From Desulfamplus sp. (lineage in GTDB: Bacteria > Desulfobacterota > Desulfobacteria > Desulfobacterales > Desulfobacteraceae): 64,000 nucleotides of DNA. Of this stretch, positions 1 through 64,000 are shown piece after piece. The stretch lies in NCBI GenBank assembly GCA_015232555.1, contig JADFZJ010000002.1, positions 1-64,000 of the forward strand, given 5' to 3'. A program made the position numbers and the translations under genes. Position 1 is the first letter of the stretch. Each line of letters starts with the position of its first letter. The notes below the pieces were generated by a model, which had not been told where the DNA came from, did not search any database, and saw only the letters and a program-made list of their open reading frames with translations.

Positions 1-570
1 GCACAATCTCTCTATTTTAGCGATGGTAGAGCTGATTTGGTGATTTATAATAAAAAGGTGATGCTTGGTGAACAGGAGATAACTATTTCCGTAAAAATGC
101 TGGAGTTACTTGCTAACAATGAACAGCCAACTTATACAACAATTAACACATTACCCTCTGATGTTGACAGTTATTTAGTTTTAACTGACCAGTCCCCTGC
201 TTTTACCGTTCCTTATGGTGCCTATGTTCAAGTTGTTGGGTCTGCTGGAGCTAATACCATAAATGTAGAAGTTGGTGCACAGATAGAGTGTCTAAATTTT
301 GCGGGGGCCAATGTGGTCAATATTGCCGAACCATTCACAGCTTTCAATGTATCTCGTAAAGGTGCAGCAGTCTATTTTGAAAGCTATAATGGAACTTATA
401 TAAAAATACCAGCTACTACAGCTTTTCAGACTTTAAATTTTAAAGATAACAGCTATAAATTAGCAGTAGTCGACTCTCAAATTATGTTGATAAAGATGAT
501 AATAGATAAGAATAAATATGATGCTGATGATGTGATTGTGATTTCTGATAGTGTAAAAAATTCCAAATAA
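1..570 (+). CDS. C-terminal part of a larger protein, function unknown (5' truncated by window edge)
   Basis: Frame is open from base 1 (AQSLYFSDGRADLVIYNKK...) to the stop at 570; the track start at 37 is an internal TTG. Contains beta-rich, repeat-like SAGANTINVEVGAQIECLNFAGANVVNI. Confidence 0.55.
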   Translation, partial: AQSLYFSDGRADLVIYNKKVMLGEQEITISVKMLELLANNEQPTYTTINTLPSDVDSYLVLTDQSPAFTVPYGAYVQVVGSAGANTINVEVGAQIECLNFAGANVVNIAEPFTAFNVSRKGAAVYFESYNGTYIKIPATTAFQTLNFKDNSYKLAVVDSQIMLIKMIIDKNKYDADDVIVISDSVKNSK

Positions 571-734
571 GCTCTTTAGCTTTATTCTCAAATACTTGAC
601 CTGTATCTTTTGTGTGTTCTTCAAGAAGCTCATAAGCTTCTTGCTTAAAAAAGAATTGCCGTCTGAGCACCCTTGGTTCGAGACTATAAATGCACTTAAT
701 CACCTATAAATGCTTGGACCAGTGCCAAAAACAG

Positions 735-766
735 TTCAGCCCTGAAAAACGGATTTCAGGGCTGAA
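735..766 (-). terminator. Intrinsic terminator of the M23 peptidase gene
   Basis: Perfect 13-bp inverted repeat TTCAGCCCTGAAA/TTTCAGGGCTGAA with a 6-nt loop; on the minus strand it is followed by CTGTTTTTGG. Confidence 0.75.
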
Positions 767-789
767 ATTATAGGTAAATTAAGATGGAA

Positions 790-2115
790 TTATAAAACTG
801 GTGCAACAACAGTATTGGTATTGTTGAAAGAAAGCTCTCTTCTGGCAGTTCTGTTCCACTGTTTGTTGATCATAGCAACATGCTGAAAAAACATGTTTCT
901 GAATTGTTTCGGCAGTGGCTCTCCATGAGGTAGTTTAAGCTTACTGTAATCAACATATCGGTTATTAACAATGAAACCCAAGTGAAGATGGGGTCCAGTA
1001 GCGTAACCCGTATCTCCCACATAACCTATCACATCTCCTTTTGAGACTTTTGTATTTACCGTCATAGATTTGTGAAATTTTGACAGATGCATATATTCAC
1101 TAATACCTGTACTAGCGTGTTTAATTTTTATGTAATTACCTGCAGAGTATTCATAGCCTTTGAAAATAACAATCCCATCTCCCACACTCTTTATAGGGGT
1201 CCCTTTGGGAGCAGAATAATCAATACCATTATGAGGTTGAAATATATGTTTTATAGGATGAAGTCGTCTCCCCGAAAACCCTGAAGATATCTCTCTGTAT
1301 TTAAGTGGAACTTTAAGAAAAGATGATTCAAGACTATTGCCGTTTTCGTCATAGTAACCATGTTTTCCATTATAGGCAAAACGGTATGCATGGTAACTTT
1401 TATTCTTTGAAGTTATTATTGCGGCAGTGATAACACCTGTTTTAACTCTTTTGCCATTTACATGTTTTTCCTGATATGCAACCTGAACCAAATCTCCTTT
1501 GCGAATATTGGGCAAAGCCGATGTATTTCTAAAAATTGAGATTAACTGGTTAGTAAGCTTTTTATTTAATCCCATCTTGACAGCAGTTTTATGAAGACTG
1601 CTTTTAACAACGCCTGAAACCTGCCTGATTCTTACGCTGGCATTGATATCATCTTTTTGACTTGCTGCTATCTTTTTAGAGCGAGAACTATTATTTTTGC
1701 TTACAACACCTGTGTTAAACTTTAATTTGGTTTTATTACTTTTTGCTAAATTTCTATTGTTTTTTGATTTTGCCTTGCTGTTTTTTGTTACGCTTTTGTC
1801 ATTTTTTGATTTGTTTTTACCATTCTTTGTTACGCACTTATCAGATTTTGATTTATTTCTGCTGTTTTTTGTTGTGCTTTTATCTGCTTTTGATCTGTTT
1901 TTTACTATACTCTTGTTGCTTTTTAATTTGTTTACTGAACTATTTTTCTTTACGCTTGCAGAAGCACTTTCAAGAGGTATTGCAGTAATTGAAAAACACA
2001 GAAAGAGAGTTACAAACAAAATGGTAAATATTTTATGATTAATGGTGATAATTTTATGATCGTTGGAGGGAGGATTAAGTGCTTTAAAAGATGGTTTCAA
2101 TGAATTTAACCTCAT
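790..2115 (-). CDS. M23 family metallopeptidase with long Lys/Ser/Asn-rich low-complexity N-terminal region
   Basis: HNGIDYSAPKGTPIKSVGDG...GYVGDTGYATGPHLHLGF is the M23/LytM signature; hydrophobic N-terminal segment. Confidence 0.9.
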   Translation of the reverse strand: MRLNSLKPSFKALNPPSNDHKIITINHKIFTILFVTLFLCFSITAIPLESASASVKKNSSVNKLKSNKSIVKNRSKADKSTTKNSRNKSKSDKCVTKNGKNKSKNDKSVTKNSKAKSKNNRNLAKSNKTKLKFNTGVVSKNNSSRSKKIAASQKDDINASVRIRQVSGVVKSSLHKTAVKMGLNKKLTNQLISIFRNTSALPNIRKGDLVQVAYQEKHVNGKRVKTGVITAAIITSKNKSYHAYRFAYNGKHGYYDENGNSLESSFLKVPLKYREISSGFSGRRLHPIKHIFQPHNGIDYSAPKGTPIKSVGDGIVIFKGYEYSAGNYIKIKHASTGISEYMHLSKFHKSMTVNTKVSKGDVIGYVGDTGYATGPHLHLGFIVNNRYVDYSKLKLPHGEPLPKQFRNMFFQHVAMINKQWNRTARRELSFNNTNTVVAPVL

Positions 2116-2412
2116 TTTTTAAGTTATAATTAAAGTTACAATCTGTAGTATTACTCCGATGATTTGCAGATAAACTAACAGTTATCTATAAGAATGACAG
2201 AAAAATTGCTCTACTCAATTACAGATAAAGTAACCATGCCATGTGACCCGCACGAAGCCGCTTGCCTGTACAAAGCCATGTGGACAATAATAACATACAC
2301 ATGAACTACAATAACTAACCAGCACAAAAAAACACATCAGCGTCTATGTGTCAATACAATTATCCAGCAAATATCATTTTTAGTGTAACTTATAATCACA
2401 TTTTATACTAAA

Positions 2413-3591
2413 TTACCTATAATTTCCCATCAAAGGGATATTAGTAAACGCATTTTCTGAACGTTGGGAGACCATAATATCTCCAGGGGAGATATTTTTA
2501 TATGCAAATGTTATCAATGCCGATGATGTGTTATCTTCCATACGCAAAACAATAAGTGAGCCTATATGTTCTGTTTTTTCAACAAACTTGTCTGAATCAA
2601 TCAGATCGCCTCTGGGTTGATTAAAGATTTCGTAAAACTGACCAGTCTGTAGCCCGTCAGCTCTGCCCTTATCTATGAAGACAACAGCATTTTCGGAAAT
2701 TTGTTTTTTATGATCTTCAGAGAACAGAATTTTAGCATTCATCTGCTCGTTAGACTGCCTCACAAGAATCTTTGAATCCATTGAGTTATAAGGTACCAAA
2801 ATATCATCCGCTAAAATTGTACGGAAGGCTCGAATAATTCTACCCTCAACCTGAGATACCTGATTATGACACTTACATGGTTTAGCTTTCAATTCAGTTA
2901 TCTCAACAATGCCGGTTATATAGTGCTGTACCAAAGGAAAAGTTGTTGAATTCTTATCTCTTATGTAAAAGGTTCTGATAATCTGAAACTGATCTCCAAC
3001 CATCAGATTAGATTCATCCTCGATTTGAAGATATACACCATTATCAATGTCAATCTCTTTCTGGTATTCTGGCATACATGATATAATCTTGCCCGAAGGA
3101 TGCACAGCATTCTCTTTGAGATATCCTACGCTCTCCATCAATGGATAGAAATAGTAGTAGGGAGGATTGACTCTCGCTCTTTCAACTGGTTCAGGAGGGA
3201 TCGATACAACGGTTGTTGAAGTTGCTTGAGTAGTAACTGACGATCTGTTCTGATTATCAAGATAGATATTATCCCCTGGATATATCCAGTGGGGATTACG
3301 GATATGTGGATTTCTTCCCCAAAGTGCGGGCCATCTCTGAGGTGATTTCAGAGCTTTGCCTGAGATATCCCATAATGTATCATGTTTTTTAACATTATAG
3401 ACACCCTTGTATTCCGTGGATGTAGCCTCTTTACTTGGTTGGTGTTTTACTGTTGCCTGCTTTACATCAAGATCGGTATTTTGTTCTTGGGCAGATGAGA
3501 TATCAGTGCAGCACAACAGATGAATAATAAAAATAGAGATAAAAAAAACAGAATATGCAACTTTTATATTATACTGTTTATTAATGAACAT
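2413..3591 (-). CDS. LysM peptidoglycan-binding domain protein, secreted
   Basis: Signal peptide, then YNVKKHDTLWDISGKALKSPQRWPALWGRNPHIRNPHWIYPGDNIYL (LysM). Confidence 0.85.
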   Translation of the reverse strand: MFINKQYNIKVAYSVFFISIFIIHLLCCTDISSAQEQNTDLDVKQATVKHQPSKEATSTEYKGVYNVKKHDTLWDISGKALKSPQRWPALWGRNPHIRNPHWIYPGDNIYLDNQNRSSVTTQATSTTVVSIPPEPVERARVNPPYYYFYPLMESVGYLKENAVHPSGKIISCMPEYQKEIDIDNGVYLQIEDESNLMVGDQFQIIRTFYIRDKNSTTFPLVQHYITGIVEITELKAKPCKCHNQVSQVEGRIIRAFRTILADDILVPYNSMDSKILVRQSNEQMNAKILFSEDHKKQISENAVVFIDKGRADGLQTGQFYEIFNQPRGDLIDSDKFVEKTEHIGSLIVLRMEDNTSSALITFAYKNISPGDIMVSQRSENAFTNIPLMGNYR

Positions 3592-3704
3592 GGTAAGCTC
3601 CTTGATGATATTTTAGCTTTTTTATTACATCGGTCTTAATGTTTATTCTTTGTCCGCATTAGTTATTTATTGTTCCGTCCAGATTGTTATTGTTAAATTT
3701 TTAA

Positions 3705-4637
3705 TCATTTATTTCCGTGTTCTGCATTTGCTTTTACAGTTGTCAGTTTTTTTGTAGCGGGTTTGGCAGATTTATTACTGTTTATATCATTTGGTCTCAT
3801 ATCAAGTTGAATAAACTCTCTTTCATCAAAAGGAATCTTAAAAACTCTGTTAAGGTTGTAATCTCCAACCCAGAAATTCTTCTCAGCAATGGTAACTGAA
3901 GAGGGTCTTGTAATGACTTCCGGCAGTTTTGCCTCGTGGGTAATGTTCCCTGTATTTATATCCAACCTTAAAAGACGAGGTTTATAACATCTCTTTTCAC
4001 TTGTACGGCAGTCATCAATTCCAATTACCCAGATATATCCACTGCCGCTGCAATCCCATGCAAGCCCTGTAGGACGCTGAATTGGGGAGTAATAGACATT
4101 TTCAATTGACTGCATATCAGGGTTGAACTGTACAATTTTGTAGCTGTATTTTGAAACTACCCATAAAGATTTTCCGTCAAAGGCAATACCGTTAGGAGCT
4201 GGAATTGGAGAATTGAATTCTAAGACAAATGTAAGATCGGGTTTCATTTTGACAATTCTGTCATTTTTAGCATCAGCTATCCATAAGAAACCTTCACCGC
4301 AGCACTCACCCTCCCAAGCCATACCGCATACATCCATATCCATCCGCTGGGGTCCTGGAAATCTTCCTGAACTATAAGAACCTCCGTTCAGCATAGTATC
4401 TTTTTTAGAAAAGCTATAGAAAGGTTCAGTTGTAATATTACGAGCAAAAAGTATCTGATTGGTTGTGCCCATGATTAAATTTTTACCATCCCATGCAAGA
4501 CCTGTAGGTCCCACCTGCGAATCGTGCTCAAGTGCAGAGAACAAATCCGTTTTAAATTGCTGCGGGGCACACCCTGAGATAACAATTAAGAGTAATACAA
4601 GGATGAAGCCAGCCATTTTTAGCTCTTTACAATTCAT
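3705..4637 (-). CDS. Beta-propeller (NHL/SMP-30-like) lipoprotein
   Basis: Lipobox LLIVISGCAPQ; repeated GLAWDGKNL / GMAWEGEC / GIAFDGKSLWV / GLAWDCSGSGYIWV blades. Confidence 0.7.
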   Translation of the reverse strand: MNCKELKMAGFILVLLLIVISGCAPQQFKTDLFSALEHDSQVGPTGLAWDGKNLIMGTTNQILFARNITTEPFYSFSKKDTMLNGGSYSSGRFPGPQRMDMDVCGMAWEGECCGEGFLWIADAKNDRIVKMKPDLTFVLEFNSPIPAPNGIAFDGKSLWVVSKYSYKIVQFNPDMQSIENVYYSPIQRPTGLAWDCSGSGYIWVIGIDDCRTSEKRCYKPRLLRLDINTGNITHEAKLPEVITRPSSVTIAEKNFWVGDYNLNRVFKIPFDEREFIQLDMRPNDINSNKSAKPATKKLTTVKANAEHGNK

Positions 4638-4776
4638 TATTCTTCTCCTAAGTCTGTTATATCCTGAATCCTAATTACACTATTATACCTTATATTATTC
4701 AATATTATTTTTAGATGCTTTTTTCAAGAAACTTGTTAAATATATATGATAAAAAACACTATCAATAAAATAGTCA

Positions 4777-5346
4777 TCATCTGTTAATCTCGTACGCATC
4801 CATCCATGACATCAAATCGTCACGTGTAACGATAGCAGATATATTTTTAATATGCTGTTTAATATTTTCCATGCCACCTTCCTGTCGATCAACAAGAGTT
4901 ACAACCTGTATTACCTCAAGCCCCTGTGCTCTTGCCCGTTCAACAGCCTTGATAGTTGAGCCTCCTGTAGTAACCACATCATCAATAATGACAACTTTTT
5001 CACCAGTTGACATATCTCCTTCTATCCATTTTATTACACCATGATCTTTTTGCTCTTTTCTAATAGAAAATGCTTTAATTGGCTTTTTCTCAAGATAGGA
5101 AGCAAAGGCAGTAGCTACTGCAATGGGATCTGCTCCAAATGTCAATCCTCCAACACCCGTGCAGCCTGATTGTCTGATTTCATTAAAAACAAGATGTCCT
5201 ATAAGATACATTCCCTCGGGATCGAGTGTTACAGGTTTGCAGTTGATATAGAACTGACTCATTGCACCTGATGCTAATTTGAATATTGGTTCCTTGCTGT
5301 ATTTAAATGATCTTGTCCAGAGAAGCTCTATCAATCTTTTTTTCAT
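4777..5346 (-). CDS. pyrE: Orotate phosphoribosyltransferase
   Basis: PRPP motif [46 protein letters not shown]-terminus typical of PyrE. Confidence 0.93.
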
Positions 5347-5396
5347 TTGATTTTATCCTTTTATATTAGATATAACGGCGGCATTTTGATATAAAA

Positions 5397-5442
5397 AGCC
5401 TTCACTGAAGGAAGAAGCCGTTATGCGGATTCAGTGAAGGCT
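5397..5442 (-). terminator. Terminator hairpin inside the pyrE leader (candidate attenuator)
   Basis: Perfect 13-bp stem AGCCTTCACTGAA/TTCAGTGAAGGCT followed on the minus strand by TTTTAT; lies between a minus-strand promoter and the pyrE start codon. Confidence 0.7.
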
Positions 5443-5487
5443 GTATACAAGGAAAACTGTTTTGCAGCACTCCTTGACAACGGTGCA

Positions 5488-5516
5488 TATATATCAGTAA
5501 ATTTTATACGAGTCAA
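5488..5516 (-). promoter_or_regulatory. Candidate sigma70 promoter for pyrE
   Basis: Minus strand TTGACT - 17 nt - TATATA. Confidence 0.6.
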
Positions 5517-5561
5517 ATCATCACATTTGGACATTGAAAAAGATAAAAAAGGAGTCTTAAA

Positions 5562-7004
5562 ATGAACAACAAATCAAGACAGATATGCAGACGTTTAATA
5601 TCTGTCATCTGTGCAGCACTTATCTTCACCTTATATGTAGGAGATTACAATTTATCTTCAGCAGAAGATGAGAAAACCTATGAATCTCTAAAGCTCTTTT
5701 CCGATGTTCTTCAGGAGATTGAAGAAAATTATGTTGATGAGGTAGATAGTAAAGTGCTTATAGAAAATGCCATAAAGGGAATGGTGAGTAATCTTGATCC
5801 TCACTCCAGTTTCATGCCTCCTGAAGCTTTTGGAGAGCTTCAAGATGATACAAAGGGAGAATTTGGCGGTGTAGGTATCGTAGTTGCCTTAAAAAATGGG
5901 ATGCTGACAGTAGTATCGCCCATAGAGGGTACCCCTGCCTACAAAGCAGGTATTAAAACAGGGGATAAGATAATTAAAATCGACGGGGAAGCAACTGCTG
6001 ACCTTGAGTTATGGCAAAGTGTCAAAAAGATGAGAGGCGAGATGGGAAAGGCTGTTGTCCTCACCATTGTCAGAGAAGGTATAAAAGACCCTGTTGACTA
6101 TAAACTAATTAGAGATATTATCCCAATGACAAGTGTTAGAAGTGCAGCCATTGCACCTGGATATGGTTATTTATGGGTCACAAATTTTAGAGATAAAACT
6201 TCTGATGAGATTAAAGAGGCACTCAATAAACTTGAATCAGGTAACGTGCCCTTAAAAGGTCTTATTCTTGATTTAAGGAATAATCCAGGAGGACTTCTAA
6301 GTCAGGCTGTCGCAGTGTCAGATATTTTTCTTAATAAAGGTATCATTGTCTCCATAAAGGGCAGACTTGAACAGCAGACAGAAGTTTTTGAAGCTCAATC
6401 TACTAATGATGACAAAAAATACCCGCTTGCAGTTCTTATTAATGGCGGCAGTGCCAGTGCGTCAGAGATTGTTGCGGGTGCTCTTCAAGATCACAAACGT
6501 GCTTTAATTATTGGAACCACTTCTTTTGGCAAAGGTTCAGTTCAGAGTGTAAAGCCTCTTCGAGATGGTTTTGGTTTGAAATATACAATTGCCCGTTATT
6601 ACACTCCAAACGGAATATCAATTCAGGCTGAAGGTATAAAACCTGATATTGAGGTTGAATATCGTTTTGAAGAACAGAATGAAGAGAGAGAAAAAGAGAA
6701 CGCCTCAATGGAAAAGAGGATGTTTAGGGAAAAGGATCTGAAAAATCATTTAGAGAGTCCAAACGGTAAAGAAAAGGATAATAAGCCTATAAAAGATACA
6801 AAATCAGAAAATCTTGATAAAAAAAGAAATATTAACAATAAAAAAGATGATAAAAAGGAAAAAAATAACAAAGAGAATATTGATGATATTGACTCAAAGA
6901 CATCAGAAACACTTGTTGATATAGAAAAACTCAAAAAAGACCCTCAGGTTCAGAGAGCACTCGATATTTTAGTCGGGTATGGCGTTTTCAGTGAACTCAA
7001 GTGA
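5562..7004 (+). CDS. ctpA: S41 family carboxy-terminal processing protease
   Basis: N-terminal signal region, PDZ domain (GGVGIVVALKNGMLTVVSPIEGTPAYKAGIKTGDKI), catalytic NGGSASASEIVAGALQDHKRALIIGTTSFGKGSVQ; Lys/Asp-rich insert near the C-terminus. Confidence 0.92.
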   Translation: MNNKSRQICRRLISVICAALIFTLYVGDYNLSSAEDEKTYESLKLFSDVLQEIEENYVDEVDSKVLIENAIKGMVSNLDPHSSFMPPEAFGELQDDTKGEFGGVGIVVALKNGMLTVVSPIEGTPAYKAGIKTGDKIIKIDGEATADLELWQSVKKMRGEMGKAVVLTIVREGIKDPVDYKLIRDIIPMTSVRSAAIAPGYGYLWVTNFRDKTSDEIKEALNKLESGNVPLKGLILDLRNNPGGLLSQAVAVSDIFLNKGIIVSIKGRLEQQTEVFEAQSTNDDKKYPLAVLINGGSASASEIVAGALQDHKRALIIGTTSFGKGSVQSVKPLRDGFGLKYTIARYYTPNGISIQAEGIKPDIEVEYRFEEQNEEREKENASMEKRMFREKDLKNHLESPNGKEKDNKPIKDTKSENLDKKRNINNKKDDKKEKNNKENIDDIDSKTSETLVDIEKLKKDPQVQRALDILVGYGVFSELK

Positions 7005-8199
7005 CGGGGTAAATCAGGATAAATCTGAACCTGAGAGCGGCTTACTATCCAAAGAAACTGCAATTAAAGCTGCTAAAACCGAAGATATTAAGAAGCCATA
7101 CAATCTTATCAATGAACTAATGAAAGGGCTGGCTGCAATCTGTCTGCTTGTATCTATATTAGCAACTATTGCCATGGTAGCTGATTTATATTTTAACGAT
7201 GCTTTTCAGTATTTCACCAGCTCTTTTTTTGGACAGAATAATATAATTAAATATGGAACTGAGAAAACAATTGAGCCTGCTCTAACTTCTAAGAAAGCTG
7301 ACTTTTCAAAAAAATCCACTCTTACTGAGGAGATTGTTTTTGAGATCTTTGATGACAAACCAGATACAAAAAAACAAGAACAACCTGAGTTAAAGTCCGA
7401 AAAAAGAGGCGGCGTTGCAACTAATTCTGCTCCAACGAATGCTGTTTTAGAAAACGATACTCAAACAATTGTCGTTTCAAAAAATAATGCTCCAAATATT
7501 TCCGTTATAAAGAAGACTGCTTCAAAAATTGCTCTTCCAAAGATTGCAATAATAATAGATGATATAGGATTTGATATTACAATGGCAGATGCCATTAGTC
7601 ATATAGATAAAAATCTTACAATATCAATCATTCCAGGCTCTCCATCAGGCAGGCAGATTGCAAAGAAACTTCATGCAAAAGGGGTGGAGATTATTCTTCA
7701 TCAGCCTATGGAGCCGCTTCAGTATCCTTCTATTGACCCTGGTTATGGTGCTATTTTATCAAGCATGACTTCTGATGATATCTTAAAAGTTTTAAACAAA
7801 AATCTTGATTTAATTCCTCAGGCAAGCGGGATGAATAACCACATGGGGTCAAAGTTGACACCGCTTTCTCAACCTATGCAGCAGATATTTACGGTTCTGA
7901 AAAAAAGAGAGCTATTTTTTATTGACAGTCTTACTTCAAAGCATTCAACTGGAAGACGTGAGGCAGCACTTATCCATTTACCATTTGCAAGCCGCGATGT
8001 TTTTTTGGATAACTGCAAAGATAAAAAATATATCAAAAAGCAATTGGAAGAGCTTCTCATAATAGCAAAACAGCGGGGCAGAGCAATTGCAATTGGTCAC
8101 CCGTACTCTGAGACATATCTTGTTTTAAAAGAAGAGATGCCTGTTTTGCAAAAAAGTGTCAGCATTGTACCTGTATCTCAATTAACGGCGGTAAAGTGA
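6979..8199 (+). CDS. Divergent polysaccharide deacetylase family protein
   Basis: KIAIIIDDIGFDITMADAISHIDKNLTISIIPGSPSGRQIAKKLHAKGVEIILHQPMEP is typical of this family; overlaps the ctpA 3' end by 26 nt. Confidence 0.85.
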   Translation: MAFSVNSSDGVNQDKSEPESGLLSKETAIKAAKTEDIKKPYNLINELMKGLAAICLLVSILATIAMVADLYFNDAFQYFTSSFFGQNNIIKYGTEKTIEPALTSKKADFSKKSTLTEEIVFEIFDDKPDTKKQEQPELKSEKRGGVATNSAPTNAVLENDTQTIVVSKNNAPNISVIKKTASKIALPKIAIIIDDIGFDITMADAISHIDKNLTISIIPGSPSGRQIAKKLHAKGVEIILHQPMEPLQYPSIDPGYGAILSSMTSDDILKVLNKNLDLIPQASGMNNHMGSKLTPLSQPMQQIFTVLKKRELFFIDSLTSKHSTGRREAALIHLPFASRDVFLDNCKDKKYIKKQLEELLIIAKQRGRAIAIGHPYSETYLVLKEEMPVLQKSVSIVPVSQLTAVK

Positions 8200-10987
<2,788 letters not shown>

Positions 10988-11052
10988 AATGAGTTTACTA
11001 TAATCACTTTCAACTGTTTTGAATTGATACCCATAAAACCTGACATATTTGG

Positions 11053-11081
11053 TTGACAGGCAGAAACCTGACATATATATA
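11053..11081 (+). promoter_or_regulatory. Candidate sigma70 promoter of the response regulator gene
   Basis: TTGACA - 17 nt - TATATA, about 95 bp upstream of the ATG at 11175. Confidence 0.6.
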
Positions 11082-11174
11082 AACAAAATAGAGAAATTAA
11101 AGGCTTTCCGCATTTCATCAGCATTAACCTTAGTTTTAACAGCATCAATTTTAATTTAAATAGGGAGATATATT

Positions 11175-11561
11175 ATGAGCGAAAAGAAGAGAATACTTGT
11201 TGTTGACGATGAACCTGATTTTGCCTCAATTGTCCAGTCAAACCTAAAACGGGAGGGATTTGATGTTGAGGTGGCTTACGATGGGAATGAGGCTATTGAA
11301 AAGGTGAAAGCCAATCCCCCAGATGCTATTGTGCTTGATGTAATGATGCCTGAGAAAGATGGGTATGAGGTTTGTGCTGAATTGAAACACAGCGACAAAT
11401 ATAAAGACATCCCCATTATCATGCTGACTGCAGTTGCAGACCATGTAGGTTCAACACGCTATTCTCATGCTGATGGCATGAGCATGGAGGCTGATGATTA
11501 TCTGCCAAAACCAGCTTCTGCTGAAGAGATTACCAAAAGCGTAAAAAGGCTTGTCTCCTGA
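11175..11561 (+). CDS. Single-domain response regulator
   Basis: ILVVDDEPDFASIVQSNL...AIVLDVMMPEKDGYEV...IIMLTA...DDYLPKP receiver domain. Confidence 0.93.
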   Translation: MSEKKRILVVDDEPDFASIVQSNLKREGFDVEVAYDGNEAIEKVKANPPDAIVLDVMMPEKDGYEVCAELKHSDKYKDIPIIMLTAVADHVGSTRYSHADGMSMEADDYLPKPASAEEITKSVKRLVS

Positions 11562-11752
11562 TTTTAAGACACTGGCAGGGGCAGCACGATTCTTTTTTGT
11601 CCCTGTCTGATTCCAGTTCTTCTTTCATATTCAAACGCATTTTCTTCATATTACTGCCGTTATGCAACCACAAAAAATACTAAGTTTGTAAACAGATATA
11701 ATTAGTTTGGACCCTCAAAAATCAGTTTTAATCCAGTATAATCAACCTTAAC

Positions 11753-12580
11753 ATGGTGGTGACTATGAAAATATTCTGTACTTTAGGTGATGAACGGGCA
11801 TTTCGTACAAAATCCCCAGCCATGTTTTCAACTGTATTCAAGCGAATTGGAATCAGTGCGGCTTATGTTCCGTTCAAGGTATTCCCTGATCAGATCGGGG
11901 CTGCCATGCAGAGCCTTAAATCCCTGAATATTGACGGTGCCAATGTAACCATGCCATATAAATCATCTGTTATTCCCTACATGAATATTCTCTCTGAAGG
12001 TGCAAACATTATTGGTGCTGTCAACACAATCATCCGAAATGATCAGGAACTTAAGGGATACAACACCAATGCCATTGGTTTCATGGATACTTTAGAAGAG
12101 CGAGGATTTAATGTGACCAACAAACAGGCAGTTGTGTTTGGCTCAGGAGGAGGTGCAAGGGCTGTCGTCTTTATTTTAAACTGGTTAAGGGCAGCTTCCA
12201 TACAGATATCTGGCAGAAACGATAAGAGGGTTGACGATATTATCCGACGAATCGGCGGCAGTGCGACATCTCTTGAAATTATAGCAAAAGAGCCACCAAC
12301 AGCCAATATAATCATAAATACCACCCCGATTTCATCTCCTGATGACTCACCTGAATTCGCATGTTTTATTAAAAATCAAGATTTCAGAGAGTGCGAATTG
12401 ATAGTTGACCTCAATTATGGACGTAAAAAAAATATATGGCAGAGCAAGGCTGTTGAACTTGGTGTCCCTTTTATTGATGGTCTTGCTCCGCTTGCCCATT
12501 CAGCACGCCGTACACTTCTTCTCTGGACAAAAATTGACGTGGAACCTGCTGAATTTCTCAAAGCCATTGATGCTGTTTAA
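11753..12580 (+). CDS. Shikimate dehydrogenase-like protein (altered active-site residues)
   Basis: ANVTMPYKSSVIPY, GAVNTII, GYNTNAIGF, VFGSGGGARAVVF are AroE-family motifs; catalytic Asp position is Asn. Confidence 0.8.
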   Translation: MVVTMKIFCTLGDERAFRTKSPAMFSTVFKRIGISAAYVPFKVFPDQIGAAMQSLKSLNIDGANVTMPYKSSVIPYMNILSEGANIIGAVNTIIRNDQELKGYNTNAIGFMDTLEERGFNVTNKQAVVFGSGGGARAVVFILNWLRAASIQISGRNDKRVDDIIRRIGGSATSLEIIAKEPPTANIIINTTPISSPDDSPEFACFIKNQDFRECELIVDLNYGRKKNIWQSKAVELGVPFIDGLAPLAHSARRTLLLWTKIDVEPAEFLKAIDAV

Positions 12581-12614
12581 AAACCTTGAAACCATTTAAA
12601 GGAGATATTTAGAG

Positions 12615-14132
12615 ATGGAGAATATTGACCCAAAAAAAATTCTGGTGATTGATGATGAACCAAGTCTCAGAGAGGGTGCCAGAAGGATTCTTTCTAAAAT
12701 GAATTTTGAGGTGTTTTTAGCATCAAAAGGAGAGGATGGGCTTGAGGTGATTGATAAAGAACCCATTGCCATTGTTCTGCTTGACATGAAGATGCCTGGC
12801 ATGGACGGCATGGAGGTATTAAAGTGTATAATGGCTCTTGAAAGGGGGATTATTGTCATTGTCATTACAGGCTATGCAACTGTAGAAACAGCTATTGAGG
12901 CTATGCAGCGTGGAGCCTACAACTTTATCCCCAAACCGTATCAGCCTGATCAGCTCAGAATCGCTGTAAGCAGAGCAAGAGAAAAACTTGAATTTGCCAT
13001 TGAAACAAAAAGGCTTCAAGAGGAGAGAAAACGGACTCTTGAAGATCTTCATACTGAGAAGAGCCGAACCCTTACTATCATAGAATCGTTGCCAAACGGG
13101 GTTATGGTAACAAATTCAGAGGGGCGGGTGGTTTTAATAAATCCTGCATGTTATCGTTATCTTGATATTGATCAGAAAAAAGAGCCGGGAGATATCAAAC
13201 TCGAATATATATTTAAAAGTCAGGAGCTTTGCGATCTTATCCTTGATATTTCAAAGGGTAGATATATTGATTATACAGATATTCCTGCACATGAAATTGA
13301 GGTTAATAACAAAAAGTTTTTTATGGTTAGATGCAGACCAGTAATGGGAGAGAGAAGAGAATGCCTTGGTGCTGTGGTAAATATTGTGGATATATCAACC
13401 ATGAAGGCAATTGATCAAGTCAAATCTGAGTTTGTAGCCAAGGTTACCCATGAACTGCGTTCTCCGCTTTCAACAATTCATGAACAGCTCAACATGGTTA
13501 TGATGTCAAACATGGGAGAAAACAGAGGCGAAGGGAGCGAGGATCAATATATTCTATCCCGTGCAAAAGAGAAGACAAAGGCACTTATTGCAACTATTGG
13601 AGACCTTCTTGATCTCTCTCGAATCGAAGCCGGCATGGCTGCTAAAGACCCAAAACCTATACAGATTGACGAAATTTTAAAGAATGTAGGTGATTTTTTA
13701 AATGCGCGTGCTGTTGCAAAAAATCAGACTCTTACTGTAACCACACCTGAAAATCCGCTGCCTCCGATTACAGCAGATCCAATGGCGGTAGAGAGTGTAT
13801 TTGGAAATCTAATATCCAATGCTATAAACTACACTCAAGAGGGCGGGCAGATTGATGTTACATGCGATCTTGCAGGAAATAATATCCGCGTGAAGGTAAA
13901 AGATAACGGTTTTGGCATTGATGCTAAATATATGGACAAAATTTTTGAAAGATTCTACAGAGTTAAAAACGACAAAACCCGATTTATAAACGGCACCGGA
14001 TTGGGATTGCCGATTGTTAAGGGTATTGTCGATTCCATGAATGGATATATTAATGTTGAGAGCGAAGTAAATAGAGGCACCTCTTTTACGGTTCTAATAC
14101 CTATTAAAAAAACATCTATAGGCATAATGTAA
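12615..14132 (+). CDS. Response regulator receiver-PAS-histidine kinase hybrid
   Basis: ILVIDDEPSLREGARR...VLLDMKMPGMDG; PAS; FVAKVTHELRSPLSTI; VKDNGFGIDAKYMDKIFERFYR...GTGLGLPIVKGI. Confidence 0.92.
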   Translation: MENIDPKKILVIDDEPSLREGARRILSKMNFEVFLASKGEDGLEVIDKEPIAIVLLDMKMPGMDGMEVLKCIMALERGIIVIVITGYATVETAIEAMQRGAYNFIPKPYQPDQLRIAVSRAREKLEFAIETKRLQEERKRTLEDLHTEKSRTLTIIESLPNGVMVTNSEGRVVLINPACYRYLDIDQKKEPGDIKLEYIFKSQELCDLILDISKGRYIDYTDIPAHEIEVNNKKFFMVRCRPVMGERRECLGAVVNIVDISTMKAIDQVKSEFVAKVTHELRSPLSTIHEQLNMVMMSNMGENRGEGSEDQYILSRAKEKTKALIATIGDLLDLSRIEAGMAAKDPKPIQIDEILKNVGDFLNARAVAKNQTLTVTTPENPLPPITADPMAVESVFGNLISNAINYTQEGGQIDVTCDLAGNNIRVKVKDNGFGIDAKYMDKIFERFYRVKNDKTRFINGTGLGLPIVKGIVDSMNGYINVESEVNRGTSFTVLIPIKKTSIGIM

Positions 14133-14143
14133 AACTTTATCTA

Positions 14144-14185
14144 ATATGTAAACAACTGCATTAAATATGTAAACTGCTGCATTAA
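14144..14185. repeat. 21-bp direct tandem duplication (2 copies, 2 mismatches)
   Basis: ATATGTAAACAACTGCATTAA / ATATGTAAACTGCTGCATTAA. Confidence 0.8.
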
Positions 14186-14187
14186 AA

Positions 14188-14231
14188 ACGATACCCATCT
14201 TATTCTTAGTGATGAATAAGATGGGTATCGT
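14188..14231. terminator. Bidirectional intrinsic terminator between convergent genes
   Basis: Perfect 18-bp stem ACGATACCCATCTTATTC/GAATAAGATGGGTATCGT with an 8-nt loop; A-run on the left side, CTATTTT on the right. Confidence 0.85.
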
Positions 14232-14255
14232 CTATTTTAGATCGTATATTTTAAA

Positions 14256-15224
14256 TCACACCTTTGGTCTTGGATAAAGCCCACTTCTCTCTACAATCTC
14301 AGGAACTTTTTCTTCCCACTCAATCGCCATGATATGAAAACCTGAAACCCCTTCAACTTCTTTCAGCCGCTGGATCGACTCAACACAGATGTCAATTCCC
14401 TCCTGAGCCTGTTTCTCTTTTGGCACTCCTGCAATACGCTTAATAACCTCATCAGGCACATCCATTCCGGGAACACGGTTCTTCATATACTTTGCCATAC
14501 CAGCAGATTTCATCGGAGTCATGCCAGCCATGATAAATACCTTTTCGTGCAGGCCTCTTTCCCTGACTCTTCTCATCCACTCCTCAAATTTATCAAGGTT
14601 GTAGATGCACTGAGTCTGAATAAATTCAGCACCGCATGCAACCTTTTTGGCAAGACGGGGGACACGAATTTCAAATGGATCAGCAAAAGGGTTGGCAGCA
14701 GCACCGACAAAAATCTTTGGTGGGCGTTTGATGTCATCGCCTCCTAAAAATTTACCCTCATCTCTCATTCTTCTGACTGTCTGAATAAGCTGCATGGAGT
14801 CCAAATCATGGACATTCTGCCCCTGCTTGCAATCTCCGAAACTTTGATGATCTCCACTCAGACAGAGCATGGTGTTTATATTAAAAGATGCAGCACCAAG
14901 TAGATCGCTCTGGAGTGCTATTCTGTTTCTGTCCCTTGTAACCATCTGAAGAACTGGCTCAAGTCCCATCTGTTTTACGTGGATACAGGCAGCAAGAGAG
15001 CACATTCTTGTTACAGCAGTCTGATTATCTGTAGTATTTATTGCATCCACATGATCCTTGATCAATGCCGCTTTTTCAGTTACAGCTTTAGGATCACTGC
15101 CTCTTGGTGGACCGCACTCAGATGTTACGGCAAGATGCCCCATCTTTAAAATCTTTTCTAATTTACTTGATGTTCTAAGTTCGCCAGATGCTTCTAACTC
15201 TTCTAATGTTCTTATGCTCCTCAT
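14256..15224 (-). CDS. metF: Methylenetetrahydrofolate reductase family protein (MetF, paired with MetV)
   Basis: MTHFR motifs (HLAVTSECGPPRGSDP, QMVTRDRNRIALQSDLLGAA, MLCLSGDHQSFGD). Start set at the internal ATG (MRSIRTLEEL), which overlaps the metV stop as ATGA; track start is 15281. Confidence 0.85.
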   Translation of the reverse strand: MRSIRTLEELEASGELRTSSKLEKILKMGHLAVTSECGPPRGSDPKAVTEKAALIKDHVDAINTTDNQTAVTRMCSLAACIHVKQMGLEPVLQMVTRDRNRIALQSDLLGAASFNINTMLCLSGDHQSFGDCKQGQNVHDLDSMQLIQTVRRMRDEGKFLGGDDIKRPPKIFVGAAANPFADPFEIRVPRLAKKVACGAEFIQTQCIYNLDKFEEWMRRVRERGLHEKVFIMAGMTPMKSAGMAKYMKNRVPGMDVPDEVIKRIAGVPKEKQAQEGIDICVESIQRLKEVEGVSGFHIMAIEWEEKVPEIVERSGLYPRPKV

Positions 15225-15889
15225 ACTTGCACGTCCTCCCTTACAACCTTTCTTGGTCCGCCTGCTCTCTCTGTTGACCAATCCTTAATTGGGGCAACAA
15301 TTTCATAATCATCAAGTCTTCCAAGGTCTCTTAACCTGTCAACAATAAGCTGCCATGCACAATCAAGCTCTTTATTTATTTCGCACTTACCTTTGCTTGA
15401 ACCGCCGCAAGGTCCGTTCATAACACGCTTTGCACATCTTGAGATTGGGCAAATTCCACCAGTTCTTGCAAGAATACAAGAACCGCACGCCTGACAACGC
15501 TCTGTCCACATACCTCTCTGTTCATTTGCTCCAAGAAAGCAGGTGTTTACTCCGGGAATAAGTGGAGTGGAGTGGTATTTTTCTGCTGTAAACTGAACCC
15601 CGACTCCACAGGCAAGCGAGAGAATAGCATCATAATTGTCAACTATACCACGAATTTCTTCTAAATACTCGTGGTCGCACTGACGCTCTAAAGTTTTTTC
15701 GTCAATTTTCTTTTCATTGCCCTCTTTGATAAAGTGCATTCTTAAGGCAGATGCAAGAACTTCAACCTCTTTTTTTCCGCCTGCTTCGCATACTGTAACA
15801 CACTCATTACAACCAAGTATGAGAAGTCTCTTGTAATCTTTCACCTCTTGTATAATCTCTTCAATGGGCTTTTTACTTGCTATTATCAT
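15221..15889 (-). CDS. metV: MetV-like methylenetetrahydrofolate reductase C-terminal (zinc/Cys-rich) protein
   Basis: LLILGCNECVTVCEAGGKKEV...ACGVGVQ...CQACGSCILARTGGICPISRCAKRVMNGPCGGSSKGKCE. Confidence 0.85.
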   Translation of the reverse strand: MIIASKKPIEEIIQEVKDYKRLLILGCNECVTVCEAGGKKEVEVLASALRMHFIKEGNEKKIDEKTLERQCDHEYLEEIRGIVDNYDAILSLACGVGVQFTAEKYHSTPLIPGVNTCFLGANEQRGMWTERCQACGSCILARTGGICPISRCAKRVMNGPCGGSSKGKCEINKELDCAWQLIVDRLRDLGRLDDYEIVAPIKDWSTERAGGPRKVVREDVQV

Positions 15890-15986
15890 CTATAAAACCT
15901 CATATTATTTTCTATATGTTGTAAGAGCGGGTTCACATTTTCGACATTTGGATATAACCCGCATCTATTATAAGTATATTTACAAA

Positions 15987-16505
15987 TCAAGCTGCCTTCT
16001 TTTTCGCCTGAAGTGCCACTTTAACAGGATTTGGTCCAAGCTCTTTTATCTTTTTGTCCATCTCAATTGAGTATTGAGCAAAAAGGGGTCCCTCTCCAGA
16101 GGAGAGATTAAACATTTTAACTCTTTCTCCACCAACCCCGATTTTATCAAGAATTTTTGCTGCCTGCTCCACACGTTTTCTTGCACGAAAATTACCACTC
16201 TTGAAATGACAATCACCCTCCATGCAGCCAACCACATAAACACCATCTGCCCCTTTTTCAAATGCCCGCAAAATATGAATCACATCGATCTTGCCAGTGC
16301 ATGGAAGACGAACGATTCTGAAATTTGCAGGACATTTTAATCTCATGGAACCTGCCAGGTCCGCAGCAGAGTATCCTCAGTAGTTACAGCAAAAAGCAAG
16401 AATCAACGGCTCAAAATCTGCCGCATCACTCTCTAATTTACTCTCAATTGGTGCAACTGGTTTACAACAAGCGGATTCAGCCACGGTCTCTACATCATTT
16501 GTCAT
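15987..16505 (-). CDS. mvhD: MvhD-like hydrogenase iron-sulfur subunit, putative selenoprotein (in-frame TGA at 16377-16379)
   Basis: Reading from ATG at 16505 gives MTNDVETVAESACCKPVAPIESKLESDAADFEPLILAFCCNY-[TGA]-GYSAADLAGSMRLKCPANFRIVRLPCTGKID...; TGA sits at the second Cys of the MvhD CNWC-type motif. ATG is 1 nt after the hdrA stop. Confidence 0.88.
16347..16362 (-). promoter_or_regulatory. Candidate bacterial SECIS hairpin of mvhD
   Basis: GGACCU-GGC-AGGUUCC: 6-bp stem with a bulged U and G-containing apical loop starting 21 nt after the TGA. Confidence 0.55.
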
Positions 16506-16506
16506 A

Positions 16507-19500
16507 TTAAATTACCCCCTCCAGCAAGGCTTCCACCTTACTTAGCAATTGATTATCCTCATACCAGTTAAGTTTAATGGTTTTAGCAGGACACTCTGAC
16601 GCACACACTCCGCATCCATGACAGAGAGCGGGGTCAATATAACTTACACCCTCTTCATTTATTATTGGCACATTGTATGGACATGAACGGACGCAGATAA
16701 GGCATGACGCACAGTTCTCCTGATTAACCTCAGCAGTAACAGCAGACAGGGTAAGATGATCCTGAGACAGAAATGTCGTTGCCCTTGATGCAGCAGCCAT
16801 AGCCTGAACTATAGTCTCTGTTATGAGTTTTGGACTGTGGGCAGTTCCGCAGATGAAAATACCCTCTGTGGCAGCTTCAACAGGTTTTAGTTTGACATGA
16901 GCCTCAATAAAGAAACCTTCACGATTGCGTCCAGTCTTGAGAATGGTTGAAAGCTCCTCAGTGTCAGCAGCCTGAACTCCAGCACTTAAGGTTACAAGAT
17001 CAGCGTCAACAGATACCTTTCTGCCAAGAACATGGTCAGTAAATGTTACAGTAAGAGTATCGCTTCCATCACTATTTTTCTCAACAACAGGTGGATTATC
17101 AGGAGTAAATCTGAAAAAGAGAACGCCTTTTTTTCTTGCCTCAGTGTAATACTCCTCAAGCATTGCATACATTCTCATATCTCTGTAGAGAATAAACACA
17201 TCAGCATCAGGGTTTAACTCTTTAATGTGCAGAGCATTTTTTACAGCATTCTGGCAGCAGACCCTTGAGCAGTTTTGATTTTTATCATTTCTTGAGCCGA
17301 CGCACTGAATCATAACCACCTGATTTAAATCATCTGCTCCATCCTCTTCCAATCGACGACCAAGCTCAAGCTGCGTTACAACCCTGTTGCTCTTTTTGTA
17401 GAAATACTCATTCTCTTCTGGCTGATATTCAGTTGCACCAGTTGCAATAATCAAAACACCATGTTCAACCTTACGCTCATACATACCAGGTCCAACCAGG
17501 ATTTCTGTGGTGAAATTGCCTTTGTATCCTGTAAAATCAACAATCAAGGACTGTTTTAGCACCTGAATTTTTTCATGTGATTCAACTTCCGCTGCAAGTT
17601 TTTTCACATATTCACGGATATTTGCACCTTCAATGGTTTTGTAAAGTTTGTTAGCAAGACCGCCAAGTTGAGCCTCTTTTTCAACCAGCACAACATCAAA
17701 CCCCTGATCAGCAAGACCCTTTGCAGCAGTCATTCCTGCAATACCACCACCAATGACTAATGCTCTTACAACTACGGTAATTTGCTTTTCATGCAGAGGT
17801 AGAAGGGTTGCTGCCCTTGCGACTGCCATTCTCACCAAATCTTTTGCCTTGTTCGTTGCTTTTACTGGTTCATGGTAGTGCATCCATGAGTTTTGGTTAC
17901 GAATATTTGCCATTTCAAAGAGATATTTGTTAAGCCCGCTCTTTTCCAAAGTATCCATGAAAATTCCCTCATGGGTCTTTGGTGTGCATGAGGCAACCAC
18001 GATACGATTGAGTTTCTGTTCTTTAATGATTGCTTTCATGTTGTCTTGAGCATCTTGAGAGCAGGTAAAAAGATTTTCTCCCACGTATGCCACACCCGGA
18101 AGCGTTGCAGCGTAATCAGAGACAGCAGGCACATCAACAATACCAGCAATGTTTATTCCGCATTTGCACACAAATACACCGATTCGCGGCTCTTCTCCTG
18201 TAACGTCTCTCTCTTCAACAACTTCAACGCTTTTTGTACAACTGTTGCGAGCTTGAATTAACTGAATACCAGCAGCACAAGCAGCACCACTTGCCTCTGT
18301 AACTGATGACGGAATATCTTTTGGACCTTGGAAAACTCCAGATACAAATACACCGGGTCTTGTAGTTGCAAGTGGATTAAAGGTTGAGGTTTTTGCAAAT
18401 CCGTATTTGTCCAGCTCAACACCAATACTTCTTGCTAAGGCACGGTTCTCTTCTGGAACAACGAGACCTACAGAGAGAATAACCATATCAAACTCTTCTC
18501 TTTGAATATTGCCAGCTTCATCAACATAATTCAGTATAAGATTTCCAGTCTCCCTCACCTCATCAACAGAGTGAACTCTTGATTTGACAAATCTGACCTT
18601 TTGCTCATCTCTTGCCCTGATATAGTATTTTTCATAATCTTTGCCAAAGGTTCGCATATCCATATTAAAGATTGCACAATCAAGCTCATGGTGTGAATGC
18701 TCTTTTGCAATCATTGCATCTTTTACAGCATACATGCAGCAGACCGATGAGCAGTAGCCATTACCGCATTTATTGTTATCGCGTGAACCTATACATTGCA
18801 GCCATGCGATCTTTCCAGGCTCTTTTTCATCAGAAGGACGAACAAGATGTCCCATTGTAGGACCGCCAGCACTTAAAATACGCTCAAATTCAAGGCTTGT
18901 CATAACATTGGGTGAGCGTTTATACATATAAATATCGCTCAATTTTGACGGATCAAAAGGACGGCTTCCAGATGTCATAATAACAGAGCCAACAGAGAGG
19001 TCTTTGTAAACTACCTGCTGACAGTGATCAATTGCACCAGCAAGACACGCCTCAACGCACTGATAGCACTCTGAGCAGATACCGCAGGCAAGACACCTTG
19101 TTGCCTCCTGAACAATCGCCTCTTCTGGCAGACCACAGGTAACTTCGCAGAAATTGCCTTCACGCTCGGCAACGGCTATTTTTGCCGGATTAATTCTTGG
19201 GCGTGGTTTTTGTTTCAAAACCTCTGTAATATCTGGTTTTTCATAATCAAGCTCTTTTTTATGTGCTTGAAATAATTTATCAATCACCTCTTGTGATTTT
19301 AAATCTTCTCCTTGTATGAATCTGTGCATACTGTCTGCTACCTGTTTACCAGATGCAACAGCATCAACAACTGATCTTGGTCCATAAAAGACATCTCCAC
19401 CAGCAAAGACCCAAGGAATTGGAGTTTGAAGAGTTACAGGGTCAGCAGAAAGACCGCCTCTTGGAGTAACAGCAATCTCTTGAGATTTTGCAAACTCAAG

Positions 19501-21057
19501 TTCAGCACTCTGACCAATCGCAACAATAACGTAATCAGCATCAATGGTTATAAGGTCTGTTTCGTCATACTGAGGATTGAATCTGCCTTGCTCATCAAAA
19601 ACAGCCGTGCATTTTTTAAATTCCACACCACCTACAAAACCGTTAGTGTTTGAACCATCTTTTTCAATAAACCTTACAGGTCCGCGGCTATTGACGATTT
19701 TAACCTTCTCTTCAAGAGCCTCTTCAACCTCATAATCCCAAGCAGGCATTTTGACCCGCTCTTCAAGGCAGACCATTGTAACATCTTTTGAGCCAAGTCT
19801 TCTTGCAGTTAAAGCAACGTCAACCGCAACATTTCCACCACCAATTACAATAACTTTACCAAGAAGAGGCTCGCAGCTTGTTGTAAGTGGCTCACCATTC
19901 TCATTTCTTGCCTCGCAATTATGTAAGGCAGCTTCTCTTAAGAAGTTTACACCTTTTAAAACTCCTTGCAGATTCTCTCCCTGAACACCAAGTCCACGAC
20001 TTCCATGAAGTCCAGTTGCAAGAAATAGAGAACTGTAACCATCATTTTTAAGAGATTCAAGAGTTATATCCTTGCCAAACTCCACATTGGTTTTAATCTC
20101 AACTCCCATACTCTCAATGACTCTAATTTCTCGCTGTAACTCTCTGTCTGGCAGACGATACTCAGGAATACCAACTGCCATCATACCACCTTTTACAGGC
20201 AATTTTTCAAAGACAGTTACTCTATAGCCTTTTTTTGCCATGTAGTAGGCAGCAGTTAAACCAGCCGGACCAGAACCAACAATTGCAACCTTTTCATCTC
20301 TTGTTTCTGGAACTTCGGGTATATAAGGCGATTCTGAGGCAAAATCAGTATCTGCTAAAAATCTGTGAAGATATTGGATTGCAAGAGGCTCTTCAACATC
20401 TCCTCTTGTGCAGATTCCTTCGCATGGATGATGACAGACCCTTCCGCAAGCTCCGGGAAATGGATGCTCATCTTTAAAAAGTTTTAGAGCTTCTTTATAT
20501 TTTCCTTGATTTATCAAGGCGACAAAACCTTGAATACTTACGTGGGCTGGACATGTTGCCTTACATGGAGCAGTTGATCGTTTAGAAATACCGTAAGCTC
20601 CGGGAATTGCCTGCTCATACTGTTTAAAAGCAGCCTTTCGCATAGCAAGTCCCTGATTGTGTTCACTTGGGAAACTTATAGGACAAACTTTGGCACATTC
20701 GCCGCAGCTTGTACATTTTGATATATCAATAAAACGAGGTTTTTGCTTTATACGGGCAGTGAAATTGCCCTGTTCACCATCAAGGGCAATAAGTTCTGTA
20801 TTTGTTAGTAATTCAATATTGAGATGCCGGCCGACCTCGACCAGTTTGGGAGAGATGACTCACATGGTGCAGTCATTTGTGGGGAATGTCTTGTCAAGCT
20901 GTGCCATCATCCCCCCGATGGCATAGGATTTTTCTACGAGATATACATAATAACCTGAATTTGCAAGATCAATGGCAGACTGCATTCCGGCGATACCACC
21001 GCCAAGAACCATGACCGACCCAGCAAGATTATCATTTACAGTTGCATTTTCAGCCAT
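16507..21057 (-). CDS. hdrA: HdrA-like protein with embedded GltD/NfnB-like flavoprotein domain and a second HdrA module, putative selenoprotein (in-frame TGA at 20860-20862)
   Basis: ORFs 20860-21057 and 16507-20643 are in the same frame, separated only by TGA and an intervening coding stretch: ...[15 protein letters not shown]-[TGA][80 protein letters not shown].... Multiple FAD/NAD motifs and [4Fe-4S] CxxCxxCxxxCP sites. Confidence 0.9.
20827..20844 (-). promoter_or_regulatory. Candidate bacterial SECIS hairpin of hdrA
   Basis: CUGGUC-GAGGUC-GGCCGG: 6-bp stem (two G-U pairs), apical loop GAGGUC starting 22 nt after the TGA. Confidence 0.65.
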
Positions 21058-21246
21058 TTAATTCTCCTTACCATATCGTTATCCTATCTATTGAACAATT
21101 TTTATATGAAATTATAGGAGGCAGGTGCCTCCACAATATAATTTTAGAGGTTAGATAGAATGTTTAAGATTTGATAACTTTTAAAAAGTTGTGAAACCTA
21201 TACATAAAAAGTTAGTAAAATTTATATTTTAACTTTTAACATCAAA

Positions 21247-22131
21247 CTAGCCGTTAAGACCCTCCATAACACCCAGAATTTCCGGCAGTTTATGCTCCCA
21301 ACCAAGTGTTGAGACATTTACACCACCATATCCTTCAGCTTTTACCGATTCAATCAGCTCTCTTGCCATTTTTGTGCACTCTCTAACCTTGTCAGAGGCA
21401 TTGATCACTCTGTCAACAACTGTTGAGGGCATATTCACCTGATTCACATTCCTTGCCATATATCGTGCCATACCAAGGGATTTCAGCAGAAGAACAGTGG
21501 GTAGAATTTTTACGTTGTTTTTTTCAGCGGTTTTTAAGAAAGGCTGGGTCATGGAGAATTCAAAAAGGGGCTGGGTAACAAAAAAGGAGACACCTGCATC
21601 AATCATTTTTTTCATCTTCTCTAACTCATTCTCACGGTCAGCACCTCTGAGGCATGTATTGAGAGTTGAACCTTTTAAAAAATCAGGATTACCGGCAAGC
21701 TCAACACCTGCCATATCTCGTCCACTCTCCATACCTTTGAGTCCCTTGAGAAATTCTTCAAGGGTTACATCGTAAACCGCCTTTGCTGTGTGGTGATCTC
21801 CAAAACTTGGAGCTTCGCCAGTTACTGCCATAAGTGTATTGATACCGCACGCAGCAGCAGCCAAAACATCTCCTTGAAGAGCAAGTCTGTTTCTGTCTCT
21901 GCAACTGACCTGCACCACAGTATCAAGCCCCTTTTTCTGGAGCAGAAGAGCAGCACCAAGGGAACTCATACGCATCACTGCATTCCCCATTTCAGGCACA
22001 AGGAATGCATCAGCAACTCCTTTGACATTAACTGCATTTTTAACCATTGATGAAACATCTGTCCCCTTGGGTGGTTCTATCTGAACAAGGCAGGCGAATT
22101 CACCAGCTTCAAACTTTTTTCTAAACTGCAT
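21247..22131 (-). CDS. metF: Methylenetetrahydrofolate reductase, second MetF paralogue
   Basis: CLVQIEPPKGTDVSSM, VQVSCRDRNRLALQGDVLAAAACGINTLMAVTGEAPSFGDH. Confidence 0.88.
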   Translation of the reverse strand: MQFRKKFEAGEFACLVQIEPPKGTDVSSMVKNAVNVKGVADAFLVPEMGNAVMRMSSLGAALLLQKKGLDTVVQVSCRDRNRLALQGDVLAAAACGINTLMAVTGEAPSFGDHHTAKAVYDVTLEEFLKGLKGMESGRDMAGVELAGNPDFLKGSTLNTCLRGADRENELEKMKKMIDAGVSFFVTQPLFEFSMTQPFLKTAEKNNVKILPTVLLLKSLGMARYMARNVNQVNMPSTVVDRVINASDKVRECTKMARELIESVKAEGYGGVNVSTLGWEHKLPEILGVMEGLNG

Positions 22132-22190
22132 AGATGCACCTCCGAAAAAGCGGTCCGATTAATATAGTAATAAATTGTGCTTAAAAAAGA

Positions 22191-22290
22191 ATTTATAAAA
22201 AAACAAACAGAACGTATGAAAAATCAGCAGAGTTTGTAAAAAATCAGCGGAACTTATGATCAACAAATATAATTCGTGAAAAATACAAAC
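22191..22290. repeat. Five degenerate tandem units with exact 20-bp period
   Basis: atttataaaaaaacaaacag / aacgtatgaaaaatcagcag / agtttgtaaaaaatcagcgg / aacttatgatcaacaaatat / aattcgtgaaaaatacaaac. Confidence 0.6.
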
Positions 22291-22540
22291 TTCAGATGAG
22301 ATTAACTCTAATTATATATGCCTGATTATTAGCATCCGAGTGCTTATAAAAATTGGCGAAATGAGCATATGCTTTAAATTGACGAAATAAATAAAAAATT
22401 GCAATAACTTAAAATTAAATTTGACAATAACTAATTGAATCTTGATATATTTGTCAAGGAATAATTAGGTATTTATATCAATTCATAATTATAAAAATAC
22501 TGACGTTAATCATCAATAGATAGTTATTATGTATTATTAA

Positions 22541-22632
22541 GTGATGTTACGCAATGAATACGGTAAATCAATGGTTCTGGCATTTTGATAACTACGTAAA
22601 GCCCTTATTTATCAAGGGTGGTGCGTAACATG
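22541..22632. repeat. Small element bounded by 10-bp inverted repeats (MITE-like)
   Basis: ATGTTACGCA at 22544-22553 and TGCGTAACAT at 22622-22631; the left end GTGATGTTACGCAA is shared with the repeat at 58768. Confidence 0.45.
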
Positions 22633-22764
22633 ACTTATTAATTGTCAGATTTGAACAAATGAAGTACAGTGAAGAAGTTCTATTGATTGTATTATTTAAT
22701 ACTTAGGATTTAGAGCCTGAATATTTAAACGGGCTCTAACAAAAATGAGCTTTGCATAAAACGC

Positions 22765-23688
22765 TTAATAAATGCTTTTCCCCAAAGCTGAAACAGCAAG
22801 ATTTACGGCAAGTTTAGCTGTCTTGTTTGCCTGATCTAAAATTGGATTTATCTCAACCAAATCCATGGAGGATAGTTTGTTTGAATCTGCGATTATCTCC
22901 ATACACAGGTGTGCTTCACGATAGGTCAATCCACCTGCTACAGGAGTACCAACCCCAGGTGCTTCAACAGGATCAATAGCATCCATATCAAGGCTTACAT
23001 GAATCCTTTTAATGTGCATAAACTTCATCAATGCTTTGTTGATAATTGTGCTTATCCCCTGTTCATCAATATCACGCATTGTATATACAGTTATACCGCT
23101 ATTTTTTAGTCTCTCTCTCTCTCTCTTATCAAGGTCTCTTATACCAATAATTACAACATTTTCAGGATCAATTTTCATACCTTTTCGACCTATGTTTACA
23201 AGAGATGAATCTCCATCTCCTATGAGTGCAGCAAGGGGCATTCCATGAATATTGCCGCTTGGAGATGTTTCATGTGTGTTGAAATCTCCGTGTGCATCAA
23301 TCCAAATAACACCAATTTGATTATCATGGGATACTCCGCCAATTGTCCCGATTGCAATCGAGTGATCTCCTCCAAGAAAGAGGGGAAAGGCTTGCTCCTG
23401 AACAGCCTCTCTGCCAGCATCATAAGCTTGTTCACACACTTTTGTAATGGATTTAAGGTAATTAATACTTTTTTGGTTAATACCAGTCTGATTCATTACA
23501 CTCTCAATTTCTCCGCCTCTATCTCGCACAGGAACCATCACATCACCTCTATCTTGAACCTCATAGCTAAGTTTTCTCAGCTCAGAAGCAAGACCTGTAT
23601 ATCTTAAAGCAGCAGGACCCATATCAACACCTCTGTGAAGCTGACCAAAATCCATAGGGATGCCGATAATTTTAATTTTTTTACTCAT
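22765..23688 (-). CDS. rocF: Arginase (ureohydrolase family)
   Basis: GGDHSIAIGTIGG, WIDAHGDFNTHETSPSGNIHGMPL, HVSLDMDAIDPVEAPGVGTPVAGGL. Confidence 0.92.
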   Translation of the reverse strand: MSKKIKIIGIPMDFGQLHRGVDMGPAALRYTGLASELRKLSYEVQDRGDVMVPVRDRGGEIESVMNQTGINQKSINYLKSITKVCEQAYDAGREAVQEQAFPLFLGGDHSIAIGTIGGVSHDNQIGVIWIDAHGDFNTHETSPSGNIHGMPLAALIGDGDSSLVNIGRKGMKIDPENVVIIGIRDLDKRERERLKNSGITVYTMRDIDEQGISTIINKALMKFMHIKRIHVSLDMDAIDPVEAPGVGTPVAGGLTYREAHLCMEIIADSNKLSSMDLVEINPILDQANKTAKLAVNLAVSALGKSIY

Positions 23689-23960
23689 TATTGTGTCCTT
23701 TTAGTAACAATTTTTATATCAAAATATATTTAACTATCTGTAATAATAATGCTTTAATTTTAAGTTATGGCTGGATTCTCTGCCATGTATGCTATTAAAA
23801 ACGACTATTCCTTTTATTGAACTATTGCGATTCAGTATATATCATATATAATTAGAAACATAAATTATACGAAATTAAAATGTTTAACAGAATACAACAT
23901 GATTCAAAGAATATAAATAGAACATTAACAACTATTTGACATAAGGATTTTATTCATACC

Positions 23961-24644
23961 ATGAGACCAGAAGAGAAGATACGCGATCAAGAGACTATAG
24001 ATACAATTACACAACTTATTAATAACGGTGCTGAAAAGATGAGTGTAATCATGCGGCATTCAGATCGTTTTTATCACAAAGACACTGCAATGGAAGCATT
24101 CATGGGGCTTACTGAAAAGGGTAAGGAGTTTGCCATGAAACTTGGCTCCCAGCTTCCTGAAAGACCAAGACCACGCCTTTTTTCCAGCCCTTTTGGCAGA
24201 TGTATTGAGACAGCGTATCTGATTGACAAGGGATATATAAAAACCCACTGTGTTTTTAATGGTCACAACTCACAGGCAGTTGAGCTTTCACCCTTTTATA
24301 TCAAAGATATTCATAAGGCAATTGATCTGGTAAGGGATATTGGAAACGGCAATTTTTTGAGAAAGTGGTTTGACCGTGAAATTTCTGAAAACATTATGCT
24401 CAATCCTGAAATAGCAGCAGATACAATAGCAGATTTTATGGTCAAACAGATTTCTGCTATTGACGATGGTGAAATCGCAATCTGTGTCTCCCATGACTGG
24501 AATCTATTTCCGTTAAAAGAGTATAAACTCGGACTTCCGCACGAAGATTATGGCTCAGTTGGCTATCTTGAAAGCGTAATTGTTTTTGAAAAAGAGGGAA
24601 AGAACTATATTGCCAACTATCAGAAAGAACCAATTCCATTATGA
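23961..24644 (+). CDS. Histidine phosphatase superfamily protein
   Basis: VIMRHSDRFY (RHG-like), LFSSPFGRCIETA, second-half His in CVSHDWNLFPL. Confidence 0.75.
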   Translation: MRPEEKIRDQETIDTITQLINNGAEKMSVIMRHSDRFYHKDTAMEAFMGLTEKGKEFAMKLGSQLPERPRPRLFSSPFGRCIETAYLIDKGYIKTHCVFNGHNSQAVELSPFYIKDIHKAIDLVRDIGNGNFLRKWFDREISENIMLNPEIAADTIADFMVKQISAIDDGEIAICVSHDWNLFPLKEYKLGLPHEDYGSVGYLESVIVFEKEGKNYIANYQKEPIPL

Positions 24645-24839
24645 TGATATAAGAACCGATTCCATTATCATCTTTTTTTATTTAAACTTCTTGACATTGA
24701 AAATTCAATATGCAATTTTTATTAAAAATATAAAACACAATGTATCAAATGAGTCGGAGTTTGTGGTGTTTGTTTTCAATTTAAAAAAAGTAAGAAGTTA
24801 AAAAGAAGTAATAAGTTATACTTTTAAGGTAATTTTACA

Positions 24840-24914
24840 ATGGTTAAAGAAAATCAACATAACAGCTTTTTTATATTTGGACGCTTCTTTTTTAGAAGCG
24901 TCCATCCGGTATAG
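24840..24914 (+). CDS. Phe-rich attenuation leader peptide, 24 aa
   Basis: ATG...TAG encodes MVKENQHNSFFIFGRFFFRSVHPV with 6 Phe codons; AAGG about 10 nt upstream; located directly in the leader of the DAHPS-prephenate dehydratase gene. Below the length cut-off of the ORF track. Confidence 0.8.
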   Translation: MVKENQHNSFFIFGRFFFRSVHPV

Positions 24915-25030
24915 GTACGCACACTTAATAAAGATTGCGATCATACCCTGGATGGACTTTAAAGTCTGTCCAGGGTTTTTTATTTTTAATGCCCTGGAAG
25001 CAGCACCGCTTTCAGGGCATTTTTATTTTT
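24879..25030 (+). promoter_or_regulatory. Transcription attenuator with two tandem terminators and mutually exclusive antiterminator pairings
   Basis: 1:2 GGACGCTTCT/AGAAGCGTCC; 3:4 ACCCTGGATGGACTTTAAAGTCTGTCCAGGGT + T6ATTTTT; 5:6 ATGCCCTGGAAGC/GCTTTCAGGGCAT + TTTTATTTTT; alternatives 2:3 GTCCATCCGGTAT with ATACC-CT-GGATGGAC and 4:5 TCCAGGG with CCCTGGA. Confidence 0.8.
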
Positions 25031-25065
25031 AAAAAGGGCTTTTATTTTCATAAGGAGAGTGAACA

Positions 25066-27033
25066 ATGATTTTGGTATTAGAAAAAGAGATTACACAGGT
25101 AAAAAAGAGTCAGCTCAAAAGTATTTTAGCTGAAAAAGGGTGCATGGTTCATGAACAAGAGGGGGGGGTACAGAATATTCTTGGCGTTATTGGAAGAAAG
25201 AGCCTGACCAAGGAGTTTCTTATGTCTCTTGAGGGGGTCGCCGATGTGGTGCCCATATCGACAGCCTACAAGTTGGTCAGCAGGCAGATGAAGCAAGATG
25301 ATACCATTATCAGAATCGGAAATGTGGAGATAGGAGGCAACAAGCTCACCATTATTGCAGGACCCTGTGCTGTTGAGAGCCGTGAGCAAGCAATGATAAT
25401 TGCAAAAGAGGTTAAAAAATATGGTGCTACATTGTTTCGGGGTGGTGCGTTCAAGCCGAGATCATCGCCATATTCGTTTCAGGGTCTTGAAGAGGAGGGA
25501 CTCAGGATTTTGGCTGAAGTTCGTGAGGTGACAGGATTGCGTGTAGTTACCGAAATAACCTCTCCTATGTATGCTGATCTGATGATGAAATATGTTGATA
25601 TTATTCAAATTGGTGCAAGAAACATGCAAAATTTTGAGCTTCTCAAATGTGCAGGCAGAATGGGTAAACCTGTGATTCTTAAGCGTGGGCTGGCATCTAC
25701 CATTGAGGAATGGCTTATGTCTGCTGAGTACATTGCAGCCGAAGGAAACCAAAATATCATTTTGTGTGAACGTGGTATAAGAACCTTTGAACCATACACC
25801 AGAAACACACTTGATCTGTCAGCCATACCAGTACTTAAACAGTTGACCCATCTGCCTGTAATCATTGATCCAAGCCATGCAACTGGTATCAGAGAGAAGG
25901 TAAGCCCAATGGCAAGAGCTGCAATCGCCGCGGGTGCTGACGGCTTGATGATTGAGGTTCACCACAAGCCTGAAGAGGCTCTCTCTGATGGTCCTCAAAG
26001 TCTGTATCCCAAACAATTCGGAAGGCTTATCCGAGATATTTATGTTATTGCACCAGTTGTTGGCAAGCAGCTTATTCATGATTATACAGGATACAGTGCT
26101 GAAAATTATGATTCATTATCATCAAGATATCAACTATCAGCAGGGGGCACTGGAACAGCAGAATCAGAAAATTCGAGACAAGAGAAACGTGTGGTCTATC
26201 TTGGAGAGCAGGGAACATTCAGCCACAAAGCAGCTATTCAATATTTCAGCAGTGATGTTGAAAGTTACCCTGTCCCGTCATTTCGTGATATTTTTGAAGA
26301 GGTAAAAAGCGGGGCTGCCGATTTTGGCATGATTCCAATTGAGAATTCTCTTGCTGGAAGTATCCATGAAAACTATGACCTGCTGCTTGAATATAAGTTG
26401 TTTATTACAGGAGAGTTATCTATTCGTATTATCCATAATCTGATTGCTCACAAAGATAGCAGATTGGAAGATATAAAACAGGTTTTTGCACCGCCCCCAG
26501 CTTTAAATCAGTGTAGAAGATTTTTAAATGCAAATCCTGATATCCGACTTGTTCCTGTCAATGCAACTGCAAGTGCTGTGAAATCTGTGGCAGAATCAGG
26601 AACTCTTGAAGATGCTGCAATTGGAAGCGTTGAAGCTGCCGCACTTTTTGGAATGACAGTTCTTGAAGAGGCTATTGAGGATAATCCCAGAAATTTCACC
26701 CGTTTTGTGATTATTGAACGGCAGATGCTCAATGATGAGCTAAAAAGCAACGCATCACTTATAAAGTCATCAGTTGTATTTTCAACATCCAACAAACCGG
26801 GTTCTCTGTTTGAGGTTATGAAGGTCTTTTCAGAAAACCAGATAAACCTTGTGAAACTTGAATCAAGACCGATTCATGGCAAACCTTGGCAGTACATGTT
26901 TTATGCTGATCTTGAAACAGATTTAACGAACAGCAGTGCTGATGGTGTGATAAAAGCAATTAAACAGAACACAGAATTTTTCAGGATTCTTGGAAGCTAT
27001 AACTGTGGTAAAAAGGGGAGTGACTCAATTTAA
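25066..27033 (+). CDS. Fused 3-deoxy-7-phosphoheptulonate synthase - prephenate dehydratase (with ACT domain)
   Basis: DAHPS: IIAGPCAVESREQAM, ATLFRGGAFKPRSSPYSFQG, PVIIDPSHATGIRE. PDT: VVYLGEQGTFSHKAA, MIPIENSLAGSIHENYDLL, NFTRFVII; ACT domain: KPGSLFEVMKVFSENQINLVKLESRPIHGKPWQYMFYAD. Confidence 0.93.
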   Translation: MILVLEKEITQVKKSQLKSILAEKGCMVHEQEGGVQNILGVIGRKSLTKEFLMSLEGVADVVPISTAYKLVSRQMKQDDTIIRIGNVEIGGNKLTIIAGPCAVESREQAMIIAKEVKKYGATLFRGGAFKPRSSPYSFQGLEEEGLRILAEVREVTGLRVVTEITSPMYADLMMKYVDIIQIGARNMQNFELLKCAGRMGKPVILKRGLASTIEEWLMSAEYIAAEGNQNIILCERGIRTFEPYTRNTLDLSAIPVLKQLTHLPVIIDPSHATGIREKVSPMARAAIAAGADGLMIEVHHKPEEALSDGPQSLYPKQFGRLIRDIYVIAPVVGKQLIHDYTGYSAENYDSLSSRYQLSAGGTGTAESENSRQEKRVVYLGEQGTFSHKAAIQYFSSDVESYPVPSFRDIFEEVKSGAADFGMIPIENSLAGSIHENYDLLLEYKLFITGELSIRIIHNLIAHKDSRLEDIKQVFAPPPALNQCRRFLNANPDIRLVPVNATASAVKSVAESGTLEDAAIGSVEAAALFGMTVLEEAIEDNPRNFTRFVIIERQMLNDELKSNASLIKSSVVFSTSNKPGSLFEVMKVFSENQINLVKLESRPIHGKPWQYMFYADLETDLTNSSADGVIKAIKQNTEFFRILGSYNCGKKGSDSI

Positions 27034-27053
27034 AAATTTCAACCAAAATAGAA

Positions 27054-27075
27054 GGGACGAATAATTATTCGTCCC
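27054..27075. terminator. Bidirectional terminator between convergent genes
   Basis: Perfect 22-nt palindrome GGGACGAATAATTATTCGTCCC followed by CTCTTTAT. Confidence 0.7.
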
Positions 27076-27088
27076 CTCTTTATAGTAT

Positions 27089-28477
27089 TTACAAAGTTTC
27101 GCGTAATGATTGATCAAAATTCAACATAATAGGTTCCATCAAATACTGTAAAAATGTCCTCTGCTCGGTTTCTATAAAGCAGGTGGCAGGCATGCCAGGA
27201 GAGAGCCAGACCTCATTTTTTTCAAGTTCGTTTTTGGGTACCTTTACATGAATAATATATGCTGTTGTAACCTGTCCAGTTGGGAGTCTATGTTCAACAC
27301 TATCCGCTGATATGTAAGATACTATTCCCATCATTGGAGGAGTTGTTATACGGTTAAAAGCTGCAAGCTGAACTTTGGTCTCCTGATTAAGATATACTTT
27401 TGTTATCATATCCTGCCGCAACTGAGACTCAATAATAAGATCAGCATTTTCTGGAACAATATCAAGAAGAGGTTCACCAGGTCTTATAACACCCCCATCC
27501 TCAGAATGAATTGCAAGATTTATTACTACACCAGTTGCAGGTGCCCTTATAGATAGCCTTTCATCAGCATCCAACTGGGGAGATAGCTGCATACTTATCT
27601 GAAATATTTCATCTTTTACACGGCTTAACTCAGTTGCTGCCTGCTGCCTGTAATCATTTTCCAACGACAGAATTGAGAATTTAATCTCTTCAATACTCTC
27701 TTTAGATTCTGCAATAACCTGTTCAAGCCGTCCTTGTTCGCCTTTTTGCTGTGCAAGCTGACGTTTAAGCGTCAAGAGTTGAGCCTTATCCATATAACGT
27801 TCTGCTGCCAATGGTGCCTTTGCTCTAATCTCTTCATCAAATGAGCGGATAATCTCCTGGTTAGATCTAAGTTCATTCTGTGTTCCCTGTATTTTCTCTT
27901 GAATCTGACGGGCACGAGTATCAAGACTTGAGATTCTGCTCTCTAAAGATAGTTTGGTCTTTTCAAACAGCTTGGTCTCTGCAAGAATTTTTTTGTCCAA
28001 ATCATCAACATCATCAGGCAGATTTATTGGAGGGGTGAAACTCTTCTTAAAATCTCGCTGTGCTTCAAGTCGTTCTGCCTCAATCATCTTAGATGCAAGC
28101 CGTCCTTTAAGGAGTGCAACAGAAGATGTTACTTGTGAGCTTTTTAATTTTATCAGGACATCTCCTTTATTAACCTTATCACCCTCTTTGACAAGAATCT
28201 TGCTTACTATACCTCCCTCAAGATGCTGAACTGTCTTTTTCTCCTGAGATACTTTTACAATACCTGGGGCAATAACTGCACCACTGAATGGCAAATAGGC
28301 TGCAACTCCGCCAAGTCCGCCAAAAAAGATCAGAATTACAAAGAGTCCTGCAATAATGATTCTTGATGGTTTTGGTTGATAAGTTCCTGTCATATCGTTT
28401 TTTAGTGCTACAGCGTTGTTTAATGCGACACTGCTTTTTGCCAATGGAATTTTTGCTAATGGAGTAGCGGTTGTCAT
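27089..28477 (-). CDS. HlyD family type I secretion periplasmic adaptor
   Basis: GAVIAPGIVKVSQEKKTVQHLEGGIVSKILVKEGDKVNKGDVLIKL; coiled-coil; VWLSPGMPATCFIETEQRTFLQYLMEPI. Confidence 0.93.
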   Translation of the reverse strand: MTTATPLAKIPLAKSSVALNNAVALKNDMTGTYQPKPSRIIIAGLFVILIFFGGLGGVAAYLPFSGAVIAPGIVKVSQEKKTVQHLEGGIVSKILVKEGDKVNKGDVLIKLKSSQVTSSVALLKGRLASKMIEAERLEAQRDFKKSFTPPINLPDDVDDLDKKILAETKLFEKTKLSLESRISSLDTRARQIQEKIQGTQNELRSNQEIIRSFDEEIRAKAPLAAERYMDKAQLLTLKRQLAQQKGEQGRLEQVIAESKESIEEIKFSILSLENDYRQQAATELSRVKDEIFQISMQLSPQLDADERLSIRAPATGVVINLAIHSEDGGVIRPGEPLLDIVPENADLIIESQLRQDMITKVYLNQETKVQLAAFNRITTPPMMGIVSYISADSVEHRLPTGQVTTAYIIHVKVPKNELEKNEVWLSPGMPATCFIETEQRTFLQYLMEPIMLNFDQSLRETL

Positions 28478-28478
28478 A

Positions 28479-30326
28479 TCAGTTCACCAATCCTTTATTT
28501 ATATCTCCTGGTTGAGGGAGTACGGTTTTATTGCTGTTTCCAGAGCCTGCTGCCTGTGTGGTACCACCATTGCCGCCTCCATTTCCACCACTTCCACCAT
28601 TTCCTCCAAATGGACTTACTGTTCCAACGCCTCCGCCGCCTGATGTTGCAGGAGGTGCAGCCTGTGGCGTTGCAGGGGGTTGCTGACCTGCGATTTGAAG
28701 AATCTCATGGCGAGGACCAAATCTTGCAACCTGACCATACTGCATTACTAAAATTTTATCGACAGAGATAAGAATAGATGGCTTATGAGTTACAATAATG
28801 GTTGTTACCCTTTCATGTTTAAGAATGGCGAGCGTCTGCATCAATGCCTTTTCACCAGCTTCATCAAGGTTGGAGTTTGGCTCATCAAGCACTATAACTC
28901 TTGGATTTCCGTAGAGTGCTCTTGCAAGTGCCACCCTCTGACGCTGTCCGCCTGAGAGGACAATGCTTCCTGGTCCTCCCCCAATCATTGAATCATATCC
29001 ATTGGGGAAATGCTGGATAAGTTCATGAACTCCAGCCTTTTGTGCAGCACGAATAACTGCTTCAGAATCAATCTCGCCAAGACGGGCAATATTTTGGCTA
29101 ACCGTTCCAGGAAAAAGCTCTACATCTTGAGGCAGATATCCAATAAATTTACCAAGGTGCTCTTGATCCCACGCATATACATCAGAGCCGTCAAGACGAA
29201 CCTTTCCGCCCATTGATGGCCAAATACCAAGAAGAACACGGCTCAAAGTTGTTTTGCCTGCACCGCTTGGACCTATCAAACCCATAATCTCTCCTGGAGC
29301 CAAGGAAAATGTAATGTTCCTGAGAAGATAATTTCCATTTACCACAAGCGAAGCTGCCTCAACATCCAATTTACCAACTGGATCAGGCAGTGCCATCGGT
29401 GTACGAGTATCAGCCTTTTTAATCAGCTCATTGAGACGCCTGTATGAGGAACGTGCTTCAAGAGTCTGCTTCCATGTTGACATCGCCTGATCAACAGGTG
29501 CTAAGGCACGTCCCATGATAATTGATGACGCTATCATTACACCAGGAGTACACTCATTTTTCAGGGTAAGATATGCACCTACGCCGTAGATGATAACCTG
29601 CATTCCAGTTCTGAAACTCTGGGATATCGCCTGTAAAACACCAGCAGCGTTGCTTGCCTTGGTCTGAAGGGTGATAACCTGATTATTCAAGGATTTCCAT
29701 CTTGCGTTGACACCGCCAAGCATACCCATTGAACCTACAGCTTCGCTGTTTCTAAGGCATAGAGAGGTGAAATTACCCGCAGCATTGTTGATGTTGTTTG
29801 CCATCTCAAGCCGTTTGCGTGTAAGAAGCTCCTGAGTGATACCAAGAATGAAGACCACTACAACACCGCCGGTTGCAACCATTCCCATTATAGGATGAAC
29901 CATATAGACAAACAGTAGAAAAATAGGCATCCACGGCATATCAAACAGGGCAAATATGGCATTACCGCCAAGATAGTTTCGTAAAATATTGACATCTCTC
30001 AATCCTGCAGAATAGCCAGATTTCTGGACACTGCAACTATCTTTGAGCATCTCTTTGAAAACTGGGCTTGAAAGGGAGTTGTCAATATCAACACCAGCCA
30101 TGACCAAAAGTCTTGATCTGAGAAAAATCAACATTGAATCCACAAGCAGTGCAAAAACAGCAGCAACAGTGATTGTCATCAAAGTTGGCATACTGTAGGA
30201 ACTGAGCACCCTGTCATAAATTGCCAGCATATACACCGAAAATGTCAGACTCAGTATATTGATAAACATACTGAAAATACCTGCAAAAACAAAATACTTA
30301 AACCACTTTACAATAAATTTAGTCAT
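28479..30326 (-). CDS. Type I secretion system permease/ATPase
   Basis: Transmembrane N-half; Walker A GLIGPSGAGKTTLSR; signature VLSGGQRQRVALARAL; Walker B RVIVLDEPNSNLD; Pro/Gly-rich C-terminal tail. Confidence 0.94.
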   Translation of the reverse strand: MTKFIVKWFKYFVFAGIFSMFINILSLTFSVYMLAIYDRVLSSYSMPTLMTITVAAVFALLVDSMLIFLRSRLLVMAGVDIDNSLSSPVFKEMLKDSCSVQKSGYSAGLRDVNILRNYLGGNAIFALFDMPWMPIFLLFVYMVHPIMGMVATGGVVVVFILGITQELLTRKRLEMANNINNAAGNFTSLCLRNSEAVGSMGMLGGVNARWKSLNNQVITLQTKASNAAGVLQAISQSFRTGMQVIIYGVGAYLTLKNECTPGVMIASSIIMGRALAPVDQAMSTWKQTLEARSSYRRLNELIKKADTRTPMALPDPVGKLDVEAASLVVNGNYLLRNITFSLAPGEIMGLIGPSGAGKTTLSRVLLGIWPSMGGKVRLDGSDVYAWDQEHLGKFIGYLPQDVELFPGTVSQNIARLGEIDSEAVIRAAQKAGVHELIQHFPNGYDSMIGGGPGSIVLSGGQRQRVALARALYGNPRVIVLDEPNSNLDEAGEKALMQTLAILKHERVTTIIVTHKPSILISVDKILVMQYGQVARFGPRHEILQIAGQQPPATPQAAPPATSGGGGVGTVSPFGGNGGSGGNGGGNGGTTQAAGSGNSNKTVLPQPGDINKGLVN

Positions 30327-30415
30327 AATACGCCTTGCAATAATGCCCTGTTAATAACTTATAAACTTCCTGAATTGATATATCTAAAAACACATAAAAT
30401 GTGACTTAGATTGTT

Positions 30416-31798
30416 CTATTCAGCGTTTCTGGCTGTGTCTTCGACTCCTTCTGCTGTCCAGAAATCAAGCTCTGCTCTGGCAAGCTGGTAATCCAATAAC
30501 GCCTGATTGTAACTGCCGTCTGCACGGGTTACCCGAACCTGTGCATCTAATACTGATGCAATTGTAGCAATACCTGCCTGAAACCGCTTATTCTCCATAT
30601 CGTAATACTCTTTTGATGCTTTGACGCTTTCAGCAGTTGCTTGTATTCGCCCTTCTGCTTCGGAAAGAGACATTAAAGCCGTAACAATGCCAGCTTCAAG
30701 CCTGCTTTTAATATCTTTTACCTGCTCTTTTATTCTTTTCATATCTATTTGGGAACGTCTCTTTTCATACCAACCCCTGCCACCGTCAAACAGACTCCAT
30801 GAGAGGTTTACACCAGCACTCCAGTAAGTGTTACGTTGATCAGAAGAGTTAGACATATCATAATCTTTATCCTGATCGTAGTAACCCGCATTTAACCTTA
30901 ACATAGGATGATATTTGCCTTCAGCAATTTTCATATCTTTTTCTGTCATCGTTATTTGGTGAGAGAGGCTCCTGAGGTCTGGACGGTGGGCAACAGCCTG
31001 TTCAAGACACTGTTTAGATGTCATGTTAAACCCCTTTGGGTAGTAATCAAGCGTACCTGAAAAGGTTGTATCTGAATTGAATGGCTGATTCATAAGGACA
31101 AACAGTTCAGATTTTTTACGGTCAACAGTGTTGTTAATTTTACTTAACTCTTGTCTTGCATCTGCAAGATCGACCTCTGCTTGTAGCACCTGTGCATAGG
31201 GTGCCATCTCTTTTTCATAAAACGCTCTTGCTGCTGCAACATCAGCTTCAAGGCGTTTTACTGTATCTACACCTACCTGTACATCCTGCTTTGCCTTCAT
31301 AAGCTGAAAATATACAAATTTGATCTGATAGATAAGCTCTGCTTGTGTGTAAGCCTTCTCCTCAAGAAACATTTTTCTACGTTCAATTGCTCGATCCCTT
31401 GAATTTACAAGACGTTTTCCAGCATAAAGAACTTGTGAAACACCTATATTGTAATTTGTGTTCTGCTGATCGATGTAATCTAAGTCTTCTCTACCTGATG
31501 AATCAACACTGACTATATTATTGTAGTTTGCCCCTGCACTGACCGATGGTAAAAAATCAGCTTTAGCAGCATTTATATCTTCTTGAGCCGAATCAACCAT
31601 AAAATTTGCAGATTTAAGTTTGGGGTTGCTCTCCAATCCAATTTTAAGACAATCATCTAAAGAGAGCACTTTATCTTCAGCAAACGCAAAATCTGAAATC
31701 ACATCAGATATAGAGACAAGAAACATAATAGTAAAAACGGTTGTGATACAAAATATATTTTTTGATAACCTCAAAGGAACTCCTCCTTTTTTAACCAT
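30416..31798 (-). CDS. TolC family outer membrane efflux protein
   Basis: LSLDDCLKIGLESNPKLKSANF...; repeated alpha-helical OEP pattern; signal peptide. Confidence 0.88.
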   Translation of the reverse strand: MVKKGGVPLRLSKNIFCITTVFTIMFLVSISDVISDFAFAEDKVLSLDDCLKIGLESNPKLKSANFMVDSAQEDINAAKADFLPSVSAGANYNNIVSVDSSGREDLDYIDQQNTNYNIGVSQVLYAGKRLVNSRDRAIERRKMFLEEKAYTQAELIYQIKFVYFQLMKAKQDVQVGVDTVKRLEADVAAARAFYEKEMAPYAQVLQAEVDLADARQELSKINNTVDRKKSELFVLMNQPFNSDTTFSGTLDYYPKGFNMTSKQCLEQAVAHRPDLRSLSHQITMTEKDMKIAEGKYHPMLRLNAGYYDQDKDYDMSNSSDQRNTYWSAGVNLSWSLFDGGRGWYEKRRSQIDMKRIKEQVKDIKSRLEAGIVTALMSLSEAEGRIQATAESVKASKEYYDMENKRFQAGIATIASVLDAQVRVTRADGSYNQALLDYQLARAELDFWTAEGVEDTARNAE

Positions 31799-32573
31799 TC
31801 TTTACTTCTGAAAGCTGCATACCAGCAAGCGAATTGGAGTGAGAGACAATAAGAGGCATGATACCTTTACGTACCCAGTCAGCAAGAACTGCATCCTCAA
31901 GAGCATTAAGTTTTTGCATGTCAATTGTTCTAAAACCGCCCACATTTATATTCTGACCATTCATATTTACATTGACCTGCCTGTCAACAAGAATGCCCTT
32001 ATCTTCAATCAGCCGAACAATATTTGAAGTTAGAGCCATCTCTTGCTGATATAGTTTCAAAAAATCTACAGCCTTTGTAGTCATATCAGTAAACTGACCG
32101 TTTGCAGTAAACATTATCTCCCCCTGAGAAGATGCAAAATGTGGGGCATCACGATCAATACATACTACATATTTATCCTGATTTTCCGCTGTATTTGGTG
32201 ATATTTTATCGTTTGCATCATTTAAATCTGAGGAAGATGACGTTGTCGATAAACCGTTTTCTGATGAATTGGCTGGATTACCAGCCTTAACAAGAATAAA
32301 TGGATATTGTCTGAAATATGCAGGGATGTAAGGCACTTTCCATGATCCATCCTGATTTATGAAGTTATTCTGATCACGGTTCAAGGAGAGAAGAACAACG
32401 GGTAAGGGGTTACCCTTGAGAAAGACAATCGGATAATATTTTGAAGCATGAGTAAATTCCGAAAATGAGATAGGGGCATTGGAGACATTTTTAGCAAAAT
32501 TATAATTTGTAATTGCTGTAAATCTAATATCTTGATGGTTGTTTTGCGTTAAAGGTTCTATTTTTGTAAACAT
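31791..32573 (-). CDS. SapC family protein
   Basis: FSEFTHASKYYPIVFLKGNPLPVVLLSLNRDQNNFINQDGSWKVPYIPAYFRQYPFIL is SapC-like; adjacent to T1SS genes. Confidence 0.8.
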   Translation of the reverse strand: MFTKIEPLTQNNHQDIRFTAITNYNFAKNVSNAPISFSEFTHASKYYPIVFLKGNPLPVVLLSLNRDQNNFINQDGSWKVPYIPAYFRQYPFILVKAGNPANSSENGLSTTSSSSDLNDANDKISPNTAENQDKYVVCIDRDAPHFASSQGEIMFTANGQFTDMTTKAVDFLKLYQQEMALTSNIVRLIEDKGILVDRQVNVNMNGQNINVGGFRTIDMQKLNALEDAVLADWVRKGIMPLIVSHSNSLAGMQLSEVKNG

Positions 32574-32787
32574 CTGTTTTTATCGTCCTTTTTTAGTAAA
32601 TTGTTAGTTATTGGTTTGTAGATTTAATTTTTTATTGAAATATTCTGTTTCAACATTATATCAATATTTATACCAACATCTCGGCAATAAATATCGTTTA
32701 CAACATTAAGGCATTTTTTATTTTTTGCAAGACCATAAAGACCTCCATAGGCTAATAATATTATAAATTTTTGATAATCCCGCTATT

Positions 32788-33810
32788 CTACTGCTGACTT
32801 CGCTGTCTTTCCCTTGCTCTCTGAATCGCCTGTAAAAAAGGGTTACCCCCCATATTAGTTCCGTCTGTGCTGTTATTTAAATCGGTAGTATCTCTATATA
32901 CATCAGCGGAGGTCTCTCCCTGCAAGGCTTTTACAAAAGGGTTCGCAGCATCAGAATCAGTGCCATTTTGTATAGGCTGTTCAGATGGGATTGGTTGAGC
33001 GTTGTTGTTTGGCATTGATTGAGAAGCTGGTCTGGGGAAATTAATCGGGGGATGTCCATCTGGAATAGATATATTTCTGTTAGGTAGATTCTCTGTTCCG
33101 TCAATATGTGGGTTTACGGGTATTGGCTGTCCAGTTGCATTGCTATTTAAATTGTTTTGATTCACAGTATCTTTTGGTAACTCTGGTCGATCCTGTCTCT
33201 CCTTAAAAAGGGCAATTTTTACATCCTGATTATTCTGAGAAATTACAACATAGTTAGGAAAAACCTCTTTTAAAAGGTAATCATCAATGGAAGCACCCGC
33301 ATCATATAACTCCGCAGCCTGTTTTTTTGTCCCCTTTCCTTTGTACAGTATCATTGCTTTTTTTGATTCTGGTGTAATAATTATTCCTGTGAGTTCCAGC
33401 TCTCTTTTTACCTTCTGCATAAGCATGTCAAGACTTTGCTGTTCAGAATTACTGTTATTAACAGCTTGATTTGATGATGGAAGAATACCATTACTATTAA
33501 TATCCTCAACGCTGTCAGGGTCAGGGCTGAATATATGCCTTTCTGCCATAGTAGCGAGAAATTTTTTTTCAGCAGGGGGAGGAGAAGCTATAGCTTTTTC
33601 GGCAGCAGATTGGGTAGGGGCAGACTGAGTGCTCTTCTCTTGAGCAGGTTTCACTGCTTTATTTTCAACAGATGGGATATTTTTTCGTGCCAAAGGAAAT
33701 ACAGGTTCAGCAGCAAAAACAAAATTGTCATCCCCAAAAGGTAAATATGAAACAACCATTAAATTCACTGTCATAGTAATTATCAAATATAAATAAATCA
33801 TTTGTTTCAC
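32788..33810 (-). CDS. GspC/PilP-like type II secretion-associated protein
   Basis: N-terminal hydrophobic segment, ERHIFSPDP...LELTGIIITPESKKAMILYKGKGTKKQAAELYDAGASIDDYLLKEVFPNYVVIS; Pro/Asn-rich tail. Confidence 0.55.
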   Translation of the reverse strand: MKQMIYLYLIITMTVNLMVVSYLPFGDDNFVFAAEPVFPLARKNIPSVENKAVKPAQEKSTQSAPTQSAAEKAIASPPPAEKKFLATMAERHIFSPDPDSVEDINSNGILPSSNQAVNNSNSEQQSLDMLMQKVKRELELTGIIITPESKKAMILYKGKGTKKQAAELYDAGASIDDYLLKEVFPNYVVISQNNQDVKIALFKERQDRPELPKDTVNQNNLNSNATGQPIPVNPHIDGTENLPNRNISIPDGHPPINFPRPASQSMPNNNAQPIPSEQPIQNGTDSDAANPFVKALQGETSADVYRDTTDLNNSTDGTNMGGNPFLQAIQRARERQRSQQ

Positions 33811-33865
33811 AATATAAATCTCCTTTTACTTTTTAGTTACCAGTTCATATTAAAAACAAAAAATA

Positions 33866-35269
33866 TTAGAAAAATATAACAGGAGACCAAGATACAGGTG
33901 CAATTAATTCTGAATCTCTCATTAAAGCTATCCCAAACTTATAACTGCCATGTTCAAATTCAGAGGATGAAAATTTTTTCCATATCCCCCCTGAATCGCT
34001 AAAAAGTGAAACATTAATGCCTTTATTATCGATGTACAATGAGGCAATAGATATAATTCCCACATTTTTGTGACCTTTCCAGATACCAGCACTGTCAAGC
34101 CACCAAATATACTCTTGATCTGTTTTGTTTATATAAGTTTCATCTCTATTTTTTACAAGAGCAATATAAACATCAGTATAAACATCAGTAGGCGGTAGAT
34201 AGCATGAAATTTCAAAATTATCAGCAGTTGATGAATTATCCAAAGCCCAATACGTTTCAATTGAAGATACAATTTTTTTTACAGTAATTGAAGGGGTAGC
34301 TAATTTGCTGATTCCACTGCCACTTAAAACCCCCCAGCCAAACTGCTTATCTTTACCAGCTTCTCCTATATCCCTTGCACCATGAAAAAGCAGAGTCTCA
34401 ATAGTCGCAGATTCAAGATATTGATTCATCCCAAGTAGTGAAGCAATTGCACCTGATACCATCGGAGTACTAAATGACGTTCCAGTTACAAATACTATTT
34501 CACCGTCAAGTCCAACTGTCTCAACATACCTACCGGGAGCTGTTATATCAATAGCAGATCCTTCAGGAGAACTCCATAAAAGAGCATTACCATCAGGAAC
34601 TGTTGCCCCAACTGTTATAACCTCTTCCACTGTTCCAGGAAACGAGAGTGCAGATGGATTGTTGCCAGCGGCACTTACAACTATAACCCCACTTTCGACA
34701 GCATAATGTATAGCATCTTTCACATCATTGCTCTCGTTTGCAAGACTTAAGCTCATATTTATAATATCAGCTCCGTTATTCACAGCATAATTTATAGCAT
34801 TAATAACAGATTTAGCATCAAAGGTATTGGAATTGCCATGATTAATTTTTAGAACCATAAGTTTTGCATCAGGAACAAATTTAATAATTATTCCTCCAAC
34901 ATTAGTCCCATGACCATTATTATCAAAAATAAGGTTATTATTATCTGCAAAGTTCCAGCTATTATATAAAACTACACGCTTAAAAACAGGGTTATTTATG
35001 TCAATTCCAGAGTCAATAATGGCAATAATCACCCCTTTACCTGATGATAAAGAAGCAAGATCAGATAACTCCACAATGTTAGTCCATGGCTGAATATCAT
35101 CTGTTTTTTTGATCGAAGAGCGTGTGATGACAGCAAGCAGAGACTGGGATTGGCTCAGAAAAGAGAAAGCCCGATCAGAAGAGTTGGAGGATCGGGCTGC
35201 ACAAAGGGTCAAGATAATAAGTAGAGAATTTAAAAAGAAAAAATTTGATATATTTATAAAGTAATTCAC
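33866..35269 (-). CDS. S8 (subtilisin-like) serine peptidase, secreted
   Basis: IAIIDSGIDINNPVF (Asp), DNNGHGTNVGGII (His), GTSFSTPMVSGAIASL (Ser). Confidence 0.92.
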   Translation of the reverse strand: MNYFINISNFFFLNSLLIILTLCAARSSNSSDRAFSFLSQSQSLLAVITRSSIKKTDDIQPWTNIVELSDLASLSSGKGVIIAIIDSGIDINNPVFKRVVLYNSWNFADNNNLIFDNNGHGTNVGGIIIKFVPDAKLMVLKINHGNSNTFDAKSVINAINYAVNNGADIINMSLSLANESNDVKDAIHYAVESGVIVVSAAGNNPSALSFPGTVEEVITVGATVPDGNALLWSSPEGSAIDITAPGRYVETVGLDGEIVFVTGTSFSTPMVSGAIASLLGMNQYLESATIETLLFHGARDIGEAGKDKQFGWGVLSGSGISKLATPSITVKKIVSSIETYWALDNSSTADNFEISCYLPPTDVYTDVYIALVKNRDETYINKTDQEYIWWLDSAGIWKGHKNVGIISIASLYIDNKGINVSLFSDSGGIWKKFSSSEFEHGSYKFGIALMRDSELIAPVSWSPVIFF

Positions 35270-35274
35270 GTCAT

Positions 35275-36282
35275 TTAGTTTATTCCAAAATCAACCATTT
35301 TGTTTACATTTAAACCTATATTAATAATACGCTTTAAAAAATCTCCCTGAGTACCGCTATCAGGATTTTTATTATAAAGATCAATTGAGTAAAAAGTATT
35401 TGGAGGCATTTCTATTTGGTAAGTACCAAGATGTCCATTTAAAATCTCAATACTCCAATCTTGTGTGAAATTATGAACCCATAAGATAAAGTTGTTATTT
35501 GCCTTGTCAGGAGACCATCCTTTATAATTCAATAACTTTGCTGCATAATCATTTTCCAAATTCCACTCCATTTGTAGCGGTTGATTATCGCCAATGTTGT
35601 AGATATTTCCTATAATATAAATCTTTGTTTCAACAGGTTTTGCAAAATCGGCTGTTACTAAATAGGCATTAAGAGTCAAATCGTTTCCAGCAGAATCCTT
35701 TCCAAGTGAAAATATTGTTGAGATAAATGAGACACCAATTTCGGTAAAATCTTTGCTGAATATATTTTTTGCATAACCTAAATCAGGATTTAACTCATCT
35801 CGTAACATATTTTCAAAAATTCCTTCTACAGCTTTGACGGGATCAACATAGAGATAAAACGACAATATAGAAAGGCTCTCTCCTGTCAAAAGAGGAGTAT
35901 AGCCGCTATTTATGATACGATCATGGAATGAAAGCCCTTCTGGAGAGGTATAACTGTAATATTGACGGTTTATCATATCGCCATTGTGAGCTGTTGACGA
36001 ATCTTCAAGAGTTCTATTCCATGCTAAAGGAGGCAGACCATTTTCAAGCTCAAGAATCCAAGCATCGTCACCAAGTGCACGTTTAGCACTCTCATAGTCA
36101 ATACCGTATGCTTTAATTGCCTCTATGGGTCTTGATCTTGCTTCATTGATTAGTTTCCACAGATAGGCACCAGCTTCAAGGTCATTAAATGCCATACACT
36201 TAAAGGCAAATAGAGAGATTACAATTTCAATTGTAATTATAGATTTTATAATTTTTCTTTTCATAATAGAGAGTTCCTGCAA
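35275..36282 (-). CDS. CAP (SCP/PR1) domain secreted protein
   Basis: LWKLINEARSRPIEAIKAYG...PPLAWNRTLEDSSTAHNGDMINRQYYSYTSPEGLSFHDRI. Confidence 0.75.
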   Translation of the reverse strand: MQELSIMKRKIIKSIITIEIVISLFAFKCMAFNDLEAGAYLWKLINEARSRPIEAIKAYGIDYESAKRALGDDAWILELENGLPPLAWNRTLEDSSTAHNGDMINRQYYSYTSPEGLSFHDRIINSGYTPLLTGESLSILSFYLYVDPVKAVEGIFENMLRDELNPDLGYAKNIFSKDFTEIGVSFISTIFSLGKDSAGNDLTLNAYLVTADFAKPVETKIYIIGNIYNIGDNQPLQMEWNLENDYAAKLLNYKGWSPDKANNNFILWVHNFTQDWSIEILNGHLGTYQIEMPPNTFYSIDLYNKNPDSGTQGDFLKRIINIGLNVNKMVDFGIN

Positions 36283-36402
36283 TATTTTATTTAATTTCTA
36301 AGAGTATCTTAAAGATTATAAAGCAATAAATATACCATAGTTTTTTAACCATAAATTATAAAACTAATCAAAAGTTGTGATGTTAAAATAAATTTTCAGA
36401 CG

Positions 36403-38559
36403 CTAAAAAGAGTATCTTACTATAGCATAAGCTGTCAAAGGGTTGCCGTTGACTGGTCCATAAAATCCTGGATAGGTAAAATCTCCGTCAAGGATATTTT
36501 TGCAACCCACTAAAAATGTAAAATTATTATAAAAAAAATTCTTTAGCCTGATTTCACTGTTAAGCAGCAATGAATTATCATATTCTCCTGTAATCGTATT
36601 CTCTTTGTATGAATAAGGAATCGGAGTTGTCCAGGAGGCGATCAGGGTAAAATCTACTTTTGAATGTAAATGCCATGTAATACCTGTATTAGCCATAAAA
36701 TCTGCACCTGGGGCGTACGCTTCTGTCCATTTGTCGTAACTATCGACACGAGTACCGTCTGGTCTTAGAATTGACGATCTAAGTACGCTAAGATTGTAGT
36801 CATCTCCAGAATAGAATATTTTTGAAATTGACGCATACCCCTCTAATTTATCACTAAGCTTTTTTTTGCAAAAAAGCTCAAGTCCTGAAAAGTCCTGATC
36901 AGATGGTTCAGATACCCCAGCATAAGGATCCGTTTGAACATTATCTGAAAGGCGGCTTATATATGCAGTAGCAGATATAGTATCTCCCTGACTCGAACTC
37001 CATTCTGCCTGAATGTTGAGCGTTGATACCTCATCTCTTGTTAAAAGCTCTTTGCCCGTCCACTGCTGAGAATAGGGGGTTCTATACCCTGTACCAAAAA
37101 CAGTTTTGACTCTCCACTTATCAGTTAATGGAATATTAATTCCAAGGCTATAACTTGGGGCATAATCTTCATACATAGAGTTGTCATCAAATCTGAAACC
37201 TGCCCAGATTTCACCCCACTTAAATGGGTGGCGGTATTGAGAGAAAAACGATTTAAGGCTGTTTGTATAATCCATCTGTTGAATAGGCTGGGAAAAAAAC
37301 TTATACTCTGCAACCAAATATTCTGGCATAAAACCCCAATCTACAACCGCACCTTCAACATGGTTCTCACGATATGAGATTCCCGCTGTCATTAACCCTC
37401 TTCTGAAAAAACGGCGATCCCATAACAGCTCTCCATAAAAAATATTCAACCCCTCTTGTATTGAAGTTCCAGCCTCCATCTGTTCATAAGAGACATCTTG
37501 ATAATAGGTTGTCATATTCCAGTGTGACCCTCCCAGTGCCTTGGAATAATTTGCCTTTATATAATTTGCAGGAACTTTTTTCTCACTCAGCCATGCAAAT
37601 GAGGTCACATCACCTAAGGTTTGGGTATAGGATTTATTAAAATCAGAATATCTGCCAGAAAGAGAAAAAGAGTCTTGAAAATTAAAGTTAGCTGTAAATT
37701 CACGATATTCAGAATCATCAATCATATTATCGCCGATTATTATCACCTTACCATCTTTTTCCGAAAAGAGCGAATCATGGAGAGAGCCATCATCATAACG
37801 ATTCTGTGCACCGTATATTGAAAGGTATCCATCCCAATGTTTACCCTTGAAACCAGTATCTGCAAAACCTTTTAAGGTGCTATTAGAGCCAACTAAAACT
37901 TCTGCTTTGCCACCGCCTGAATATTGTTTTTTACTATATTTTTTCTGGCTGTACTTTACTGAAACAGGTTTTGATGCAACATCTTTGCCTGTAAAAGGAA
38001 CTATGTTTACAATTCCAGCAAATGCATCAGCCCCCCAGAGTACAGAGCCGGGACCTCTTATAATCTCAATTCGTTTAACACTGCTGAGGGAAAGTTCATG
38101 ATCTAAAGGATAGTAGCTTCGAGGACCGCCTGTTGGAACAGGTACTCCGTCATACAGCACCAAAATACCATTCGATATCCCCCTTACGTATGGAAGAGTT
38201 CCCATCCCTTGATCAGAAATATAAAATCCAGGCTGTGCAGCAAGAACCTCTGCAAGAGTTTTGTAGCCATAATTCAAAATATCATTGTGATCTATAACTT
38301 TAACAACAGCAGGTGCATTAGATGGAGATTCTGGAGTTCTTGAAGCAACAGTTACAATATCAAGTTCTTCTCCAACAAACATCAGCATGGTATCATCCAT
38401 ATCAGATTCCATTGAAGTTGAGCCGTTATTAAGTAAGGCTGAACCATTGGCATCTGATAAGCCGGCTGCTATGAAGAATATGCAATATAAAAAGTTCAGC
38501 CAGATTTTAGTCCAGATATCGGAATGAGTCTGATTTGAATTTTTAACTCTGCAACTCAA
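36403..38559 (-). CDS. TonB-dependent outer membrane receptor
   Basis: Plug domain APAVVKVIDHNDILNYGYKTLAEVLAAQPGFYISDQGMGTLPYVRGISNGILVLYDGVPV...IEIIRGPGSVLWGADAFAGIVNI; C-terminal AIVRYSF. Confidence 0.92.
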   Translation of the reverse strand: MSCRVKNSNQTHSDIWTKIWLNFLYCIFFIAAGLSDANGSALLNNGSTSMESDMDDTMLMFVGEELDIVTVASRTPESPSNAPAVVKVIDHNDILNYGYKTLAEVLAAQPGFYISDQGMGTLPYVRGISNGILVLYDGVPVPTGGPRSYYPLDHELSLSSVKRIEIIRGPGSVLWGADAFAGIVNIVPFTGKDVASKPVSVKYSQKKYSKKQYSGGGKAEVLVGSNSTLKGFADTGFKGKHWDGYLSIYGAQNRYDDGSLHDSLFSEKDGKVIIIGDNMIDDSEYREFTANFNFQDSFSLSGRYSDFNKSYTQTLGDVTSFAWLSEKKVPANYIKANYSKALGGSHWNMTTYYQDVSYEQMEAGTSIQEGLNIFYGELLWDRRFFRRGLMTAGISYRENHVEGAVVDWGFMPEYLVAEYKFFSQPIQQMDYTNSLKSFFSQYRHPFKWGEIWAGFRFDDNSMYEDYAPSYSLGINIPLTDKWRVKTVFGTGYRTPYSQQWTGKELLTRDEVSTLNIQAEWSSSQGDTISATAYISRLSDNVQTDPYAGVSEPSDQDFSGLELFCKKKLSDKLEGYASISKIFYSGDDYNLSVLRSSILRPDGTRVDSYDKWTEAYAPGADFMANTGITWHLHSKVDFTLIASWTTPIPYSYKENTITGEYDNSLLLNSEIRLKNFFYNNFTFLVGCKNILDGDFTYPGFYGPVNGNPLTAYAIVRYSF

Positions 38560-38561
38560 TA

Positions 38562-39923
38562 TTAACCCTCCTCAACCATTTTGAGCAAAGTTCTAAAGCG
38601 AGCCCTTGAAAGACCAAGAAGCCTTGCAGCACTACTCTGATTTGATGCGGTCATATCAAGAGCCTGCTGTACAATATTTTTCTGGATTTCGTCATAATCA
38701 ATACCAGTTGGAGGTATTTGAAAAAGGTGATCGTTAACTTCATTTTTCTCTACTGCACCAATAGAGATAAATTTAAGATCATCCGTAGTTACAGGGAGAG
38801 AGCCTGCTTTGAGAATCATAACCCTTTCAATCACATTGCCAAGCTCTCTTACATTGCCTGGCCACGAATATTCATTGAGCTTTCTTGCTGCCCCTTTTGT
38901 AATAACCTCTCCCGTAAGATTGCGGGTATCTGCAAATTTTTCAATAAAAAAACGGGTCAAAGGTGCTATATCCTCCTTTCGCTCCCTCAAAGGCGGTACA
39001 TGGATAGGAAATACTGCAAGCCTGTAATAGAGGTCTTGACGGAATTTTTTCTCAGCAGCCATACGTGCCAAATCCTGATTGGTTGCACAGATAATTCTTG
39101 TATTTACAGGAATTTCGCTGTTGCCTCCGACCCTCTGAAACTTGCGCTCCTGAATAGCTCTAAGAAGTTTTGCCTGAGAATTGAAAGGCAGTTCACCCAC
39201 CTCATCAAGAAATAGTGTGCCCCCGTCAGCGTATTCAAATTTGCCCTCTTTTCTGTTGTTGGCACCTGTAAAGGAACCCTTTTCATGTCCAAATAGTTCT
39301 GCCTCTACAAGAGTCTCAGTAATAGCCGCACAATTAACCGCTACAAAACGCTGGGACGATCTGGAGCTTGCATTGTGTATTAATTTGGCAATAACCTCTT
39401 TGCCTGTCCCTGACTCTCCCGTAATCAAAACTGTTGCATCACTTTGAGCTACCTGAATTGCCATAGTTTCAATATTTTTCATAGCATAAGAGATAAGTAT
39501 AGCAGGTTCATCAGTTCCATTTTTAATTGCCTGTTTAAGCCTGCGGTTTTCATGGAGGATTTTACCCACACCCAAGGCACGTTCTACAGCCACATGGACA
39601 TCCTTTTCCTCAAATGGCTTGACAATATAATCAACTGCCCCAAGGTGGAGTGCTTCAACAACAGATTCTGTTGATGCAAATGCTGTAATAAATATAACTG
39701 GACATGCAATGTCATTCTCTTTTATTTTTTTGAGCAACCCCCTGCCGTCTAATCTGTCCATTCGGATATCAGAAATAACAAGATCGAAAAAACCGTTTTG
39801 CAGCTTTTCAAAAGCCTCCTGACCATCTGCTGCCTCTTCAATAGCATGACCTTGAGATGTGAGCATAATCTTAAGTATCAACCTGATACGTTCTTCATCA
39901 TCCACTATAAGTATGTTAGCCAT
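38562..39923 (-). CDS. Sigma-54-dependent response regulator (NtrC family)
   Basis: Receiver + AAA+ GESGTGKEVIAKLIH, GAFTGA-type ELFGHEKGSFTGANNRKEG, Fis-type HTH C-terminus. Confidence 0.95.
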   Translation of the reverse strand: MANILIVDDEERIRLILKIMLTSQGHAIEEAADGQEAFEKLQNGFFDLVISDIRMDRLDGRGLLKKIKENDIACPVIFITAFASTESVVEALHLGAVDYIVKPFEEKDVHVAVERALGVGKILHENRRLKQAIKNGTDEPAILISYAMKNIETMAIQVAQSDATVLITGESGTGKEVIAKLIHNASSRSSQRFVAVNCAAITETLVEAELFGHEKGSFTGANNRKEGKFEYADGGTLFLDEVGELPFNSQAKLLRAIQERKFQRVGGNSEIPVNTRIICATNQDLARMAAEKKFRQDLYYRLAVFPIHVPPLRERKEDIAPLTRFFIEKFADTRNLTGEVITKGAARKLNEYSWPGNVRELGNVIERVMILKAGSLPVTTDDLKFISIGAVEKNEVNDHLFQIPPTGIDYDEIQKNIVQQALDMTASNQSSAARLLGLSRARFRTLLKMVEEG

Positions 39924-39944
39924 TTTTAAGCATCACTCCGTTAA

Positions 39945-41420
39945 TTATTTTAAAAAAAATGAAGGAACCGCATGAGCCATAATCTTTATTTGAAAAGATG
40001 CTCCGCCTGATGGTCTGTTTCTGACCACTACTGTCCCGTTATGAACAGCTACAATCTCCTTTACAATGGCAAGTCCAAGCCCTGTACCTTTTGCCCTTGT
40101 GGTAAAAAAAGGATTAAATATATCATCAATAATGGTTTCATCAATACCCTTGCCCCTGTCACTAATTTCAATGATATATACCGCACCCTCTGATTTACCA
40201 TGTACATCAATATAAGCATCATATTCTAAAGAATGGTTTGGAACAGAGTGCTCCACCGCATTTTTAAGAATATTCAAAAGTGCACGTTCCATTAATATTA
40301 GGTCACACTCCACAGGAGCATCTTCAACATTAAGAAAGATTTTAATATTTTTATCAGGCACTGTAAACCTCAACTTTTCCGTCACTTCACTCAAAAATGA
40401 TAGCATCAAAACCTTTGAGAGAACTGGAGTTTTGGGTTTTGCAAACAGGAGAAACTCATCCACCAGACGGTTAAGTCGCTGAATCTCCTCATCAACATAT
40501 ACAATCATACTCTCTTTTGTTGAATCATCTATATTCTTTTTTTTAAAAATATCCATGCTCCCCTTAATGATGGATATGGGATTTTTAAGTTCATGGGCAA
40601 CCATTGTGGAAAATTTTCCAATTTCCGCGAGACTCTTCTGTTTTGCCATAGCTATATGCATCTTTTCCGTCTCTTGCTGATGTGCCTTGACCGAGTTAAG
40701 CATCTCATTAAAAACTTTAGCTAATGTTTTAGTCTCTCTCAAATTTCCTCCCGATGCTCTGACATCAAAATCTCCCTGAGAGACCTTTTTTGAGGCTGCA
40801 ACGAGATTAATTAGGGGAGCTGTTATAGAGCGGGCAAAAAACCAGTACCATGCAAAAGAGATAGATGAGAGTATCAGGGAAACAGCCATAAAAAGAAAAG
40901 TCATATTTTTAGTAAGTACCCTTAAACCAGAAGGTGTGTAATATAGTTCTACGTAGCCTATTGTATCAGTGTTCCCTTTGACATCGTATAGCTCTATCTC
41001 CCCTTTGTCTGGCTGTATCTGAAGAATTGGGGTCTCAATCTTTATTGCAGAATCTATCGTTTCGCTTATATCTTTTCCCGTTGCTGTTTCTTCTCTTCCT
41101 GTTTCGACAATTACTCTACCATCAGCATCTTTTATGATAACTTTTAATATATCTTCCTGTTGCAGCATATTGGTTGTAAGATTCTGGAGCATATCCCTAT
41201 TTTTAAGCAGAACGCCAAGCTCTGCATTACGTGCCAAGTAATCTGCTAAAACAATAAAATTATCATGGAATCTCTGTTTAACAAACTTATGGGTAAGCCA
41301 TATCCCCATACATCCCATTGTAATGGCTGTTCCCATGATAAAAAGCACTGCAATTGCAGATAGCCTTCTCTCAATTGACTCAAACTGCATAAAGTCCGAT
41401 ATTTTAGCACGAATCTTCAT
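39945..41420 (-). CDS. Membrane sensor histidine kinase with HAMP domain
   Basis: Two TM segments, HAMP, H-box FSTMVAHELKNPISIIKGSM, ISDRGKGIDETIIDDIFNPFFTTRAKGTGLGLAIVKEI. Confidence 0.92.
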   Translation of the reverse strand: MKIRAKISDFMQFESIERRLSAIAVLFIMGTAITMGCMGIWLTHKFVKQRFHDNFIVLADYLARNAELGVLLKNRDMLQNLTTNMLQQEDILKVIIKDADGRVIVETGREETATGKDISETIDSAIKIETPILQIQPDKGEIELYDVKGNTDTIGYVELYYTPSGLRVLTKNMTFLFMAVSLILSSISFAWYWFFARSITAPLINLVAASKKVSQGDFDVRASGGNLRETKTLAKVFNEMLNSVKAHQQETEKMHIAMAKQKSLAEIGKFSTMVAHELKNPISIIKGSMDIFKKKNIDDSTKESMIVYVDEEIQRLNRLVDEFLLFAKPKTPVLSKVLMLSFLSEVTEKLRFTVPDKNIKIFLNVEDAPVECDLILMERALLNILKNAVEHSVPNHSLEYDAYIDVHGKSEGAVYIIEISDRGKGIDETIIDDIFNPFFTTRAKGTGLGLAIVKEIVAVHNGTVVVRNRPSGGASFQIKIMAHAVPSFFLK

Positions 41421-42598
41421 GGTTCCACCCTGAGTTCAGATGGCAACGAAGAACCAAAATCAAGCTCAAGCAACTCTACAACTGCTCTGTTCAATGTAAT
41501 ATGGTATGCGGGAGTTGAGGGTTCACACGATTTTCTATGAGAAAATTTTTCTTGGGAAGAGTCTCCTCTTGAAATTGCCATCACCTTTTGAGCCATCTGC
41601 TCCCCAATTAACCTGTAGTCTAAAATAAAACTTAATGCTGCTCCTGATTTATGGAAAAAGCTGTTATATCCGATGACCGGAATTTTTTTAGCAATTGACT
41701 GTTTGATTATATGGCTGATTATAGTGGGAGAAGTTACTGTTTTATCTGGAATAAAGAGAAGTGCATCAACATTTGAGCCATCCTGCTTATTGAGGCTGCT
41801 TATATCAGCCTGCTCTCTTATATACAGAGGTAGTACAGTTGTAATGCCTCTAAAAACTCCGCTGTTTTTAGCTCGTTTAAACCATTCGCTGTTATTTTCA
41901 GGATCAAAGAGCACCCCCAATTTTCTGACAGATGGAAATATCTGTATAATTTTTGAAACAGTATCTTCTGAAAAAAGATTCAGAGATATTCCACAAATTG
42001 AAACCCCTTCTGGAATTATAGTTTCAGGGTTAAGTACCATAGCATATAAGACTTTTCTGGCAATGCTCAACGAGAGTTGGTTACTTTTTAATTTAACATC
42101 ATCTGTCAGCAGTTGGTTATCAACGGTGTGACTATTTTTAGATATTTTATCGTTAGCCCAGTTATTATTTTGAACAATATAGGAGAGTGCAGAAGGACCG
42201 ACTGCTATCACAAATGAATAATTATCAATCAAGGTATCTTTATAAAGAGGATCGTGGCTGAATGGATTGCTGTTCTGGTCAAGAAAGATACGGACAACCG
42301 GCTGATCTATGGCAGATTCAAACCCTTCAACCATCTCAATAAAAGGTTTGATCTCACGAGATATTATTACGGCAACAGGCAGATTTGATGCGATAGGAGG
42401 GTTATCTGATGCAGCATAGATGCTGGCTGCCTGAACTGTGACTATAAGTCCAGGCAGAAGAGTTATGAGCACAGATAGGATCAATGCCTTGGCAGGTGAA
42501 CAAATCCACACCAATATAAATAACCATTGGTTATGAATCCAGAGGCACGATGATTGAGTGCAATTCAAGCAGAATGATTTATTTTTCCTTGGTTTCAA
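41417..42598 (-). CDS. ABC transporter substrate-binding-like protein
   Basis: LPVAVIISREIKPFIEMVEGFESAI...SICGISLNLFSEDTVSKIIQIFPSVRKLGVLFDPENN...; overlaps HK start by 4 nt. Confidence 0.7.
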   Translation of the reverse strand: MKPRKNKSFCLNCTQSSCLWIHNQWLFILVWICSPAKALILSVLITLLPGLIVTVQAASIYAASDNPPIASNLPVAVIISREIKPFIEMVEGFESAIDQPVVRIFLDQNSNPFSHDPLYKDTLIDNYSFVIAVGPSALSYIVQNNNWANDKISKNSHTVDNQLLTDDVKLKSNQLSLSIARKVLYAMVLNPETIIPEGVSICGISLNLFSEDTVSKIIQIFPSVRKLGVLFDPENNSEWFKRAKNSGVFRGITTVLPLYIREQADISSLNKQDGSNVDALLFIPDKTVTSPTIISHIIKQSIAKKIPVIGYNSFFHKSGAALSFILDYRLIGEQMAQKVMAISRGDSSQEKFSHRKSCEPSTPAYHITLNRAVVELLELDFGSSLPSELRVEP

Positions 42599-44978
42599 TC
42601 AGATTCTTGATACTCTCTATTTTTGCTGCAAATTCACTGGTAACACGGTCTGCTGCCTCACGCGAATCAACTACATGCGGAGTTAGCAGAAATATCAATT
42701 CAGTTTTTGTGCTCTCATCAGTTTTGCTCTTAAACAGATATCCAAGAACAGGAATATCTTTAAAAAGCGGTACTCCAGCATCGCTTTTAGTGCTATTGCT
42801 TCTCATCAGCCCACCCATAAGAATTGTCTGCTGATCGCTAACCACAAGGGATGTCTCTGCCTTTCTGGTTAATATTGAGTAGTTGCCGAGTGCCTCGTCA
42901 TAGTTCCCCTTTTCACTTACTTCCTGAGAAAGCTCCATCTTTACAAGTCCACTGGAATTAACATGGGGGGTTACAGTGAGAATAATACCCGTCTTCTTAT
43001 ATTGAACAGAATTGGTTATTCCGCCATTAATATCTGTGACGCTTCCAGTAACAGACGGCACATCTTCACCGACTTCTATCATAGCCTCTTTATTGTCAAC
43101 AGCCATTATATTTGGTGATGAGAGAATATTGACACGAGAATCAGAACCCAAGGCAGTTACAAGCCCTTTAAGAACATCTTTTGAGTTATATATACCATAG
43201 GAGATATTAGATACTGTTCCTAAAACCTGATCAATTCCCCGTGTCGATTTTGCAACATCAAGCCCGCCCTGCCCCTCATAGTTGCCAAGATTGTTGTTCA
43301 AAAGCCACTGAACTCCATATTGGGTTTTGTCGGTAAGGGTAACTTCTGCAATTACCACATTAATCAAAACCTGTCTTGGAGTCACGTCAAGCTCCTTGAG
43401 AACATTCTTGATAATTTTGTAATCTCTTTGGGATGCTCTAAATATTATGGCATTGTTGGTCTCATCAGGTATAATCTCAACATCACCTGAAAGTTCACCT
43501 GAAACAGTGCTTGTTTTTGAAGCTGCTCTGTCTCTGTTTTTATTCTGGTCTGGTCTTTCAGTTGGTTTTACAATCTGTGTTTTCTGTGATGACGAATAGT
43601 TAGATTTTGCACCGTAAAGCTGCCTTAGAATATCAGCCATTTCAAGGGCTGTCCCGTTTTCTACAAAATAGACAAACACACCTGTTCCGTTGCCAGCATC
43701 ATCTCCAAGATAATCCATTGCAGATATCCATTTGTCAACAAGATCAAGAATTTCAGGCCATCTTGTTGCAACCAAAATAGCATTTATGCTGTCAATGCTC
43801 AAAATCTCATATCCGCCTTTCAATGCCCCTGGTCTGTAGTAGAGTCCTGCACTTTTGATGAGCTTGGTGATATTTTGGACAATATCTTTAGCCTCCACAT
43901 CCCTAACAGGAAAGATTCTCCATGACACATCCATAAAATAGGGGATATCCATCATGGCAAGCACATTAATAACCTTTTCCACATTTTCTAAAGTATCTGT
44001 CACAATTACCGAGTTATTTACCGTATCAATAGAAATTGAAGCTCCTTTAGATGTAAAAGTTTGAATGCTTTTGAGAACAGATGCTGCATCTAAATATTGA
44101 AGCCTAATAAGACGGGAGATATCGCCAGAAGAGTCTGGCAATCCATACTCATAGACATCCTGAGAAGAGAGTCCTGCACTCTCATTTTTTCTGACAACCT
44201 TGTACATATCCCCAGGTCCATGGGTCACCGAAAGGTTGCTCAATTGAAGAATCTCATTTAGGAGTTCAATAAACTGATGTTTTGTATAATTTCCTGAAAA
44301 GTGAAAGGAGACCTTTGCTTTTACTTGAGGGTCTATAATATAGTTCACCTTAAAAAGTTCAAACAAAGTGGCGTCAAGAACTTCAAAAAGATCGGCGTTA
44401 TCAAATGCAAGTTCAACTTTTACAGATGCAGAATCACCTTGCTTGGATTTACGGTGTTCAGAACTTTTTGCAGCTCTGTTTGGAGTAAAAGTATTCTTTC
44501 TTTTTTCAGGTTTTACCGTTTTGAATGGCTGTGATCTTAGTTCGCCTTTAATAACCTCATTTTTTATGCTGTTCTCTTTAATCTGAGCATCAGAAATCTG
44601 ATTATCAAAAGCTCTATCCTTTTCAGCTTCATCAAAAATAGCAAGATTTTTATCATCAGAACTGACGGAATTGTTGTCAGATTTAACTAATTCCGCTCTA
44701 AATGATTCAGGTGAACCTGACGACTTAACATGAATAGAAAGCTCTCCAGCAGATTTATTAGCCGCTCCTGAATATCTCCCCTGAGATGCACAACCACTAC
44801 AGAGCAGAAATAGAACAGCAATTAAACAGACAGATTTTATAGTCTGATTCTCTCTGTTTCTACACCTTATATTTTCAACGCATTGTTCACTCTTTATAAT
44901 ATCTATATTTGTAATCATATTTCTGATTCTTAAATTTCCTCTATATGTTAAAAAACTTTTGTCCATTAAATAAGCCAT
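42579..44978 (-). CDS. gspD: Type II secretion system secretin GspD
   Basis: N-domains and secretin core: VLINVVIAEVTLTDKTQYGVQW, VNILSSPNIMAVDNKEAMIEVGEDVP, GIILTVTPHVNSSGLVKMELSQEVS, ELIFLLTPHVV. Confidence 0.93.
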   Translation of the reverse strand: MAYLMDKSFLTYRGNLRIRNMITNIDIIKSEQCVENIRCRNRENQTIKSVCLIAVLFLLCSGCASQGRYSGAANKSAGELSIHVKSSGSPESFRAELVKSDNNSVSSDDKNLAIFDEAEKDRAFDNQISDAQIKENSIKNEVIKGELRSQPFKTVKPEKRKNTFTPNRAAKSSEHRKSKQGDSASVKVELAFDNADLFEVLDATLFELFKVNYIIDPQVKAKVSFHFSGNYTKHQFIELLNEILQLSNLSVTHGPGDMYKVVRKNESAGLSSQDVYEYGLPDSSGDISRLIRLQYLDAASVLKSIQTFTSKGASISIDTVNNSVIVTDTLENVEKVINVLAMMDIPYFMDVSWRIFPVRDVEAKDIVQNITKLIKSAGLYYRPGALKGGYEILSIDSINAILVATRWPEILDLVDKWISAMDYLGDDAGNGTGVFVYFVENGTALEMADILRQLYGAKSNYSSSQKTQIVKPTERPDQNKNRDRAASKTSTVSGELSGDVEIIPDETNNAIIFRASQRDYKIIKNVLKELDVTPRQVLINVVIAEVTLTDKTQYGVQWLLNNNLGNYEGQGGLDVAKSTRGIDQVLGTVSNISYGIYNSKDVLKGLVTALGSDSRVNILSSPNIMAVDNKEAMIEVGEDVPSVTGSVTDINGGITNSVQYKKTGIILTVTPHVNSSGLVKMELSQEVSEKGNYDEALGNYSILTRKAETSLVVSDQQTILMGGLMRSNSTKSDAGVPLFKDIPVLGYLFKSKTDESTKTELIFLLTPHVVDSREAADRVTSEFAAKIESIKNLIETKEK

Positions 44979-45027
44979 AATTATTTTTTATAACTCCTTA
45001 TAATACCCATCTCCTGATTTATCTTTT

Positions 45028-45579
45028 CTAATCCTTATCAACAAACAGCGTCTCAAGCCTAAATGTAATATGTAGATTATTTGCCCTACTTCTGCTGTAG
45101 TTTATATTCATCTGACCTATTCTGACAAGCTGCTTTAACTCTTCAAGGTATTTTAGAAGATATGCAAGTCCCTGATGATTTGTTGTTACGGTAAACTCCA
45201 GCACACCCATATCATAATCCATCCACTTTCCAGGTCCTAATACCTGATATTTTTGCAGGGGAATACTATTAGTGTCCATAAATTTCTGCATATTCTGCTG
45301 AATTACAGCATTTAGCTCTTCAAGATTCTTGCCAGGGATCATAAGATTTGCAAAACCCTGCAAATCTGTCTCCTGAATCATGTTTTCAGAGTGAATCTTT
45401 TCAAGATCATTGATCTGCTTTTTTACTCTCATTTTTTTTTCAAGTTTAAGGGAATACTCATCTTTTGCCTCAGCTATGCTCTCTTGCAAAGGAGAATAAA
45501 AATATACCCACCACACTAAAATAACAAGTATCGTAAGAATTCCGCCCATAAGCCACTGGCGATTGCGTTTGTTACTCAT
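45028..45579 (-). CDS. GspM/PilO-like type II secretion protein
   Basis: Short N-terminal TM followed by coiled coil and ferredoxin-like domain; position between GspL-like and GspD. Confidence 0.6.
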   Translation of the reverse strand: MSNKRNRQWLMGGILTILVILVWWVYFYSPLQESIAEAKDEYSLKLEKKMRVKKQINDLEKIHSENMIQETDLQGFANLMIPGKNLEELNAVIQQNMQKFMDTNSIPLQKYQVLGPGKWMDYDMGVLEFTVTTNHQGLAYLLKYLEELKQLVRIGQMNINYSRSRANNLHITFRLETLFVDKD

Positions 45580-46985
45580 TATAACCCTCCTGATGAACTA
45601 TTAACAGATTGAGCCTTTTGAGTAGCAGTATCAACACTTTTTTCGATAGACTCTTTTTCACTCCCACCTTCGGGCTGGCTAAGTTCAAGAACCAGCGTAA
45701 AATTTTCTTCACCATTGGGTCTTCGATTTACAGAACCTCTGAGCATCACATTATCAAAGAGATTTGATGAGCGAAGAGCTTCCACTGTCTTAAGAGCGTC
45801 TGTTCCCGTGCCCCTCAAAGTGATAGTGCTTCCGTTAAAAGTAAAATTTGCAAACCATGTGCCATCAGGAACAAGGGAGGCAATCTCATTGATAGTTGTA
45901 TATAGCTCAGGACGTGTCCGCATAAACTCCTGAACATCTGTCTTGAATCTTGATGCTTTTTTAAGGGTATCAATTTTATTTTGCAAAGGTTCAAGATCGT
46001 TTTCAAGTGCTTTTACCTGCTCAACTAACTGGCTCAGTTCAGATGATGCTTCAACACTTCGGCTCTTTATGTTGTCTGTTATAAAATATAGGACAGCAAT
46101 CAATACGAAAAGAAACGGCACAATATAGCGGAAAGGGTGGATAATATTTATCTTTACAGGCTGTTCATCTAAAGATATCTGCTGAACACGGTTAACAAAA
46201 GGTGCTAATGCTGCTGAGGCATAGTTTGTTTTAAATGGTGGCAGGGTTGCTCTCTGCCTGTTTTTTTTGCTGCCCTCCAGCATATCTGAATCAGACGAGA
46301 GATCATTAACCATATCCTTGCACTGAGGGAACTGATCTCGTGCAGCATTAAGAAGCATTATTTTATCATCTTTTGCGTCCACAAAACAGGACATTGAAAA
46401 TATTAAAGTCCGTCCTGATCTTGCAAATATTTCAACAACATCTTCCTGCTCCAACGAAAAAAGCACACCGTGTGGTTCTGTCCCATCATCAAGCAGTGCT
46501 GACACTCCATAACTCAATGGGAAAATTCCCTTTAAAGATGCAGAGTGTGCCGTCTCTTTAAAAAGTTTACGATATTTTTCAATATCATCTTTTGCAGCAT
46601 AGACAAGCAGTGCATGAAAAGCCCCGCCGTTGCGTTCTGAAATAATTACATCATAATAGATGTTGTCAGGATCAAGATGAGAATATATTGCAAGGCTGTT
46701 CTTAATAGACATGATTGCGTCTTCAACAGGCATCACAGGCAGAATGATCTCCCGCACAAACACTTCTGAGCGTGGAAGAGCAAGATATATGGACATTGAA
46801 CTGTCAACTGGCAGTTCTGCCAAAAATGTTCTGAGTAGCGTATGACCGTTACCGCGTTTTATATCATGGGAACTGTGTCCGTGCATGGGAGGTTTTAATA
46901 TATAACCTGAAATTCTTTTTATAACAGAGACATAGTGCAGTGAGTCTTTATCTGCATATATCCCGACTATCTTCTTGTTTATCAA
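45579..46985 (-). CDS. GspL-like (PilM/PilN-type) type II secretion protein
   Basis: Actin-like cytoplasmic part, single TM FLFVLIAVLYFITDN, periplasmic part IASLVPDGTWFANFTFNGSTITLRGTGTDALKTVEALRSSNLFDNVMLRG. Confidence 0.7.
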   Translation of the reverse strand: MINKKIVGIYADKDSLHYVSVIKRISGYILKPPMHGHSSHDIKRGNGHTLLRTFLAELPVDSSMSIYLALPRSEVFVREIILPVMPVEDAIMSIKNSLAIYSHLDPDNIYYDVIISERNGGAFHALLVYAAKDDIEKYRKLFKETAHSASLKGIFPLSYGVSALLDDGTEPHGVLFSLEQEDVVEIFARSGRTLIFSMSCFVDAKDDKIMLLNAARDQFPQCKDMVNDLSSDSDMLEGSKKNRQRATLPPFKTNYASAALAPFVNRVQQISLDEQPVKINIIHPFRYIVPFLFVLIAVLYFITDNIKSRSVEASSELSQLVEQVKALENDLEPLQNKIDTLKKASRFKTDVQEFMRTRPELYTTINEIASLVPDGTWFANFTFNGSTITLRGTGTDALKTVEALRSSNLFDNVMLRGSVNRRPNGEENFTLVLELSQPEGGSEKESIEKSVDTATQKAQSVNSSSGGL

Positions 46986-47002
46986 TGTTTATCCTTAATC
47001 TG

Positions 47003-48001
47003 TTATCTGTTTTCATCTAAACTCATTTTTGCAACCATGATCCTGCTCATTTGTTCGACAAGTTGAACAGAACTGCCCGCTCGTTTTAACCAGAATATCT
47101 CATTATACCACCTGTCACTATCTCCTGAAAAGAGCATAGAGACCCTTATATAATCTTTGGGGTATATTGTGAATCGCTCCAAAATGGTCTGCATATTCCC
47201 GTCATCCAAAATTTCTGACTCATTCTCATCTTTGTATAACTTCTTATTGGAGGATTTTTTATATGATTTACGATCCAACTCATAGTTTTCCTGCTCTTTT
47301 AACTCAGCATAAATAGGCAGCTCTAAAATATATTGGTAAGGGTTGCCCCAAAAGAGTTTGGAACTAAAATCTTTTACCATAAAAATCTCTGTCATGCTTT
47401 TAAATGGACCATTTGCAGGATTGCATGGAGGATAGCTGTCATTATAGTATGCTTTTTCTGCACCGTTGAGCCTGACCAAATCATCAGGATCGAGCCAGTC
47501 AAGCAGAGCATCAGCAAATTCATCAGCCTCTTTTGTCAAATCTTCTCCATAAATGTTTTGAAGCGTTGTCCTTATATTTTGCTCCTGCCCTACATTTAAC
47601 TGCACTCTTGAAGATTCATTCTCAATCTTAACCCACATCTCAACCCCGCCGGGTCTTAATCTTATCCACTGAACAGTTGAGTTCTGAAGAGAATTGATGG
47701 TATTATCTGTTCCAAATACACTTTTATCCGATTTATTTGAACTCGTGGCTGTTTTGCTTATGATTGTATCTAATTCTCCATTTTCTTCCTGAGATATTGT
47801 TTTTAGAAGATCGAATTGGTTGGATGCAAAAAGTTCAAGGATAGAAAAAGCTGCTGCATCTCTCTTGAATACTTCAGTAGTATGGAGGACAATAGCAGTT
47901 TTTTCTCTGTTATGTGCAATATATTCGCCAGATAGAAAACTGATAATAACCAGAATCCACAACACCAGCACTAAAACACTCCCTTTATTAGAAATAATCA
48001 T
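47003..48001 (-). CDS. gspK: Type II secretion minor pseudopilin GspK
   Basis: Prepilin-like NKGSVLVLVLWILVIISFLSGEYIAHNR; ENESSRVQLNV...FADALLDWLDPDDLVRLNGAEKAYY. Start set at the internal ATG (MIISNKGSV); track start is 48076. Confidence 0.85.
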   Translation of the reverse strand: MIISNKGSVLVLVLWILVIISFLSGEYIAHNREKTAIVLHTTEVFKRDAAAFSILELFASNQFDLLKTISQEENGELDTIISKTATSSNKSDKSVFGTDNTINSLQNSTVQWIRLRPGGVEMWVKIENESSRVQLNVGQEQNIRTTLQNIYGEDLTKEADEFADALLDWLDPDDLVRLNGAEKAYYNDSYPPCNPANGPFKSMTEIFMVKDFSSKLFWGNPYQYILELPIYAELKEQENYELDRKSYKKSSNKKLYKDENESEILDDGNMQTILERFTIYPKDYIRVSMLFSGDSDRWYNEIFWLKRAGSSVQLVEQMSRIMVAKMSLDENR

Positions 48002-48008
48002 ATCCGAT

Positions 48009-48965
48009 TTAAATTGTTCCCCCAACCTTAAAAAGCCATACAGAGGGTGCTCCTCCTTTTCGCTTTGTCTGAGCAAAAAGAAGCCTCATATATCCTGGCG
48101 GGTTAGGAGGGTCTTCATCATCCCATGAATCCTGAAAAGATTCTCCATCCATTTTGAAATCAGATGAACTTCGTAAAGATTTTTTTTTTGAGGCAGACGA
48201 ACGTGAAGATGATCCAAATGAGGATGAGTTTCTACCTTGAAAGTAATTTGAGTCCTCTCCAGCAAGAAATGAGAGTGAAAATTTCTCAACATCTCTGATT
48301 TTTGCAACAGCAATTGCATCGCTGCTAAATTTTCCGCCTGATTTTTTACCAGACTTATTAAGAGATGATTTCCATGACTTTCTGCCTGATTTACCTGCTC
48401 CTGATTTGCCTGATACAGAGAATAGTCCATCACTGTCATCTATATCTTCCTGACTGCTAATAACACTCTCATAAACATTAAGCTCTTTTGCACCCTCATC
48501 ATATATATAAGCAATCCTCACAAGACCCTGAGATGGTGTGCCCTGTGGAGAGTAGAGAGTATAAAAAGATAGGCCTTGATTATTGCCAGTAAATTTAAGC
48601 TGGGTAACAACTCCTGTTTGTTCCCCTGCTGATGATGTTGTTGCCAATCCAAACGAATTAGTTGCTGTCTTTGAGCTTTCCGAAGATATAGATTCTGTGG
48701 TTGAAAGTGATGCACTGCTGACAATGTATCTAAGCTGCTGTTCAAGCATATTAGGCAAAACAACCTCAATCTGAACCTTGTCGCCTTCGTTGTTACCACG
48801 TTCCCACGCATCAAGATTAACTTTAAGTGCAAATGCCATGATAAGAGTAATCATGGATACAAGAACCATTGAGACAATAACTTCAATCAGGGTAAATCCA
48901 GTATGACTGCTAAAAACATTATTATTAAAAAGCAGCAATTGAGTGTTGTGACAGGTCTTGCTCAT
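48009..48965 (-). CDS. gspJ: Type II secretion minor pseudopilin GspJ
   Basis: Prepilin cleavage motif HTGFTLIEVIVSMVLVSMITLIMAFAL; Ser/Lys/Gly-rich insert. Confidence 0.8.
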   Translation of the reverse strand: MSKTCHNTQLLLFNNNVFSSHTGFTLIEVIVSMVLVSMITLIMAFALKVNLDAWERGNNEGDKVQIEVVLPNMLEQQLRYIVSSASLSTTESISSESSKTATNSFGLATTSSAGEQTGVVTQLKFTGNNQGLSFYTLYSPQGTPSQGLVRIAYIYDEGAKELNVYESVISSQEDIDDSDGLFSVSGKSGAGKSGRKSWKSSLNKSGKKSGGKFSSDAIAVAKIRDVEKFSLSFLAGEDSNYFQGRNSSSFGSSSRSSASKKKSLRSSSDFKMDGESFQDSWDDEDPPNPPGYMRLLFAQTKRKGGAPSVWLFKVGGTI

Positions 48966-49519
48966 TTAATTTTATTCTCGTTCTTATCAGGTTTTGTAAG
49001 AATTTCAGTATCAGCCAAAGCATCCAACCTTTTCCATCGGACAACACAATACTCTTTTTGAATCAGTTGATTGGTCTGACTGACGCACAAGATAACATTC
49101 ACCATTCCCGGCACTTCAATCTCCTCTCCAACTACACTTTTTTTTGTACTCTTGGTTACTCTTTTTTCTCTTCTCTGCTTTGCTGTTTTATCGCTTTTAA
49201 CATTAGACCTTGAATTGCCTTCATTACTGTCCCATACAAGATCAGCACTGTCGATTACAAGCTGAGTTGTCTCTGCTCTGCATATCCAGCCATCTTCATC
49301 ATCAATCATTTTTTCAAAGTTTCTGTTTTCCATAATCTGTTTCATAAGCTCAGGATTGTTCAGAATGTTTTTAAGGATTCTGACCGACTCAATAGAATGA
49401 TCTGCTCGTGCAGACAAGCCTTTTGATGTTGATAAGGCTCCAGTAACCGCTGTAATTGAAATCCCAATGATGATGAGTGCCACCATCACCTCAAAAAGTG
49501 TATATCCTGATCTTTTCAT
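48962..49519 (-). CDS. gspI: Type II secretion minor pseudopilin GspI
   Basis: MKRSGYTLFEVMVALIIIGISITAVTGAL; adjacent gspJ/gspK. Confidence 0.8.
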   Translation of the reverse strand: MKRSGYTLFEVMVALIIIGISITAVTGALSTSKGLSARADHSIESVRILKNILNNPELMKQIMENRNFEKMIDDEDGWICRAETTQLVIDSADLVWDSNEGNSRSNVKSDKTAKQRREKRVTKSTKKSVVGEEIEVPGMVNVILCVSQTNQLIQKEYCVVRWKRLDALADTEILTKPDKNENKIK

Positions 49520-49750
49520 TTTATTTTTCTAAAACAACCTTTCTCTATCTTTAAGCTGCTAAACAATTACTCGTATCTCAGATAACTCTTTACCAGTCAA
49601 TGTTTTTGCCTGTTCTTCGGTAATTTCCACATCTTTCATCTCTAAGGAATAACGGATCTGTAACCCAATTTCATTGTTTAACTCCCAGTATTTTTTGTTA
49701 ATTGACTCCCAAGAGTTTAGCAGTAAAAAAAACATATTGCACATAAAAAA

Positions 49751-49780
49751 AGTAGAGACGCACAGCCGTACGTCTCTACT
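49751..49780. repeat. REP-like palindrome
   Basis: AGTAGAGACG-cacagccgta-CGTCTCTACT, perfect 10-bp arms. Confidence 0.55.
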
Positions 49781-50154
49781 TAGATAAATAATAGATACTT
49801 GAGTTTTCGAAAAAAAAGTTGGCTCTCTGATATTTTCCGTGGTTTTTAGTAAAATTGTCCAATTTTAATAGCGTTCATTGATTGCCACCAATTTAGGCTG
49901 TTAAGATATTAGTAATTATTTTAGATATTTACGAAGAGTAGCTGAGGCCTATATCACAAATAAAAAATTATATCTACCACGGGAAAGCTCGGAGAACCAA
50001 ATTATCCTTAAAATTAAAAATGTTAGGAATTTTTAAGATTTTTTATAGCACGTCATTGAATGATTGAAAAGACAAAACTATTGATTTTACAAGTATTTTT
50101 GTATGTTTTGGTATTGCCTGAAATTAGGGTTTAACAGAGGATACGGAGGATAGT

Positions 50155-51528
50155 TTAACTGCGGAAATTTTGAGGAATCTTCATTCCATTGCCAAAATCA
50201 GGAAGTTTCATTAAAAGATCGTCTCTGAGTTCTACGGCATTTGTGTAACGTCTTTGAATATCTTTTTCAAGACATCTCATAATAATCTGCTCGAGCTGCA
50301 CAGGGATATCGACTCTGATTTTACGCGGCGGAACTGCTATCATATCTGTATCAATATCCATAGGATAACAACTGTTGTCCTGATAGAAGGGAAGACGATT
50401 GACCGTAAGAAGATATAGAATAACTCCTAATGCCCAGACATCACTTGCAAGACAGGTTTTTCCCTCCAACTGTTCTGGAGACATGAAGTTTAATGTTCCT
50501 TCAGGTGAGTTGTTTCTATCTATCCAGTTAATCTCTTTTGCACTTCCAAAGTCTAAAAGTTTCAATTTATCGTCAGAAGTGACCATGATATTGTCAGGTT
50601 TAATATCTCTGTGCATTATTTTATGATCATGGGAATAGGCAATAACAGATAGAAGCTGAAGAAATATAGACTCCCTTTTTTGTGAAGAGAGCGTTGTTGT
50701 AACTAAAAGCTCCCAAAGGGTAATACCCTCCACATACTCTTGTATAAGTATGAACTTCTCATCATCTTTAACCAGTTCTATAAGCTGGACAATATTAGGG
50801 TGATAGAGCAGTCTTTTTAGGATAGCTGCAGCTCTGAGGGAGTTGATATTCATCTGTGGCGAATGGGGAATTTTTGCAACTGCTAACCTGTCGGTTCCCA
50901 ACTCCTGCACAAGCCATATAACTCCGTCTCCTCCAGTTGCCAATTTACGTATAGGCTTCCATTTGTTAAAAATAGGGCGTCCACCTCTTCTTGCCAACTG
51001 ATATTTAGGAGCAAAAAAGCTTAAACCCTCTTGAAGATATCCGACAATCAGCCTCCAGGTATCTCTGTTTTTTTGAGATAGTGCTTTTTCAGGTTCTATA
51101 TCAATCCCTTTGCTTTGTCTTGTTTCTAACCGTCTTGTTTCTAAAATTGCCTGACCACATTCAAGCAGAACATAAAAACGCATTGCAAAGCTCTCATCAT
51201 TAAGCGGCATTACAATATAATCATCTGCACCTGCTTTAATGCAGCTTTGTATATGAGATACAAACTCACTTGAAAGCAAAATAAGCAACGGAACCTGTAT
51301 TGGAAAAAGTTTTTTTATAGAACGGATATTATCAATATCTTTTGTGATATCATGGTCAACATGGATAATAACCAGACAGATATCTTTTGTGTTAAAAAAA
51401 TCAGGAGCTGCTTTAAAATCTATTTTTCTAAAAAATTCTAAGTTTATTTCAAAGGAGGTGAGTAGTCGTTTAACAAGCTGTTCCTCTGACTGAGTAAGAT
51501 TAAACATCAATAGTGTGTCAGATATCAT
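50155..51528 (-). CDS. Serine/threonine protein kinase with degenerate N-terminal receiver domain
   Basis: Kinase motifs IMHRDIKPDNIMV, KLLDFGSAKEI, GTLNFMSPEQL, SDVWALGVILYLL; N-terminus resembles REC (SCIKAGADDYIVMPLNDESF). Confidence 0.88.
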   Translation of the reverse strand: MISDTLLMFNLTQSEEQLVKRLLTSFEINLEFFRKIDFKAAPDFFNTKDICLVIIHVDHDITKDIDNIRSIKKLFPIQVPLLILLSSEFVSHIQSCIKAGADDYIVMPLNDESFAMRFYVLLECGQAILETRRLETRQSKGIDIEPEKALSQKNRDTWRLIVGYLQEGLSFFAPKYQLARRGGRPIFNKWKPIRKLATGGDGVIWLVQELGTDRLAVAKIPHSPQMNINSLRAAAILKRLLYHPNIVQLIELVKDDEKFILIQEYVEGITLWELLVTTTLSSQKRESIFLQLLSVIAYSHDHKIMHRDIKPDNIMVTSDDKLKLLDFGSAKEINWIDRNNSPEGTLNFMSPEQLEGKTCLASDVWALGVILYLLTVNRLPFYQDNSCYPMDIDTDMIAVPPRKIRVDIPVQLEQIIMRCLEKDIQRRYTNAVELRDDLLMKLPDFGNGMKIPQNFRS

Positions 51529-51598
51529 TTACTCCACCTCTGCGGTTAAACTTACATAAACTGTTTGGTTAATCTTTTGCTTTTTTAACAATCTCGTT

Positions 51599-51730
51599 TT
51601 ATTTTACACTTCTTTGAATAGCTTCTCCTGTTTTTTCAATATCTTTACCTACCCCTTTGACTGTATTGCAACCCTGAATTGAAACAAGAATAAAAACAAT
51701 TCCTACCAGTGCTATAACAATCTTTTTCAT
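51599..51730 (-). CDS. Entericidin-like small lipoprotein, 43 aa
   Basis: MKKIVIALVGIVFILVSIQGCNTVKGVGKDIEKTGEAIQRSVK; lipobox and GVGKDIEKTGEAIQ motif; too short for the supplied ORF track. Confidence 0.85.
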   Translation of the reverse strand: MKKIVIALVGIVFILVSIQGCNTVKGVGKDIEKTGEAIQRSVK

Positions 51731-51782
51731 AAAAACATCTCCTTTTTAAAAAATATTACTTTTTATATTCAATAAATCAGAT

Positions 51783-52169
51783 TTAGGAGCCATGCCCTCC
51801 GCTCTTTTTATCATAAGCCTGCCTTATCTTATCCAGCAATTCGGGCATAGGAGCTGGTTTCATAACATAATCAAACGCCCCAAGTTGCATCCCTGTAATA
51901 CCAAACTCAACTGACACATGACCAGTAAGCATGATAACCTCAACTTCTGGTTTTTTTAGTTTGATCTGTTTGAGGGTTTCAATGCCGTCAATTCCGGGCA
52001 TCTTGATATCGAGCACCACCACATCAAAATCTTTCTTGTCAAGGATTTCAAGTGCTATGATGCCATTTTCAGCACCTTCGGCGTACATCTTTCTGTTAAT
52101 CAATCTCTTGACAATAGTTTCTCTGAAATCATCTTCGTCATCAACAATTAATACCCTCAATTCGCTCAT
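51783..52169 (-). CDS. Single-domain response regulator
   Basis: VLIVDDEDDFRETIVKRL...VVVLDIKMPGIDGIETL...VIMLTGH...DYVMKPA. Confidence 0.92.
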   Translation of the reverse strand: MSELRVLIVDDEDDFRETIVKRLINRKMYAEGAENGIIALEILDKKDFDVVVLDIKMPGIDGIETLKQIKLKKPEVEVIMLTGHVSVEFGITGMQLGAFDYVMKPAPMPELLDKIRQAYDKKSGGHGS

Positions 52170-52236
52170 ATATCACCTTTTCATAAGAAAATGTATAATA
52201 AAGATTTCTCAAAAGCCTTATTAAAAAAGATAAGCA

Positions 52237-53064
52237 CTAAACACTTTCAAGCCTTGCAACCATATAGCCGGGTCTAATTTTAGAGATATCAGTTACAGCA
52301 CTGGAGTTTTCACCACCAATATTTTCAACCACAATTTCAGATACAAGCAGACCAGATTCATTCAAAAGATTCATCTTCTCGCCAGGTTCAACTCCGTGTT
52401 TCTTACCAAGTCCAAAGAAAATTTCAAGACCCTTTTCATGTCTTATGACCCGATATATTTCTGCAAATCCTTGTTCCGCCATCTGAGTCTCAATTTTTCC
52501 AGATATTATAAAAATTAATCCTCCAGCTATAATAACAATAGGGAAAAAAGCAATTACTATTGACCACGGAGAGATAGCTGTAAATCTTTTGATAAATGAC
52601 AGATCACTCTGCCTTAAGGCTTTGGCATCGCTATAGACATTTACTGTATAGGTAGATAATTTTTCAACTTTTACTCTATCATCTGGTTTTATATTAGTAA
52701 GGTCATTAAAATGAATTTTTATCTGATATTTTCCTTGAGGTAAAGAGGAATCTACCTTTACATTTCCTCTCCACATCTCTTCACCAAGCCAGTAGCCTGA
52801 GAACAACTCGTCATCAAATGACAAAGTAACCCCTGATGAATCTGATGAAAAAGAGATATCACGAACACTTTTTATATTTCCATACACCTTGCCAACCATC
52901 TCAAAAGAGCGTCCTGTAATTATATCGATATGATTAGCTGGTTTTCTGTACGATGATATAAGAGCATCAAAAATTCCAATAAGCGTTATTATCATTGCTA
53001 AAACGCATATTCTTCCAAAAATTACTCTATTGTTAATCAGTTTATTATTATCAATAGATATCAT
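52237..53064 (-). CDS. Membrane protein of unknown function (two predicted TM segments)
   Basis: Hydrophobic stretches near residues 17-38 and 167-187; no recognised family. Confidence 0.6.
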   Translation of the reverse strand: MISIDNNKLINNRVIFGRICVLAMIITLIGIFDALISSYRKPANHIDIITGRSFEMVGKVYGNIKSVRDISFSSDSSGVTLSFDDELFSGYWLGEEMWRGNVKVDSSLPQGKYQIKIHFNDLTNIKPDDRVKVEKLSTYTVNVYSDAKALRQSDLSFIKRFTAISPWSIVIAFFPIVIIAGGLIFIISGKIETQMAEQGFAEIYRVIRHEKGLEIFFGLGKKHGVEPGEKMNLLNESGLLVSEIVVENIGGENSSAVTDISKIRPGYMVARLESV

Positions 53065-53184
53065 AACAACATCTCTCCTGTATTTTAAAAATTGTCTTAA
53101 AGTGGGGGTTAGATTCCATATATCTCCAAAGCTATTTCAACCTTTGAAGTAATGCAAAGGGGGGATTAGTATAAAAAAATAAGA

Positions 53185-53231
53185 AGACAGCGGACTATGC
53201 ACAAATGGGCGAATGAGCATGACCGCTGTCT
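53185..53231 (-). terminator. Terminator downstream of the 53263-53850 lipoprotein gene
   Basis: AGACAGCGG/CCGCTGTCT 9-bp stem with inner ATGC/GCAT; minus strand continues TCTTATTTTTTTATAC. Confidence 0.65.
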
Positions 53232-53262
53232 CTTATAGTGGCGATGGCAACCGCCGTGGAAC

Positions 53263-53850
53263 TTATTTTTTGAAAAGGTCTGTTGTGGTAATATTCATCA
53301 TGCGCAGGGCTTTTCCAGGCTCTTTATAGTAAATTCTCACTTCGTCCCCTGCTGCCCATGTCTCATCAGGCAGAGAGAAATATTCTTCTGGAAGCGAGAA
53401 GGTTACAAGAATTTTCTGGCGTTTTGAGAAAATCTGAATTGATTTTGCATTCTTGTCAACAATCGGGAACTTCTTGTCTCTTACAAGAGGGCTATCTTTA
53501 GAGACATTATCCTTTCTCTCAATAAGGGTATATGCAATCTCTTTAAACTGCTGGGTCGCTGTATCAAAGATGTTTATGGTGTTTTTATCTACATCAAGTT
53601 TCATTCTCTGACCAACTGATGGATGTGCTCCCATCTCATTTTTGTCTTCAGGGGTTGTAAAGACAACCGGAGGAAGAAGTGTATATTCTGGTTTTCCTTT
53701 TATAATACTTTTATCTTCAATAAACGTAACCTTCTTGTTCTCTTTATCATATGCAATCACCCGTCCCTGAATAACCTTACCCTCATCATTGCAGCCCGTG
53801 ATTACCATCACAAGAACTACTGCGAGTGCGAGTCCGATAAATCTTCTCAT
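53263..53850 (-). CDS. Lipoprotein, DUF4881-like
   Basis: Lipobox VLVMVITGCNDEGKVIQGRVIAYD; adjacent to a TSUP transporter. Confidence 0.6.
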   Translation of the reverse strand: MRRFIGLALAVVLVMVITGCNDEGKVIQGRVIAYDKENKKVTFIEDKSIIKGKPEYTLLPPVVFTTPEDKNEMGAHPSVGQRMKLDVDKNTINIFDTATQQFKEIAYTLIERKDNVSKDSPLVRDKKFPIVDKNAKSIQIFSKRQKILVTFSLPEEYFSLPDETWAAGDEVRIYYKEPGKALRMMNITTTDLFKK

Positions 53851-53912
53851 ATTAATCTCCTTAAATATATATTCTGGTTTTCATATATGGTTATAGTCTG
53901 TTTTTCATACTT

Positions 53913-54977
53913 CTATTTTTTCTTTGCAGCAATCTCTGCCCTTGCTCCCTGAACCATCTTTATTGTTATGTAGAGAGACATAGCAAAAACAAGTCCAAGT
54001 ACCAGAGTTGTTGAAGAGTTATCTAAAAGGACTTTGTAATCTGGCATCTCTTTAGCAAGCAGTTTCAAAATGATTGACAATGCACATCCGATAACTGCAA
54101 GTCCAAAAGCTATACGGATACCATAACCTTTGATGTATTTTGTAGCTACAGTTCCAATCTGTGCTCCTATTGCTGCACCAACAAGCATGATAACAGCAGC
54201 AACAAGCTCGGTACGTCCTTTCATTGTATAGGTAAATGCACCATAAAGACCTGAAATCATAACCTCAAAAAGGTCGGTTCCAACTGCTACGTGGGTTGGG
54301 CATCCAATAAGATAGATCAGGGCTGGCATACGAATAAGACCGCCGCCAATACCAAGGATACCTGCAATCCAACCTGTAAGAAAGCTGATTAAGATAGGAA
54401 GCCATGCAGTACATGTAATGCCTGCTGCTGTAAAGTGAACCATAGGGGCAATGTTGATTTTGTGAAGGGTTTTATGCCACTCTATACCTGTTGAAAGAGC
54501 GTCAACTGCCTGACCTCTTGCTAAGGCTTCTCTATCTTTTCTCATCTTTTTTGCCACATCAGCAAAAACCATCCATGCAATGAGCCCAAGAAGAACAAGG
54601 TAAAGAGTACGGACAACAAACTCAACGTTGCCAAGTCTCTCAAGCCACATAATCATCTGGGCTCCAACCTCAAATCCGACTACAGTACCAACCAACATTA
54701 TGAAGCCGAGCTTGTAGTCAACATTTCCGAATTTCCCGTGACGCATTGTGGAAATAAGGGACTTTCCAGCCATGTGGGCAATGTCAGTTCCAATTGCAAA
54801 TGCCATTGGAAAACCAAGTATATTAAGACCGGGGGTTACCATCCACGCACCACCCATACCAAAGAATCCACCGATAATTCCTACACCTACGCCGAGAATG
54901 ATAAGACCCGGCCAGAAAATTGTAACACCAGAAATAGGCATCAATACATATAGCCAATCCATAAATATATCCTCCAT
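53913..54977 (-). CDS. TSUP family (TauE/SafE) sulfite exporter-like transporter
   Basis: GVGIIGGFFGMGGAWMVTPGLNILGFPMAFAIGTDIAHMAGKS and GWIAGILGIGGGLIRMPALIYLIGCPTHVAVGTDL: duplicated TSUP motif. Confidence 0.88.
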   Translation of the reverse strand: MEDIFMDWLYVLMPISGVTIFWPGLIILGVGVGIIGGFFGMGGAWMVTPGLNILGFPMAFAIGTDIAHMAGKSLISTMRHGKFGNVDYKLGFIMLVGTVVGFEVGAQMIMWLERLGNVEFVVRTLYLVLLGLIAWMVFADVAKKMRKDREALARGQAVDALSTGIEWHKTLHKINIAPMVHFTAAGITCTAWLPILISFLTGWIAGILGIGGGLIRMPALIYLIGCPTHVAVGTDLFEVMISGLYGAFTYTMKGRTELVAAVIMLVGAAIGAQIGTVATKYIKGYGIRIAFGLAVIGCALSIILKLLAKEMPDYKVLLDNSSTTLVLGLVFAMSLYITIKMVQGARAEIAAKKK

Positions 54978-55039
54978 TTATTAAAGTAATATTCTAAAAA
55001 TAGTATCAGATTTTGCTAAAGATTAGTATGACTTTAGCA

Positions 55040-55348
55040 TCAATGTTCAGCAAGGTCTCTATGTTCGAGATCAATACCAATGCCTTTCATCACAATATCT
55101 GCCACAGTTCCAAAAAGAAGACCGATTAAAGGTATTAACACTATTGTGAGCAGGGAAAAATAAAGATGACTCTCATTGTAAAGAGTTCCCCATGCATGAA
55201 GAATACCTGTAAGCCCTCTGGTGTCTGCTACAATAACTACTAATGATGCCTTTTCACCTGCTGCAAGAACAGTCTGAGGTAGAAGGACGCACATCATAAT
55301 AATAAGACTACTGATTTTCATCCAAATTCCTTTCATCTTTCCTTTCAT
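55040..55348 (-). CDS. Small membrane protein with signal peptide and one C-terminal TM
   Basis: Strong RBS GGAGGAAACA before the internal ATG (MKGKMKGIW); track start is 55387. MKGKMKGIWMKISSLIIMMCVLLPQTVLAAGE... and YFSLLTIVLIPLIGLLFGTVADIV. Confidence 0.65.
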   Translation of the reverse strand: MKGKMKGIWMKISSLIIMMCVLLPQTVLAAGEKASLVVIVADTRGLTGILHAWGTLYNESHLYFSLLTIVLIPLIGLLFGTVADIVMKGIGIDLEHRDLAEH

Positions 55349-55737
55349 TGTTTCCTCCAGATTAATTTTGTTTAAAGTTAAACACATTAAAAATTTTTTT
55401 GTCTTATGTTCAAAGCCTTTTATCTATGACTTTGGGTTCGTTGATATTCTTTTAATGTTGTTTTTCTGCTTTCTACGGTTAGTCTGTGTTGGGTAATACC
55501 AAGTTTCGTGCCATGCTGATTCAAAGCAGATAAAATTTTTAAAACCCTTATTTGATGGGTTTTCAGGAGAAAAAATTGAGAGAGGATGACTTTCTAATGA
55601 AAGATATTGGCTTTTTGGAGGTGTCATATTTTTTTACACTGTGTAAAAAAAAATCGAGGAAAGATGTAAAGAGGGATAAAAGTGCAAAAGAGCTACGCTC
55701 AAATGAATTGTATGGTTATGGCAGTTTTTAAAAAGGC

Positions 55738-55774
55738 AAAGATTTGACAACTTTATAAAAGTTGTCAAATCTTT
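55738..55774. promoter_or_regulatory. Perfect 17-bp hairpin in the divergent intergenic region
   Basis: AAAGATTTGACAACTTT-ATA-AAAGTTGTCAAATCTTT. Confidence 0.6.
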
Positions 55775-55886
55775 GGACAGCAGTTACATCATAATAATTA
55801 ATATTCAGTATATTCAGTGATGGTATGTTTCTTGATTCAAATTTTCAGGGGATATAACAGATAAATCAAAAAGGAGTTTTTCATTC

Positions 55887-58763
55887 ATGCCAACAATTAT
55901 TGGTAATATCAAAAAACTTATCCGATCAAAGCTCAGAAACTCTAAAGAGAATAGATCAAATCTCAACACTGCTGACGAAAAGGCTGAATTGAATGCTGTA
56001 TTCAGATTCAAATACACGCTTTTTAAAGAGCTTTTAGCTGCAAATTCGGAACTTCTCAATATTTTGTCTGATATGGAGGAAAAACTGAAAGGAGAGCATA
56101 TATTCGGAAGTTCATATATTAAAAGTCAGGCAAACCGCTCTTTGATGCACTCATTTAAAATGGTTAAAAATCTCAATGTACTTTCAGGTGGCAGGTATCC
56201 TAAATTATATGAGGTCTTAGGTAATATTAACCAGAATATCAAGGCCGTTATCAATGAGAAAAAGGAGAGTGAACCACCATTTCATGTGATTCCATACAGT
56301 AATATTTTTAAAAAGGATGCTGACTGGGTCGGTGGTAAAAATGCAAATCTCGGTGAAATTCAAAACTGCCTCAACATTCCCGTACCCGAAGGTTTTGCCA
56401 TCACTACAAGAGCATTCAACCACTTTCTTGACCACAACAATCTCAGAGAAGAGATTATGAACAGGAAAAATCTCATTGGTGATGATGAGGATAACGTGAG
56501 TCACCCTGAGAATGCCGTTAATACAGAGGGTGTAAATGATCTTGCACTTCTGAACCGCCTTAGTGAAGAGGTGATGGAGCTGATACAGTCAAAACTTATT
56601 CCCTATGATATGATGGCAGATATCATATCCTCCTGCGAAACCATATGGGCAGACAGTCCGGATATAAGACTTGCAATGCGCAGCAGTGCAATCGGTGAAG
56701 ATGGAGATCTATCTTTCGCAGGCCAGTATCTGACGCTTCTTAATGTGAGACCGGAGCACATAGGTGAAGCCTACAAGTCCATTATCGCAAGCCTCTATAC
56801 AGCCCGCTCCATATTCTACAGGATTTCAAAAGGAATCTATGATGATGATTTAGCTATGGCTGTTGCCTGTATCAGAATGGTGGATTCAGTTGCAAGCGGA
56901 GTAATGTACACGCGTCACCCTTATAATATTGTTGATGAAAATATAATCATCAATGCTGTATGGGGATTAGGACCTTATGCAGTTGACGGAATCATCCGTC
57001 CAGATACTTATGTAGTTGAAAAGGGAAATTTTCCAAAAGATGATTTTGTTTTGATTTTAAGTCGTCAGATATCAGACAAGAAAGTTCAGTTGGTCTGTAA
57101 TAATGATCTGAATAACGGTAATATTACCAATAATGATGATAATTTGAGCGATAATCATGTTAGTTCCAGTCAGAATAAAGCTAATGTAGAAGCAAGAGAT
57201 AATACAATTGAAGGTGGGGTAAAGGAGATACCAGTGCCTTTAGAAAAACAGTCAGCCCCATGCCTTACAGATGACCAGATAAAGCAGCTTGCCCATTATG
57301 GAATGCAGCTTGAAGAGCATTATAAATGTGCTCAGGATGTTGAGTGGGCACTTGATAACACTGGCAAAATTATGATCTTGCAATCAAGACCTCTTAAAAT
57401 AAAGGCTGTACCACATAAATCGGCACTGAACAGATCCAGTTTGGCCTCCCTTGCTGGGGGAGGAGTAGATAGAATCTCATTAAAAGCAGCACCAATATCA
57501 GGATATAAAATCCTTATAAACCAGAGTGAGGTTGCATCTCAGGGGGCTGGTACCGGAAAGGCTTTTCATGTTGCATCTCAGGATGACCTGGCTGCATTTC
57601 CCAAGGGTGCTGTTCTTATTGCCCGCCACTCTTCTCCTGAATATGTTGTTGTTATGAAGCTGTGTAGCGGTATCATAACAGAATCAGGCAGTGTGAGCGG
57701 ACACATGGCAGCACTTGCCCGTGAGTTTAATGTGCCGACTCTCATGGGCCTGGGGGCACAGGATGTACTTAATCTTATTCCCGATGGTATGGAGATAACC
57801 GTTGATGGTTATGCAGGCAGAGTCTACGAAGGGGTTGTGACAGAGCTTCTCTCAGCAGTTGAAAAAAAAGATGCCCACATGAAAGGTACACCTGTACATG
57901 ACCACCTGACAAAGGTGGCGGAACTTATGACCCCCCTTTATCTTATCAACCCCAAGGCACCGGAGTTCTCCCCTTCAGGCTGCAAAACTCTTCATGATAT
58001 CGCCCGCTTCTGCCATGAAAACTCTTACACAGAGATGTTCAACGTAAGCGATATCGCGTCAAAGCGGCATAAATGCTCATTCCGTCTATCTGTCTCACTT
58101 CCAATTGATCTTCATGTTATTGATCTGGGCGGTGGTATCCGCAGTGGTTTTATTTCAAGGAATGCAGAATATGGATATGATAATACATACAATGAACGTC
58201 TCTCAATTGACGAGATTTCATCAGTTCCTTTTCTTGCACTCCTCAAAGGGATGCTCAGCAGGGAAGTCCATGGAGTTGAGCCAAGACCTGTAAGTTTTTC
58301 AGGGCTTTTCTCTGTGATGCAGGAGCAGATGCTATCTCCTGGTCATGGAGGCGGCGAGAGATTTGGCGACAGAAGTTATGCCATAATTGCGGACAAATAT
58401 CTCAATTTTAGCTCAAGAGTTGGATATCACTACAGTGTTGTAGATGCCTACTGCGGAGAGACAATTAATAAAAACTACATCACCTTCTCATTTAAAGGGG
58501 GAGCTGCTGATGATATCAGGAAAAACAGGCGTGTCAGAGCAATTGCCCTGATACTTGAACAGATAGATTTTACGGTTGCTGTAAAAGAAGATAAAGTTGA
58601 TGCAAGGCTTCAGAAGTATCCATGTTCGTTTATCCAGAACAGATTGGATACCTTAGGAAAACTTCTTATCTTTACCCGTCAAATGGATATGCTTATGACA
58701 ACTGAAAAGAGTATAAAATGGGTAGCAGATAACTTTCTTTCAGGTAACTACAAATTTTGCTAA
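55887..58763 (+). CDS. PEP synthase/PPDK-like protein with ATP-binding and phosphohistidine domains, atypical C-terminus
   Basis: DADWVGGKNANLGEIQNCLNIPVPEGFAITTRAF, RSSAIGEDGDLSFAGQYLT, QDVEWALDNTGKIMILQSRPL, GIITESGSVSGHMAALAREFNVPTLMG. Confidence 0.82.
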   Translation: MPTIIGNIKKLIRSKLRNSKENRSNLNTADEKAELNAVFRFKYTLFKELLAANSELLNILSDMEEKLKGEHIFGSSYIKSQANRSLMHSFKMVKNLNVLSGGRYPKLYEVLGNINQNIKAVINEKKESEPPFHVIPYSNIFKKDADWVGGKNANLGEIQNCLNIPVPEGFAITTRAFNHFLDHNNLREEIMNRKNLIGDDEDNVSHPENAVNTEGVNDLALLNRLSEEVMELIQSKLIPYDMMADIISSCETIWADSPDIRLAMRSSAIGEDGDLSFAGQYLTLLNVRPEHIGEAYKSIIASLYTARSIFYRISKGIYDDDLAMAVACIRMVDSVASGVMYTRHPYNIVDENIIINAVWGLGPYAVDGIIRPDTYVVEKGNFPKDDFVLILSRQISDKKVQLVCNNDLNNGNITNNDDNLSDNHVSSSQNKANVEARDNTIEGGVKEIPVPLEKQSAPCLTDDQIKQLAHYGMQLEEHYKCAQDVEWALDNTGKIMILQSRPLKIKAVPHKSALNRSSLASLAGGGVDRISLKAAPISGYKILINQSEVASQGAGTGKAFHVASQDDLAAFPKGAVLIARHSSPEYVVVMKLCSGIITESGSVSGHMAALAREFNVPTLMGLGAQDVLNLIPDGMEITVDGYAGRVYEGVVTELLSAVEKKDAHMKGTPVHDHLTKVAELMTPLYLINPKAPEFSPSGCKTLHDIARFCHENSYTEMFNVSDIASKRHKCSFRLSVSLPIDLHVIDLGGGIRSGFISRNAEYGYDNTYNERLSIDEISSVPFLALLKGMLSREVHGVEPRPVSFSGLFSVMQEQMLSPGHGGGERFGDRSYAIIADKYLNFSSRVGYHYSVVDAYCGETINKNYITFSFKGGAADDIRKNRRVRAIALILEQIDFTVAVKEDKVDARLQKYPCSFIQNRLDTLGKLLIFTRQMDMLMTTEKSIKWVADNFLSGNYKFC

Positions 58764-58767
58764 ATTA

Positions 58768-58865
58768 GTGATGTTACGCAAAGCCACTCCCCAGCACTCC
58801 CCGCAGGGATCGAGTGATATTATTCCCCCTCTTCTTATGGGGAGGGGGTCAAGAGGGTGTGGGGC
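58768..58865. repeat. GC-rich ~90-bp dispersed repeat, copy A
   Basis: GTGATGTTACGCAAAGCCACTCCCCAGCACTCCCCGCAGGGA...GATATTATTCCCCCTCTTCTTATGGGGAGGGGG...TGGGGCA; closely matches copy B at 60326. Confidence 0.8.
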
Positions 58866-58868
58866 AGA

Positions 58869-60287
58869 TTATTTTTTCTTTCCAGTCGTTCCTATTAATA
58901 AAGTGAGTTCATGCACAAAATTGAGCATCCCCTCAGACTGTGCATGCATCTGCTCAGAAGCACTTGCAGACTCTTCTGCACTTGCAGCATTTTGCTGTAT
59001 AACTTTCTCCATTTCAGCAACAGCTATATTGACCTGTTCAATGCCAGTTGCCTGCTCCCGAGACGCTTCGGATATTTTACCAATCAATGAGCCAACCTCA
59101 TTCGTGCTTTGTGTCACTTGATTGAATGCCTCGCTTGTTTTATTAACAAGCTCTGAGCCACTCATAACCTTTTGCACAGTACCCTGAATTAAATTAGCTG
59201 TATTTTTTGCTGCATCTGCAGAACGCATGGCAAGATTTCTTACCTCTTCAGCAACAACAGCAAAACCTGCTCCAGCCTCTCCTGCTCTTGCTGCTTCAAC
59301 AGCAGCATTAAGTGCCAAAAGGTTGGTCTGAAACGCAATCTCATCAATGGTTTTAATGATCTTTGAAATTGCATCACTTGCCTTAGAGATATCGTCCATT
59401 GAGACTATAAGATGATCCATTGAATCATTGGCTCTGCTTACAACTTTATTGGCATTTTGCATCAATTTATCAGCTTGACTCGCATTATGAGAATTCTGTT
59501 TTGTCATGGAAGATATCTGTTCTAAAGATGATGCACTCTCCTCAATAGATGCAGCCTGTTCAGATGCCCCTTCTGCTAAAGATTGACTGGCACTTGAGAC
59601 ATGTCCCGATGCTGCTGAAACTTGTTCTGCACCGTCTTGCAATCCATAAATAACCCTATTAAGTGGTGTTGTAATGGCTCGTGTTATTAAAAATGAGAGC
59701 AATCCGCCTAAAACAACAGCAGTAACACCTGCCATCAACATTAAGATATTTGCATGGTATATTTCTGTCTCCATTTTTGACTTTTGGTTTGCTGTAGCAT
59801 CTTCACACTCTTTAATAGCATCTCTGGCAGCTTTCACCATAAGGTCATCTGCATCTTGCTCTTTTTTTAAAATCTCTTGATTAACACTGCTCTTATCTTC
59901 AAGTGATAATTTCTCCTTATGCAAAGATATGTATTGATTGAACGCACTATAATACATCTTAATCTTTGCAACTACTTCATCCATCTGAGCCTTGTTTAAA
60001 GGGTCTTTGAATTTATCTTTAATCTCATAAGCGTGTTTGATAATATTTTTAACATTTTCATCAACCTTTTGTAGATAGCTATCATCATTACGGATAATAT
60101 AATTTTTCTCATGGCGTCTTGCTTCAAGCACCATTTTTACCATTGAATTTACACCATCTGCTTTGTCAACTCTATCCGCAACGCTTGATAAACTGCTGTA
60201 CCCAATATATGCAACAACCATTACAAAAAATATAATAATGGCAAATCCACAAGATATCTTTACCCCAAGTTTTAGATTATTAAACAT
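58869..60287 (-). CDS. Methyl-accepting chemotaxis protein
   Basis: 4HB-type periplasmic region, TM, signalling tip [50 protein letters not shown]. Confidence 0.94.
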
Positions 60288-60325
60288 CGTTTATCCCCCT
60301 ATTTTAATAAGCCATATTTAATTCA

Positions 60326-60413
60326 GTCATCTTACGCAAAGCCCCTCCCCAGCCCTCGCCGCAGGGAGAGGGCACGATATTATTCCTCCTCTCCTTATGG
60401 GGAGGGGTGGGGC
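60326..60413. repeat. GC-rich ~90-bp dispersed repeat, copy B (overlaps 3' end of the HK gene at 60395)
   Basis: GTCATCTTACGCAAAGCCCCTCCCCAGCCCTCGCCGCAGGGAGAGGGCACGATATTATTCCTCCTCTCCTTATGGGGAGGGGTGGGGCA. Confidence 0.8.
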
Positions 60414-62620
60414 AAATGCAGATCTAACAGTTCCCTGACTGCTTTAAGTAGATCGTTACTGATTATAGGTTTCATAACTACCCTGTCTATACCAAAATTA
60501 TTTTTTTCTAAATCTGCAGCTTTCCCGCTAAAACCAGTGCAGAGAATCACTGGAATATTTGGTTTAGCGATCTTTAGTGCTGCACAAAGTTTTTCTCCAG
60601 TAATACCCGGCATTGTTAAATCTGTGATAACGAGATCATACATATCAGGCTTTTCACGAAAATTTTCTAAAGCATCAAGGCTGTCTATCTCAATAAACAC
60701 CTTATAACCAGCTCGCTTGAGAATCTGCCCAAACATCTTTGCGACAACAGGCTCATCATCAACCACTAAAATAGTCTCACTGCCTGTAGCTTTTTTAAGG
60801 GTTGACGATTCTATTGTATCAAAAGTTGTTTGTTCAACTCCCGGCAGATATATTTTAAAAGATGTTCCCTTTCCTAATTCGCTTGTAACTACAATATCTC
60901 CTTTACATCTTTTAACAATTCCATGCACAACAGCAAGACCAAGACCAGTTCCTTTACCTAACTCTTTTGTTGTGAAATAAGGCTCAAATATTCTCTGCAA
61001 TGTAGCCTTGTCCATGCCTACGCCTGTGTCACTAACCTCAATACATAGATATTTTCCACTGGCTGACTCAAATTTAGGGTTATCAAAAGTTGTATTTTTA
61101 ACAATATCATCTATTCTAATATCGCTCTTACTTTGTGCTATCTCATAATTATCAATATATACAGGAGGATTTTCACTCTCACTTAGTTTAATTGTAAGAG
61201 TTCCATCTGTATTTTCCATTGCGTGAAATGCGTTGATAATAAGATTCATAAACACCTGATGAACCTGAGTTGGATCAGCGTTGACCATACAGCAGTTTTT
61301 AGGAATATACTGATTTATTTTGATTGTAGATGGCAGCATTGATCTTGCAAGTTTAATTATCTCTTTGAGAATAGGTTGAATAGATAACGGAGTCATCTCT
61401 TGATCAGCTTGACGGCTGAATGTAAGAATCTGTTTAACAAGTTCTTTTGCCCTGTATCCAGCCTTTAAAATCTCGCTTATAAATAGTTTTTGTGTGCTTC
61501 CTTCTGTGCTATCTTCGGCAAGCATCTCAGCAGCTCCAATTATGGGAAATAGGATATTATTAAAATCATGGGCAATGCCGCCTGCCATAATCCCAATAGC
61601 TTCCATCTTCTGTGCATGGTTAAGCTGAGATTCCAGTCTTCTCATCTCATCTTCAGAGACCTTTTTAATGGTTTCATCTCTGAACAATGCGACAATTTCT
61701 CCTGATGATAGTTTGTAAACATAATTTTCATAGTATCTGGTAACTCTATCATCTTTGTATAAATTAATTGGATGGTGATAAGGTTCTCCTGTTTTAAAAA
61801 CTTTTCTGAATGTGTCAACAAGACCAAATTCAGCGACACCGGGTCTTACCTCAAAGATACTTCTGCCAATCAGCTCTTCACGCTTCTGGTTCTCAATTGT
61901 TTCACCAGCTTTATTTAAATCAGCAAATATAAAATCTTCGCCATCTCCAACAACTTCATATATGGCAACACCAGAAACCATATTATCAAAAAGAGCCTTA
62001 TATCTCTCATCGCTTTTTTTAAGCTCTTGCTGAGCCTTGATACGCTCAGCCTCAATTTTAGCTGTATATATGGCAACATCAATGGTGACTTTAAGCTCTC
62101 TTGTTGAGATAGGAGTAAGAACATAACCAAATGGGAAATCAAGTTTCACTTCAGATATAGAATCTTCGTTTGTATGTCTTACAATAAAGATAATTGGTAT
62201 ATGGTGTTTATCTCTTATCTCTTTTGCAGTTTCTGAGGCATCCATTAGATGATTGACATGTGAAGAGGTTATGTTTGTTGAACAGGAATCTTCTTTATTG
62301 AGTCCAATATCCAAAAATATAACGTCTGGAATTGTTGTTTTTGGATATGATTTTATATCTTCGTCTGATATAGACCTATATTCATCTAATAGAGAACTAT
62401 CGTCGTCTGATATAGACCTATATTCATCTAATAGAGAACTATCTTCGTCTGATATAGAACTAAGAAAATCAAGAGCTTTTTCTCCTGAACCGACTGTTGA
62501 TATAACATCGCAATATAGATAACTAAGTTGCATTTTCAGCTCTTTGATAACTGAATCATCTCCTTCAACAATCATTACTTTTGTCATTTTTATCATAACA
62601 ACCTCATTGTCAACATACAT
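60395..62620 (-). CDS. Hybrid histidine kinase: receiver-PAS-HK-receiver
   Basis: KVMIVEGDDSVIKELK..., [81 protein letters not shown]...DLVITDLTMPGITGEKL. Start may be the internal ATG at about 62587 (MTKVMIVEG). Confidence 0.92.
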   Translation of the reverse strand: MYVDNEVVMIKMTKVMIVEGDDSVIKELKMQLSYLYCDVISTVGSGEKALDFLSSISDEDSSLLDEYRSISDDDSSLLDEYRSISDEDIKSYPKTTIPDVIFLDIGLNKEDSCSTNITSSHVNHLMDASETAKEIRDKHHIPIIFIVRHTNEDSISEVKLDFPFGYVLTPISTRELKVTIDVAIYTAKIEAERIKAQQELKKSDERYKALFDNMVSGVAIYEVVGDGEDFIFADLNKAGETIENQKREELIGRSIFEVRPGVAEFGLVDTFRKVFKTGEPYHHPINLYKDDRVTRYYENYVYKLSSGEIVALFRDETIKKVSEDEMRRLESQLNHAQKMEAIGIMAGGIAHDFNNILFPIIGAAEMLAEDSTEGSTQKLFISEILKAGYRAKELVKQILTFSRQADQEMTPLSIQPILKEIIKLARSMLPSTIKINQYIPKNCCMVNADPTQVHQVFMNLIINAFHAMENTDGTLTIKLSESENPPVYIDNYEIAQSKSDIRIDDIVKNTTFDNPKFESASGKYLCIEVSDTGVGMDKATLQRIFEPYFTTKELGKGTGLGLAVVHGIVKRCKGDIVVTSELGKGTSFKIYLPGVEQTTFDTIESSTLKKATGSETILVVDDEPVVAKMFGQILKRAGYKVFIEIDSLDALENFREKPDMYDLVITDLTMPGITGEKLCAALKIAKPNIPVILCTGFSGKAADLEKNNFGIDRVVMKPIISNDLLKAVRELLDLHLPHPSP
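62361..62458 (-). repeat. In-frame 42-bp tandem repeat (about 2.3 copies) inside the receiver domain
   Basis: Units start at 62361, 62403 and 62445; encode (SISD[E/D]DSSLLDEYR)n. Confidence 0.85.
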
Positions 62621-62709
62621 GGCAGACTGAGCTGCGTCAGCCCAAAACTGCTTTTGCCCAAGCTAAAAAAATAAAAAAGGGAGTTGGAAAATTTTATGTT
62701 TTTCAGAAT

Positions 62710-64000
62710 CTATATACAAATAGGCAGAGTAATTGTAAATACAGAACCTTTATCTTTTTCACTCTTAACTGATATTGTGCCGCCAAGTTTTTCAATTATG
62801 CGGTAACTGATAGACAGCCCAAGACCAGTTCCCTTTTCTTTCTCTTTTGTTGTAAAGAAGGGATCAAATATCCTATTTTTAATATGTTCAGGGATACCAG
62901 AGCCTGTATCTTTGATATCAATGACAATTTTATCACAATCGTTGCGGGAGTCGTGCTCTCTGCGGGTGGTTATTATAACATCTCCCTTATTTGTGATAGA
63001 GTCGATAGCATTATTAAGAATATTGAGAAACACCTGCTGCAACTGAGAACGGTCGCTGTTGATTTCAGGAAGGGCTTTGTCGTAATCGGTCTTAATCGCG
63101 ATATTGTTAATCTGTGCGTGGTGGTTCAAAAATTCAGTAGTTTTAGTAAGCAGAGAGTTAATATCTACACTCTCCATTACAGGTTCCATACTTCTTGCAA
63201 AACCTAACATGTTGTGGGTTATCTTGCCTGCCCTTTGAACATGCTCCTCAATTTTATCAAGGCACTCCTGAAACTCCTTGAAATTAGGACTCTCTTTGAA
63301 CTCCTCCTCATCTAATAGGTCTCGCATCCAGCCAGCTTTTGTAGAGATGATTCCAAGCGGATTGTTGATCTCATGTGCAACTCCAGCAGCCATTTTGCCA
63401 AGTGCTGCTAACTTGTCTGTCTGAATAAGATGTGCATTAAGTTCAGCAACCTCTTTATCCCGCTCCTGAAGAGTGTTGACGCTTATGCTTGTTGTAATTA
63501 CTGTAGTTATTACAATACCAAAAAGAGCAATTAAAAAGAGAGTAATCTGTTCAGCTACCATATCTGAAAAAGATAAAATATTCTCATCAGGATTTTGAGA
63601 CACAACAAGCAGCCACTGTCCCTCTTTTATCCATAAACCATTATAAATACGATTCTTATCAGGACCTTCTCCCTTTCTTATAACAGTTATATTTGCACCA
63701 AACATGCTTGTATCAATTCCTGAATTTGTCAGGATATTATCCTTCTTAAATCGTGAAGGAGATTGATATATGCCGTCTCTGCTTATTATAAAAGCATCTC
63801 CTGTGTTGCCCATCTGTGCAGTGCTCACAATTCTTGTAAAGACATCAAGATCAATAGTTGCCCGTAAAATCCAATTTACTCCATTTCTGTTAGCTCTTAC
63901 AGCAATGATGAAATGAGGAATTTTGCGGTAGCCCATATAGACATCGCTTATATAAAGACCTTTGACCATAACCTGATCAAACCACGCCTCTTTGCTGTAA
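62710..64000 (-). CDS. Cache-domain sensor histidine kinase (5' truncated by window edge)
   Basis: Frame open upstream of the track start (YSKEAWFDQVMVKGLYISDVYMGYRKIPHFIIAVRA), a Cache/PDC pattern; H-box [60 protein letters not shown]. Confidence 0.92.
   Translation of the reverse strand, partial: YSKEAWFDQVMVKGLYISDVYMGYRKIPHFIIAVRANRNGVNWILRATIDLDVFTRIVSTAQMGNTGDAFIISRDGIYQSPSRFKKDNILTNSGIDTSMFGANITVIRKGEGPDKNRIYNGLWIKEGQWLLVVSQNPDENILSFSDMVAEQITLFLIALFGIVITTVITTSISVNTLQERDKEVAELNAHLIQTDKLAALGKMAAGVAHEINNPLGIISTKAGWMRDLLDEEEFKESPNFKEFQECLDKIEEHVQRAGKITHNMLGFARSMEPVMESVDINSLLTKTTEFLNHHAQINNIAIKTDYDKALPEINSDRSQLQQVFLNILNNAIDSITNKGDVIITTRREHDSRNDCDKIVIDIKDTGSGIPEHIKNRIFDPFFTTKEKEKGTGLGLSISYRIIEKLGGTISVKSEKDKGSVFTITLPICI

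Follow-up and report, generated by a model that had tools for sequence, protein, structure and literature searches.

The gene at 15987..16505 (minus strand, stop codon included) of the 64,000-nucleotide stretch of Desulfamplus sp. contig JADFZJ010000002.1 analysed here (the window) almost certainly encodes a selenocysteine (Sec)-containing MvhD (FlpD), an iron-sulfur electron-transfer subunit that would form a complex with HdrL, MetV and MetF. Translation of its frame runs from an ATG at 16505 to a TGA stop at 15989-15987 and yields 172 residues with one in-frame TGA at 16377..16379, which would specify Sec43 in the motif CNY-U; the product begins MTNDVETVAES and continues ...FEPLILAFCCNY-TGA-GYSAADLAGSMRLKCPANFRIVRLPCTGKID.... 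The ATG lies one nucleotide past the TAA (16509-16507) of hdrA and has a GGAGG motif 5′ of it, and retranslation reproduced both the sequence and the placement given in the original prediction (ATG at 16505, 1 nt past the hdrA stop, with the TGA in frame). The call expected of a standard gene finder is a truncated ORF of 119 aa, present in the ORF list at 15987..16346 on the minus strand. This ORF is the part of the gene 3′ of the TGA and lacks residues 1-53, and hence both CxxC positions, in agreement with the earlier claim that the tracked ORF is missing its N-terminal metal-binding motif. For annotation, the gene should be recorded as a full-length 172-aa selenoprotein and not as a 119-aa fragment without the CxxU motif.

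Against Pfam FlpD (PF02662), the full mvhD frame scored 161.9 bits (cut-off 22.3) and covered profile positions 1-123 of 123, with the domain occupying residues 35-157 and crossing the TGA, while the 119-aa ORF alone scored 126.7 bits over profile positions 21-123, entering the profile 20 positions late. The whole-domain score exceeds the curated cut-off and, together with a position adjoining hdrA, places the protein in the MvhD/FlpD family; with the archaeal VhuD model NF045873 it scored 173.3 bits, short of that model’s cut-off of 215. The original prediction had put the TGA at the second Cys of the MvhD consensus. The FlpD alignment through the TGA supports this placement at the second Cys of CxxC (CNY-U), as do Cys relatives, which carry TGC or TGT there. 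The surrounding AFCCNY-U-GYSAADLAG corresponds to FCCNWC-SYGGAD in MvhD proteins of solved structure; the best match among these, PDB 9sfi_K, shows a non-standard residue (X) where Sec43 aligns. CxxU is given as the motif of Sec-containing FrhD/MvhD in a 2026 review (PMC13188914).

A scan of named genomes returned 80 mvhD loci, the closest of them from Desulfamplus. TGA stands at the identical codon, as the sole in-frame stop, in 79 of these 80 relatives, and the protein is conserved on both sides of it; the single exception, L105, has TGC at the site. Desulfamplus magnetovallimortis (L030) shares the TGA. Homology 5′ of the TGA is therefore retained, as is the TGA itself, in the comparison with relatives that the original prediction had proposed. 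A second sample, 248 genomes drawn from the same phylum, contained many more TGA forms plus a set of Cys forms, and a tree of 85 MvhD sequences implies at least about six transitions between Sec and Cys. Both states are inherited by descent, so that counts of relatives are not independent of one another. TAA occurred inside the match in three matches from other genomes, and the one inspected (L134) proved to be the normal end stop of a Cys MvhD, 125 codons beyond the site.

Within the coding sequence just 3′ of the TGA, nucleotides 16-32 counted from the TGA read GCGGACCTGGCAGGTTC and include the apical stem-loop of a bacterial SECIS, GGACCU-GGC-AGGUUCC (16347..16362, minus strand), with a 6-bp stem and a GGC loop that begins at the 21st nucleotide after the UGA. 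Bacterial SECIS elements in general have a stem of 4-16 bp and a loop of 3-14 nt, with a G in the first two loop bases and the loop 16-37 nt past the UGA, a geometry that the mvhD hairpin fits. Codons 5-9 past the TGA are GCG GAC CTG GCA GGT. Among 96 distinct Sec genes the first three of these never vary, and the last two, GCA and GGT, are each present in 95; synonymous variation here would leave the protein unchanged. The codons immediately flanking the hairpin are freely variable in Sec genes, and elsewhere in these genes GCA makes up just 22% of the codons for alanine and GGT 19% of those for glycine. In 11 Cys relatives the hairpin codons vary (GCA in 0/11, GGT in 3/11), and for the Sec genes (96) versus the Cys genes (11), counts that are linked by kinship, Fisher p values were 4e-14 for GCA, 4e-9 for GGT, 1e-7 for CTG and 4e-6 for GAC. 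The conserved sites form the stem U23-A27, C22-G28, C21-G29 and A20-U30. Two Sec genes, L113 and L161, have GGG for GGT and so lose the U at position 30; both have TCC next, and the full stem can be restored in a shifted register, by folding in L113 and by inspection in L161. Conservation that goes beyond the protein code and is lost in Cys forms assigns the element to SECIS, and this synonymous-site pattern is the mark of selection on a SECIS.

Folding energy by itself would not have established the hairpin; the comparison of relatives does. The 55 nt past the TGA folded no better than shuffled sequence (z -0.72), and folding energy alone was therefore rejected as evidence for the hairpin; an Rfam scan of 16000-21200 gave nothing above any gathering score and no bacterial SECIS match, a result that speaks neither for nor against it. 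Two pairings fit the lower stem, one with a bulged U31 (G18-C33, G19-C32) and one unbulged (G18-C32, G19.U31), the latter being the fold of lowest energy for the hairpin in isolation. A bulged U is found in the SECIS stem of E. coli fdhF. All four bases occur at position 33, leaving G18-C33 unconserved, and the bulged pairing was not adopted as the sole form. The hairpin of the original prediction thus stands in its presence and in its loop at 21 nt, and its bulged U becomes one of two pairings. The relatives assembled, about 100 with Sec and two dozen with Cys, provide a clean example of synonymous-site conservation proving a SECIS where folding energy cannot.

The genome encodes a complete bacterial Sec machinery, as expected of a genome with a Sec protein, and the check for sel genes named in the original prediction came out positive throughout: tRNA-Sec (74.4 bits, anticodon TCA), SelB (376.7 bits, above the cut-off), SelA (504.3 bits) and SelD (364.5 bits). 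The SelD gene (L023, G000:C21:14120-15043) itself contains a single in-frame TGA, as would fit a SelD with Sec. Among genomes with a TGA MvhD, SelA was not found in a few, namely eight drafts that are 62-82% complete and one that is 91% complete; the exceptions being drafts, the co-occurrence of SelA with TGA MvhD is consistent with Sec use but makes no sharp test. Six FlpD domains are present in the Desulfamplus genome, two of them with a TGA. The second TGA MvhD, on contig C86 (L002, G000:C86:7750-8118; L155), has its TGA at the corresponding codon, identical hairpin nucleotides after it, a Cys in the HdrA motif upstream, and metV-like and metF-like genes downstream. On contig C82 (L001, L154), MvhD and the HdrA upstream of it both have Cys, and this copy could be a selenium-independent counterpart.

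Were the TGA a true stop, mvhD would be a frame-broken pseudogene or the product of a sequencing error, with the 119-aa ORF as its remnant. An automatic caller would see exactly such an ORF, and the 55-nt fold taken alone, no better than shuffled, would not contradict it; set against this are a TGA shared at this codon by 79/80 relatives from separate assemblies, a protein conserved on both sides of it and synonymous sites that are frozen, which leave this explanation with next to no probability. The relatives rule out pseudogene and sequencing error alike, bearing out the original prediction, which had considered both unlikely. It is just as improbable that the TGA is read as an amino acid other than Sec, whether by code reassignment or by near-cognate suppression. 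A frame that stays open under an altered code would be silent on the residue inserted, but tRNA-Sec, SelA, SelB and SelD are all in the genome, the TGA sits at a Cys position with a conserved hairpin after it, and internal TGA is absent from four of the five other FlpD copies of the genome and from MetV and MetF. Reading of the mvhD TGA as Sec is thus supported, each test named in the original prediction that was run having come out in its favour.

In addition to Sec insertion, the UGA might serve as a selenium-dependent switch, such that without selenium a truncated product is made and a Cys paralogue, e.g. the C82 MvhD, takes over. The Cys MvhD with a Cys HdrA in the same genome would suit such a role, Methanococcus maripaludis is described as using Cys isoforms in a selenium-dependent way (PMC11097638), and a similar arrangement has been suggested for D. 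autotrophicum (PMC2702500). The C82 copy is, however, a distant paralogue on a long branch, and we regard a switch of this kind as unlikely.

The partner gene upstream is an hdrL-type HdrA/GltD fusion of 1516 codons at 16507..21057 (minus strand; profile matches and translation), a count that includes an in-frame TGA of its own at 20860..20862 (PTNDCTM-U-VISPK). The tracked HdrA ORF of 1378 aa is missing the N-terminal 138 residues, and annotation of the partner should likewise continue through its TGA. This site is TGA in 63 of the 63 Sec-MvhD relatives in which it is readable and within reach, and the apical SECIS hairpin downstream, CUGGUCG-AGGU-CGGCCGG (20827..20844, minus strand), identified by folding and in relatives, is invariant. 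L105, which has a Cys MvhD, has Cys at the HdrA site too. Sec MvhD is accompanied by Cys at the matched HdrA motif in 17 fetched loci, the C86 copy of the same genome included. The reverse combination, Sec HdrA beside Cys MvhD, was not seen in 16 Cys-MvhD loci (L105 and 15 further loci, all with Cys HdrA). On these distributions the HdrA Sec looks nested within the MvhD Sec and not independent of it. If Sec use is widely nested in the two partners in this way, Sec at MvhD could conceivably be a precondition for Sec at HdrA along the electron path, an idea that we hold only tentatively. The original prediction had relied on two independent TGA-for-Cys events in neighbouring genes; the second TGA is real, but the independence is weaker, since within the clade both TGAs are passed on jointly, and their value as independent proofs is softened accordingly. 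The comparison of synonymous sites between Sec and Cys genes is the stronger proof.

Downstream of mvhD, ORFs and profile matches locate a metV-like gene (MTHFR C-terminal, PF12225) at 15221..15889 and metF, methylenetetrahydrofolate reductase (PF02219), at 14256..15281, both on the minus strand, and metV plus metF follow mvhD in 67 of the 68 relatives with enough downstream sequence. A second MTHFR-family gene (PF02219) lies upstream of hdrL at 21247..22131 (minus strand; ORFs and profile match), so that the cluster has two metF-like genes; such a gene is found upstream of hdrL in 32/61 relatives, about half. With hdrA, mvhD, metV and metF in one cluster, the locus has an Hdr-type MTHFR gene set; the ORFs adjoining the mvhD cluster showed no hdrBC. 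It is established that MvhD carries electrons between a donor and HdrA (PMC2702500, PMC5109826). For Moorella thermoacetica, a complex with this arrangement has been put forward, in which the 163-kDa HdrA bears a GltD insert (PMC9430772).

From these elements we infer how the protein may be made and used. By sequence, UGA at codon 43 takes the place of the second CxxC Cys, with the SECIS hairpin just 3′ of it in the coding sequence; SelB with Sec-tRNA would bind the hairpin and insert Sec, giving the full 172-aa protein. MvhD would then dock on the neighbouring Sec-containing, HdrL-type HdrA/GltD fusion and could join MetV and MetF of the same cluster in an Hdr-type methylenetetrahydrofolate reductase complex in this Desulfamplus-like sulfate reducer. 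The most likely role would be to pass electrons between the MetVF reductase and an NAD(P)H-linked HdrL, and Sec43 of the CxxU would probably lie at or near the iron-sulfur site. Membership in an MTHFR complex is suggested only by gene order and by the Moorella and Sporomusa precedent.

Compared with that precedent, the MetVF-HdrBCA-MvhD complexes of Moorella and Sporomusa (PMC9430772), Desulfamplus shares MvhD, MetV, MetF and a large HdrA (which in Moorella has the GltD insert); the published complexes include HdrBC, whereas the ORFs next to the gene cluster of the predicted Desulfamplus complex showed no hdrBC. The archaeal VhuD type (NCBIfam NF045873; 9sfi_K) shares the FlpD family and, in 9sfi_K, a non-standard residue at the aligned CxxU position, but 9sfi_K has a second X where the Desulfamplus protein has Cys94. 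The original prediction had pointed to the Sec form of VhuD/MvhD in Methanococcales, and the pair is not confined to these, being known also in bacteria, in Deltaproteobacteria and Clostridia (PMC1794560).

The finding of Sec MvhD beside Sec HdrA is correct, and its kind has been known from this group of bacteria since 2006-2009. A 2006 study counted 19 FrhD and 16 HdrA selenoproteins in bacteria, with Sec FrhD/MvhD and Sec HdrA present in Deltaproteobacteria; the genomes with both families are those of Syntrophobacter, Syntrophus, Desulfotalea and a number of Clostridia, Moorella among them (PMC1794560). In those genomes the same two selenoprotein families are listed together, the deltaproteobacterial ones in operons, some as hdrA_N-unknown-hdrA_C; the operon described from Deltaproteobacteria, glpC-hdrA-frhD-frhG-frhA, contains hydrogenase genes (PMC1794560), whereas the Desulfamplus partners are metV and metF. 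In Desulfococcus multivorans, too, HdrA and MvhD are Sec proteins with SECIS (PMC5109826). Desulfobacterium autotrophicum HRM2, described in 2009, has four Sec MvhD (mvhD1, 2, 3 and 5) and Sec HdrL proteins followed by mvhD (PMC2702500); it belongs to the same bacterial group and shows the same order of HdrL (HdrA/glutamate synthase fusion) and mvhD, both with Sec, but is another species, and the Desulfamplus mvhD copy adjoins metV and metF. Beyond its annotation, the mvhD case is one more instance of this published pattern.

Follow-up and report, generated by a model that had tools for sequence, protein, structure and literature searches.

The window considered here, a 64,000-nucleotide stretch of Desulfamplus sp. 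DNA, contains a gene for a DAHP synthase (DAHPS) fused to a prephenate dehydratase (PDT), and upstream of it lies a very short, phenylalanine-rich open reading frame. The locus raises the question of whether this frame is the leader peptide of an attenuator, as the original prediction proposed, and if so, how its translation could decide whether the gene is transcribed. Judged from comparative sequence data, the answer at which we arrive, with a probability of roughly 0.83, is a ribosome-mediated Phe attenuator with a six-segment relay, in which helices 1:2, 3:4 and 5:6 would terminate transcription and helices 2:3 and 4:5 would let it read through (Table 1).

Table 1. Coordinates of the leader element and the regulated gene in the window
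Feature	Position	Strand	Remarks
Putative promoter	24691-24719	+	TTGACA 24691-24696, 17-nt spacer, weak -10 AATTTT 24714-24719
AAGG, possible Shine-Dalgarno of leader peptide	24826-24829	+	10 nt before ATG; by eye, weak
Phe leader peptide ORF, MVKENQHNSFFIFGRFFFRSVHPV	24840-24914	+	stop TAG 24912-24914; unannotated; 24 codons, 6 Phe
Hairpin 1:2	24879-24903	+	24879-24887 with 24895-24903; -18.8 kcal/mol; compensatory changes
Control codons Phe16-Phe18 (TTC TTT TTT)	24885-24893	+	read from sequence, kept in relatives
Antiterminator 2:3	24900-24957	+	core 24900-24909 with 24948-24957; -27.0 kcal/mol; further pairs extend helix in window
Terminator T1 (helix 3:4, 24945-24976) and U-tract	24945-24987	+	-23.2 kcal/mol
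Relay helix 4:5	24969-24998	+	UCCAGGG 24969-24975 with CCCUGGA 24992-24998; T1 3' arm with T2 5' arm
Terminator T2 (helix 5:6, 24988-25021) and U-tract	24988-25029	+	
Regulated gene, DAHP synthase (FXD + DAHP_synth_1) fused to prephenate dehydratase (PDT + ACT)	25066-27033	+	655 aa

The features named in the original prediction were found where it had placed them. The sequence of the ORF with its six Phe codons was confirmed, AAGG is present upstream, and the FFF codons do lie in the 5' arm and loop of the first hairpin, with TTC (F16) in the arm and TTT TTT in the loop. The downstream gene is likewise the one proposed, and it also carries a ferredoxin-like domain and an ACT domain. The limits that had been given are those of the ORF and fall short of the full element, which extends from the putative promoter at 24691 to the end of the second terminator at 25029; similarly, the hairpin reading was correct for the first hairpin and overlooked both T2 and relay helix 4:5.

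Several lines of evidence argue that the reading frame is genuine. Among the 657 ATG-started ORFs of 15-40 codons on both strands of the window, no other has both six or more Phe codons and an FFF run. Related leaders were gathered upstream of the same fusion gene, found in many genomes by a GTDB genome scan and a family scan. The Phe codons, whose absence from relatives had been named beforehand as evidence against a leader peptide, are kept in all 55 distinct leaders, as is the core of the peptide, FGRFFF(F)RSVHPV with slight variants. In the same 55 leaders, the distance from the arm of the first hairpin to the stop codon is 33, 36, 39, 42 or 48 nt, always a multiple of three, and the stop codon differs at the same place (TAG in 29, TGA in 17 and TAA in 9). 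The short Phe-rich ORF is, by these comparisons, under coding constraint. It is very probably translated, since RNA structure alone would not keep insertions and deletions in multiples of three, and it is almost certainly real as described, serving as the leader peptide of a Phe attenuator.

A transcription start at about 24726 is predicted from the putative promoter, which has a TG at 24711-24712 within its spacer and a weak, candidate -10 element (AATTTT). In 107 of 117 relatives, a TTGACA occurs within the 260 nt that precede the leader, compared to a mean of about 8 in shuffled sequence, and this disfavours a start downstream of 24840, the other finding that had been named as evidence against the leader peptide. 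The same data bear on a very different explanation, namely that the hairpins terminate transcription of the gene upstream (23961-24644), with the Phe-rich ORF having arisen by chance in U-rich DNA. That gene does run in the same direction, its end is some 200 nt from the ORF, and the region is indeed U-rich. However, the frame-preserving indels, the three stop codons, the conservation both of the peptide and of the TTGACA ahead of the leader, and the order-wide association with Phe genes leave this explanation with next to no probability.

The RNA structures expected of an attenuator are also present. The control codons overlap segment 1 (arm 1 and loop), the stop codon at 24912 adjoins segment 2 (24900-24909), and 1:2, 2:3 and T1 are mutually exclusive in the expected manner. 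In a 32-sequence alignment, 98.4% of the cells of helix 2:3 are paired and three pairs show two-sided changes; when the register is shifted, pairing falls to 28-60%. The helix is also stronger with its real partners than with partners from other clusters (permutation p<=2e-4). Covariation extends to 1:2 and 3:4, which together show 24 two-sided cells versus 6 in the shuffled control; antiterminator and terminator both covary. Helices 1:2, 2:3 and 3:4 are supported by these compensatory changes.

Two further explanations assign the ORF or its codons a lesser role. The conservation of RSVHPV in the C-terminal part of the peptide might indicate direct action of the peptide, through stalling as a nascent chain or in trans, and not via its Phe codons. 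Yet the N-terminal half is variable among relatives and the RSVHPV part encodes segment 2, so that its conservation is explained by the pairing of its RNA, and we regard direct action of the peptide as very improbable. Similarly little credence can be given to control of T1 and T2 by a metabolite riboswitch or a protein-binding leader in which the ORF is incidental: terminator motifs with two hairpins, for example the Rfam trpB motif, do score weakly against this region (41.4 bits, with a gathering cut-off of 59), but there is no conserved aptamer-like region, the stretch from the leader stop codon to T1 is variable among relatives, and the coding constraint on the ORF is strong.

T1 and T2 occur as tandem terminator-like hairpins in 55 of 55 leaders. 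Helix 4:5, which joins them, excludes 5:6 and thereby supplies the second alternative helix of a six-segment arrangement. Cognate 4:5 pairing exceeds that with T2 arms taken from other clusters (p 0.001-0.008), and amounts to -17.8 kcal/mol versus -11.0 kcal/mol with 38 unrelated terminators, a background purged of reverse-strand T1 copies and of relatives' T2; in the case of the window's own 4:5, two of the 38 unrelated terminators pair equally well. The second pair of the helix is C-G in 34 and T-A in 13 of 64 clusters, versus C-A in 6 and T-G in 3 (Fisher p 5e-6). The T1 partner of the switching position is usually a conserved G, and hence T1 passes to a G-U pair where 4:5 stays Watson-Crick. 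In likelihood tests on the single best DAHPS domain tree, many branches of which are weakly supported, the second pair shows correlated evolution (LR 32.2, p 1.7e-6) and the next pair is weakly correlated (p 0.03), whereas mis-registered control pairs give no significant correlation (p 0.15-0.41). A strict independent-pairs test on the supported branches alone comprises too few pairs to have any power. The helix has seven pairs in the window and contains a mismatch in some relatives (e.g. L018 and L020). Overall, these comparisons support a helix 4:5 linking T1 and T2.

The observations on T2 and 4:5 are the ones that bear on a simpler model, in which a standard four-segment Phe attenuator (1:2, 2:3, 3:4) is followed by T2 as an independent, fixed backup and 4:5 has no role. 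This model accounts fully for the leader, T1 and 2:3, and it is in keeping with the good T1 U-tract found in the window and most relatives. However, a fixed T2 would keep the gene down in all states, and 4:5 covaries on the tree whereas the control pairs do not. In addition, eight rows (L019, L042, L161, L162, L164, L168, L223 and L224) have a U-tract at T2 alone, and we consider the four-segment model unlikely. More generally, T1 is followed by at most three U in the next 8 bases in ten rows, which represent about nine lineages (L019, L042/L209, L161, L162, L164, L168, L222, L223 and L224) and 6 changes on the tree. The U-tract of T2 is kept in nearly all leaders and is weak in L222; some low T2 counts come from hairpins drawn across their own U-tract, and the counts leave out the low-scoring phylum matches L163, L165-L167 and L169-L172 as well as the unregistered L218. 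Control must reach T2 in the lineages with a U-poor T1, because only T2 has a U-tract there.

The six-segment relay would operate as follows. When Phe-tRNA is plentiful, the ribosome would reach the stop codon and cover segment 2, allowing 3:4 to form T1 and 5:6 to form T2, and transcription would end before the DAHPS-PDT gene. When Phe-tRNA is scarce, the ribosome would stall at Phe16-18 and cover segment 1; segment 2 would then pair with segment 3, opening T1, and the freed segment 4 would pair with segment 5, opening T2, so that the gene would be transcribed. Translation of the leader, stalling on its Phe codons and the actual termination and read-through are what we infer from the conserved features described above. 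A folding path was computed from equilibrium energies of growing transcripts, which do not represent kinetics. For a ribosome positioned at the Phe codons, which leaves the RNA free from 24900, the predicted minimum is 2:3 up to 24972, T1 is better than 2:3 by about 2.5-3 kcal/mol between 24976 and 24988 even though the ribosome is stalled, and the combination of 2:3 and 4:5 is the minimum again from 24998 to 25012, with segment 1 covered. For a ribosome that has reached the stop codon, T1 and then T2 are predicted to fold. At full length, T1 plus T2 is more stable than 2:3 plus 4:5 (-53.7 vs -44.9), and read-through must therefore be kinetic, as in other attenuators.

A covariance model built from 1:2 and T1 detects one convincing copy in the same genome (E 9e-17), has matches in 128 of the 292 genomes that represent the order (E<=0.01), and yields few convincing copies elsewhere in the phylum. 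A second match in the same genome (G000:C39:488, E 0.0016) lacks both such a leader and a DAHPS gene, and resembles an ordinary terminator. The element nearly always precedes DAHP synthase and/or prephenate dehydratase genes, i.e. genes for biosynthesis of the amino acid whose codons the leader carries. The gene sets vary, and include the DAHPS-PDT fusion, DAHPS followed by chorismate mutase-prephenate dehydratase, CM-PDT (this DAHPS being a second type without the N-terminal domain), an ACT-pair protein with DAHPS, and CM-PDT alone, arguing that the leader tracks the Phe pathway and not one gene. This Phe-gene context, along with the conservation and covariation, supports the reading of the ORF as a Phe-rich leader peptide.

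Some loci depart from the usual arrangement. The leader is absent before the Spirochaete fusions (L023-L035 and L048) and at two Desulfamplus loci that are close relatives of the window gene (L005 and L006), implying that it is dispensable; at L006, another coding gene lies directly upstream. The leader precedes a small ACT-pair protein in L138 (PF19571), L141 and L191, with DAHPS next in the latter two. At eleven loci (L139, L149, L185, L189, L191, L192, L199, L203, L206, L210 and L211), the same leader stands before a distant DAHPS type that has no ferredoxin-like domain and is separated by a deep split in the tree, which suggests either that the gene was replaced while its leader stayed in place or that the leader itself was transferred.

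Among the closest known systems is the E. coli pheA leader, which encodes a Phe-rich peptide and controls a prephenate dehydratase gene by attenuation. The original prediction invoked this leader, and the comparison holds for the Phe-rich peptide ahead of a prephenate dehydratase gene and for the mechanism, but not for family membership: in a search with all 4227 Rfam models, no leader family scored above its gathering threshold, and E values up to 10 gave sub-threshold matches only. The element studied here also differs from pheA in its DAHPS-PDT fusion and its two coupled terminators. The pheA leader is itself listed as an attenuator (PMC1183508). In topology, the closer likeness is to the his attenuator of E. 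coli and Salmonella, where stems AB, CD and EF alternate with BC and DE (PMC10989985) and the extra hairpin is thought, according to a published model, to reduce leakage (PMC1183508). Both systems have six segments, the same alternation of helices and a leader peptide in which regulatory codons form a run (PMC10989985, PMC1183508), but Phe is sensed here instead of His, the sequence family and genes are different, and 3:4 is a terminator with a U-tract in most species. A U-run after the last hairpin (EF) only, as in the his form, is seen here in about nine lineages alone; because T1 has its U-tract in the window and most relatives, the element is his-like in topology and is not classed as a his form.

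Other leaders share single features with the element. The uORFC-13-1 motif has a Phe-codon uORF before a DAHP synthase gene (aroF, Acholeplasma) and a terminator downstream, but comes from unrelated bacteria and is represented by 24 sequences, with one terminator stem and no pairing relay described (PMC8632094). The rimP leader has tandem terminators and a potential antiterminator, but precedes another gene and has no described Phe leader peptide (PMC2965389). The mgtCBR leader of Salmonella also carries more than one attenuation element, but with two separate ORFs and signals, whereas here one ORF would drive two linked terminators (PMC3641672). The sub-threshold trpB motif (RF04312) consists of two hairpins, the last being a terminator, and belongs to Firmicutes/Fusobacteria with no Phe ORF described (PMC11109978). 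No earlier report of the element was found among the openly accessible papers on Deltaproteobacteria, tandem terminators and leader peptides. The element is a new family of the classical attenuation mechanism, not a new mechanism. We give about even odds to the broader proposal of an undescribed relay-attenuator family across Desulfobacterales, with one leader peptide opening two chained terminators and a codon box that was perhaps retuned in evolution. The element represents an RNA family that Rfam does not contain, and it supplies a concrete mechanism, open to testing, by which the sulfate reducers of this order could control Phe synthesis and in which the double terminator may lower leakage. 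It also offers a natural series for attenuator evolution, with gain and loss of the T1 U-tract and control codons that move among Phe, Tyr and Trp.

Such changes in the codon box were seen in several groups. The f31 genomes have Trp codons there (FFCFWWF and similar; L216, L217, L222 and L224), four of five g3 genomes have a Tyr codon (L103-L106), and in L158-L160, too, the Phe codon box includes Tyr or Trp codons. A single DAHPS of this type was found in the f31 and the Tyr-bearing g3 genomes, whereas most all-Phe leaders occur in genomes with two; the f74 genomes are an exception, with W/Y in the leader yet two or three DAHPS genes. Retuning of the box to Trp or Tyr where there is one DAHPS of this type is a lead and not a result, given the few independent events. 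The genome of the window itself has a second, monofunctional DAHPS (L002, contig C73), which is without the Trp leader found in the family's other genera. That leader, with Trp-containing runs such as WRWW, precedes the monofunctional DAHPS paralogue in L108, L109, L114-L118, L120 and L123. Its N-terminus, M(M)FLY[TI]ETN/K, is strongly conserved with synonymous variation and lies far from the Trp codons, and most leaders of this group also have tandem terminators.
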